From: an uncultured bacterium
Lineage (GTDB): Bacteria; Patescibacteriota; Minisyncoccia; Moranbacterales; GWC2-37-73
DNA: 42,808 nt
NCBI GenBank assembly: GCA_903851135.1
Contig: CAINNK010000037.1
Location: 65,320 to 108,127, forward strand
Direction of reading: 5' to 3'
The position numbers and the translations under genes were made by a program. Shown in pieces: positions 1 to 42,808 of this stretch; the stretch's first letter is position 1, and every line of letters starts with the position of its first letter. The notes beneath the pieces are model-generated. The model saw only the letters and a program-made list of their open reading frames with translations. It did not search any database and was not told the DNA's origin.

Positions 1-4
1 AGAT

Positions 5-967
5 TTGGTGCTTGAAAATAATTTCTCCAAAGCTTCCACGCCAGGCAAGGTCACTGCAAGAGAAGGTGTTTTGCAAGATCAAATCGAGCATGACTTGCCA
101 TATTCCGATCTTAAAAAAATCAAGAATTTTAAAATAGTTATCGACCCAGCTAATGCAATGGGCGCCCAATATTTCGACGAACTTTTCAAGCACCTGCCTT
201 CACTGAATGTCATCAGAATTAACTGGAATTTGGATGGAACTTTTCCAGCCCACGAAGCTGATCCGTTCAAAAAAGAAAACGTGGCAGGCTTGTGTGAAAG
301 AGTGCTGGCAGAAAAAGCTGATTTGGGAATTTCAACCGATGGAGACGGAGACCGCATTTTCTTTGTGGATAACAACGGGGTCGCCCTTGACCCAGGCGTC
401 ACCCGCGCAATCCTTTGCAAAATATTTTTGAATGAAAATCCAGGAGCAAAAATTGCCTACGATATCCGACCAGGCAAAATAACTCTTGACACGATTGTGG
501 AAAATGGCGGCGTGCCGATTGTCACTAAAGTTGGACATTCACTCATCAAAGAGCAAGCCATCAAAGAAAACGCAGTTTTTGCCGGGGAATCTTCAGGACA
601 TTTTTTTCTCAACATGCCTGAAGGTTGCTATGAAATTCCAGTGATTGTAACTTTGAAAATTCTTGAAGAATTGTCAAAAAGTGGTCTTACTTTTGCGCAG
701 TATGCCAAACCCTATGAAAAATATTTCCATTCTGGCGAAATAAACACCAAAGTTGAAAACGGCGCCGAAAAAATTGAGCAAATCAAACAACAATATTCAG
801 ATGGAATTCAAAACGACCTTGATGGCATCTCTATTGAATATCCGGATTTTTGGTTCAACGTCAGATCTTCAAACACTGAACCACTGTTGCGTTTGACTGT
901 GGAAGCAAGTACCAAGGAGTTAATGGAACAAAAGCGCGATGAATTGATTGGCATTATCAAAAGTTAA
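5..967 (+). CDS. Phosphomannomutase/phosphoglucomutase, C-terminal part (5' end outside window)
   Basis: ORF with STDGDGDRIFFVD metal-binding loop, GESSGHFF and FNVRSSNTEPLLRLTVEA phosphate-binding motif; frame open to the window edge. Confidence 0.93.
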   Translation: MVLENNFSKASTPGKVTAREGVLQDQIEHDLPYSDLKKIKNFKIVIDPANAMGAQYFDELFKHLPSLNVIRINWNLDGTFPAHEADPFKKENVAGLCERVLAEKADLGISTDGDGDRIFFVDNNGVALDPGVTRAILCKIFLNENPGAKIAYDIRPGKITLDTIVENGGVPIVTKVGHSLIKEQAIKENAVFAGESSGHFFLNMPEGCYEIPVIVTLKILEELSKSGLTFAQYAKPYEKYFHSGEINTKVENGAEKIEQIKQQYSDGIQNDLDGISIEYPDFWFNVRSSNTEPLLRLTVEASTKELMEQKRDELIGIIKS

Positions 968-986
968 AAACTTCAAAATCTACAAC

Positions 987-1019
987 AAAAAAAATCGGAG
1001 CCAAGCTCCGATTTTTTTA
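987..1019. terminator. Bidirectional intrinsic terminator between convergent pmm-like gene and trpS
   Basis: aaaaaaaaTCGGAGccaaGCTCCGAtttttttat: perfect stem with A/T tracts on both sides. Confidence 0.85.
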
Positions 1020-1056
1020 TTTTTCCTAATAAACTAAAAAGCTAATGCCTAATAAG

Positions 1057-2220
1057 CTAGATTATAAATCCGACTTTCTTTTTCACTTCATCCAATTTAG
1101 ATTTTGCCAGCGGCCGCACTTTTTCAGCCCCGGCGCGCAAAATTTCCATGGCATCTTCATCAGAGATTAAATTTAATTTTTCCTGAAACGGAGTTAAAAA
1201 GCTGTTGATAACCTCGGCTAAATCAGTTTTAAAATCACCATACCCTTTGCCGACATAAAGCGCTTCGATTTCTTTCGGGGTCTTGCCGGAAAAAGAAGCG
1301 AAGATATTGATCAAGTTTTTCAGGGCTGGTTTTTCATCACTGTAAACAATTTCACTGCCAGAATCAGTCACCGCTTTTTTTATTTTGCGTTTCACAGTTT
1401 CGGCATCGTCGGTCAAGGAAATATAGTTATATTCTGAAGTGGCAGACTTGCTCATTTTCTTGCTTGGGTCATCCAGTCCCATGACGCGCATGCCCTCTTC
1501 CTTAATGAAAGCTTTCGGCACAATGAAAGTTTCTCCGAATTTGTGATTGAATCGTTTGGCCAAATCTCGCGCCAATTCCACATGCTGTTTCTGATCTTCC
1601 CCTACCGGCACAACTTCCGTGCCATACAAAAGGATGTCAGCCGCCATGAGGACTGGGTAATCAAAAAGGCCAACTCCAACATTATTAAATCTTTCTTTGA
1701 TAAATTTCTGATAAGCATTTGCGGCAACTTGTGCGGTAACCTTGTACATTATGCCCATTAATTTTACAGGATCAATTTTTTTCATGTCCTCGATTTGTTC
1801 GCTTTTCAGTATTTCTTTAATCTCGACAATTGAATTTTCCCTTATAGCGATTTCAAAACCTTCAAAGTCAATGCCGGTCTTGTCTTTAAACTGGGTCATC
1901 TTATTTAAATCACCATTTTTTGCAATCGTATTTAATATCCAGCATAGCTCTGCATGCTCAGAAACTTGCGATTGGATGAAAATTGAAGATTTTTTCGGGT
2001 CGATGCCTGCGGCCAAATAAATCTTGGCAATTTCCAAAGTCTTTTTGCGCAGCGTATCTGGGTCTTGCGGCACAGTAATGGCGTGCAAATCCACCACGCA
2101 GAAAATCGATTCGAATTCATCTTGCAATTTAATCCAATTAGCGATAGCTCCCAAATAATTTCCAATATGTAAATTCCCGCTCGGTTGAATTCCAGAAAAG
2201 ATTCTTTTTTTGTCAGACAT
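1057..2220 (-). CDS. trpS: Tryptophanyl-tRNA synthetase
   Basis: FSGIQPSGNLHIGNYLGAI (HIGH-like) and DPSKKMSKS (KMSKS) motifs. Confidence 0.96.
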   Translation of the reverse strand: MSDKKRIFSGIQPSGNLHIGNYLGAIANWIKLQDEFESIFCVVDLHAITVPQDPDTLRKKTLEIAKIYLAAGIDPKKSSIFIQSQVSEHAELCWILNTIAKNGDLNKMTQFKDKTGIDFEGFEIAIRENSIVEIKEILKSEQIEDMKKIDPVKLMGIMYKVTAQVAANAYQKFIKERFNNVGVGLFDYPVLMAADILLYGTEVVPVGEDQKQHVELARDLAKRFNHKFGETFIVPKAFIKEEGMRVMGLDDPSKKMSKSATSEYNYISLTDDAETVKRKIKKAVTDSGSEIVYSDEKPALKNLINIFASFSGKTPKEIEALYVGKGYGDFKTDLAEVINSFLTPFQEKLNLISDEDAMEILRAGAEKVRPLAKSKLDEVKKKVGFII

Positions 2221-2442
2221 AATATTTTATAAAAAATATTTAATAATTTATTATCAATAATCCCTTAAAGAATGTAAAATGAAAATCTCAAAAATCAAAA
2301 TGACAAATTAAAATAAAAAATCAATAAAATATGCAAAAATTTTAAATTTTGCAATGTCATTTTCCATTTTGATTTTTAAATTTTCCATCAGACTTTCTTT
2401 AATACTACCAAAAAATGGGCTTTTTGCAAACGCCAATTTCCT

Positions 2443-2471
2443 TTGACAAATTATCATTAATGCTATATATT
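2443..2471 (+). promoter_or_regulatory. Sigma-70-type promoter for candidate ncRNA
   Basis: TTGACA (2443-2448), 17-nt spacer, TATATT (2466-2471). Confidence 0.7.
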
Positions 2472-2477
2472 ATCAAT

Positions 2478-2746
2478 GTTGTTGGATAATTGACAATGAT
2501 AGATCTTTGATACTGACAGCGTTATAGGCGTGTTATCGACAATTACAAGGCTGTCAGCGTTCGAGTATGTCAAAGGAAAGCTCCTAACAAGGAAACCCCC
2601 GAAGATAAATGTTGCAAAAACCTTATCTCCTCGCCAAGTCTTCCTTCCAAGTGAGCTTTCCAAGACATATTTTCACATTGGTTCATCGTAACCATTCTAT
2701 TTAATCTATCTCGCAAAGTAGCTACAGTAAAGCTACTTTTCTTTTT
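2478..2746 (+). ncRNA. Candidate structured non-coding RNA of unknown class
   Basis: Promoter upstream, terminator hairpin AAAGTAGCT/AGCTACTTT plus TTTTCTTTTT at the end; several nested perfect helices (see findings); no credible protein on either strand. Confidence 0.65.
2715..2746 (+). terminator. Intrinsic terminator of candidate ncRNA
   Basis: AAAGTAGCTacagtaaAGCTACTTTTCTTTTT. Confidence 0.7.
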
Positions 2747-2751
2747 GCCCA

Positions 2752-2794
2752 AAAATACAAAAACCCAGCTTTCGCTGGGTTTTTGTATTTTTCT
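2752..2794. terminator. Intrinsic terminator (rnj on minus strand; symmetric)
   Basis: aaaaatacAAAAACCCAGCtttcGCTGGGTTTTTgtattttt. Confidence 0.85.
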
Positions 2795-2828
2795 AAGAAG
2801 CTAAAAAGCTACTGCCTAATAAGCTGCC

Positions 2829-4883
2829 TTAAACCTCAATCACCACTGGCAAAATCATTGGTCTTCGTTCAGTCTTGGTAAACAGAAATGAACCAACTGA
2901 TTCGCGAATGTTGTTTTTCACGTAGTCCCAATTGACTGAAACGTCTGCAGAAGTTTTTTCTTTGACGATCTTTTCCACTACGCGTTTAGTCGCATTGACC
3001 AAATCAAAATTTTCTTTGACGAAAATGAAACCGCGCGAAGTAATTTGCGGCGTGCCCACAATCTTCTTGGTCTTTGAATCAATCACTACTACAATCATGA
3101 ACATCCCGTCTTTGGCCAGCAGTTGTCGGTCACGCAGCACGACTTCGCCCACGTCGCCAACGCCCAGACCATCAACCATCACATAGCTAGTGTCGACTTT
3201 TTGTGGCAACATCTTAGCATTGCCACCAGTAACTTCCAATTGATTGCCATTATCCAACACGAAAATATTTTCTTTTTTGATACCAACTTTTTCGCCCAAC
3301 TTGCCAGCCTCTTTGAGCATATAGTGATTGCCATAAACCGGCAAAAAGAAAGTTGGCTGAATCTGATGCAAAACTTCTTTGATGTCATGGGCATTACTGT
3401 GTCCGCTAGTGTGCACATCCAGAATATCGCTATGGATCACATTGTCACACTTACGATAAAGATCATCTTTCAATCTTTGCACTGTGCGTTCATTGCCAGG
3501 CACGATTGAAGAAGAAAAGATCACCGTGTCATCTTTTTGCACGCGAATAAAACGATGTTCATCATTAACGATGCGAGAAAGGACAGCATTACCCTCGCCT
3601 TGCGCACCTGTGCAAATGACCACCACTTTGTTTCTTGGATGTTTGTGAATTTCATTGACCGAAATTTGAGTTTTCTTGAAATTTTTGATGTAACCAAGTT
3701 CTTTAGCAATCTCAATATTCATTTTCATAGAATATCCATCCAAAGCGACTTTCTTGCCGATTGAATCAGCATATTCAATGATTTTTCCAATGCGTTTGAT
3801 TTGTGAAGAAAAAGTTCCGATAATCACCATACCTTTAGCGTTGGCAACCAACTCATTCAAATTGACATACATATCACTTTCAGTTTTTTCAGAAATGTGC
3901 GTATCAGTGGCTCCCAAACTTTCCAACATCAAAATTCTTGGGGCTGGCAATTTCGAAAGATGACTATAGGTCACTCTTTCTAGATTGGCCGGATTGGTGT
4001 CCATAGTCCAGTCTCCAGGATGGATCACTGTGCCATCTGCCGTTTTGATAATCACGCCGACTGCATCCATCACGGAATGTTCAACATCAAAAAATTCAAT
4101 CTCGAATTTTCCAAGTTTAATTTTGTCAGCCAAAGTGTTGATGCGAATGGTTTTAAGTTGAGTGGTTGAATTTATCTCAAAGTCTTCCATTTTTCTTTTG
4201 ATCATCGCCAAGGTCAAATCACGTCCGACAATCGGTGGATAACCAAGTTCGCGCAGCAAAATTGGGGCTGCCCCGATATGATCAAGGTGACCATGACTAA
4301 AGACCACGCCTCGAACATTTTTTTCTTTGCCTTTCAGATAGCTGATGTTTGGAATAATATAGTCAATACCTGGCATATCTTCTTCTGGAAATTGCAATCC
4401 CATATCCAAGATGATGATGTCACCGCCGTATTCAAACATGGTCATATTGCGACCAACTTCTTCATTGCCTCCAATTGGAGTGATGCGCAAATGATCACTG
4501 GCGGGATTTCCTTGTGGTGTTTGCATTCTGCTAGGATTACTCCTGCGATTTCCTGCTGGGCGTCTTTTTCCACCTTGAGAGTGCCCGTTGCCATTGCCAC
4601 TCTTGCTGTTTGGAGCAACAATTTGAGCATTTCCAGCTGCAACGTTTGCAATATTTTGATTAGGATTGCGAGTAGACTTAACTCCACCACTGTGCCCAGC
4701 TGAAGCGTTTGCAACAGACGGAACATTTCTGACGTTTCTCGTATTTGAAACATTATGATGAGTAGGCCTGCCTGCATCGCTATGCGAAACATTGCGGGCA
4801 GGTTTTTTTTCAAAACCACCCACTGGCTTTTTTAAATCAGCCAAGATTTGACCAGTTATACTGGTGTCTTGTTTTTTAAACAT
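2829..4883 (-). CDS. rnj: Ribonuclease J with long N-rich disordered N-terminal extension
   Basis: Metallo-beta-lactamase motif FSHGHLDHIGAAP, beta-CASP features (VVICTGAQGEGNAVLSRI, HTSGHSNAHDIKEVLHQIQPTFFLPVYGNHYML). Confidence 0.95.
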   Translation of the reverse strand: MFKKQDTSITGQILADLKKPVGGFEKKPARNVSHSDAGRPTHHNVSNTRNVRNVPSVANASAGHSGGVKSTRNPNQNIANVAAGNAQIVAPNSKSGNGNGHSQGGKRRPAGNRRSNPSRMQTPQGNPASDHLRITPIGGNEEVGRNMTMFEYGGDIIILDMGLQFPEEDMPGIDYIIPNISYLKGKEKNVRGVVFSHGHLDHIGAAPILLRELGYPPIVGRDLTLAMIKRKMEDFEINSTTQLKTIRINTLADKIKLGKFEIEFFDVEHSVMDAVGVIIKTADGTVIHPGDWTMDTNPANLERVTYSHLSKLPAPRILMLESLGATDTHISEKTESDMYVNLNELVANAKGMVIIGTFSSQIKRIGKIIEYADSIGKKVALDGYSMKMNIEIAKELGYIKNFKKTQISVNEIHKHPRNKVVVICTGAQGEGNAVLSRIVNDEHRFIRVQKDDTVIFSSSIVPGNERTVQRLKDDLYRKCDNVIHSDILDVHTSGHSNAHDIKEVLHQIQPTFFLPVYGNHYMLKEAGKLGEKVGIKKENIFVLDNGNQLEVTGGNAKMLPQKVDTSYVMVDGLGVGDVGEVVLRDRQLLAKDGMFMIVVVIDSKTKKIVGTPQITSRGFIFVKENFDLVNATKRVVEKIVKEKTSADVSVNWDYVKNNIRESVGSFLFTKTERRPMILPVVIEV

Positions 4884-5068
4884 ATTTTTTTGTCGTAAAA
4901 GTATTTCACACTAAAGTTTAAGAATTAAAAAGTGAGAGATCGCTTTTACTAAAAGTTTTAATTTAATTTTGAATTAATTTTGAATCATGAAAATGATTCG
5001 GTTTTTCCGTTTTGACGGAAAATACTAATTGTTTTTCGATAAAAGAGAAAACGAGAAACATATAGGTG

Positions 5069-5152
5069 TGGGCAAAAGAGGACTTGAACCTCCACGACAT
5101 TGCTGTCACTAACTCCTGAAGCTAGCGCGTATACCAATTCCGCCATTTGCCC
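5069..5152 (-). tRNA. tRNA-Leu (anticodon CAG)
   Basis: Minus strand GGGCAAA...TTTGCCC-A acceptor stem, GGTATACGCGC D-arm, anticodon stem-loop CTAGC-TTCAGGA-GTTAG, GGTTCAAGTCC T-arm, extra variable arm; CCA not encoded. Confidence 0.92.
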
Positions 5153-5179
5153 AATTTTTAATTTACCAAGTGACAGAAT

Positions 5180-5238
5180 GAATCTAGTGCGTATACCATG
5201 CCTATCGGCAGGCAGGCAGGCAATTCTGCCACTAAGGC
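5180..5238 (-). pseudogene. Truncated tRNA-Leu 5' half with palindromic insertion in the D-loop
   Basis: Minus strand GCCTTAGTGGCAGAATTG-[CCTGCCTGCCTGCCGATAGGCAT]-GGTATACGCACTAGATTCA; no matching 3' half. Confidence 0.65.
5199..5220. repeat. REP-like palindrome (GCCTATCGGCAGGCAGGCAGG)
   Basis: Same core as 36414-36433 (TTGCCTACCGGCAGGCAGG). Confidence 0.65.
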
Positions 5239-5431
5239 ATTGTGGATTTCTACAAAAAAATGAACCACAAACAACGGTAAAAACTGCCTAAAAGAGCATT
5301 TTTATTAATTTAAAAGCTTGTTTTTTGTGTTTTTGAAGAAAAAAAGCTTTAAACAAAGTAAAATTCAAGAAGTCTCACACGCTGAGTTGATTGTACACTA
5401 ACGGAGAAAAAATGTCAAGCGCAAGTAAACC

Positions 5432-6721
5432 CTATTCATAACGAAGGGCTTCCAGGGCATGGATTTTTGAAGCGCGGCGAGCCGGGAAAAGACCGGTTGA
5501 AATTCCCAATACCACAATGAAAGCAACGATAGCTAGCACAAAAGCATTCGGTACAAGAACAAAATCCGCGGCCGAAATGCCATATCGTTTTGAAATCAAA
5601 TTAATAAGTGCATTTAATCCCTTAGCAACCCCATAACCACCCAACAAGCCGATAGCCCCACCGGAAAAACTAATCAAAATGGCTTCAAAAATAAACATCT
5701 TGAAAATATCTGTACGCTTAGCACCTAGGGCTTTCAAAATTCCAACTTCCTTGGTGCGTTGCAAAAGCGAAACACTGAGCGTGTTCATCATTCCCATCGC
5801 CGAGATGGACATAATGATGGTTCCAAAAATAATCAACACAATGCGCACGATTGAAAAAAAGGAATTTATGTCAGTGACAGTGTCCACCACGCTTTCAGTC
5901 ACAAATCCGAGTTGTTCGATTTGCGAACGCACAAGATCAATTTTAGCAATATTGCCAATTTCAATCTTCCCTCTTTGCCCTGCAATCACATTATAGTCAC
6001 GCTTAAGCGTTTCAAACATTGCATAAGCATAAATAGCATCCGCTTTCGATTGATCGTTAACTATGCCAAGAATTTTAAATTTTTTCCCTGCTTGTCCATT
6101 ATTGTCTGCTTGAGCATTAACGTCTGTAATTTCTTTCGCAACGACAGCATCGTATTCAACTTCCTTACCGATAGAATCCTGCGCTTTTTCAAAACCAAGC
6201 AAGGCTGCCAGTTTCGGTGTGACAATGATTCCATCTGAGGAAGAAAAATTCTCAAAAGAAATTCCCTCAATGTTCACATTTGAAAGTTTCAAATAACCTG
6301 AAGTCATACCATACAAAATAGCATCAGTCTGAGCTTCGCCATTAAGAAATTTACCGCCAATATTTGCACTCACCTCAACATTTTTAACATCTGGAATGTT
6401 TTTAATCTTATTGATAGTTTCTCCATCCAAGACCACAAAATTTTCCAAATTTTCATTGCTAACATCCACGATTTCTGTAGGATTGTTTTTTGTAACTTCG
6501 CGAATAACCATTGCCTGCACGCCAAAACCCAAAGAAATCAAAAAGGTAATAATACCAATACCGATACTAACTCCCCCGATAGTCAAAAATGACCGAGTGC
6601 GATTAATGGCAATATTGCGATAGCCAATCAAAAGCACTGAGGACATTTTCATGTGTTTAACCTTCTCGCGTTGCCCAAAAAAACGCAGTCTGATTTTTTC
6701 AAAAATATTAAAATTTTTCAT
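5432..6721 (-). CDS. ABC transporter permease, MacB/FtsX family
   Basis: N-terminal TM plus periplasmic-core-like domain, C-terminal FtsX domain (GMMNTLSVSLLQRTKEVGILKALGAKRTDIFKMFIFEAILIS). Confidence 0.93.
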   Translation of the reverse strand: MKNFNIFEKIRLRFFGQREKVKHMKMSSVLLIGYRNIAINRTRSFLTIGGVSIGIGIITFLISLGFGVQAMVIREVTKNNPTEIVDVSNENLENFVVLDGETINKIKNIPDVKNVEVSANIGGKFLNGEAQTDAILYGMTSGYLKLSNVNIEGISFENFSSSDGIIVTPKLAALLGFEKAQDSIGKEVEYDAVVAKEITDVNAQADNNGQAGKKFKILGIVNDQSKADAIYAYAMFETLKRDYNVIAGQRGKIEIGNIAKIDLVRSQIEQLGFVTESVVDTVTDINSFFSIVRIVLIIFGTIIMSISAMGMMNTLSVSLLQRTKEVGILKALGAKRTDIFKMFIFEAILISFSGGAIGLLGGYGVAKGLNALINLISKRYGISAADFVLVPNAFVLAIVAFIVVLGISTGLFPARRASKIHALEALRYE

Positions 6722-6757
6722 TTGTTTTTAACTTTGAAGTAGATTACTGCTGACTAC

Positions 6758-7516
6758 CTACTGTTTTTCATTCTTAGTTAAATTAATTTCTGCCTTCATC
6801 GCACGATAATTATGCTTATTGGCTGCATCTGAAGTAATTTTACCATCAACCATCTGAATGATTCTGGTTCCAAATTTATATTGATCCATGTTATGTGTAA
6901 CCATTAAAATCGTAATCTGAAATTGCTGACTGATATTCTGTAAAAGTTCCATCAGTTGTTCACCAGCTTTTTGATCAAGATTTCCAGTTGGTTCATCTGC
7001 AATCACAAATTTAGGATCAAGCAACAGTGATCTGGCTAGGGCGACTCTTTGTTGTTGACCTCCAGACAAATCATACGGTCGATGATTTGACCACTCGCTC
7101 ATGCCAACAAGTTCAATCAACTTGGCCGCGATCTGAATGCCCTCATGAAAAGTCTTGCCTGCAATCACCGCCGGAATCGCAATGTTTTCAATGACCGTCA
7201 AAGATTTTATCCAGAAAGGTTGTTGGGGAATAAAACCAATATTGTCATTACGAAAATTGGCGCGCCAATTTTTGGTGTGCGACCATTCATCTTCTCCTCC
7301 AATGTCAACCGTGCCTTCAGTTGGAGCTTCCAAACCGTAAATAATGTGCAGCAAAGTTGATTTTCCACACCCCGACGGCCCAACCAGCAATACAAATTCT
7401 CCTTTCTTGATTTCGAAATCAACACCATGCAAAATAGGAATTTCCCGTCCGCCCACGATAAAATGCTTCTTGATGCCTTTTACTTTGATAGCTATCTCAT
7501 TTTGAATATCTGACAT
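6758..7516 (-). CDS. ABC transporter ATP-binding protein, MacB/LolD type
   Basis: Walker A GPSGCGKSTLLH, signature LSGGQQQRVALARSL, Walker B FVIADEPTGNLD. Confidence 0.96.
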   Translation of the reverse strand: MSDIQNEIAIKVKGIKKHFIVGGREIPILHGVDFEIKKGEFVLLVGPSGCGKSTLLHIIYGLEAPTEGTVDIGGEDEWSHTKNWRANFRNDNIGFIPQQPFWIKSLTVIENIAIPAVIAGKTFHEGIQIAAKLIELVGMSEWSNHRPYDLSGGQQQRVALARSLLLDPKFVIADEPTGNLDQKAGEQLMELLQNISQQFQITILMVTHNMDQYKFGTRIIQMVDGKITSDAANKHNYRAMKAEINLTKNEKQ

Positions 7517-7537
7517 AATTTATGTTACTATTTTAAA

Positions 7538-10500
7538 CTAATTTCCTCCGCCCAGTTTTGAAATCCAACCGAATTGATTAAGAAAAGTGCTAGTAATAAC
7601 TTCCGTTGCGTTGGCGCGTGATTGATCAACTGCAATTGTCATTGAATCAGAATTAGTGACATTTTCAGCCTCGTCAAAAGCACTTATTTGGTAGCTATAC
7701 ACTTGGCCCGTTTCTGCCGGAATCGTGATTAAATGATAAGTGTTAAAAGCATCATCAGCGGCGGTCTGTTCAAAAGATTTCGTGACAATGCCCTTCGCAT
7801 AGCCTATCTTTATTCTAGTTGGTTCATCTGTTTCTATTCTGATATAGACATTGGCTTGAGCGGTTTTTCCCCGACCCATAACTTTTCCAATAGCTCGACT
7901 GGAAACAATTGCTGGTGGACGCGAATCAAAACGCGTAGTGATTTTTTGATCAATATTTTTGGCGGCAATAGCATGCTCATCAACTCCTGAAATTTGAAGA
8001 GTGTATTCCACCGAGGGATCCAGCCCCGTGATTTCAGCACTATGATCAGTGGTGCGATCATTAACAAGATAGGTATGCGGACTTGATTCCTTAGCGCTTT
8101 GAAAAAGAATATAAGTTGTGGTTGGAACATTTGTTGTGTAGGCCACTACAATGGTTGGCAAATCAACATTCTCTTTGTTTTCAATAGTCACATTAGAAAC
8201 AGTTGGCTCCTGCGGAGTTGAAAAGGAATATTCATCTGACTTGAAAATATTTGCGTCACCATCTAAACAGCTAATTTGAATTTTGTAGTCAGTTGCTGGT
8301 ACCAATTTGTCAATTTTTTGCACATGACTAGAACCACCAGTTTCCTCTTTGATGCTCATTGAAGAACCACTACCATAATCAAGCGTGCAAGTTGCGCTCG
8401 TATTGGTTTTCCAAGAAACATAGGCTGTGTTAAGTTGAATGTCATTGACAAGTACTTCTGAAATTGTCGGTGGCGGTAAAGTTGTAAAACTGTTTATTTC
8501 TGAGGTACCTATATTGCCATCAGGATCAATATACTTGACTCGATAAAAATATTTCGTGCCAGCTTCCAAACCTTTGACCAAAACTACATGATCGGTCAAG
8601 GAGTCAACCTGCCCCGTTGTTTGTCCAAGTGATATTGATTTTCCGTATTCCACAAACGAACTGGCTACGCGATCAGTAACCCAGGCAATTTCCCCTTGGA
8701 ACGATTGCAGTTTACTGGTAGGCGTGCCAACAAGTTTCGGTGGGCTAGTATAGCGTCCAGTAGGAATGATGCTTACCGTTGTTGAAGCGATTGAATAATT
8801 GTTAGTCTTATCTTTAGCCTTGATGTAATAATAATAAATCTTGCTTTCCAGTTTTGTGTCCACATAGGCGCTTCCTGTGGTTTTAGCAATTTCAGTGAAA
8901 TTCAAATTGTCTTCACTGCGATAAATCACATAACCATCAAAATTTCCCAAACTAAGTTCGTCTGGTTTGACCCATTTAACAGCAATACTATACTCAGCAT
9001 TCTCACGATCAGAAGTGTCAAAGATTTGGATATTACCTGGTACGCCTGGAGCCGAAGTTTCTGCGAAGAAATTAACTGAGGCATAGTTGTTATATCCAAT
9101 GTTACCAGCTTGGTCAGCAGCTACCACAAAGAAAGTGTTCTGACCTTTTTGAGTTGCGAAAGATCCTGGACCAGCGGCACGCACATTGGTGGCGACCACA
9201 TTGTTTGGAGTCGGCAAAACATTGATTGAATAATAATAAGTAAGTTTATCAGCTTCGCCCACAAAGGAGGCTGGTTGATCCCAAGAAAAGGAAAAGAAAT
9301 TGACTTGCGAAGTTTGTGGAGCAACCACCAAATTTTCCGGCGGAGTTGGCGCACTGGCACTATAGTAATATTCTTGCATTATCGGTTCAGAAACATTGCC
9401 AGCGTTATCAACTGTTCTGAGAAAAAATTTATTTTTTCCTGATTGATAAGCGCCAGCTGGATGATCAGCATTAGGAATAGTCAATTGAAAAACACTAGGA
9501 TCATTAATATCCACCCACATGTTGGCAACGTCACCATCAGTGCGATATTGAAATTTTGCAATGCCAGAATAATCATCGCTAGCATCCGGCGTCCACAGAA
9601 AAGCATAATTATCAATCGCTGTATAGCCAGTCGGGGTTACTTCAATAGTGGTAGGATTCGTCGGCGCAATTGTATCATACTGATAAGTGAAGGCGCTGTA
9701 AGCTTCCGCTGGCACCATGTTAGCTTTATCTATTGCCTTAATTTTCAAATAATAAGCTTTGCCCGAAACAAGATTGGCTGCAGCGTAGGTATTGGAAGTT
9801 TGGAAGGTGCCTAAGGCAAAAGGATCAGCATTGGCATTGTCGCCAAAATAAACATAGTAACCGGAAACTCCGGAACCGCCAATATTATCAGCCGCACCAT
9901 TAGCTTGACCTTCACTCGGCCAAATAAAACTTGGGTTAGGGTATTTATTCCAGGCCTCTTGCGCAACTTGAGTTGTGTGAGATAAATCGCTATAAGCAGT
10001 TACCGCTGAAGGATTGCTTGGCGCAATAATGTCTTGATAATAGTTAACCGAATAGTCGTCAATTCTGGGAGAGAAAATTTGGTCCGTTGAAGACAGCGTG
10101 AAACGAACCTGAATAAATTCATTCCTTGGGGAATTAATTAAATAAGTATGTTTATCACCTTGGACTCTTTCATTAGTAGTTTGCTCCCAACTTGACCAAG
10201 CAACTCCATTAGCAGAAGTTCTTGTTTCTGCCAAAACAAAGGTATTGTTAGGTTGTTGATAATTTACCGTGAGGTTAGCCCAATCATAAACATTAAGCAA
10301 ATCTAGCACTTGACTGACATAGGTACCGGTTCGCTTGAAGCCTGTCTGAGAACTTCCCAAAACATAAGAATAAAGCCCATCATTATAAGTGTTTGTTCCG
10401 CTTCCAGCTATGGTCCAAATACGATTTCCGGCCGACATGCCTGCTCCGCCTCCACCAAAGCTAACCTGAGCTGGCATTGACGGAAGAGTTTCCCACGTAT

Positions 10501-13500
10501 TGTTGGCAATTTTGTAGCGAAAATAACCAGAAGTATTCCCACCTTGAGTCAAATATAAATAGCCATCACCACCATCAATCAATGCTGAGCCACTGCTAAT
10601 GGGTGTTACCGGGGTGACTGGTGGAATATCCGCAAGCCTGGTCCAAACATTTGTAATTGTGTTAAAACCATAAAATTGATTTGTGCTTTGACCCTTAGTT
10701 GAATAAATAATATTATCTTTAAACAAAAGCCTTGAGGCCGTTCCTTGGGTCCAGCCGGTTGTACTTGGAAGACTTGTATTGAGTTGTCCAAGATGGTTCA
10801 TCCAACGCGAACCCGAAACGGCCAACCTATCATAACGCCACCAGGTTGACCCGGCTCCAGCGGCAGTAAGATAAAGATAACGTGTTCCATCATAAATCAA
10901 GGAAACGCCAGAAGTATTGACTTGGGAGGGCGGCAAATTCGTAGTCAGCTCGGTCCAGGTATTTGTCAGAATATCGTATTTAAAGAAATAATTATTTTTC
11001 CCATTTACCCTTCTGGACGAAGTGTTAGCGCCAACTATATAATAAACTGCGTTTTCTTGGGAAACATACGCTATTTGTGAACCATCTACAGCGCCAATTG
11101 GCAAAGGAGCTAGCTGTTCAGATTTTCCCGTCAGCGGGTTATACCGATTAAATAAGGTATCCCATCCTCCTCTAATTATATAGGCATTCCCACTATTATC
11201 AGAAGTCATAGTAGCTCCACCCCCAAAAGGATAATAATTACTATTTGAAATAGTTGGCTCATGAAAAATACCTCGCGAAGGAAGTTCCCAGGAATTTTCC
11301 TCCAAGTTGTAACGCAAGAAAACAACATCACTCTCACCTTTCAATAAGTACAAATATTTTCCATCCAATAAACTTGAAGCTCCATATCCAATTGTTATCG
11401 GAGTATCAGCCAAGCGCGACCAAGTATCCGAAGCAACGTCATATTTGTAGAAATAATTTTTTCCCCAACCTGGAAAGAAATAAACCGTCTTCGTTTGACT
11501 ATCATATGAAGCGCTGCCTCCATTTTCAACTGCAACTGGAACTGGCGCCAAAGGTTTCCACTTACCAGCTATCTCTCCAGCTTCTGGATTATTACCAATG
11601 GCATACTTGGCGAAATATGGCGTGCCTGCACCTTGAAACATATAAATATCATTTCCACCATCAAAGAAAGCATCACCACCATTGCCAATAGATTGATAAG
11701 TAAATTCAGGATTACCAAAATCCAAAGTTCCAAGAGTAACCCAATTATTATTAACCGTATCATAACGGAAAAAAGAATTGTCACCACCTGGAGTGGAATA
11801 AATATAACGACTGCCATCATAAGTCAAGGTACCACCGTAAGTAAAATTCTGCGGAGCACTAGAAACTGTTTGCCACAAATCATTGGCAATATCATAACGC
11901 AAAAATGTTGAGGTAGCTCCTCCAGCTATAGCGTATAAAAATCCCGTCGGTCCGGCTACTAAAGACCCACCATAATAAATATTGACGGCTACACTATTAA
12001 TTAAAACATTTGATTTTGCAACCCACAAATTAGCCGCTGGATCATAGCGATAAAAATTAGGACGGTTTCCACCAACCAAAGTAAAGAAGTATGTTGTCCC
12101 GCCAGAAACGGCTTTTACTATTCTTGACCCATAATGAGCATAAGTAGGCATCGTGGCCACCCGACCTTCATTCCAAAATCCCCCATTTTGAGCCAGACGC
12201 ATACTACCATCAACATCGGTAGTTGAAACATCACTTGATGTTCCAGCATTAAAATCCACTGCACTGGTTTTTGTTTCGGCCAGAGTCGGTGAAACCCCAC
12301 TGTAAATATAAGTAAAAGCATCCCAGGCATCCGCTGAAACATTACCATTATTATCTTTAGTTTTAATGCGTAAATAATAATTTCCGGTTTGCAGCGCTTC
12401 AGCTATTTCAAAAAAGACTGTTTGTTGAAAAACTCCATCCGTTTGAGGATTAGCTGCTGCGTTCTGACCAAAATAAACATAATATCCGCTCACACCAGCC
12501 CCTTGATCGCTAGCCCCCGTCCAAGAAAAATATGGGTGACTATATGAATAGGAATTTCCGGCAACAATAACAACGCCGCCAATTCTTTTCGATAAGCCTG
12601 CTATGGCCGTTGGGTTTTGCGGCGCTTGATCTTCATTATTGTAAGCAATTTGCCAATCATTAACTGTGGGTGTATTAATTTTATCAGAAGAAGCAAGTGT
12701 AATTTTAACTTGGATATAACGTCTCGGAGTTGAAGCAATAGCTGTTCCAGTTACGCTCGTCCAAGCGTCCCAATTTTTATTATCAGAACTTGTGCGAGTT
12801 TCGTAGGTTATACTTGTATTTGTTGGCACAGAATCATTTTTAGTAAAAGACACCCAATTTTCAACCTGAGAAAGATCTTTGGATTCACTTATATAAACTC
12901 CTTGAGAAGAATAATTATTTGAACTGACAGTCAAACTCATTATCTCGGCTGTTCCTTGACCTAAAGCAGCATAAAAAGAATTTCCACCCACATATTCAAG
13001 CGAAGCGCCATTATATGCTCCTCGCGCATATGTAAAATCTTTGATTGAAGAAATTTTTCGCCAGGTATTACTTGCAATTGTATACTCCCAGGCCTCATCA
13101 CGATACCAACCAGCCAAAGCGTATATTTTACCATTAGCATAAGTTATATCGGTTCCATAAAATTGAGTAAAGGGTGTTCTAGCCAAAGCAGTCCAAGTAT
13201 TGCTGCTGGTAGTATACTTCAAAAAAATACTCTCACCAGCTCCGACTGTAGCAAAAATATCCGTGCCATTTGAAATCAGCCTGCCCCCATAAGAAGCTCC
13301 GTGAGAGGAGAAGCCAAGTCCTGTTGACGACATGCTGGCCATCGTTGCCCAAGTGTTGGTGCCTATATTATAACGATAAAAACTAGCGCTGCTCCCTCCG
13401 CGAGTCGCATAAATATAGCCATCTGAGGCATTGTAGGCCAAAGTTGCCCCATCAGTTGCTGTAGCCGAAGAAGGCAAGCTTGCAATTTCACCGACAGTAG

Positions 13501-15526
13501 ACCAAGTATTTAAAGCAACATTGTAGCGATAAAACTCACCAGAACCTCCTCCTTTGAAATAGTAAACGTAACCATTCGCATAGGTTCCCTTGATATCAGT
13601 ATTAACAGCAAAAGGAGTAGCGGAACCAACATTTGCCAAAGTAGACCAAGTGTTGGCAGTAATATCAAAACGATAAAATTGATAATTAGTTCCTCCTCCA
13701 CCTCTAATCGTATACAAATAACCACCCGCACCAGTCACTCCATTCCAAATCAAATCACTTCCGGTTCCAAGTGCTGCATTCAAAACACTAGAAGAATTTA
13801 CACTGTTGGAGGTTGTTTGTCCCTCATTAACCATTTGTGGTCCTACCCATTTTCCACTAGTGCCAACGCCAACTGTTCCACCTTGAGGATCGAATTTCCA
13901 CAAATCATAGCTACCTGCCCCTCTAAAAACATAGAGGAGTCCGTCCGCTGGATTATATTGCATTGAAGAGTTATATATATATCCAGTTGGTGCATCATCA
14001 GCCACATTCCAAGAACTCCAAACATTATCCGTGATGTTATAACGCATCATGTAGGTGTAATAAACATACACCCCGTTGTCAGCTCCACTGCTCGGCGTTC
14101 CTTCCCAAGAATTCAAATAATAGACATAATCCTTGTTGTCAGAAGAATTATGATAAAAAGTTCCTTTTTGCTCATGATTTAGAGCCGCACTTGAAAAACG
14201 AGAAAAGTCCGGGGAATTCGCCAAAGTAGTCCAAGTGTTGGCTACGATATCATATTTGTAAAAATTTTTAGTACCATTACCTCGAAGCATATAAAAATTC
14301 CCATTGGTTGCCTTGACCATACTTGCTCCAGTCGAGGTAGTGCCAGTGACAGGTGCTTCATTTTCCCAAGAATTTTCCGCCACATTAAATTTCCAAAAGT
14401 CTGTGGCGCCACAACCCCTATTAATGAAAACATTCGTGCCATCACTTTCCACGTTTGAGCCACCGCAAATCGTATCTAAGACGTCAGGAAGCTGAGTGAA
14501 AGACTGATTCACAATGTCATATTTATAAAATTTCTTAGAATAAGCTCCGAAAGTCAGATAGATCGTATTGTTTCCATCAAAACCCAAATCAGATCCAACT
14601 CCAAGTGTAAAAGGCAATTCTGGCAATAAATCATAAGCATCACGCTTGGTATCATAACGAAACCAGATCCGAGTTCCAACACCCTTAGTAATATAAACAT
14701 ATTGCCCTATCAGCACCGAACTTGAACCATTGCTAAAGCCACCAGCAGAATAATTTTGCTGAGGCACTCCCCAAACTCGAGCATTCCAAGAGCCATCTGG
14801 TTGTAACTTAATTGACCCATTGACATCCGAAACATCCACCGTAGTTGTTGCGCCTGCTTTCCAATCCTCGATTGTGGCAACACTAGTTGAATGTGGAGCA
14901 CTGAGTGCAAACGGCAAGATTGAAAATACCAGCAATAAAGTACCAAGGGAAACCGAAAAACGCCATGAAGCACCCCTAATGACTATCAAAGCTTTAGCGA
15001 TTGTTTTGTGAATTTTTTTCAGCAAGACCGACAAATAATAACGTTTCCAATATTTCTCACCATAACTTTCATTGCGAGCACTGTGCTTGGAAAGAAATTC
15101 GCCCAATGATTCCTGCTCAATGACAAGTTGTTTTTTCGCCTCTTTGTTTTGTTTTTTCAAAAATTTCAAACTAAAAACAATGCCCAGTGGTTTAAATAAT
15201 TGCTTGATATTTTTTCCCATAGCTAAGAAAATTTTTCCAACCAAAAAATTCAATTTCTCGCTGTGCTTTACACTAACAACTGTATTTTTCTTTTCTTTAA
15301 AAACGTCTCGTTTTTTTAAATTGGAATTTCTTTTCACAGAAAAAACTTTCTTTTCAGCTGAGGATTGTTTCAATCTCTTTTTTTCTGGCAAACAAACCAC
15401 CGAAAAAACGGCGGCGTCTTTCGACATCGTCTTTTTCTTGCTGACAATTCGTTTTGCAGAGCTATCTTTTCTACTTCTGCAAATCGTCTTTTGTTTTTTT
15501 GTTGTTTTTTTCTCCATTATTGCCAC
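7538..15526 (-). CDS. Giant (2662 aa) membrane-anchored surface protein with duplicated Kelch-like repeat arrays and Fn3-like domains
   Basis: Long basic N-terminus, one hydrophobic segment (WRFSVSLGTLLLVFSILPFALSA), many YRYDIxxNTWxxL units, two SGYYVYFG-containing Ig/Fn3 domains, C-terminal Fn3-like tandem domains. Confidence 0.9.
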   Translation of the reverse strand: MAIMEKKTTKKQKTICRSRKDSSAKRIVSKKKTMSKDAAVFSVVCLPEKKRLKQSSAEKKVFSVKRNSNLKKRDVFKEKKNTVVSVKHSEKLNFLVGKIFLAMGKNIKQLFKPLGIVFSLKFLKKQNKEAKKQLVIEQESLGEFLSKHSARNESYGEKYWKRYYLSVLLKKIHKTIAKALIVIRGASWRFSVSLGTLLLVFSILPFALSAPHSTSVATIEDWKAGATTTVDVSDVNGSIKLQPDGSWNARVWGVPQQNYSAGGFSNGSSSVLIGQYVYITKGVGTRIWFRYDTKRDAYDLLPELPFTLGVGSDLGFDGNNTIYLTFGAYSKKFYKYDIVNQSFTQLPDVLDTICGGSNVESDGTNVFINRGCGATDFWKFNVAENSWENEAPVTGTTSTGASMVKATNGNFYMLRGNGTKNFYKYDIVANTWTTLANSPDFSRFSSAALNHEQKGTFYHNSSDNKDYVYYLNSWEGTPSSGADNGVYVYYTYMMRYNITDNVWSSWNVADDAPTGYIYNSSMQYNPADGLLYVFRGAGSYDLWKFDPQGGTVGVGTSGKWVGPQMVNEGQTTSNSVNSSSVLNAALGTGSDLIWNGVTGAGGYLYTIRGGGGTNYQFYRFDITANTWSTLANVGSATPFAVNTDIKGTYANGYVYYFKGGGSGEFYRYNVALNTWSTVGEIASLPSSATATDGATLAYNASDGYIYATRGGSSASFYRYNIGTNTWATMASMSSTGLGFSSHGASYGGRLISNGTDIFATVGAGESIFLKYTTSSNTWTALARTPFTQFYGTDITYANGKIYALAGWYRDEAWEYTIASNTWRKISSIKDFTYARGAYNGASLEYVGGNSFYAALGQGTAEIMSLTVSSNNYSSQGVYISESKDLSQVENWVSFTKNDSVPTNTSITYETRTSSDNKNWDAWTSVTGTAIASTPRRYIQVKITLASSDKINTPTVNDWQIAYNNEDQAPQNPTAIAGLSKRIGGVVIVAGNSYSYSHPYFSWTGASDQGAGVSGYYVYFGQNAAANPQTDGVFQQTVFFEIAEALQTGNYYLRIKTKDNNGNVSADAWDAFTYIYSGVSPTLAETKTSAVDFNAGTSSDVSTTDVDGSMRLAQNGGFWNEGRVATMPTYAHYGSRIVKAVSGGTTYFFTLVGGNRPNFYRYDPAANLWVAKSNVLINSVAVNIYYGGSLVAGPTGFLYAIAGGATSTFLRYDIANDLWQTVSSAPQNFTYGGTLTYDGSRYIYSTPGGDNSFFRYDTVNNNWVTLGTLDFGNPEFTYQSIGNGGDAFFDGGNDIYMFQGAGTPYFAKYAIGNNPEAGEIAGKWKPLAPVPVAVENGGSASYDSQTKTVYFFPGWGKNYFYKYDVASDTWSRLADTPITIGYGASSLLDGKYLYLLKGESDVVFLRYNLEENSWELPSRGIFHEPTISNSNYYPFGGGATMTSDNSGNAYIIRGGWDTLFNRYNPLTGKSEQLAPLPIGAVDGSQIAYVSQENAVYYIVGANTSSRRVNGKNNYFFKYDILTNTWTELTTNLPPSQVNTSGVSLIYDGTRYLYLTAAGAGSTWWRYDRLAVSGSRWMNHLGQLNTSLPSTTGWTQGTASRLLFKDNIIYSTKGQSTNQFYGFNTITNVWTRLADIPPVTPVTPISSGSALIDGGDGYLYLTQGGNTSGYFRYKIANNTWETLPSMPAQVSFGGGGAGMSAGNRIWTIAGSGTNTYNDGLYSYVLGSSQTGFKRTGTYVSQVLDLLNVYDWANLTVNYQQPNNTFVLAETRTSANGVAWSSWEQTTNERVQGDKHTYLINSPRNEFIQVRFTLSSTDQIFSPRIDDYSVNYYQDIIAPSNPSAVTAYSDLSHTTQVAQEAWNKYPNPSFIWPSEGQANGAADNIGGSGVSGYYVYFGDNANADPFALGTFQTSNTYAAANLVSGKAYYLKIKAIDKANMVPAEAYSAFTYQYDTIAPTNPTTIEVTPTGYTAIDNYAFLWTPDASDDYSGIAKFQYRTDGDVANMWVDINDPSVFQLTIPNADHPAGAYQSGKNKFFLRTVDNAGNVSEPIMQEYYYSASAPTPPENLVVAPQTSQVNFFSFSWDQPASFVGEADKLTYYYSINVLPTPNNVVATNVRAAGPGSFATQKGQNTFFVVAADQAGNIGYNNYASVNFFAETSAPGVPGNIQIFDTSDRENAEYSIAVKWVKPDELSLGNFDGYVIYRSEDNLNFTEIAKTTGSAYVDTKLESKIYYYYIKAKDKTNNYSIASTTVSIIPTGRYTSPPKLVGTPTSKLQSFQGEIAWVTDRVASSFVEYGKSISLGQTTGQVDSLTDHVVLVKGLEAGTKYFYRVKYIDPDGNIGTSEINSFTTLPPPTISEVLVNDIQLNTAYVSWKTNTSATCTLDYGSGSSMSIKEETGGSSHVQKIDKLVPATDYKIQISCLDGDANIFKSDEYSFSTPQEPTVSNVTIENKENVDLPTIVVAYTTNVPTTTYILFQSAKESSPHTYLVNDRTTDHSAEITGLDPSVEYTLQISGVDEHAIAAKNIDQKITTRFDSRPPAIVSSRAIGKVMGRGKTAQANVYIRIETDEPTRIKIGYAKGIVTKSFEQTAADDAFNTYHLITIPAETGQVYSYQISAFDEAENVTNSDSMTIAVDQSRANATEVITSTFLNQFGWISKLGGGN

Positions 15527-15611
15527 CTAGAACGCAAAACTACGGCGAAAATTTTCACCTTGCTTAATGAGATAACTTCTTTTATTTATTATACAATATT
15601 TTTAAAGATAA

Positions 15612-15660
15612 AAAAAAGCCAGTTATGCACAGAGCAAATAACCGGCTTTCAAAAAAAATT
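15612..15660 (-). terminator. Intrinsic terminator downstream of manC-like gene
   Basis: Minus strand AAAGCCGGTTATTTGCTCTGTGCATAACTGGCTTTTTTT. Confidence 0.75.
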
Positions 15661-15670
15661 TATTCGAGAC

Positions 15671-17047
15671 TTAACGTCCATACATATCCTCATATCGAAC
15701 AATGTCATCTTCTTCCAAATAATCTCCAGTTTGCACTTCAATGATTTCCAAATTTATTTCACCTGGATTTGACAAACGGTGTTTGAAAGTTGCCGGGATG
15801 AAAGTACTTTCGCCTTCATGCAAAGTCAACGTATTTTCACCATTAACCACTTGAGCGGTTCCCTTGACCACCACCCAATGCTCAGAACGACGAGCGTGCG
15901 ACTGCAAACTCAAAGAAGAGTTGGGATAAACTGTGATTTTTTTCACTTTATGCCCAGGGTCCTCAATCAGCACTTCATATTTCCCCCAAGGTCGCTGCAC
16001 TTCAACGTTATGCTGAATTTCTTTATAATTATTTTCCTTGAGATAATTGACAACTTTTTTCACATCTTCACTGCGACCTCTTTTGTGAATCAAGATACAG
16101 TCATTGTTCTCCACCACAACCAAATCCTGCACGCCAATCGTGGTGATCAACCGATTCGTCGAGGAATGCACAAAAACATTTTTACTATCAATCAAAATGT
16201 GCCTCTCTTGCAAAGCGTCTTTGGCTGTCAACACATCAGCTAAGGCATCAAAGGACCCAATATCACTCCAACCGAAATCACCTTCAAAAACAACAACGTC
16301 TTTGGATTTTTCTGAAATGGACGTATCAATTGATTCAATTTCAAGTTGTTTAAAATCTTCAACAAAATCAGCATAGTCTTTCTTGAAGGCGGCAAAAAGT
16401 TTTGGCGCATGTTTTTCAAGTTGCGCAGCAAACGTTTGCGCGTTGAAAATATACATGCCGGAATTCCAAACATATTGACCGGATTGCAAATACTGCTGCG
16501 CAATTTCTTTGTTAGGCTTTTCCACAAAAGCATCCACCAAAAAATAGCCATCTTCTTTTTTCCCTTTTTTGATGTAACCAAAACCTGTTTCAGGTGCCAA
16601 GGGTGTGATTCCAATTGTCCCAATATGATCGCCAACTTTTTTCATTGCCTCCTTCACAATTTGAACAAAAATTTCCGGCTTGGAAATATAGTGATCAGCT
16701 GGCAAAAAAATCACCGACTCATTATTGTCGATTTTAATTTTTTCCACCAAATATTTCACTCCCAAAGCAATCGCCGGCGCAGTATTAAGTGAAGCAGGCT
16801 CAATAATAATCTGGCTTTCTTTGATTTTTGGATGAATATCCTTAATTTGATTAAAAACATTAAAATAATTTTCTTCATTGGTGACCAAGAAAATATTCTC
16901 GGTTGGCATGATTTTCTGCACCCGCAAAAAAGTCTCCTGCAAAAGAGAATACTCATTATAGAGCTTCAGGAATTGTTTTGGAAAGTTTTTGCGCGAAAGC
17001 GGCCAAAGACGAGTTCCAGATCCACCACAAAGGATAATGCTATGCAT
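15671..17047 (-). CDS. manC: Mannose-1-phosphate guanylyltransferase / mannose-6-phosphate isomerase (bifunctional type)
   Basis: IILCGGSGTRLWPLSRKNFPKQFLKL nucleotidyltransferase motif; FVEKP; C-terminal cupin RPWGKYEVLIEDPGHKVKKITVYPNSSLSLQSHARRSEHWVVVKGTA. Confidence 0.95.
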   Translation of the reverse strand: MHSIILCGGSGTRLWPLSRKNFPKQFLKLYNEYSLLQETFLRVQKIMPTENIFLVTNEENYFNVFNQIKDIHPKIKESQIIIEPASLNTAPAIALGVKYLVEKIKIDNNESVIFLPADHYISKPEIFVQIVKEAMKKVGDHIGTIGITPLAPETGFGYIKKGKKEDGYFLVDAFVEKPNKEIAQQYLQSGQYVWNSGMYIFNAQTFAAQLEKHAPKLFAAFKKDYADFVEDFKQLEIESIDTSISEKSKDVVVFEGDFGWSDIGSFDALADVLTAKDALQERHILIDSKNVFVHSSTNRLITTIGVQDLVVVENNDCILIHKRGRSEDVKKVVNYLKENNYKEIQHNVEVQRPWGKYEVLIEDPGHKVKKITVYPNSSLSLQSHARRSEHWVVVKGTAQVVNGENTLTLHEGESTFIPATFKHRLSNPGEINLEIIEVQTGDYLEEDDIVRYEDMYGR

Positions 17048-17121
17048 AGGAAATTAGCTTCACTAGCTTTTAGAAAAAACTAGTTTAGGATATTTTTTAA
17101 AAAAAATTAACTATTGCAAAG

Positions 17122-17733
17122 TTATTCCAACACCTGCAACCCACCCAAGTCTTCTTTGGCAATTGATTTGTAAAGTGGATTTCTTTTGAGAGCGGGATTG
17201 CCATTTTCATCTTCAACCACATAATAAGCAAAGCCTCGCATTTGCCTGACTAATTCATAATCAGCATGTCCAGGAAAACTGACTGGGTCACGATCTTCAA
17301 AATCAACCGGACTGTCATCGATTGTCACCAGATAAGTCTGCCCAGTGTTGACCACCAAATGCCCAAATTTCAGCGGCATGAAAACATTGTCACCAGTTTT
17401 AACCGAAATTGCTTGAAACTCTTCGACTTCATCTGCAATCAAATCACCATTTTCAGCTTCAGCCAATTTTTGCAGCAAAGCCACACCCTGCCCATAGGCA
17501 ATCAGATAGTTCTCGCTAAGGTCGCCCACGTGATAGTGCCCATAAGTTTTGATATACTCTCCTGAAATCGTGCCTGGCTCCCAAACGGTCGTGTTTTTTT
17601 GATCAACGCCGCCCCTAATCATATAATAATGGACTGTCGGACCAACCCCACTTGGATCCATCAAAACGTCCTGCATTTTTTCGTGAGTTCGCAATGCTAA
17701 GTGCTTTGGCACATTTGAAAAATCGATAGGCAT
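17122..17733 (-). CDS. Cupin-type (archaeal-like) glucose-6-phosphate isomerase
   Basis: TVWEPGTISGEYIKTYGHYHVGDLSENYLIAYGQGVALLQ and MPLKFGHLVVNTG metal-binding cupin motifs. Confidence 0.85.
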   Translation of the reverse strand: MPIDFSNVPKHLALRTHEKMQDVLMDPSGVGPTVHYYMIRGGVDQKNTTVWEPGTISGEYIKTYGHYHVGDLSENYLIAYGQGVALLQKLAEAENGDLIADEVEEFQAISVKTGDNVFMPLKFGHLVVNTGQTYLVTIDDSPVDFEDRDPVSFPGHADYELVRQMRGFAYYVVEDENGNPALKRNPLYKSIAKEDLGGLQVLE

Positions 17734-17763
17734 ATTGTTTTATTTTATTGAATTATTTTAAGC

Positions 17764-17903
17764 TTTTAGGACTTTTACGTTTGATCGAAAATTACTTACA
17801 ACCGACTTTTTTAGCGAGAAAGACTTGAAGTAGACCAGGGGAGATTTTCTTAGTAAAGAAACTACGCTCTAGGAATTTGAGAGCAAGCGTAAAAGGCCTA
17901 AAA
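17764..17903. repeat. Intergenic element with ~20-bp terminal inverted repeats (MITE-like or structured leader)
   Basis: Left TTTTAGGACTTTTACGTTTG vs reverse complement of right TTTTAGGCCTTTTACGCTTG (18/20). Confidence 0.5.
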
Positions 17904-17944
17904 TTATCAAATCTTATTTATCTAAAAAGCTAGAGCCTAAGAAG

Positions 17945-19621
17945 CTATTTCAGTATCCTTTTGGTTTTCACGTACCATTTGCTTACATCCACAAAACGAT
18001 CTGCTGGCATATTAATATTTTGAATGGTCATTCCATGTACTGAATTATTAACTGGGTATAAGTAAGTCGGACCATATAAAAAGACCGCTGGCACCTCTTT
18101 AGCTAATAACTCTTGAAATTTCTTGTAAGAATCAACGCGCTTGCTTTCATCTGGCTCCTGTCTAACACTTTCCAAAATTCCGTCCGCTTGACTATTGTCA
18201 AACAAGGAAAGATTAAGTCCCGGATCGCGTTTTTGACTGGAATGCCAAAATGAATAAAGATCCGGATTGAAAGTAATTGCCTGGCCAAACAAGAGACTGT
18301 CATATTCACGCGTTCTAATGTAGTTTTGTTGCAAATCAGAAACTGTCAAAATCTTTACATTCAATTTTGCGCCAACTTTTTGCCACTGCGTCTTAAGCAG
18401 TTCAGCTGTCTGAGAAAGTTCCGGCCAATCAGTAGTCACCAATTCAAATTCAAGCGTAACATTGTTTTTCTTTCTAAAATCACTGCCTGCTTCTTTTTTC
18501 CAACCAGCATCGTCAAGTATTTTATTTGCTTGATCGATATTCTTACTGACCTGAACTTGATCATTGTAACCATCCATCTGCGGAAAAAACGGTGATGAAA
18601 GCGCCACGCCCTTGCCACGTAAAACACTGCTAATAATTTCCTTACGATCAACACTCGAGTTGAGAGCTATTCGGACATTATCATCAGCCAATACCACGCT
18701 CTTGGTTTGATTAAAGAAAACTGAAAAATATCGAGGAATAATCAACTCGTGTATGTCCGTGCTTTTGACATTCTTGATAGAGCCAATTTTTTCCGGTGCA
18801 ATACTGTTCATCCCCATCACTTCTTTTTTGTTGTAAGCAGCGATAAGTGCGTCATCATCAGCGTAAAAATTGAAAGTAAAATTTGAAATATACGGACTGC
18901 CTGCATAAAAATCTTTAAAGGCCTTCAGGTGATAGGTCAAAATGCTACCCTGAGAATCTTTTTGAAAATCGGAAAACATAAAAGGTCCCGAGCCAATCGG
19001 ATGCAAATTATAATCAGCCAATGCAAATTTCTCAGGCGCAATATTTTCCCAAACATGTTTCGGCAAAATTCCAATAGTGAGATTTTCCAAAAAACCAACG
19101 TAAGGATTTTTCAACGTAAACACAATCTCGTGATCATTACTCACGCTAACATCAACCCCTTGCCAGCTTTGTCGCAACGGACTTTTGTAAGCAGGGTCCT
19201 GCAAAATGTTAAAAGTAAAAAATATGTCCTCCGCTGTGATTTCCTTGCCATCCTGCCAATGGGCATTTTTTCTCAGCTTAACTGTGTACTGACGTTGATC
19301 TTGCGAGACAGTGAAACTTTCAGCCAGGTCTGGTACGGCGTTGCCATTGTTATCATATTTAAAAAGCCCACTATACACCAGTTGCGTCAAATCACTATCA
19401 GCCTCACTCGTTTGAGACAAAAGCGGATTAACATAAAAAGGTTGCCCAACAGAACCCTCGATATATTCCCCTCCAACCTTCGCAATGGGCTTAGTCAAGT
19501 TCAAATAAAAAGTTCCCAACCAGGCTATCAGTGAAAAAGTTATGACAAGCAAAAGAGCCGACACGACTAATTTGTCTTTAAAAGAAAGCAAGCGCCCAAT
19601 ATTGCGCCAGTTTCTTGGCAA
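17945..19621 (-). CDS. ABC transporter substrate-binding protein, family 5 (peptide/oligopeptide)
   Basis: SBP_bac_5-type features: SQTSEADSDLTQLVYSGLFKYDNNGNAVPDLAESFTVS, KLRKNAHWQDGKEITAEDIFFTF, N-terminal hydrophobic segment. Confidence 0.92.
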   Translation of the reverse strand: MPRNWRNIGRLLSFKDKLVVSALLLVITFSLIAWLGTFYLNLTKPIAKVGGEYIEGSVGQPFYVNPLLSQTSEADSDLTQLVYSGLFKYDNNGNAVPDLAESFTVSQDQRQYTVKLRKNAHWQDGKEITAEDIFFTFNILQDPAYKSPLRQSWQGVDVSVSNDHEIVFTLKNPYVGFLENLTIGILPKHVWENIAPEKFALADYNLHPIGSGPFMFSDFQKDSQGSILTYHLKAFKDFYAGSPYISNFTFNFYADDDALIAAYNKKEVMGMNSIAPEKIGSIKNVKSTDIHELIIPRYFSVFFNQTKSVVLADDNVRIALNSSVDRKEIISSVLRGKGVALSSPFFPQMDGYNDQVQVSKNIDQANKILDDAGWKKEAGSDFRKKNNVTLEFELVTTDWPELSQTAELLKTQWQKVGAKLNVKILTVSDLQQNYIRTREYDSLLFGQAITFNPDLYSFWHSSQKRDPGLNLSLFDNSQADGILESVRQEPDESKRVDSYKKFQELLAKEVPAVFLYGPTYLYPVNNSVHGMTIQNINMPADRFVDVSKWYVKTKRILK

Positions 19622-19684
19622 AAGATATTTAATTCTGTTCCCCTTCTTGATACTAATAATGTTAGCGATAAAAAAATTAGCAGC

Positions 19685-19906
19685 TTATCGATTTTGAAAA
19701 ATAACCGAAGCGATAGCCAATCCAATAAAACAAACCCCTAAAAAGATAGCAGCGAAAAACAAAAATTTTTCCACACCTCTTTTTGTGTAATAGCCCCCGA
19801 AGTCTCCGCCAAAAGCAGCGCTAAGGCCGCTACCCCTATTTTGCAACAAAATAGAAATTATCAAAAGAACCGAGACAACAATTTGAGCGATAGTGATAAA
19901 TTTCAT
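19685..19906 (-). CDS. secG: Preprotein translocase subunit SecG
   Basis: 73 aa, two TMs, LLIISILLQNRGSGLSAAFGG motif. Confidence 0.9.
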   Translation of the reverse strand: MKFITIAQIVVSVLLIISILLQNRGSGLSAAFGGDFGGYYTKRGVEKFLFFAAIFLGVCFIGLAIASVIFQNR

Positions 19907-20061
19907 AAAAAATATAGGTTAGTGCATTTATAATTTGCTGACTATTCAGATTTAAACTTACCAAAAAACCTTGCCCACGTCAAGGAACATTTGCAATTTA
20001 TGGCTTTAAATAAGTCTTTTATAGATTTGCAATCTAAACAATTCAAAAAATTAAACCAACA

Positions 20062-20172
20062 AGCGAGCAGATTTTTTCTTTTTTCGCTTAAAAGTGGTTC
20101 ACCTTGATGTTAAAAAAGTTCAAAAGATAAAAAACACTTTCACTGGGATAAAAAGAAAAATGTCTGCGAGTG
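20062..20172. repeat. Palindromic intergenic repeat family P, copy A
   Basis: GCGAGCAGATTTTTTCTTTTTTCGCTTAAAAGTGG...AACACTTTCACTGGGATAAAAAGAAAAATGTCTGCGAG; near-identical blocks at 38472-38585. Confidence 0.8.
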
Positions 20173-20195
20173 AAGCATTATTTTGGTAAAAAATA

Positions 20196-21146
20196 TTAAT
20201 GACTAAGTCCCAACTGCTCAATTTTTTCTTTAAATTTTTCAAAAATAACCGGCCCATGAGGCACTGGCAAAAAAACCAAGGCATCGTCTTGGGCATAAAC
20301 CAAACTGCCCTCCTGATGAGTTTTTGGATTCCTGGAAATCTTTTTTTGCTCGATTCTTTTCAACCAGTTTTCCAGCCAAGCCCCACCAAGCAAGAACTCG
20401 CCCACCGTCCGGACAGTTCTTGAAAAAAAATCATCAGTCAACACTTTCATTTGAGACAGTTCCTGCAAATCATAAGTTGGTTTCATATTTTTGATCCATT
20501 GGTTTTTGATTTGAAACCGCTGATAAACCTCTCCGCCAAACAGTGGGGTCAGGAAGGTATATTCATTAGCGGAAAACAAATCTTTCGTCATTACCTCCAG
20601 TGATGACTCGGTCAAAAAATAATTAAGGCAAATTCGGTTAACAATTTTCTTGCCATATCTTCGCTTGCCAATGAGTTGTGCAAAGGCGGTCACCAAAGTT
20701 CGACCAGTCCAAATATGTCCAGGGCTAGTAACTATCAACAAATCCCAATCACTGTTGCGGTGGGCATTTTTCATAGCCAAGCCACCCGTGACCCCAATCA
20801 TCCTGACAAAAGGAATAAATTTGAGCCAATAGACAACTCTACCAAGCCGTTTTAATTTGCTAGCGGAAATTTTTTGATTCCTGATTCGCAGATCAACAAT
20901 ATCATTTCGACCTTTGAGAAAATAAAAACCATTGCGGCTTTCTAGATATTTTACAAGCTTATCACTTTGTAATTCCTTGATAAGTTGAGCTAATTCAATT
21001 TTCATTGATTTATCAAAATCGCCGGCATAATCAATGCGAATCAAATGTTTCCAAACTTCAAAGGCTGTCAACGGATAAGAAAATCCATCATAATATGCCA
21101 CCGTAGCCAGGATATATCTATGCAATTTTGAATGATTTTCTTTCAT
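20196..21146 (-). CDS. Nucleotidyltransferase-fold-like protein, function unknown
   Basis: VRMIGVTGGLAMKNAHRNSDWDLLIVTSPGHIWTGRTL resembles a nucleotidyltransferase GG/G-S-x(n)-DxD region; winged-helix-like N-terminus. Confidence 0.6.
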   Translation of the reverse strand: MKENHSKLHRYILATVAYYDGFSYPLTAFEVWKHLIRIDYAGDFDKSMKIELAQLIKELQSDKLVKYLESRNGFYFLKGRNDIVDLRIRNQKISASKLKRLGRVVYWLKFIPFVRMIGVTGGLAMKNAHRNSDWDLLIVTSPGHIWTGRTLVTAFAQLIGKRRYGKKIVNRICLNYFLTESSLEVMTKDLFSANEYTFLTPLFGGEVYQRFQIKNQWIKNMKPTYDLQELSQMKVLTDDFFSRTVRTVGEFLLGGAWLENWLKRIEQKKISRNPKTHQEGSLVYAQDDALVFLPVPHGPVIFEKFKEKIEQLGLSH

Positions 21147-21218
21147 GCTCCCATTGTAGCAACGGAGACTTAGCCTGTCATCTTCCGCCAGGGCATTTTT
21201 TGTGGCGTGATAAAAAGC

Positions 21219-22067
21219 CTATTTATCAAATTTTTTTTGAGATTTTCTTTGTAATAAAAAATTTTTGCCGGTCACCACGCTCTTGCCAGTTTTTTCTTCC
21301 AAAGCAACCCGCGCATCCTTGGCAATTCTGCCACCTCTCTTGGCTGGCACCTTGTTTTCTGTTAAACCCTTGGATTTCATTGTTTCGGCAATTTGGCGAG
21401 TTGAAAGTTCTGCCAAGGCCGTGAAGACGAGTTCCGCATCTGACATATGGTCACGTAAATTTTGAGTCTTGAGTTTTTTCAAATTTTTGTGTTCAACCAC
21501 AGTCAGGTCACTCCATTCTTGATGGATTATATTCGTCAAAATTGCAAATTCAGTTTGACCAACAACTTCACTGCTTTTCCAATAGTCCGTCAGTTTATTT
21601 CTGATTTCCTGGCCCATCATTCGTTGTTGAATCCAACTTTTGCTCCTGCCCTGCTTTTGCCAATATCCCCTTGAACGATTCAAGGCCTTTTCCGGATCAC
21701 TCATTTCTTGCATTCTTTCATAACCGACTTTCGCCAACCAAAGTTTAACTGGCTCAGCTTTTTTAGATGGCACCGATTGAATCAGGCGCAAAATGGTTTC
21801 CGTGCTAGCAACATCGGTCTTGTAAAATTTTCCATCAGCAGAAAACATTTTCAGTTGGTCACATTTCGTGACCAACTGACTTCCTTCATTTTTTAAGCGA
21901 TTCTTCAAGGTTGTCCAATAACTCTTGGCTTTTTTGAAATCCTCCTGTTCTATCAGAGCAGCCACGATATCAATCACAGAAAAAAACCAAGTTTCAGTTT
22001 TTTCGTCGTAGTGCCTGCGAATTTTGAAATTTTCAAAAATGGCTAGCGAGTTTTGATTTTTGTTCAT
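21219..22067 (-). CDS. BRO-N / DinD-like protein (DNA-damage-inducible protein D / antirepressor family)
   Basis: NFKIRRHYDEKTETWFFSVIDIVAALIE (Bro-N), RLIQSVPSKKAEPVKLWLAKVGYERMQEMSDPEKALNRSR..YWQKQGRSKSWIQQRMMGQEIRNKLTDYWK. Confidence 0.88.
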   Translation of the reverse strand: MNKNQNSLAIFENFKIRRHYDEKTETWFFSVIDIVAALIEQEDFKKAKSYWTTLKNRLKNEGSQLVTKCDQLKMFSADGKFYKTDVASTETILRLIQSVPSKKAEPVKLWLAKVGYERMQEMSDPEKALNRSRGYWQKQGRSKSWIQQRMMGQEIRNKLTDYWKSSEVVGQTEFAILTNIIHQEWSDLTVVEHKNLKKLKTQNLRDHMSDAELVFTALAELSTRQIAETMKSKGLTENKVPAKRGGRIAKDARVALEEKTGKSVVTGKNFLLQRKSQKKFDK

Positions 22068-22171
22068 ATTTTTTCACCTTACTTGTTTATACTGATATTC
22101 TATCACCACTAGCAAGAGCCGTCAAACCTGCCCGCTGGTAACCAAGAAATCAAATTCCGCTCACAAAAAAA

Positions 22172-22218
22172 ATTCTGACGTTCTTGCTCGCCCGCCTTTG
22201 GAGGGAGAATGTCAGAAT
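22172..22218. repeat. Long imperfect palindrome
   Basis: ATTCTGACGTTCT...AGAATGTCAGAAT (12/13 inverted repeat) around a GC-rich loop, followed by a T tract on the plus strand. Confidence 0.6.
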
Positions 22219-22395
22219 GTTTTTTAGAAATAACTTTCCTTTTTAAGTTACCAATAAAAAAAATATTACAATATACTGAAATGTTATAACGAGAATTTGT
22301 GGGCATTAAAAAAAATTGCAATTTTGGTCATATGCATATGAATGCAATGCAGGATTCTTCCAAGGGCGATCCTTGGCGGAATTCTTTTTATGAAC

Positions 22396-23463
22396 CTATT
22401 CCAGAAACATGTGGTCACAATGAATAAGCGCCCGAATTTTTTTCTGGCCCATAGAAGCTGAGGCTTTTTTTGAATCATATTGCGCAATTCCAAATCCGAG
22501 CTTCTTTTTTGCCTCATTCCTTATTTCAATCACATCACCTTTTTCAAAGTTTCCCTCAACTTTCACGATTCCAATCGGCAAAAGACTCACCGCCTTTTTT
22601 GAGAGTAAAACCTCTTGCGCACATTTATTCACATACACAATACCACGCGAAAGACCTTCAGAAAAAGCCAAGCGCCGTTTTGCTGCCGACAACTTCCGCT
22701 TGGGAATAAACTTTGTCCCAACAATTTTTCCCTCAACTATATCCACGATTATATTTGGTCGTTTTCCATTGGCTATATGCGTAACAATTCCTTGCGTAGC
22801 AAGTTTTTTAGCAATACCAAATTTTGTATGCATGCCACCGCGACCCAAAGCTGACTTATCATGGGTAATATATTTTTCAATTGATAAACTTTTTGTAAAA
22901 TCTATTTCTGAAATAACTTGAGCTTTAGGATCGCTAGGGTTGCCGTCAAGTACACCCTCAACACTTGTAAGCACAATTACGGCATCCGCATTTAATTGTG
23001 AAGCAATAAGCCCTGCCAATTCATCGTTATCAGTAAAGATTAATTCCGTAATAGCGATAACATCATTTTCATTCACAACTGGCACAACACTATCTTGCAA
23101 CAAATTCTCAAAACAATTTTTCAGATTCAAATAATGCTGTCTGTCTCGAAAATCCTCTTTTGTCACCAAAACTTGAGCACAGACATAGCCATATTTAGCA
23201 AAAATATCTGCGTAAAATGACATCAATTTTACTTGTCCGACAGCTGCAAAGACTTGTTTTTGAACAATACTTTCAATTTTATCATTCAGTTTCAACACTC
23301 CTCTTCCAGTCGCAACAGCTCCTGAGGTAATCAAGACGATTTCTACTCCGATTTTATTTAAAGAAACTATCTGTTTAACAAGCTGCGCTACCACGGTCGC
23401 ATTAAACTGTCCCTCTTTCGAGATAACACCACTCCCAATTTTCACAATTATTCTTTTGTACAT
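22396..23463 (-). CDS. proB: Glutamate 5-kinase with C-terminal PUA domain
   Basis: RIIVKIGSGVISKEG, VLITSGAVATGRGVL, PVVNENDVIAITE, FTDNDELAGLIASQLNADAVIVLTSVEGVLDGNP; PUA-like C-terminus. Confidence 0.93.
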   Translation of the reverse strand: MYKRIIVKIGSGVISKEGQFNATVVAQLVKQIVSLNKIGVEIVLITSGAVATGRGVLKLNDKIESIVQKQVFAAVGQVKLMSFYADIFAKYGYVCAQVLVTKEDFRDRQHYLNLKNCFENLLQDSVVPVVNENDVIAITELIFTDNDELAGLIASQLNADAVIVLTSVEGVLDGNPSDPKAQVISEIDFTKSLSIEKYITHDKSALGRGGMHTKFGIAKKLATQGIVTHIANGKRPNIIVDIVEGKIVGTKFIPKRKLSAAKRRLAFSEGLSRGIVYVNKCAQEVLLSKKAVSLLPIGIVKVEGNFEKGDVIEIRNEAKKKLGFGIAQYDSKKASASMGQKKIRALIHCDHMFLE

Positions 23464-23500
23464 AAAAATCTAACTTTTATAAAAATTTTTTTTCAAGCGA

Positions 23501-24592
23501 TTAAACTTCTGCTTCTTCTTTATTTTTATTTTTAATCAAATCCCCCACAAAAACACTGAGCGAAGTTGCAATCGGAATTGCAAGAATTGCCCCAAAAGAA
23601 CCGCCAAGTTTAGCTCCGATTAGCAAAGCTAAAATTACTACGATCGGATTAAGTCCCACTACTTTTTTCATAACTTGTGGCACGATGACATGACTTTCCA
23701 GCTGTTGAATAACGGTCAGCACGCAAAGCACTACCACCCCAGTCATCGGCGAAATCAAAAAACCAATAGCTGAAGCCAGGGCTGTTGAAATAATCGGCCC
23801 GAGATACGGCACGATTTCCAGGATGCCAGCCAACATCGCCAAGATGAGAGCGTAGGGAACTTTGAAAACTGAAAGGACTGCAAAATCGAGCAGAAAAATG
23901 ATCAACATCAGCAGCACTTGTCCGCCCAACCATTTGCCAATCTTACTTTTAATTCGAGTGGTCAGCGAAACAACGTAGTCATGCTGCGCTGTCGGCGTAA
24001 TGGAAACTAAAAATTTATTCATCACATCTTCCCTGACTGACATATAGAAAGTCAGTGCTAACACCACCAAAATTGAAATAAAGAAAGTCATCACACTAAC
24101 AGTGGTGGAAAAAATACTCCCGGAAGATTGTGAAAGTCCCCCAAGCGTGTTGCGCAAAAATTCATGGCTATCAAAAGCAAACCCGTATGATTGAGCATAT
24201 TGCTCAAAACCACTAAAGGTTGCTGTAAGCTTTTCCGCATAAACAGGAATATTGGTTGTAAACTCTTTGAACTGTCCCACCAACGGAGGAACGATAATTG
24301 AAAACAGCAGACCAATTAATGAAAAAAGCAACACATAAATAATGGAAATAGCAAAAGATCTTGGAATTTTCTTTCGACCCATCCAATCAATGATTGGATC
24401 AAACGTGGCTGCCAAAATGATCGACAAAAAGAAAAGGGCCATCACGTCCCTGACTAAATACAAAAACCATAGCCCCAACAAAATTGCGATGGTGCGAATA
24501 ATGACGCCAGTTGAAATGTCGATTTGTCTTTTGTTCATAGAAATCAAATAGTTTTCAATAATCAATTTTCCATAAGTATATGGATTTACCAA
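23501..24592 (-). CDS. AI-2E family (PerM-like) transporter
   Basis: Multi-TM, IVPYLGPIISTALASAIGFL, LESHVIVPQVMKKVVGLNPIVVILALLIGAKLGGSFGAILAIPIATSL. Confidence 0.93.
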   Translation of the reverse strand: MVNPYTYGKLIIENYLISMNKRQIDISTGVIIRTIAILLGLWFLYLVRDVMALFFLSIILAATFDPIIDWMGRKKIPRSFAISIIYVLLFSLIGLLFSIIVPPLVGQFKEFTTNIPVYAEKLTATFSGFEQYAQSYGFAFDSHEFLRNTLGGLSQSSGSIFSTTVSVMTFFISILVVLALTFYMSVREDVMNKFLVSITPTAQHDYVVSLTTRIKSKIGKWLGGQVLLMLIIFLLDFAVLSVFKVPYALILAMLAGILEIVPYLGPIISTALASAIGFLISPMTGVVVLCVLTVIQQLESHVIVPQVMKKVVGLNPIVVILALLIGAKLGGSFGAILAIPIATSLSVFVGDLIKNKNKEEAEV

Positions 24593-24597
24593 AATTG

Positions 24598-24672
24598 AGC
24601 GAGCATACTTTTTATTTTTTCACTTAAAATCAGTAGATTTTACTGGGATAAAAATAAAAAGGTATGCGAGCG
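24598..24672. repeat. Palindromic intergenic repeat family P, copy C (internally shortened)
   Basis: AGCGAGCATACTTTTTATTTTTTCACTTAAAATCAGTAGATTTTACTGGGATAAAAATAAAAAGGTATGCGAGCG. Confidence 0.75.
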
Positions 24673-24694
24673 ATTTAGCAGCAGACAAGAAAGA

Positions 24695-25963
24695 TTAAAA
24701 CTTCATCAACTGGGCAATTTTCTTGTCATTTTTGTGCGGCCCAACAATTGCCAAATTGAGTTTCTCTTTGCGGAAAATGTCTTTGGCTACTCGCAAAACA
24801 TCGCCGCTTGTCACTGCGTCAATTTTGGCAAAAACTTCTTTTGGCGAAAGAATTTTTTCTTTGTGCATCTCTTGATCAATGAAAAACATCGCCACATCAT
24901 CCGAAGCTTCAAAGCCCATCACAGAGCGTCCGCGAATATAATCTTTGGCTTTTTGTAATTCTTTTTCGGAAACTTTCTGGGTGGCAATTTTTTTGTATTC
25001 ATTCAGAATAACTTCAATGGCTTGTCCGAGATTCTTGTGCTCAATGCCGGCCTGTGTTCCAATGTAACCGCAATCTTGATAGGTGTCCACGCTAGTGTGC
25101 ACAAAATAGGCCAAACCTCTGCGTTCGCGAACTTCAATGAAAAGTCGACTGCTCATGTTGCCACCCAAAATCACTGACAGCAAGGAAAGCGCCCAACGAT
25201 CTTTGTGATTTTGATGATAAGCCCGAGCGCCCAAGATAAAATGAGTTTGATCAGTTTTTTTGAATTTAAGATGCACGCCGGCAACAGTTTGTTTGTCGGA
25301 AACTTTTTTGAATTTCGCCTCAGCGCCTTTTTCAAATTTGCCAAAGTATCCTTGCAATTGCTTAATAACTGCCTTTTCGTCAAATTTTCCAGAAATGCAA
25401 ACAACAGTCTCATTAGCCACGTAATATTTTCTCAGGTATGCCACAAAATCTTTGCGAGCAAAATTTTTGATCGTCTCTTTATAGCCAACGATATTGCGTC
25501 CCATCTGATGGGCGCCATACAAAAGTTTTTCAAATTCCTCCCCAACGCTGCGCCGCGGATCATCTTCATACATGCTGAGTTCCTGCAAAATCGGCCCACG
25601 CTCACGATCAATTTCCGCTTGCTCCAATTTTGAATTAAGAAAAATATCAGCAATCACTTCCAAAGCTTTGTCGACATGCCGGCCATCAACTTTAGCATAA
25701 TAAGCCGTCTTATCTTTCGAAGTAAACGCATTGAACTCTCCGCCAATCCCATCGAGCTCCTCTGAAATGGATTGGGCAGTTGGTCTTTTTTCCGTTCCCT
25801 TAAAAAGCATGTGCTCAATGAAATGCGAAAGGCCGGCTTGTTTTTCACTTTCATAGCGCGAACCCACCCCCACCATCACCATCACTGTGGCAGTCTGCGT
25901 TCCTTCCATCGGCACCGTCAAAATTCGCAGGCCATTTTTGAGAGTTGTTTTTTTATAGTTCAT
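24695..25963 (-). CDS. M16 family zinc peptidase
   Basis: LSHFIEHMLFKGTEKR (HxxEH), ELDGIGGEFNAFTSKDKTAYYAKV, RRGLAYFVHTSVDTYQDCG. Confidence 0.96.
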   Translation of the reverse strand: MNYKKTTLKNGLRILTVPMEGTQTATVMVMVGVGSRYESEKQAGLSHFIEHMLFKGTEKRPTAQSISEELDGIGGEFNAFTSKDKTAYYAKVDGRHVDKALEVIADIFLNSKLEQAEIDRERGPILQELSMYEDDPRRSVGEEFEKLLYGAHQMGRNIVGYKETIKNFARKDFVAYLRKYYVANETVVCISGKFDEKAVIKQLQGYFGKFEKGAEAKFKKVSDKQTVAGVHLKFKKTDQTHFILGARAYHQNHKDRWALSLLSVILGGNMSSRLFIEVRERRGLAYFVHTSVDTYQDCGYIGTQAGIEHKNLGQAIEVILNEYKKIATQKVSEKELQKAKDYIRGRSVMGFEASDDVAMFFIDQEMHKEKILSPKEVFAKIDAVTSGDVLRVAKDIFRKEKLNLAIVGPHKNDKKIAQLMKF

Positions 25964-27467
25964 AAATTTGCTTATATTTGTTAGCTATATAATTAACAAA
26001 ATATTTACTGCTTAATTCTTCTCCTGTTATTTCCATTATCAAACCGTTTGCAGAATAAGTTTTTCCGTGAATATGAATATTGTTTCTCAACCACTGCCTA
26101 AAATGCTCGAATTTTCCAGCTGCAAATTCTTTCTCTAAATTTAAAATTGATTTTTTAGCAGCATCAAAAATTTGAGCAGAATAAAGATTGCCCAAGGTAT
26201 AAGTAGGAAAATAGCCAAATGAGCCACCTGACCAATGAACGTCTTGCAAAACCCCATTTGCATCATTTGGCACGGTTACGCCCAAATATTCTTTCATTTT
26301 ACTGTTCCAAATTTTAGGTAAATCCTCAACTTCAATAGTTCCTTCAATTAAATCTTTCTCAATTTCAAATCTTAAAATTATGTGCAAATTATATGTCACC
26401 TCATCTGATTCAGTCCTAATTAAAGTAGGCTTTACATAATTTATATTCTTGTAGAATTCTTCCAGGTTTATATCACTAAATGGTTTTGGAAATTCTTTTT
26501 TTAATTTAGGATAAAAATATTTCCAAAAATTGAGATTTTGACCAACTATTTTTTCCCAAATTCTAGATTGTGACTCATGAATTCCATGTGAAATAGCCTC
26601 GCCCAAGGGTGAACCAAAATTTTCAGACAAAAGTCCCTGTTCATAAAGCGCATGTCCAGTTTCATGTATCACACTAGAAAGCGAATAAAAAAGATCTTCT
26701 TTTCTATATCTTGTTGTAATTCTCACATCTTCCGGGTTGAAACTTGTTTCAAAAGGATGAGTGCTAATATCCATTCTTCCGCAGTCAAAATTAAACCCCA
26801 TTTTACTTGAGACAAATTGATTAAGTTTTTTTTGCTTCTCAAGAGAAAATTCACCATACAGAGCTTTGGGATTTATTTTAATTTTACTTTTTTTAATCTT
26901 ACCAATAATTCCCACAAGAAATTCCCTTAATTCAAAGAAAATAATAGAAATTTCCTGAGATGTCATCTGGGGCTCATATTCATCCAGCAGTGCATCATAG
27001 GGAGAATCTTTAAAGCCAATCAACTGAGCTTCTCGCCTTTTTAATTCAACAATTTTTTTAAGATAAGGGACAAAAAGATTAAAATCAGATTTCTTCCGAG
27101 CTTCAGCCCAAACAGACTGAGCGTTAGAACAAGTTTCTGCCAGTTCTTTTACGAATTCAGCCGGTAATTTCTTTTCTCTAGAAAACTGTCGCCAAGTTTC
27201 ACTGAAAATTACCCTCTCATTTTCATTCAATTTTTTATCTTTTTCGAGTTTAGCTATTTTCTTTAAAAGTTTTTCAAATTCTGCAGAAATAAATTTCTCA
27301 TGAAAAATGCCGACCAAATTAGAAATTGTTTTCGCCCTAAAGGCAGCTCCTTTTTTCGGCATATAAACTTCCTGATCCCAATGCAAAAGAGCCACAGCTG
27401 AACCAAGATGACTCAACTCGGATAATCTATTTTTTAAATCCTCAAATAAATCTTTTCTTGTTTCCAT
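25953..27467 (-). CDS. M32 family carboxypeptidase (carboxypeptidase Taq)
   Basis: SVIHETGHALYEQGL (HExxH), GEAISHGIHESQSRIWEKIVGQ, DVHWSGGSFGYFPTYTLGNLYSAQ. Confidence 0.96.
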   Translation of the reverse strand: METRKDLFEDLKNRLSELSHLGSAVALLHWDQEVYMPKKGAAFRAKTISNLVGIFHEKFISAEFEKLLKKIAKLEKDKKLNENERVIFSETWRQFSREKKLPAEFVKELAETCSNAQSVWAEARKKSDFNLFVPYLKKIVELKRREAQLIGFKDSPYDALLDEYEPQMTSQEISIIFFELREFLVGIIGKIKKSKIKINPKALYGEFSLEKQKKLNQFVSSKMGFNFDCGRMDISTHPFETSFNPEDVRITTRYRKEDLFYSLSSVIHETGHALYEQGLLSENFGSPLGEAISHGIHESQSRIWEKIVGQNLNFWKYFYPKLKKEFPKPFSDINLEEFYKNINYVKPTLIRTESDEVTYNLHIILRFEIEKDLIEGTIEVEDLPKIWNSKMKEYLGVTVPNDANGVLQDVHWSGGSFGYFPTYTLGNLYSAQIFDAAKKSILNLEKEFAAGKFEHFRQWLRNNIHIHGKTYSANGLIMEITGEELSSKYFVNYIANKYKQIYEL

Positions 27468-27503
27468 AATTATAATTTAATTTTAACAAATATTAAACAA
27501 ACC

Positions 27504-27536
27504 ACACTTTGAAATAAAAAGAAAAACGTATGCAAG
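27504..27536. repeat. Palindromic intergenic repeat family P, truncated copy D
   Basis: CACACTTTGAAATAAAAAGAAAAACGTATGCAAGC matches the right half of copy B. Confidence 0.5.
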
Positions 27537-27566
27537 CTAAAAACCGCCTGAAAAAATTCTGTGAAA

Positions 27567-28940
27567 TTATTTCTCAGCCACTTTTCTCAGTAGCGAATAA
27601 GCCTCAATATTTTTCTTGTTAATCGTAACAAAATACAAACTTCCATGTCCGCCATGCGCCGAGACTACCAATTCTCCTAATTCATTTCTAATCTCCAAAA
27701 TTTTAACTGGAATATTTCTATCTCTGGCCATAATCTCTACCAAATCAGTAGGATAAAGCGCATTATGCACTTTCACTTTCAAAATTTTTCCAGTCGCACT
27801 GATAATTTCTCCAACCGATTGAGAATTCTTACCCACCATTTCCCCAGCAAAATTATGCTCGGGTTCACTACCAAGTAGAAAACCTTTAGTATATCCACGG
27901 TTGACTGTTTTATCAAGCTCGCCATTGGCCCATTTGGAAGCCTTTTTCATTTCCGAAGCAGAACCTTTGTTTTCAAGCACATCCAAAACTTTTCGATAAG
28001 CTCGCATAACACTGGCAACATAAAAAGCGCTCTTATTGCGACCCTCAATTTTAAACGAGCTTACACCCGCATTTTTGAGCTCTTGCAAATGCGAAAGCAG
28101 ATTCAAATCTTTGCTATTGAAAAAATAAGTTCCATGGCAGTCCTCTTCTAACAAAACTGGCCGCCCACTCTGCACTTCAGCAATCTCCATTGTTTTATAT
28201 TGGGCTGATTCTAGATTCTCGATTTTAGATTCTAGAGTTTGTTTGGAATTTTGAATTTCACATTCCACTTTTTGCATTTCATTTTTCGCGTTCCATGTTT
28301 CGCGTTCAACGTTTCGCGTTTCACGATAACCCCACCTACATGGTTGCGTGCAATCACCCAGATTGGCACTTTTATTGTTCATCCATTTGCTCAAAATGCA
28401 GCGTCCGGAATAACTCATACACATCGCACCATGCACAAAATATTCCAATTCTAATTTTGGAACCTTCTTTTTTATTTCAGCAATGTCTTCCAGCGTGACT
28501 TCGCGCGCCAAAACTACTCGCTCAACCCCCTGCTCGAACCAAAATTTAGCCGCTTGCCAGTTGGTCGTGTTAGCTTGCGTGCTCAAATGAATCGGCATCT
28601 TCGGCAAATGCTTGCGCACCAACATGATGATGCCAGGGTCAGAAATAATCAGAGCGTCAATAGAAATGGTTTTCAAAAATTTCAAATGTTTTTCAATGAT
28701 TGGCAAATGATAATTGTGCGCATAGATATTAAGCGTAACATAAATCTTCTTGCCACGAGTATGCACAAATTCGCTTGCCATTTTCAAATCTGCTTCAGAA
28801 AAAGCGTTGATTCTCGCCCGCATCGAAATGCTCGGCAGTCCACAATAAACCGCATCCGCCCCATAATTGATGGCGTACTTGAGTTTTTCTAGGCTCCCCG
28901 CCGGTGCTAGAAGTTCAATCTTTTGGCTTTTTTTAGTCAT
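27567..28940 (-). CDS. U32 family peptidase / tRNA hydroxylation-type protein with low-complexity insertion
   Basis: ELLAPAGSLEKLKYAINYGADAVYCGLP, ELEYFVHGAMCMSYSGRCILSKWMNNKSANLGDCTQPCRW, HGTYFFNSKDLNLLSHL. Confidence 0.95.
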   Translation of the reverse strand: MTKKSQKIELLAPAGSLEKLKYAINYGADAVYCGLPSISMRARINAFSEADLKMASEFVHTRGKKIYVTLNIYAHNYHLPIIEKHLKFLKTISIDALIISDPGIIMLVRKHLPKMPIHLSTQANTTNWQAAKFWFEQGVERVVLAREVTLEDIAEIKKKVPKLELEYFVHGAMCMSYSGRCILSKWMNNKSANLGDCTQPCRWGYRETRNVERETWNAKNEMQKVECEIQNSKQTLESKIENLESAQYKTMEIAEVQSGRPVLLEEDCHGTYFFNSKDLNLLSHLQELKNAGVSSFKIEGRNKSAFYVASVMRAYRKVLDVLENKGSASEMKKASKWANGELDKTVNRGYTKGFLLGSEPEHNFAGEMVGKNSQSVGEIISATGKILKVKVHNALYPTDLVEIMARDRNIPVKILEIRNELGELVVSAHGGHGSLYFVTINKKNIEAYSLLRKVAEK

Positions 28941-29129
28941 AAAATATTTTCCTTATTCATATAACATCCTACGCTCATTTAAGCGTTTGGTCAATAAAAA
29001 CAAAATACAACAAACAATAAAATTACTTAATAAACCTGTATCATTTGATATTTAAAATTCGTACATTCGTAAAATTCGTAATTCGTAGAGATAGTTGATT
29101 TTTGTCCAATTTTAAGGCACAATAGGCAT

Positions 29130-29576
29130 ATGGCAACCTTAGCATTCAACAAAAGAGCGCATTTTGACTATGAGCTGGAAGATCACTTCGAGGCTGGTTT
29201 AGTGCTGAATGGAGCTGAAGTCAAATCAGTCAAAAACGGTCACCTTAGCCTTAAAGGCAGCTTTGTGACGATGCATGAAAACGAGCTTTTCCTTACTAAT
29301 GCCAACATTTCACCATATCCTTTTGCCAAAACTTCCATCGCCTATGACCCAACTCGCTCAAGGAAACTTTTGGTCAAAAAATCAGAAATCCGCTCCCTCG
29401 TTGGGAAACTGCACACCAAAGGCTTGACATTGGTGCCTCTTCGTGTGTATACTAAGAAACGACTCATCAAGTTGGAATTCACTATAGGACGCGGAAAAAA
29501 GGCATTCGACAAACGCAGCGACCTAGCCAAAAAAGAGTCGAAGAGAAATATAGAAAGAGCGCTCAAAAATGCTTAG
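29130..29576 (+). CDS. smpB: SsrA-binding protein
   Basis: LAFNKRAHFDYELEDHFEAGLVLNGAEVKSVKNG ... DKRSDLAKKESKRNIERALK. Confidence 0.97.
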   Translation: MATLAFNKRAHFDYELEDHFEAGLVLNGAEVKSVKNGHLSLKGSFVTMHENELFLTNANISPYPFAKTSIAYDPTRSRKLLVKKSEIRSLVGKLHTKGLTLVPLRVYTKKRLIKLEFTIGRGKKAFDKRSDLAKKESKRNIERALKNA

Positions 29577-29586
29577 GCCTTTTTGA

Positions 29587-29688
29587 GAATTTGAAATTTA
29601 AATTTTGAAATAAATTTTAAATGATTTAATATTAAAACATTTTATCATTAAAGTTTTATCAAAAATTTGAAATTTGAAATTTAAAATT
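29587..29688. repeat. AT-rich palindromic repeat, left copy flanking ssrA
   Basis: Shares ttttaaatgatttRatattaaaacattttRtcattaaaRtttt with 30268-30364; ends contain gaaatttgaaatttaaaat inverted motifs. Confidence 0.75.
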
Positions 29689-29778
29689 ACCGCAACAAAA
29701 GTATCACAAAATGATTTTACTTTTAAAAAATATGATTTGACACTCCCAGTCCTCCACGCTCTTCTAGCGTTGCGGGCT

Positions 29779-30181
29779 GGGGTTGTTTAGTTTCGACAGG
29801 TTGTACTTTTCAAGATATGCAAGTCGATTACCGCTGCTGGATCGTAAAAAGTGTGGCGAAGATATAAGTGCAAACTTCATATCAAAGGCGAAGACTACAT
29901 TTGCGCAAGCATTTGCCAGTTTCTCTCCTGCTTTAGCTTAGGCTTGAAGCCATCGAACTGCTGATTTCTCGTAAGCAGAGCTCGGTGCCAAACATGAGAA
30001 TAGCTTGATGCGGTTTTTCAGACGCACCAAGCAAAACAACTCTGAAAACGATACTTGGAGGTTTTGTTTGTTTCCTACTCCAAAATACCGTATCCCGATT
30101 TATCGGGAATGAAACAAACTAAACTTGTAGAGGCTTTTGAATCGTTAATTCTGGACGCGAGTGCAATTCTCGCCAACTCCA
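29779..30181 (+). ncRNA. ssrA: Transfer-messenger RNA (tmRNA)
   Basis: 5' GGGGTTGtttagTTTCGACAGG pairs with 3' CAACTCC-A; T-arm GGACGCGAGTGCAATTCTCGCC; internal tag ORF ending TAG; adjacent to smpB. Confidence 0.94.
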
Positions 30182-30197
30182 CAAAGTTTTTGGGGTG

Positions 30198-30227
30198 TCC
30201 GCCCTAGGCGGATCAGCCTTGGGCTGA
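30198..30227. repeat. Two back-to-back perfect hairpins
   Basis: TCCGCC-cta-GGCGGA followed directly by TCAGCC-ttg-GGCTGA. Confidence 0.7.
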
Positions 30228-30267
30228 CAAATCCCATCAACTCCACATCTTAAAAAGTTTTAAAGGC

Positions 30268-30364
30268 TAAATTTGAAATTTTAAATGAGTTTTAAATGAT
30301 TTGATATTAAAACATTTTGTCATTAAAATTTGATTTAAAATTTCAAATTTCAAATTTAAAATTA
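30268..30364. repeat. AT-rich palindromic repeat, right copy flanking ssrA
   Basis: See left copy at 29587-29688. Confidence 0.75.
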
Positions 30365-30444
30365 TTAGGCGATATTTATTAAGTAAAAAACAAAAATCAC
30401 GCGACATTCTTCTGATAAAAATGTCAAAATGATTTCATACAGCC

Positions 30445-31002
30445 ATTAGAAAAAGATTCCGCTTTAAACCAAAGCAACAAACCGGTCCAGCGCAAATGCG
30501 CATCAATGAAGCCATCAGAATTCCTAAGGTTTTTTTGATTGATGACGTTGGAACCCAAGTTGGTGAAATTCTAACCAGCCAAGCTTTACTGCTTGCCAAA
30601 GAACAAGGCTTAGATTTAGTTGAAGTCTCTCCCAAAGCCAATCCACCAGTTTGCAGAATTATGGATTATGGCAAGCACCTCTATCAGCAATCAAAACAAA
30701 TCAGAGTAGCCAAGGCCAAGCAAAAGAAAGTTGAAATCAAGGGCGTTCGAATTGGTCTGCGAACTGACAGTCACGATCTCGATTTCAAAAAGACCCAATC
30801 TGAAAAATTCATCAAGCAAGGGGACAAAGTTAAGATTGATATCGTTTTGAAAGGACGCGAAAAAGCTCATCAAGATTTAGCCAGAAAGAATTTGCAAGAT
30901 TTTATTGCCAGCATCACCGTTCCACACAAAATCGAAGACCCAATTAAAAGATTTCCAGGGGGTTTCAATGTTACAATTGCTCCGACAGAAACGGCGGAAT
31001 AA
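30445..31002 (+). CDS. infC: Translation initiation factor IF-3, probable ATT start (ATG-initiated ORF begins at 30496)
   Basis: MRINEAIRIPKVFLIDDVGTQVG..DLVEVSPKANPPVCRIMDYGKHLYQ; in-frame upstream ATT AGA AAA AGA TTC CGC TTT AAA extends the N-terminus; no ATG/GTG/TTG between the upstream in-frame TGA and 30496. Confidence 0.9.
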   Translation: MRKRFRFKPKQQTGPAQMRINEAIRIPKVFLIDDVGTQVGEILTSQALLLAKEQGLDLVEVSPKANPPVCRIMDYGKHLYQQSKQIRVAKAKQKKVEIKGVRIGLRTDSHDLDFKKTQSEKFIKQGDKVKIDIVLKGREKAHQDLARKNLQDFIASITVPHKIEDPIKRFPGGFNVTIAPTETAE

Positions 31003-31067
31003 AAGTTTAAGAACAAGCTTAACAAAGATTAACTTAATTTAGAGAAGTAAAATAAATTATAATAAGC

Positions 31068-31142
31068 ATTGCTATATTGCTATATTGCTATATTGCTGAA
31101 AATCATTCAACAATATGACAATATGACAATATGACAATATGA
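31068..31142. repeat. Mirrored 8-bp tandem repeats forming an imperfect hairpin before rpmI
   Basis: (ATTGCTAT)x3+ATTGCT, spacer, then (CAATATGA)x4; ATATTG and CAATAT cores are complementary. Confidence 0.85.
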
Positions 31143-31149
31143 GAAGATT

Positions 31150-31356
31150 ATGCCCAAGATGAAGACCAACAAGTCAGTTGTCAAAAAGGTCAAAATAACT
31201 AAGAATAAGAAAGTTTTACGACGCTCAAGTGGACAAAATCACTACAATTCAAAAGAAAGCGGCGCAGTGGGACGAGCAAAAAAGAAAGATCAGCGAATGT
31301 TTTCAACTGATGAAAAAAATATCGTAGCCGCCCTTCCTTATGCGATTGGCAAATAA
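31150..31356 (+). CDS. rpmI: 50S ribosomal protein L35
   Basis: MPKMKTNKSVVKKVKITKNKKVLRRSSGQNHYNSKESG; between infC and rplT. Confidence 0.93.
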   Translation: MPKMKTNKSVVKKVKITKNKKVLRRSSGQNHYNSKESGAVGRAKKKDQRMFSTDEKNIVAALPYAIGK

Positions 31357-31385
31357 TAATAACTAACTAAAATCAGTAAAAATAT

Positions 31386-31733
31386 ATGGGACGAGTAAAA
31401 CGCGGTGTAGCCGCATCAAAAAGAAGAAAGAATGTGCTTGAAATGGCCAAGGGTTTCCGTTGGAGAAGGAGCAAAAATTATGTTGCTGCTAAAGAAGCAG
31501 TCATGAAGGCTGGAAAATATGCTCACCGTGATCGTCGAGCCAAGAAACGAACCAATCGCCGACTTTGGATTATCAGACTCAATAACGCCGTTCGCCTGCT
31601 TGAACTAACCTACAGCAATTTCATTGCAATGCTGAAAGGAAAGAACATTGAAATCGACCGAAAGGTGCTTTCCCAAATGGCTGTTGAAAATCCAGCTGTG
31701 TTTCAGAAACTTGTTGAAAGTGTCAAAAAATAA
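31386..31733 (+). CDS. rplT: 50S ribosomal protein L20
   Basis: [70 protein letters not shown]. Confidence 0.98.
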
Positions 31734-31748
31734 TCAGCAATAACTTTT

Positions 31749-31781
31749 AAAAAAATCCGCCTTAGGCGGATTTTTTTGTTG
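31749..31781 (+). terminator. Intrinsic terminator of infC-rpmI-rplT
   Basis: aaaaaAATCCGCCttaGGCGGATTttttttg. Confidence 0.88.
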
Positions 31782-31810
31782 ACTGCGGCTATAGCACTAG
31801 ACATCAAAAG

Positions 31811-31996
31811 CTATTTCTTATATTTTTCATTAAACTGCTTCAGCAATCGACTAAGGGCGATGAAGGGCAGCCACAACCAAAGAGTGCTTTTTGCTCCTTT
31901 GTCCAAAAACTCAGCCAAAGACTGCGTAAAAAATTTAAACGCCACATACACAAAAAGTAAAAGAAGCAACATTAAGAGAATATCTACTGAACTCAT
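31811..31996 (-). CDS. Small (61 aa) membrane protein, unknown function
   Basis: One clear hydrophobic helix (ILLMLLLLLFVYVAFKFF) and a second amphipathic/hydrophobic region. Confidence 0.45.
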   Translation of the reverse strand: MSSVDILLMLLLLLFVYVAFKFFTQSLAEFLDKGAKSTLWLWLPFIALSRLLKQFNEKYKK

Positions 31997-32134
31997 ATAT
32001 TTTTTGCAATTAATTTATAATATAATTTTTAAACGGTTTATTTTTTACTCAATGATTTAAAAAATTAACCAGGATTTCAACTTCAGAACCTTTCCACAGC
32101 CTCACGTTATGCGCTTTGCGTTTCACGTTATGCG

Positions 32135-32854
32135 CTAAACCATATTAGCATTAATGCATTGGGTCATATCATAAATAACATCCTTCTTCTCAACAACAAT
32201 TTTCCACCCTTTTTCTTGCGCCACCTTTTTAAGATTATCATTCGGATTAAAAGCAATCGGATTTTCTACCAACGCCAAGAAGCTTGCGTCTGATTCAGTG
32301 TCACCCATTCCATAGGAACCCTCCAAGGTCAAATTATGTTCATAAACGTATTGCTTCAGTAAGGTGCCTTTGTTTTTAACCGGCTCATAAACACTTTCAC
32401 CCGTATAAATACCCTTGTCGTCATATTTGTAAACACTGCCAAAAACCGCATCAAATTGCAAATGAGATCTGTTGAATTCACGCACTATTTCAACCGGTGA
32501 ACCAGAGATAGCAATCAAATGATAACCATCACTGCGCAATTTGGCAATGAGCTGCTCGGCAAAAATGTAGGTTCTTTTCTGATGAAAAGCCGCCACGGTT
32601 CTGCTAGCACGCTGCACATCTTGAAGCTTGCAGCCGCTAATATATTTTTCATACAGATCAACCAGACCCTGTCGATATTGTTCATAGGTACCTTCATGCT
32701 CCAGCCAGTTCGTATAAAGTGTCACAATTTGGTCACGAACTTTGCGCGGGAAAATGTTCATCCAAGACAATTCATTAATAAGTTCAAACTGCAAATTCTT
32801 GCGAAAAATTGTTCCATCGATATCAAAAATAGCAATCTTTTTTTCTTTTGGCAT
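32135..32854 (-). CDS. HAD-IB family phosphatase (SerB-like)
   Basis: IAIFDIDGTIFRKN, LIAISGSPVEIV, YGMGDTESDASFLALVENPIAFNPN. Confidence 0.9.
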   Translation of the reverse strand: MPKEKKIAIFDIDGTIFRKNLQFELINELSWMNIFPRKVRDQIVTLYTNWLEHEGTYEQYRQGLVDLYEKYISGCKLQDVQRASRTVAAFHQKRTYIFAEQLIAKLRSDGYHLIAISGSPVEIVREFNRSHLQFDAVFGSVYKYDDKGIYTGESVYEPVKNKGTLLKQYVYEHNLTLEGSYGMGDTESDASFLALVENPIAFNPNDNLKKVAQEKGWKIVVEKKDVIYDMTQCINANMV

Positions 32855-32962
32855 TTTATTTTTTCATTTATTACTAGGATTGCATTTTTGCATTAATCCA
32901 AAAAATTAAGACGTGAATTAATTTCATTATACCGCCGCTACTTAATAATTCCAAATTAAAAT

Positions 32963-34096
32963 TTATTTATGCACCACTACTGGCGTGCCAATTTCAGCCC
33001 AACCATAAACACGTCTGGCTGATTCAGTTCCCAATCTAATGCAACCATGCGAAACTGGAATTCCAAGATGACTGGCGCCCTCTTGAAAACCGCCTGGCCA
33101 AACTGGAAGCTCATGAATGCCAACTTCACCCGATGGAAGAATTGCCATCCAATTTGGCATAAAAAGTCCATATTTCGGAGACCAAGCACGTGGGCTCTTA
33201 TTTTCAATTTTAAATTGTCCCTCTGGAGTTTCAAGCCCTTTTTTGCCAGAGGAAATTCGATATGCATCCAACGCTTTACCATTTTCAAAAATAACCATAA
33301 CTTGATATTTCAAATTAACATCAATATATTTACCAGTGTTTATAACTGGCTTAGTTTGATCTTTAGCTTGCGCCAACAAAGTTGTCAGATCACTGCTCCA
33401 ATCGGTTGAAGGTGGAGCAGTAGTTTCAAAAGAAGTTTGCCCAACCTTCACATAGCCATCATCTTTTTGCATGTTTTGTTTCACAAAAACTCCAATTTGA
33501 TAATGCGTTTTCCAATCAAAATTGTTTTTCGCTAACAACTTAATGTTGGTCTTTTCCTCATTCATCTGATATTCCAACTGCACTGAAGGACTAACTTCAA
33601 ATTTAACACTATACTCATCCAAGGGTCGATCAAAGCTAACCGCAACCGGCTCTTCGATATCCACCGCTACATTTTTTTCTCCTTCAAGTGGAACCAAAGA
33701 TTTTATCTTCGGAAAAGGTTTAGTTGAGAAAGAAAAATCCTGGCTAAATCCTAGTTGAAAAATATTTTTTCCACTTGCAATCGAGAGCAAATAATTCGTC
33801 TGCGGAGCCCAGAGACTTTTAGGGATTATTTTCAAAGTCTGGTTATGATTTGACCAATTGATTGAAAATTCTGCCTCGGGAAGAATGGTAAGATTTTTTT
33901 CAATCGTCTGTGTGACGACCGGAAAAGAAAAATCAATTTCGAGTATTTGAGTTGAGCCAATTGCATTTGTCTGCCTAATGGAGGCACTCGGTCTAAAAGC
34001 TCCGGGATGAAAATGCAACAAATAAGCAAGCGCAGCTAACAACAAAAAACCACTGCCAGCAGAAATCAAAAATAATAAATCCTTTTTAATGTCCAT
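32963..34096 (-). CDS. L,D-transpeptidase (YkuD) with N-terminal TM and Ig-like domain(s)
   Basis: EVGIHELPVWPGGFQEGASHLGIPVSHGCIRLGTESARRVYGWAEIGTPVVVHK (HGCIRL catalytic motif). Confidence 0.93.
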   Translation of the reverse strand: MDIKKDLLFLISAGSGFLLLAALAYLLHFHPGAFRPSASIRQTNAIGSTQILEIDFSFPVVTQTIEKNLTILPEAEFSINWSNHNQTLKIIPKSLWAPQTNYLLSIASGKNIFQLGFSQDFSFSTKPFPKIKSLVPLEGEKNVAVDIEEPVAVSFDRPLDEYSVKFEVSPSVQLEYQMNEEKTNIKLLAKNNFDWKTHYQIGVFVKQNMQKDDGYVKVGQTSFETTAPPSTDWSSDLTTLLAQAKDQTKPVINTGKYIDVNLKYQVMVIFENGKALDAYRISSGKKGLETPEGQFKIENKSPRAWSPKYGLFMPNWMAILPSGEVGIHELPVWPGGFQEGASHLGIPVSHGCIRLGTESARRVYGWAEIGTPVVVHK

Positions 34097-34111
34097 AATG
34101 TATCTTACTCC

Positions 34112-35281
34112 CTAATTGCTGCTTGCGTTAGCCTGGACAATATTTTTTGCTTGTTCCCAAAGAGTTGGATTGTTCTGCTGCGTTTTCATCCAATACCACC
34201 ACTCAACTCCCCAGATATAAACTTCTTTCATGCCGGTTTTTTTAGCAAAAGCAACATTATCCGCCAAAATCGTGGCATTCATGGAGAACAATTGCGTTTC
34301 CACTGGCGCTGAAGTTGTCCAGCCCTGGATCCAAGGCTCACCTTGCAATTCAATCACCACCACATTTTTCTGATGAGCAAAAATTCGCACAAAAAGTTGT
34401 TTGGCTTTGAAAAAGTTCGGCCCCCAAGGATAGCGCCAATAACCAAAACGCGGACTGATAACTTCACGATACATTGTCGTGCCAAAAATGTCCGATCGCT
34501 TGGCCGGCTCGATCCAAAGCGTTGCTTCTCCCCCGTCAGTAAGCATGATTGGCCTGGAAGAATCAAGTGCTTTGGTTTGAGCAACTTCACTATCAACTAA
34601 AGCTGGATCTATCGGAGGGCAAACCCCAAAATCCAAAAAGGGCTCATTTTCAACTTGCCAGCGAATAATTTCGGAATGATTATTCTTATATCTCTCCAAA
34701 ATAGTTTTCTCGAAAGCCAGCAAATCCGCTTTTCGTTTAGCATCATCACTGCCAACCCACTGCGGAATAAAACATTCCGGCCACCGCGGAGTTTTTTGTC
34801 CAAAAGCCAAAATAATTTTGGCTCCACGCTGATTAGCCTGATCAAGTTGCCAATCAAGATCAGCAAAATCATACTGACCATCGGCTGTTTCAACTTTGTC
34901 CCAATATACTGGCAAGCGAATATAGCGAATTTTCAAATCATCCAACATTGCCACATAAGCTTGTCGCCAATCAAGTCCAATATCCTGAGCATAACGCAAA
35001 GAAAAAGTCGTCCCAATTACAGCCTTGGTGCTTACTTCTTTTACTGGCAAATTTATATAACCAAAAAACAGCAATACTATCAGCAAAACTGACCCCAGAA
35101 TAAGACCAACAATTTTCAGAAACTTTTTCAGGCCTTTAAATCTATCGGCCTTATTCGTCCTATCTGTTTTTTTTACATTGTCCGTCTTTTTCATTGTTTT
35201 TGCTATTTTTTTTATTTTCTTTTTCATTGTTTTTTGATTTTTGAATTTTAAAATTTGCATTTCCGCATCTGTATTTCGCAT
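34112..35281 (-). CDS. Membrane-anchored glycoside-hydrolase-like TIM-barrel protein
   Basis: LKIRYIRLPVYWDKVETADGQYDFADLDWQLDQANQRGAKIILAFGQKTPRWPE, WQVENEPFL, VVVIELQGEPW; N-terminal TM. Confidence 0.75.
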   Translation of the reverse strand: MRNTDAEMQILKFKNQKTMKKKIKKIAKTMKKTDNVKKTDRTNKADRFKGLKKFLKIVGLILGSVLLIVLLFFGYINLPVKEVSTKAVIGTTFSLRYAQDIGLDWRQAYVAMLDDLKIRYIRLPVYWDKVETADGQYDFADLDWQLDQANQRGAKIILAFGQKTPRWPECFIPQWVGSDDAKRKADLLAFEKTILERYKNNHSEIIRWQVENEPFLDFGVCPPIDPALVDSEVAQTKALDSSRPIMLTDGGEATLWIEPAKRSDIFGTTMYREVISPRFGYWRYPWGPNFFKAKQLFVRIFAHQKNVVVIELQGEPWIQGWTTSAPVETQLFSMNATILADNVAFAKKTGMKEVYIWGVEWWYWMKTQQNNPTLWEQAKNIVQANASSN

Positions 35282-35473
35282 TCTTTCTGCACCATATGAA
35301 GTACGTAGGCAAAAAACAAGTGATGAGCGTCAAGAAATTTTCAGCGAGCTTTTTCAGCAGAAAAAGTGCAGCGGGAATTTTAGCGAAGAGCGAAGTTTTT
35401 GCCACAGTATCTTCATCAGGTGCGATTTTCTTTTGTAACTTTTCTTTCCTAAAAAGAAAAGTTACTTAGGTTT

Positions 35474-36391
35474 TTATCTAATAAAAAATATCCCCACTGC
35501 TATAACCCCAATAGCAACAATCTTTTGCACCCAATCCCAAAAAAATAATTTCTCTTCAAAAATTTGATGATATTTTTTTGAAACCATCCATGCCAATATT
35601 AACACAAAAACATATTGGACAGAAACCAAAGCATTAATGAGCGTCACACTGCCAAGTGTGATGGCATAATTTAAAAGCAGCGCACTGAGCCCGCCCACAA
35701 TCTTATTGCCGACAAAAATTGCGCCCGTACTAAAGGCTTGTTTTTTGTTTTTGCGATGAAGGTGAAAACTCTTCCAAATGTCTTTGCGCCAAATTGGCAC
35801 CAACAGCAATCCGAGCGCGCCCAAAAAGCCGCCGACCCTAGTCCAAACATACCAAGTCACAAAATTTTCACTTTGGGACAAATTTTTGAAAGCCACGTAG
35901 GCAATTGCCAGCAAAATTCCCGCCCCGATAGCAAAATAAAAGCCGCTGAAAAATTTCTTCTTACCCAGTTTTAGTGGCAAGTCAAAAGAAATGAGCAGAC
36001 CGCCAAGAATCAACAGCAAAATGCCAAAAATTTGAAGTAAGTTTAATTTTTCACTTTGCATCGGCAGCGAAATCAAGAAAGTCGCCAAAGGCAAAACGGC
36101 GCCCACCACCGGCACCACCCGACTGGCCTGCGCCTTGCCGATAGCAAAATAAAGCAGTAATATTCCCAACAAAAAAATAATTCCGCTTCCGAAACAAAGC
36201 GCTAATCCCGAAAGACTTGGCATCACCAAACCAAACGGCGCAAAAAACACCGCCCACAAACTAAAAACCCCCACATAAAAAGCATAAACCGGCGCCGAAG
36301 AAAATCTTTTCGAGCCCAACAAAAACTTGTCCAAAATATTGGCCAGAGCCCCAAACAAATAAGCAACCACCGTCAGGATTATCCAAAGCAT
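35474..36391 (-). CDS. EamA/DMT family transporter
   Basis: About ten hydrophobic helices, two EamA-like halves (AIGKAQASRVVPVVGAVLPLATFLI; ITLGSVTLINALVSVQYVFVLILAWMVS). Confidence 0.85.
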   Translation of the reverse strand: MLWIILTVVAYLFGALANILDKFLLGSKRFSSAPVYAFYVGVFSLWAVFFAPFGLVMPSLSGLALCFGSGIIFLLGILLLYFAIGKAQASRVVPVVGAVLPLATFLISLPMQSEKLNLLQIFGILLLILGGLLISFDLPLKLGKKKFFSGFYFAIGAGILLAIAYVAFKNLSQSENFVTWYVWTRVGGFLGALGLLLVPIWRKDIWKSFHLHRKNKKQAFSTGAIFVGNKIVGGLSALLLNYAITLGSVTLINALVSVQYVFVLILAWMVSKKYHQIFEEKLFFWDWVQKIVAIGVIAVGIFFIR

Positions 36392-36413
36392 AAAAAAATT
36401 TTAAGTTTAAAAC

Positions 36414-36433
36414 CTTGCCTACCGGCAGGCAGG
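36414..36433. repeat. REP-like palindrome (CTTGCCTACCGGCAGGCAGG)
   Basis: Same core as the D-loop insertion at 5199-5220. Confidence 0.65.
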
Positions 36434-36507
36434 TTTTAAATTTGAAATAAGTGAACATCTAAATCATTTACTTTAATTATACACCAATAACTGCGCAATC
36501 GAAAATA

Positions 36508-36542
36508 AAAAAACTCCCAGATCAATTGGGAGTTTTTTGTTT
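36508..36542. terminator. Intrinsic terminator
   Basis: aaaaaaACTCCCagatcaattGGGAGTttttt. Confidence 0.8.
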
Positions 36543-36877
36543 TAAATCATTGGTTCTATGTCTAATTCAGTTTTTTCTCTTAATTCTTTTAGTAACGCTT
36601 TATTTTCATTATAATCACTGTCGGCTTCCTCAAAATTTTTTCTCAACAAAGCAAATTCCCTTGTTGAGATTTTTTTGGCTGAAATCATCAGTGCAAGCAT
36701 ATTTGATAATTCAATACGCTTAGAATTTTGTGCCTCAATTCTATTTCTAAGATTAATTAATAAATTCACACCCTCTTCCTTTAATGTAATAACCCGATTA
36801 TTGGGTTTTTCAATGTTGTCTTCTGGCATATTATTTACTGGCTCAAAAATTGGGTTGCCAGGTTGTTCTAGACTCAT
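36542..36877 (-). CDS. Hypothetical coiled-coil-like protein (111 aa)
   Basis: Charged helical composition; followed by terminator. Confidence 0.55.
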   Translation of the reverse strand: MSLEQPGNPIFEPVNNMPEDNIEKPNNRVITLKEEGVNLLINLRNRIEAQNSKRIELSNMLALMISAKKISTREFALLRKNFEEADSDYNENKALLKELREKTELDIEPMI

Positions 36878-36914
36878 ATTATTGTTTTATTAATAAAAAA
36901 ATTAATTAGCCATT

Positions 36915-37706
36915 TTATTGCAACAATTCTGATCGCACCTCAATTTCAATTCTTTGATCTTTTCCATTTTTCCCACCATGAGAAAGCTCTCTCTTTCTGA
37001 TGAATTCATCCTCCTTTTCATTGTCGGCTTCGCGAATATTTTTAGCCACAAAATCGTTGACGCCTTTTTTGCCACCGATTATTTCAACACTTTCACCCTT
37101 ATTCACAACTTTGCTGTTCACTTTCATGTTTGCATTTTGAACGTCCCATTGTTTTCCAGATGGGTCTTCCAGCACAAATTCATTCTCGTTTTTAACTTCA
37201 ATAATTTCTCCCTCTAGTAATCCCTCGTCTGGATGATTCCACAATTGCTCTTTATCAATTTTAACTTTTTCATAAAAAGGAATTTTTTTGGTCAAAACCC
37301 GATCAATTGTTTTGCCAAATCCCGCGAAGAAAAAGACCAGACCGCAGCCAAAACTCAAAAAAATTGAAGCTAGCACCACTAAATAGACTCGGTGACGATA
37401 CCAGCCCCTAATATGGATAAAATCATAATAAGCCACTGCGAAAAACAAAACCAATAATCCAATCCAAACATATGGCAAAGAAAGCAGCACATACTGCAAG
37501 AAAGTTTTGTGCAAATAAAAATAAATATCCCAATCGTGCCGGACAATAATATCCAATATCACCGAAAAAGACATTGCGCCAACCAACAACGCCAATCCAA
37601 ACATAATCCAAGTCAGCCAATTTTTAACCAGAAATTTCCATTTCGGCTCAGGTTTAACATGTTGCTCCGTTATTGTCTTTAAAATATTTTCGCTAATCTT
37701 TGTCAT
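36915..37706 (-). CDS. Multi-TM membrane protein next to sigma factor (candidate anti-sigma factor)
   Basis: Conserved-looking cytosolic N-terminus ISENILKTITEQHVKPEPKWKFLVKNW, ~4 TMs, C-terminal soluble domain; immediately downstream of sigma gene. Confidence 0.6.
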   Translation of the reverse strand: MTKISENILKTITEQHVKPEPKWKFLVKNWLTWIMFGLALLVGAMSFSVILDIIVRHDWDIYFYLHKTFLQYVLLSLPYVWIGLLVLFFAVAYYDFIHIRGWYRHRVYLVVLASIFLSFGCGLVFFFAGFGKTIDRVLTKKIPFYEKVKIDKEQLWNHPDEGLLEGEIIEVKNENEFVLEDPSGKQWDVQNANMKVNSKVVNKGESVEIIGGKKGVNDFVAKNIREADNEKEDEFIRKRELSHGGKNGKDQRIEIEVRSELLQ

Positions 37707-37710
37707 ACAA

Positions 37711-37815
37711 TTTCATTTAAGCATCTAAGCATTTAATCATTTAAACATACAAACATTTAAGCATCCAAGCAATTAGAACAAATAAAACAGCTAGAACAAT
37801 TAGAACACTTAAACT
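37711..37815. repeat. Degenerate tandem short repeats
   Basis: Iterations of AAGCATYTAAGCATTTAAtCATTT and AATTAGAACA between sigma and membrane-protein genes. Confidence 0.7.
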
Positions 37816-37823
37816 ATTCATGA

Positions 37824-38447
37824 TCATCCAAATCTCCCAAACCTACCCTTCCCCTTACTACTCCCGTCCTTGGTTTTTTCTTTGAACTGCTGCTTGGCCC
37901 TACTAATAAGGGTAGCTACGGTGCCCATTGGTTTTTCAAGAATGTCAGAAATTTCCTTGTAATCTTTTTCTTCCAAAAATTTCAGCACCAACACTTCTCG
38001 ATAACGCTCATCCAACTTATCCAAAATATCCTTAACTTCAACCACTGTATATTTGCGTTCAAGCTCGCGCGCCAAATCCTCATCACTGGCTAAAATGTTG
38101 AGCAAATTTGAGTCGCCTTCATAGGTCGTGGTCTTCGGCCGCGCCGTGACTTTGCGAAAATGACTAATAACTTTGTTGTGCGTGATGCGATAAATCCAGG
38201 ATGAAAATTTCAAATCCTGATCAAAATCATTGAGGTTTTTGTAGGCACTCAAAAAAACATCCTGCAGAATATCTTCTCCATCTTCCTTGGTTGACCGCGA
38301 AATCCGCATGATATATCTGAGCAATTTTTCCTCATAACGCTGCACTAGAAAACCATAAACATCCGCATTTTTCAAGGTCAAAGCAACTAATTGCTCATCA
38401 GTTTTATTTTCGAAGCTATTTGATTCTGCTTTTTTCTCTTTTCTCAT
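37824..38447 (-). CDS. RNA polymerase sigma factor, sigma-70/ECF-like
   Basis: GEDILQDVFLSAYKNLNDFDQDLKFSSWIYRITHNKVISHFRK (region 2), LDERYREVLVLKFLEEKDYKEISDILEKPMGTVATLISRAKQQFKE (region 4). Confidence 0.95.
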   Translation of the reverse strand: MRKEKKAESNSFENKTDEQLVALTLKNADVYGFLVQRYEEKLLRYIMRISRSTKEDGEDILQDVFLSAYKNLNDFDQDLKFSSWIYRITHNKVISHFRKVTARPKTTTYEGDSNLLNILASDEDLARELERKYTVVEVKDILDKLDERYREVLVLKFLEEKDYKEISDILEKPMGTVATLISRAKQQFKEKTKDGSSKGKGRFGRFG

Positions 38448-38471
38448 TTGAAAATATAGGAAACATTTTAT

Positions 38472-38585
38472 CGAACGAACATACTTTTTCTTTTTTCGCT
38501 TGAAAGTGGTTTACCTTGGCATTAAAAATTCTAATAACAAAGAAACACTTTCACTGGGATAAAAAGAAAAACGTATGTGAGTGAG
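38472..38585. repeat. Palindromic intergenic repeat family P, copy B
   Basis: CGAACGAACATACTTTTTCTTTTTTCGCTTGAAAGTGGTTTACCTTGGC...ACACTTTCACTGGGATAAAAAGAAAAACGTATGTGAGTG. Confidence 0.8.
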
Positions 38586-38632
38586 GTAGGGTACTCTTAT
38601 CAACCATTTGTTTATTATACCATGCAGCCGCA

Positions 38633-38670
38633 CAAAAAACACCCCGCCTGAGCGGAGTGTTTTTCTTTTT
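38633..38670 (-). terminator. Intrinsic terminator of RRM gene
   Basis: aaaaAACACcCCGCctgaGCGGaGTGTTtttcttttt. Confidence 0.8.
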
Positions 38671-38686
38671 GACTCAACGACTATTA

Positions 38687-39013
38687 CTAGTAGTTGTTTC
38701 GGCTTCCGTAACCACCACCTCGGTTGTTACCACCGCCATTGAAATCACGTCGTGGAGGACGAGCTTCCATTGGGCGAGCTTCATTTACAGTCAAAGTACG
38801 TCCTTCGTACTCTTTTTTGTCAAACAATTCAATTGCTGCTTGTGCTTCTGCATCAGAAGACAATTCAACGAATCCGAAACCTTTTGAGCGACCAGTCATT
38901 TTATCCATGATAATTGTTGCTGATGCCACGGTTCCTGCTTGAGCAAAAAGGTCTTTTAGTTGGTCTTCCGAAGTTGAGTAAGGAAGTCCTCCAACGTATA
39001 GTTTTGTTGCCAT
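38687..39013 (-). CDS. RNA-binding protein with a single RRM and Gly/Arg/Asn-rich tail
   Basis: KLYVGGLPYSTSEDQLKDLFAQAGTV...GRSKGFGFVELSSD (RNP2/RNP1), C-terminal NGGGNNRGGGYGSRNNY. Confidence 0.95.
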   Translation of the reverse strand: MATKLYVGGLPYSTSEDQLKDLFAQAGTVASATIIMDKMTGRSKGFGFVELSSDAEAQAAIELFDKKEYEGRTLTVNEARPMEARPPRRDFNGGGNNRGGGYGSRNNY

Positions 39014-39163
39014 AGTTTTCGCTTTGTTCTAATTACTTTGTAAGGCGACCTCCTCTCTTAATTTTAGCCACAAAGGCGAAAACCAGTAAGACACTTACAA
39101 TTAAACTAAGTATACAGGAATATTGACTGACTGTCAATGCAACCATGCCTAGACAGAACTTGG

Positions 39164-39877
39164 TCAATTTAAATATTTTGCCGGATCCAGCCAATCAAAA
39201 AGCAGCGCTTTCGTTTGCACATAGCCTAAAATATTCACGCTACTTCCCTTGTGGATTGCCAGATGCAAATGTTTGCGCTCGCCGTCCGTTTCACTGCTAA
39301 AACCTGTTCCAAGATTGCCCAAAACATCACCCATCTTCAATTGCTCTCCAACTTTTGCAGTGATACTCGAAAGACGCAAGTGCCCATAAATAACTGTTAC
39401 GCTTTGACCATCCAGCGCGCAAGCCTGCACTGCAACTCCGCCATAACCACTAGCAATTTTCTTTTCCAAGAGTTCTCCTTCACAAAGTGAGACCACTGAA
39501 ACATCAATGTTTTGCTCGCTGGCAGTGGTTTCTAAATCACTGCCAGTATGATAGCCTTGGAATCTTTCGGGTTGCACTGGCGAAGTTTTTGGCGTGATGA
39601 AAATTCCAAACGGTTTTTTCGTGATCCGAGCAAGCGCCCCTGCAATGGGGTCAATTGTCTGAGCCAAATTTTGAACTTGCTGATTGTTGCTTATTGCTTG
39701 TTGCTTATTATTTGTTATCTGTTGTTCACTGCTCACTGCTTGTTGATTACTAGTTACTGATGACTGATCACTGACCCTTGGCGCTTGCACTTTTTTTACT
39801 ACCAAAACAACAGCAGCAATAATAATTATTGCAACAATTAAAGCCAACATGATGTACAAAAATAATTTCTTCTTCAT
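39164..39877 (-). CDS. M23-family-like metallopeptidase domain protein, membrane anchored (start at MKKKLFLYIM preferred)
   Basis: YHTGSDLETT, VVSLCEGELLEKKIASGYGGVAVQACALDGQSVTVIYGHL, LKMGDVLGNLGTGFSSETDGERKHLHLAIHKG; ORF can be extended to 39913 only through REP sequence. Confidence 0.85.
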   Translation of the reverse strand: MKKKLFLYIMLALIVAIIIIAAVVLVVKKVQAPRVSDQSSVTSNQQAVSSEQQITNNKQQAISNNQQVQNLAQTIDPIAGALARITKKPFGIFITPKTSPVQPERFQGYHTGSDLETTASEQNIDVSVVSLCEGELLEKKIASGYGGVAVQACALDGQSVTVIYGHLRLSSITAKVGEQLKMGDVLGNLGTGFSSETDGERKHLHLAIHKGSSVNILGYVQTKALLFDWLDPAKYLN

Positions 39878-39887
39878 ATGACCATTT

Positions 39888-39931
39888 CTCCGAAGGCTAA
39901 ACCTTCGGAGCACCGAAGGTTTAGCCTTCGG
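39888..39931. repeat. Inverted pair of REP palindromes next to tyrosine transposase
   Basis: CTCCGAAGGctaaaCCTTCGGAG followed by caCCGAAGGtttagCCTTCGG. Confidence 0.88.
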
Positions 39932-39939
39932 AAATCCAC

Positions 39940-40608
39940 TTAAAATTCTTCCAGTAAATATTTTCTATTCTCTTTTTGCTCTTTCAAATATAACGCATTT
40001 TTATCCACAAACTCCAAATATTCGTTTAAATTCTTGAACTGATCCAAAATTAAATCAGTTTTACAAACAGAAAGTGCTTTGGGTTGCATATTTTTATATT
40101 CCAGCAAGCTAGCATATTTCCAATCTTCTTGACCCAAGCCATGAATAAAATGATTTTTGTTTATATAAGCTGAAAGGTAAAGCAAGTAGTCATTTGAATC
40201 CACATGAATTGCCTTAAATGTTCCTTGAAAAAGTGCGCCAGACCTTTTGTATTTTTTGTTAAAATACATGGCATAGGCAGTTCCCAATCTTTGCATAAAT
40301 TTTTTTATTCCATTCTCCTCAAGTTGACGCAAAGCGAAATGATAGTGATTTGGATTCAAACAATAAACCACAAATTCAACCAGCGGTTTCCGAAGGTTTA
40401 GCCTTCGAAAATCTGAAAATTGCATTTCAGTGTTTTCTTTTTTGATGTTTCTCCATTGCTCCATCAAGCCATCCCGCTCATCATTTAATAAAATCATGGA
40501 AATGATAAAACGATGGAAATCTGCCTCATCCAAAAATACCTCACGCTTGTCGACGCCACGGTTGTAGATGTGATAATACTGTCCATTGGCAAAAGTTATT
40601 TTTCGCAT
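39940..40608 (-). CDS. REP-associated tyrosine transposase (Y1/IS200-like, RAYT)
   Basis: YYHIYNRGVDKREVFLDEADFHRFI, CLNPNHYHFALRQLEENGIKKFMQRLGTAYAMYFNKKYKRSGALFQGTFKAIHVDSNDYLLYLSAYI (HxH motif and catalytic-Tyr region). Confidence 0.95.
   Translation of the reverse strand: MRKITFANGQYYHIYNRGVDKREVFLDEADFHRFIISMILLNDERDGLMEQWRNIKKENTEMQFSDFRRLNLRKPLVEFVVYCLNPNHYHFALRQLEENGIKKFMQRLGTAYAMYFNKKYKRSGALFQGTFKAIHVDSNDYLLYLSAYINKNHFIHGLGQEDWKYASLLEYKNMQPKALSVCKTDLILDQFKNLNEYLEFVDKNALYLKEQKENRKYLLEEF
40389..40408. repeat. REP palindrome inside the transposase ORF
   Basis: CCGAAGGTTTAGCCTTCGAAAAT, encodes DFRRLNLRKPL. Confidence 0.82.
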
Positions 40609-40625
40609 GCCTCCAGCATATCAAA

Positions 40626-40655
40626 AATCCCCCAAGGGTTCAACTTGGGGGACGA
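40626..40655 (-). terminator. Intrinsic terminator of the upstream minus-strand gene
   Basis: Minus strand TCCCCCAAGttgaacccTTGGGGGATTTTT. Confidence 0.7.
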
Positions 40656-40675
40656 TATTTTAAATTTACGCTGAC

Positions 40676-41179
40676 TTATGCACCCAACTCTTTCTTAATG
40701 GTTTGAATTGTATGCACTTTATCGCAACCTTCTGGAATATTTTCATTTACCATATCCACAAAAGATGCAGGCATGCCATTAAGCAAATCATCAATTATGC
40801 CACCTATTTCATTTTGTAGAAGAGACGCTGACTCTTTCACATGCTGCTTTTCTTCATGAAAAATTTCAACTGCCTTTTCAAGCGCAGTCATGATAGTTTG
40901 CTGTGCCGGAGAAAGATTCTCGAAAAACTCAGGTGAAAATTCAGTTTCATTTAGTTTTTTAATAGTCAAATAAATCGCTTTGAATTTTTCAATTTCCCTT
41001 ATCGTATTGCCTTCATTTTTTTGATCTTTTTCTTTTCGATTATTATCTATTATTTCTATTTCCTTATTCCCTTGTGGAAATTTAGGAATATCGATTCCCA
41101 TAATTTTGTTTTCTGAAAAATATTTTTTGAAAAAAAATAATTTCCAAAATTTTAAATTTATCATTTTTATTAATTCCAC
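40676..41179 (-). CDS. Hypothetical protein (true start may be 41103, MGIDIPKFPQGN)
   Basis: ORF with coherent composition followed by terminator. Confidence 0.55.
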   Translation of the reverse strand: MELIKMINLKFWKLFFFKKYFSENKIMGIDIPKFPQGNKEIEIIDNNRKEKDQKNEGNTIREIEKFKAIYLTIKKLNETEFSPEFFENLSPAQQTIMTALEKAVEIFHEEKQHVKESASLLQNEIGGIIDDLLNGMPASFVDMVNENIPEGCDKVHTIQTIKKELGA

Positions 41180-41245
41180 TATTTGCCTCTATTTTACCCT
41201 CCCCTAAGCCTGGGTGTCAAATGGCGATTTCACAGAAACACAAAA

Positions 41246-41284
41246 GAATGCTCAACCTTCTCCGAAGGTTGAGCATTCGGAAAT
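41246..41284. repeat. Diverged REP palindrome with perfect 15-bp stem
   Basis: GAATGCTCAACCTTC-tcc-GAAGGTTGAGCATTC then GGAAATT; right part matches REP CCGAAGGTTTAGCCTTCGGAAAT. Confidence 0.8.
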
Positions 41285-41328
41285 TAAACCAAAAGACTGG
41301 AATACGAATTTTAAGATCTTAAAAAAGT

Positions 41329-42627
41329 CTAAGAAGTCGCGGCGGCGGCGCTTTCACCTGCCACATAGCCAGTTGCCCAACAAACTTGCAGATTATATCC
41401 CCCAGTCGGACCATCCACGTCAATAATTTCGCCGGCAAAATACAGATTTTCAGCAATTTTTGATTGCATGGTTTTTGAGTCAATCTCTTTGACCGAAACT
41501 CCGCCACTCGTAACCATCGCTTTCTCAAAGCCAAAAAGTCCTTCAATAGTCATTTCCATTTTTTTGAAAAGCGAAACGATTTTAAGCCGATCTTGTTTGC
41601 TCAAATTGCTGGCGTGCTTGTGCGTGTCAATTTCAGAAAGGGCAAAAATCAAATCTAACATTTTGGGGCTGGCAAAATCTTGCAGGCAATTACTCAAATT
41701 TTTGTGACCATTTTTTTCAAAATCATTGCGAATGATTTCATCGACCTGTTCAAATGTAAGCTCTGGTTTCAAATCTAGAAGAAGTTTAATTTCTCCTTTT
41801 TCAATTTTCTTTCTCAAATCTCGACTAAGATTTAGCGCCAACGGGCCGCTCAAGCCATAATGCGCAAACATCAAATCTCCAGACAAAGTGATAATTTTTT
41901 TGCCAGCTTGCAAAGCCGTCGCAGAAACATTGTGCGCAGAAAGTCCTTGCGCGTCCTTGATAGCTTGTTGCCTGATCATAATTGGAACTAAACTTGGCTG
42001 TGGCTCGACAATTTTGTGTCCGAGTTTTGAAAGCCAATCGAAAGCTTTGCCGGTTGAACCTGTGTGAGGATAAGACTTGCCACCCGTGGCCAGAATATAT
42101 TTTTCAGCTGAAATTTCTTTTTTCTTGGTGATTATTTTAGTGATTTTACCCCGTGAAATTCGCGGAGCGAACATTTCACTGGGGTCACCCTCTTCAAATT
42201 CAACACCAATAACCTCTTCCGTATTAAAAAAGGTCACCATGTTTTTGCGACAATATTGATACAGGCTATCCAAAACGTCTTTGCCTTGATCGCTAACTGG
42301 ATAAACTTTCCCATTTTTTTCCACTTTTGTTTCCACACCGCGGGCGCGAAAAAAATCGCGCAGATTGCTGGGACTCATGCGATTAAAAGCATTGAGCAAA
42401 AATCTACCATTCTTGTAGACTTTCACAAATTCAAGCATGTCACCGGCGTCTTGAGTGACGTTACAACGCCCATTGCCAGTCATCAAAAGCTTGATGCCAT
42501 AGCGATCATTTTTCTCCACCAAGGCCACGCGAGCGCCCTTCTGCGCTGCTCTTCCAGCCGCCATCAAACCGGCCGGTCCCCCGCCAATAACCAACACGTC
42601 AAATTGTTCTTGGATTATTTTTTTCAT
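41329..42627 (-). CDS. HI0933/BaiN-family NAD(P)/FAD-dependent oxidoreductase (ORF open to 42669)
   Basis: FDVLVIGGGPAGLMAAGRAAQKGARVALVEKNDRYGIKLLMTGNGRCNVT; FAGEIIDVDGPTGGYNLQVCWATGYVAG. Confidence 0.95.
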   Translation of the reverse strand: MKKIIQEQFDVLVIGGGPAGLMAAGRAAQKGARVALVEKNDRYGIKLLMTGNGRCNVTQDAGDMLEFVKVYKNGRFLLNAFNRMSPSNLRDFFRARGVETKVEKNGKVYPVSDQGKDVLDSLYQYCRKNMVTFFNTEEVIGVEFEEGDPSEMFAPRISRGKITKIITKKKEISAEKYILATGGKSYPHTGSTGKAFDWLSKLGHKIVEPQPSLVPIMIRQQAIKDAQGLSAHNVSATALQAGKKIITLSGDLMFAHYGLSGPLALNLSRDLRKKIEKGEIKLLLDLKPELTFEQVDEIIRNDFEKNGHKNLSNCLQDFASPKMLDLIFALSEIDTHKHASNLSKQDRLKIVSLFKKMEMTIEGLFGFEKAMVTSGGVSVKEIDSKTMQSKIAENLYFAGEIIDVDGPTGGYNLQVCWATGYVAGESAAAATS

Positions 42628-42656
42628 AAACTTCATCATGACACGCTTTCGCTTTT

Positions 42657-42808
42657 TTAGCAATCCCATGTACTAGAAGAATACATCTTGGACACTTTTG
42701 AATATTTTTGGGTGAACTCAATTGGAGTCAAATAATCCAGTGTTTGATGTGGACGGTTAAAATTGTATTCAATTAGCCACTCAGTTAGATTTCTGTTAAA
42801 TACCCCAA
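42657..42808 (-). mobile_element. IS transposase C-terminal fragment (IS3/IS481-type integrase core), cut by window edge
   Basis: Minus strand encodes GVFNRNLTEWLIEYNFNRPHQTLDYLTPIEFTQKYSKVSKMYSSSTWDC*. Confidence 0.85.

Follow-up and report, generated by a model that had tools for sequence, protein, structure and literature searches.

The described RNAs that come closest to the one reported here are the stand-alone intergenic small RNAs (sRNAs) of bacteria, with which it shares a sigma-70 promoter of its own, a length of 200-300 nt, modular stem-loops, a 3' terminator and the absence of an open reading frame (ORF). It differs from them in having no detectable C-rich seed, no Shine-Dalgarno (SD)-directed region and no known partner protein, and in how quickly its arms diverge among members of a single genus. 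6S RNA (RF00013) is likewise a stand-alone gene of a similar size class, and stem-loop 2 of the RNA described here is, as in 6S RNA, a long hairpin with internal loops; in contrast to 6S RNA, however, our RNA has no match to the model of that family, has three arms and is lacking in two congeners. Bacterial RNase P RNA (RF00010) is comparable in size range and in being a stand-alone gene, but its model does not match either. The likeness to the raiA/ModT (PMC11706538), OLE (PMC9723947), ROOL and GOLLD RNAs is a general one, in that all are structured intergenic RNAs from comparative genomics. Our RNA differs in having no Rfam match, in being much smaller than OLE, ROOL and GOLLD and in occurring in one genus only.

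The locus occupies positions 2443 to 2746 of the window, by which we mean the whole stretch of 42,808 nucleotides that was analysed, from an ultra-small and uncultured bacterium, and it is very probably a structured RNA gene. Our literature search returned no report of stand-alone regulatory RNAs in these reduced bacteria. The genus has few SD-like starts and no recognisable 6S or SRP RNA, so its use of RNA regulation is a question, and the RNA gene makes that question testable. As a candidate the gene is well delimited: it has a promoter, a terminator and a conserved structure, there are empty sites to compare it with, and one duplicate is diversifying.

The RNA gene and its neighbours

The gene (2443-2746, plus strand) comprises a promoter, three stem-loops and an intrinsic terminator. 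The sigma-70 type promoter (2443-2471, plus strand) has TTGACA at 2443-2448 and TATATT at 2466-2471, separated by 17 nt; it matches the consensus at 11 of 12 positions and was the top promoter-like site of the region in a promoter scan. Judged by promoter spacing, transcription would start at 2478, and the predicted transcript (2478-2746, plus strand) of ~265 nt is supported as a structured noncoding RNA by its fold, its homologues and covariation, all described below. The terminator, AAAGTAGCT...AGCTACTTT followed by a T tract (2715-2746, plus strand), was identified in a terminator scan, in which its hairpin (2715-2739) with the T tract was the sole terminator detected in the region, with 0.4 expected; the homologues have an equivalent GAGTAG..CTACTC and T tract. 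The RNA gene is divergent from trpS (1057-2220, minus strand; Pfam tRNA-synt_1b, 1.7e-79) and convergent with rnj, which encodes RNase J (2829-4883, minus strand; Pfam RNase_J_b_CASP and RNase_J_C). This promoter, this terminator and this placement had all been named in an earlier, sequence-only reading of the DNA, and the two scans and the Pfam assignments of both neighbours bear it out.

Divergent from the RNA promoter, a putative promoter TTTGCA-17-TAGTAT (2402-2430, minus strand), which was read directly and scores below the promoter-scan threshold, may drive trpS. The same TTTTTGCAA...-type stretch adjoins trpS in the related genomes G001, G002, G003, G004 and G016. On the other side, a palindromic terminator of the bidirectional type, AAAAACCCAGC TTTC GCTGGGTTTTT (2753-2790, assigned to neither strand), was also read directly; it is probably the 3' terminator of rnj, and such a terminator ends rnj in genomes without the RNA as well. 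The trpS product of the window has an additional segment, at about residues 117-179, which G003, G004 and G010 share and which G001, G002, G005 and a large number of relatives lack.

The RNA adjoins trpS in three genomes and, in G004, with one copy out of two, which could suggest that it acts in cis on trpS or rnj, as an antisense or leader element. We consider this very unlikely, as the RNA runs away from trpS and ends short of rnj, and as a partial match of AGACAU to the start of trpS in the window is lost in G002, where trpS starts with ATGACT. Antisense action on the trpS start (AGACAU/AUGUCU) was rejected because this pairing is not kept in G002. There is no plus-strand gene downstream, rnj being on the opposite strand, so the RNA is not a leader; a T-box or other cis-regulatory leader was rejected on this ground and because the RNA ends in a terminator.

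Distribution within the genus

A DNA search of 96 relatives gave one clear match (E 1.5e-11), in the congener G004, and the trpS-rnj gaps of other genus members contained two further copies, one each in G001 and G002, whose positions correspond exactly. A covariance model built from four sequences (the window, G001, G002 and the first-found G004 copy) revealed that G004 has a further, divergent copy, which lies just upstream of trpS and is oriented divergently from it. Homologous rnj-trpS intergenic regions had been put forward earlier as a check on the RNA, and the homologues now found there are in equivalent position and covary. In total, the RNA is present in four of the six genomes of the genus examined, in five copies, three of which are in the trpS-rnj gap.

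The G004 copy found first is on a different contig, 3.5 kb past rnj and at the contig end, where it follows genes for riboflavin kinase, riboflavin synthase, lumazine synthase, a PEP-utiliser and a PaaX-like protein. The two G004 copies are almost identical in their 3' part and differ in their arms. Between them are IS-like inverted stretches at the contig ends and a short repeat of trpS-side sequence, and the pair may have arisen by a duplication that was later split by an insertion. Clean empty sites, with trpS and rnj adjacent and no RNA, are found in G003 and in G016, which is of another genus, and in G005 the trpS-rnj position holds other genes and no RNA. The two congeners that lack the RNA, G003 and G005, are both rated 99% complete. 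In a tree of RNase J, in which the placement of the outgroup is poorly supported, the genomes that carry the RNA are spread across the two halves of the genus.

Among 113 relatives, the stem-loop 3 motif and the covariance model gave no match outside the genus members that carry the RNA. Across 384 genomes of the class, searched with stricter filters that weak relatives could escape, the covariance model likewise gave no homologue beyond this genus; its matches in two distant genomes (E 0.02-0.04) are at chance level over 384 genomes and were discarded. When 85,462 species genomes were scanned for the stem-loop 3 motif, seven stretches were found, three of them in genus members, and the remaining four have no model match and were put down to chance. 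Found only in one genus, and in four of the six species examined, the RNA can thus be regarded as an accessory gene of that genus. Separately, a copy of stem-loop 3 with three mismatches occurs at G004:C15:3722-3740, followed by a terminator-like hairpin and with no recognisable arms, and is possibly a chance occurrence.

The patchy presence in the genus with clean empty sites, the duplication and the fast-changing arms would all be explained if the RNA were a mobile or conflict-related element, such as a defence RNA, an antitoxin RNA or the remnant of a transposable cassette, and the two divergent G004 copies, separated by contig ends with what looks like IS-type inverted sequence, may point in the same direction. 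Nevertheless, we find this explanation unlikely. The RNA is always in the trpS/rnj neighbourhood, it has neither terminal nor direct repeats, and neither it nor its stem-loop 3 motif was found in the viral contigs, phages and plasmids searched. No reverse transcriptase, nuclease or toxin was present among the neighbouring proteins tested, and the defence library matched only a weak Cas2-like domain of the PaaX protein in G004.

Fold and its conservation

The minimum free energy (MFE) of 2478-2760 is -75.2 kcal/mol compared to -51.7 +/- 4.6 kcal/mol for dinucleotide shuffles (z -5.06), and none of 200 shuffles was as good; without the terminator, the fold has a z of -3.98, again with 0 of 200 shuffles as good. 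In the MFE fold, stem-loop 1 (SL1; 2513-2557, plus strand) pairs CTGACAGC (2513-2520) with GCTGTCAG (2550-2557). Stem-loop 2 (SL2; 2565-2670, plus strand) consists of the helices P2a, P2b and P2c and a variable apex. P2a pairs GTATGTC (2565-2571) with GACATAT (2664-2670) and is fully paired across the copies with one G-U variant, and P2b (GGAAAGCTC, 2575-2583, with GAGCTTTCC, 2653-2661) and P2c (AAGGAA with TTCCTT) both show compensatory changes. Stem-loop 3 (SL3; UGGUU-CAUCGU-AACCA, 2679-2694, plus strand) is the most conserved element, with the consensus UGGYUCAKCGUARCCA, and the copies agree in it completely or almost completely. A pseudoknot between the SL3 loop and another part of the RNA was rejected, as the loop has no consistent partner.

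Most of the arms proposed in the sequence-only reading recur in the MFE fold, namely, TGACAGC/GCTGTCA, the two strands of P2b, AAGGAA/TTCCTT, AGATAA/TTATCT (which falls in the variable apex of SL2) and TGGTT/AACCA. A further proposed pairing, CTTTGA/TCAAAG, is not in the MFE fold and is absent in the homologues, and its 3' strand runs into the beginning of the conserved P2a/P2b region. The proposed closing helix GATAGAT/ATCTATC does form in the fold of the window RNA and has a weak counterpart in G001 and G002, but none was evident by inspection in one of the G004 copies, G004a. Both of these pairings are probably either mistaken or unconserved, and the conserved helix P2a had been overlooked.

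All five copies share the same order of elements, with TTGACA-17/18-TATAxT at the equivalent place, followed by SL1, SL2, SL3 and the terminator, and the core of each copy beats all of its shuffles (z -3.7 to -6.8). The SL2-SL3 fold has a z of -6.64, and 91% of its cells are paired, compared to 25-49% when the partners are slid. Five pairs are changed on both sides, in P2b, P2c and P3, which is equalled by 1 of 500 shuffles, and the covariation score is equalled by none of 500; in P2b, A-U is replaced by G-C at two pairs, and in P3, C-G is replaced by U-A. These data comprise four independent sequence states in an alignment that, being model-fitted, leans towards its structure, and the covariation evidence is good but not final because of the small number of sequences and the fitting. 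SL1 differs in sequence between lineages, and a long stem is found directly 5' of SL2 in every copy, with a strong fold z only in the two G004 copies. No conserved ORF was found on either strand, as lengths, frames and sequences are not kept between copies, and a small ORF or translated product was rejected since no frame is kept.

A structure that is kept while the sequence drifts, and one hairpin with an invariant-type loop, are also in line with the RNA being part of a ribonucleoprotein, in which it would sequester RNA polymerase like 6S RNA or titrate an RNA-binding protein, acting by structure and not by pairing. Such a protein-binding RNA is our next choice after a trans-acting regulatory RNA, and we regard it as possible but doubtful. 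The family has no recognisable 6S RNA, so that role would be vacant; however, the 6S model has no match here, there are three separate arms and not one long open-promoter-like hairpin, and two congeners lack the RNA.

Known RNA families and possible function

A cmscan of the window with Rfam 15 gave no family at gathering threshold at the RNA locus, in agreement with the earlier impression that the conserved cores of known RNAs were missing. The only two matches in the window at gathering score, a tmRNA and a tRNA, are both elsewhere. Low-score matches at the locus were mostly on the shared GC-rich terminator hairpin at the rnj end, and it was there that BSnc120, the highest-scoring of them, matched with 35 bits where 114 are required. 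RNase P RNA (RF00010), tmRNA (RF00023), SRP RNA (RF00169 and RF01854) and 6S RNA (RF00013) were each rejected as identities, with no match at the locus. The tmRNA of the window (29779-30184), located between smpB and infC, was found by Rfam (122 bits) and missed by ARAGORN. The small and large bacterial SRP RNA models and the 6S model had no match in nine genomes of the family (G000-G005, G007, G009 and G014), in which SRP RNA has either disappeared or diverged beyond what these models recognise. These missing SRP and 6S RNAs leave some room for a housekeeping RNA that has diverged beyond model recognition, which is nonetheless extremely unlikely: the only RNase P RNA match of the genome is on another contig (G000:C20:7018-7286), tmRNA is accounted for, and the RNA is missing in the two 99% complete congeners and in all other genera searched.

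A TIGR/CRISPR-type guide array was rejected, as 2380-2830 contains no direct repeats, and so was a retron noncoding RNA, as the neighbouring proteins tested contain no reverse transcriptase domain. What the locus does have is what characterizes a stand-alone bacterial sRNA gene: its own promoter, an intrinsic terminator, conservation, compensatory changes and no ORF. Judged by its sequence, the RNA is a new, genus-restricted and unclassified family of the ordinary stand-alone sRNA kind. The "new class" proposed in the sequence-only reading stands as far as it is a new family without an Rfam match, but the kind of RNA is ordinary, and the family is confined to one genus.

Our preferred reading, which we hold tentatively, is that the RNA is an accessory trans-acting regulatory sRNA. 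Strongly promoted and terminated, the structured RNA of ~265 nt would act in trans, and its targets would not be the adjacent genes in cis. The constant 3' part, SL3 with its CAKCGU loop and the terminator, would be a module for stability, for partner binding or for both, and the fast-changing SL1 and SL2 would be the adjustable part that meets the target, through base pairing or protein contact. In favour of this are the promoter and terminator in five out of five copies, the absence of a downstream gene on the RNA's strand, the homologues with their covarying fold, the lack of a conserved ORF, the near-constant SL3 and the G004 pair with its matching 3' parts and differing arms; the patchy presence and the second, divergent G004 copy belong to the same picture. 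The commonest sRNA mode, a C-rich anti-SD sRNA, is not supported. Unpaired bases are neither enriched in C nor depleted in G compared to shuffles, which gives no hint of a C-rich antisense seed, and an SD-like motif is found in only 2 of 29 start regions (window 1057-42669), which makes an anti-SD mode unlikely. It is distinctly improbable, but would fit the constant 3' module, the diversifying arms and a locus that gains, loses and duplicates the RNA, that the RNA serves an ultra-small, episymbiotic bacterium in conflict or in interaction with its host, through a mechanism not yet described for sRNAs.

Two other features of the window deserve mention. A giant protein of 2662 residues (7538-15526) has many Kelch repeats and fibronectin type III domains and is probably a surface protein. 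A BRO-N domain protein (21219-22067) has a very strong match to the candidate defence family PDC-S13 (2.5e-114).
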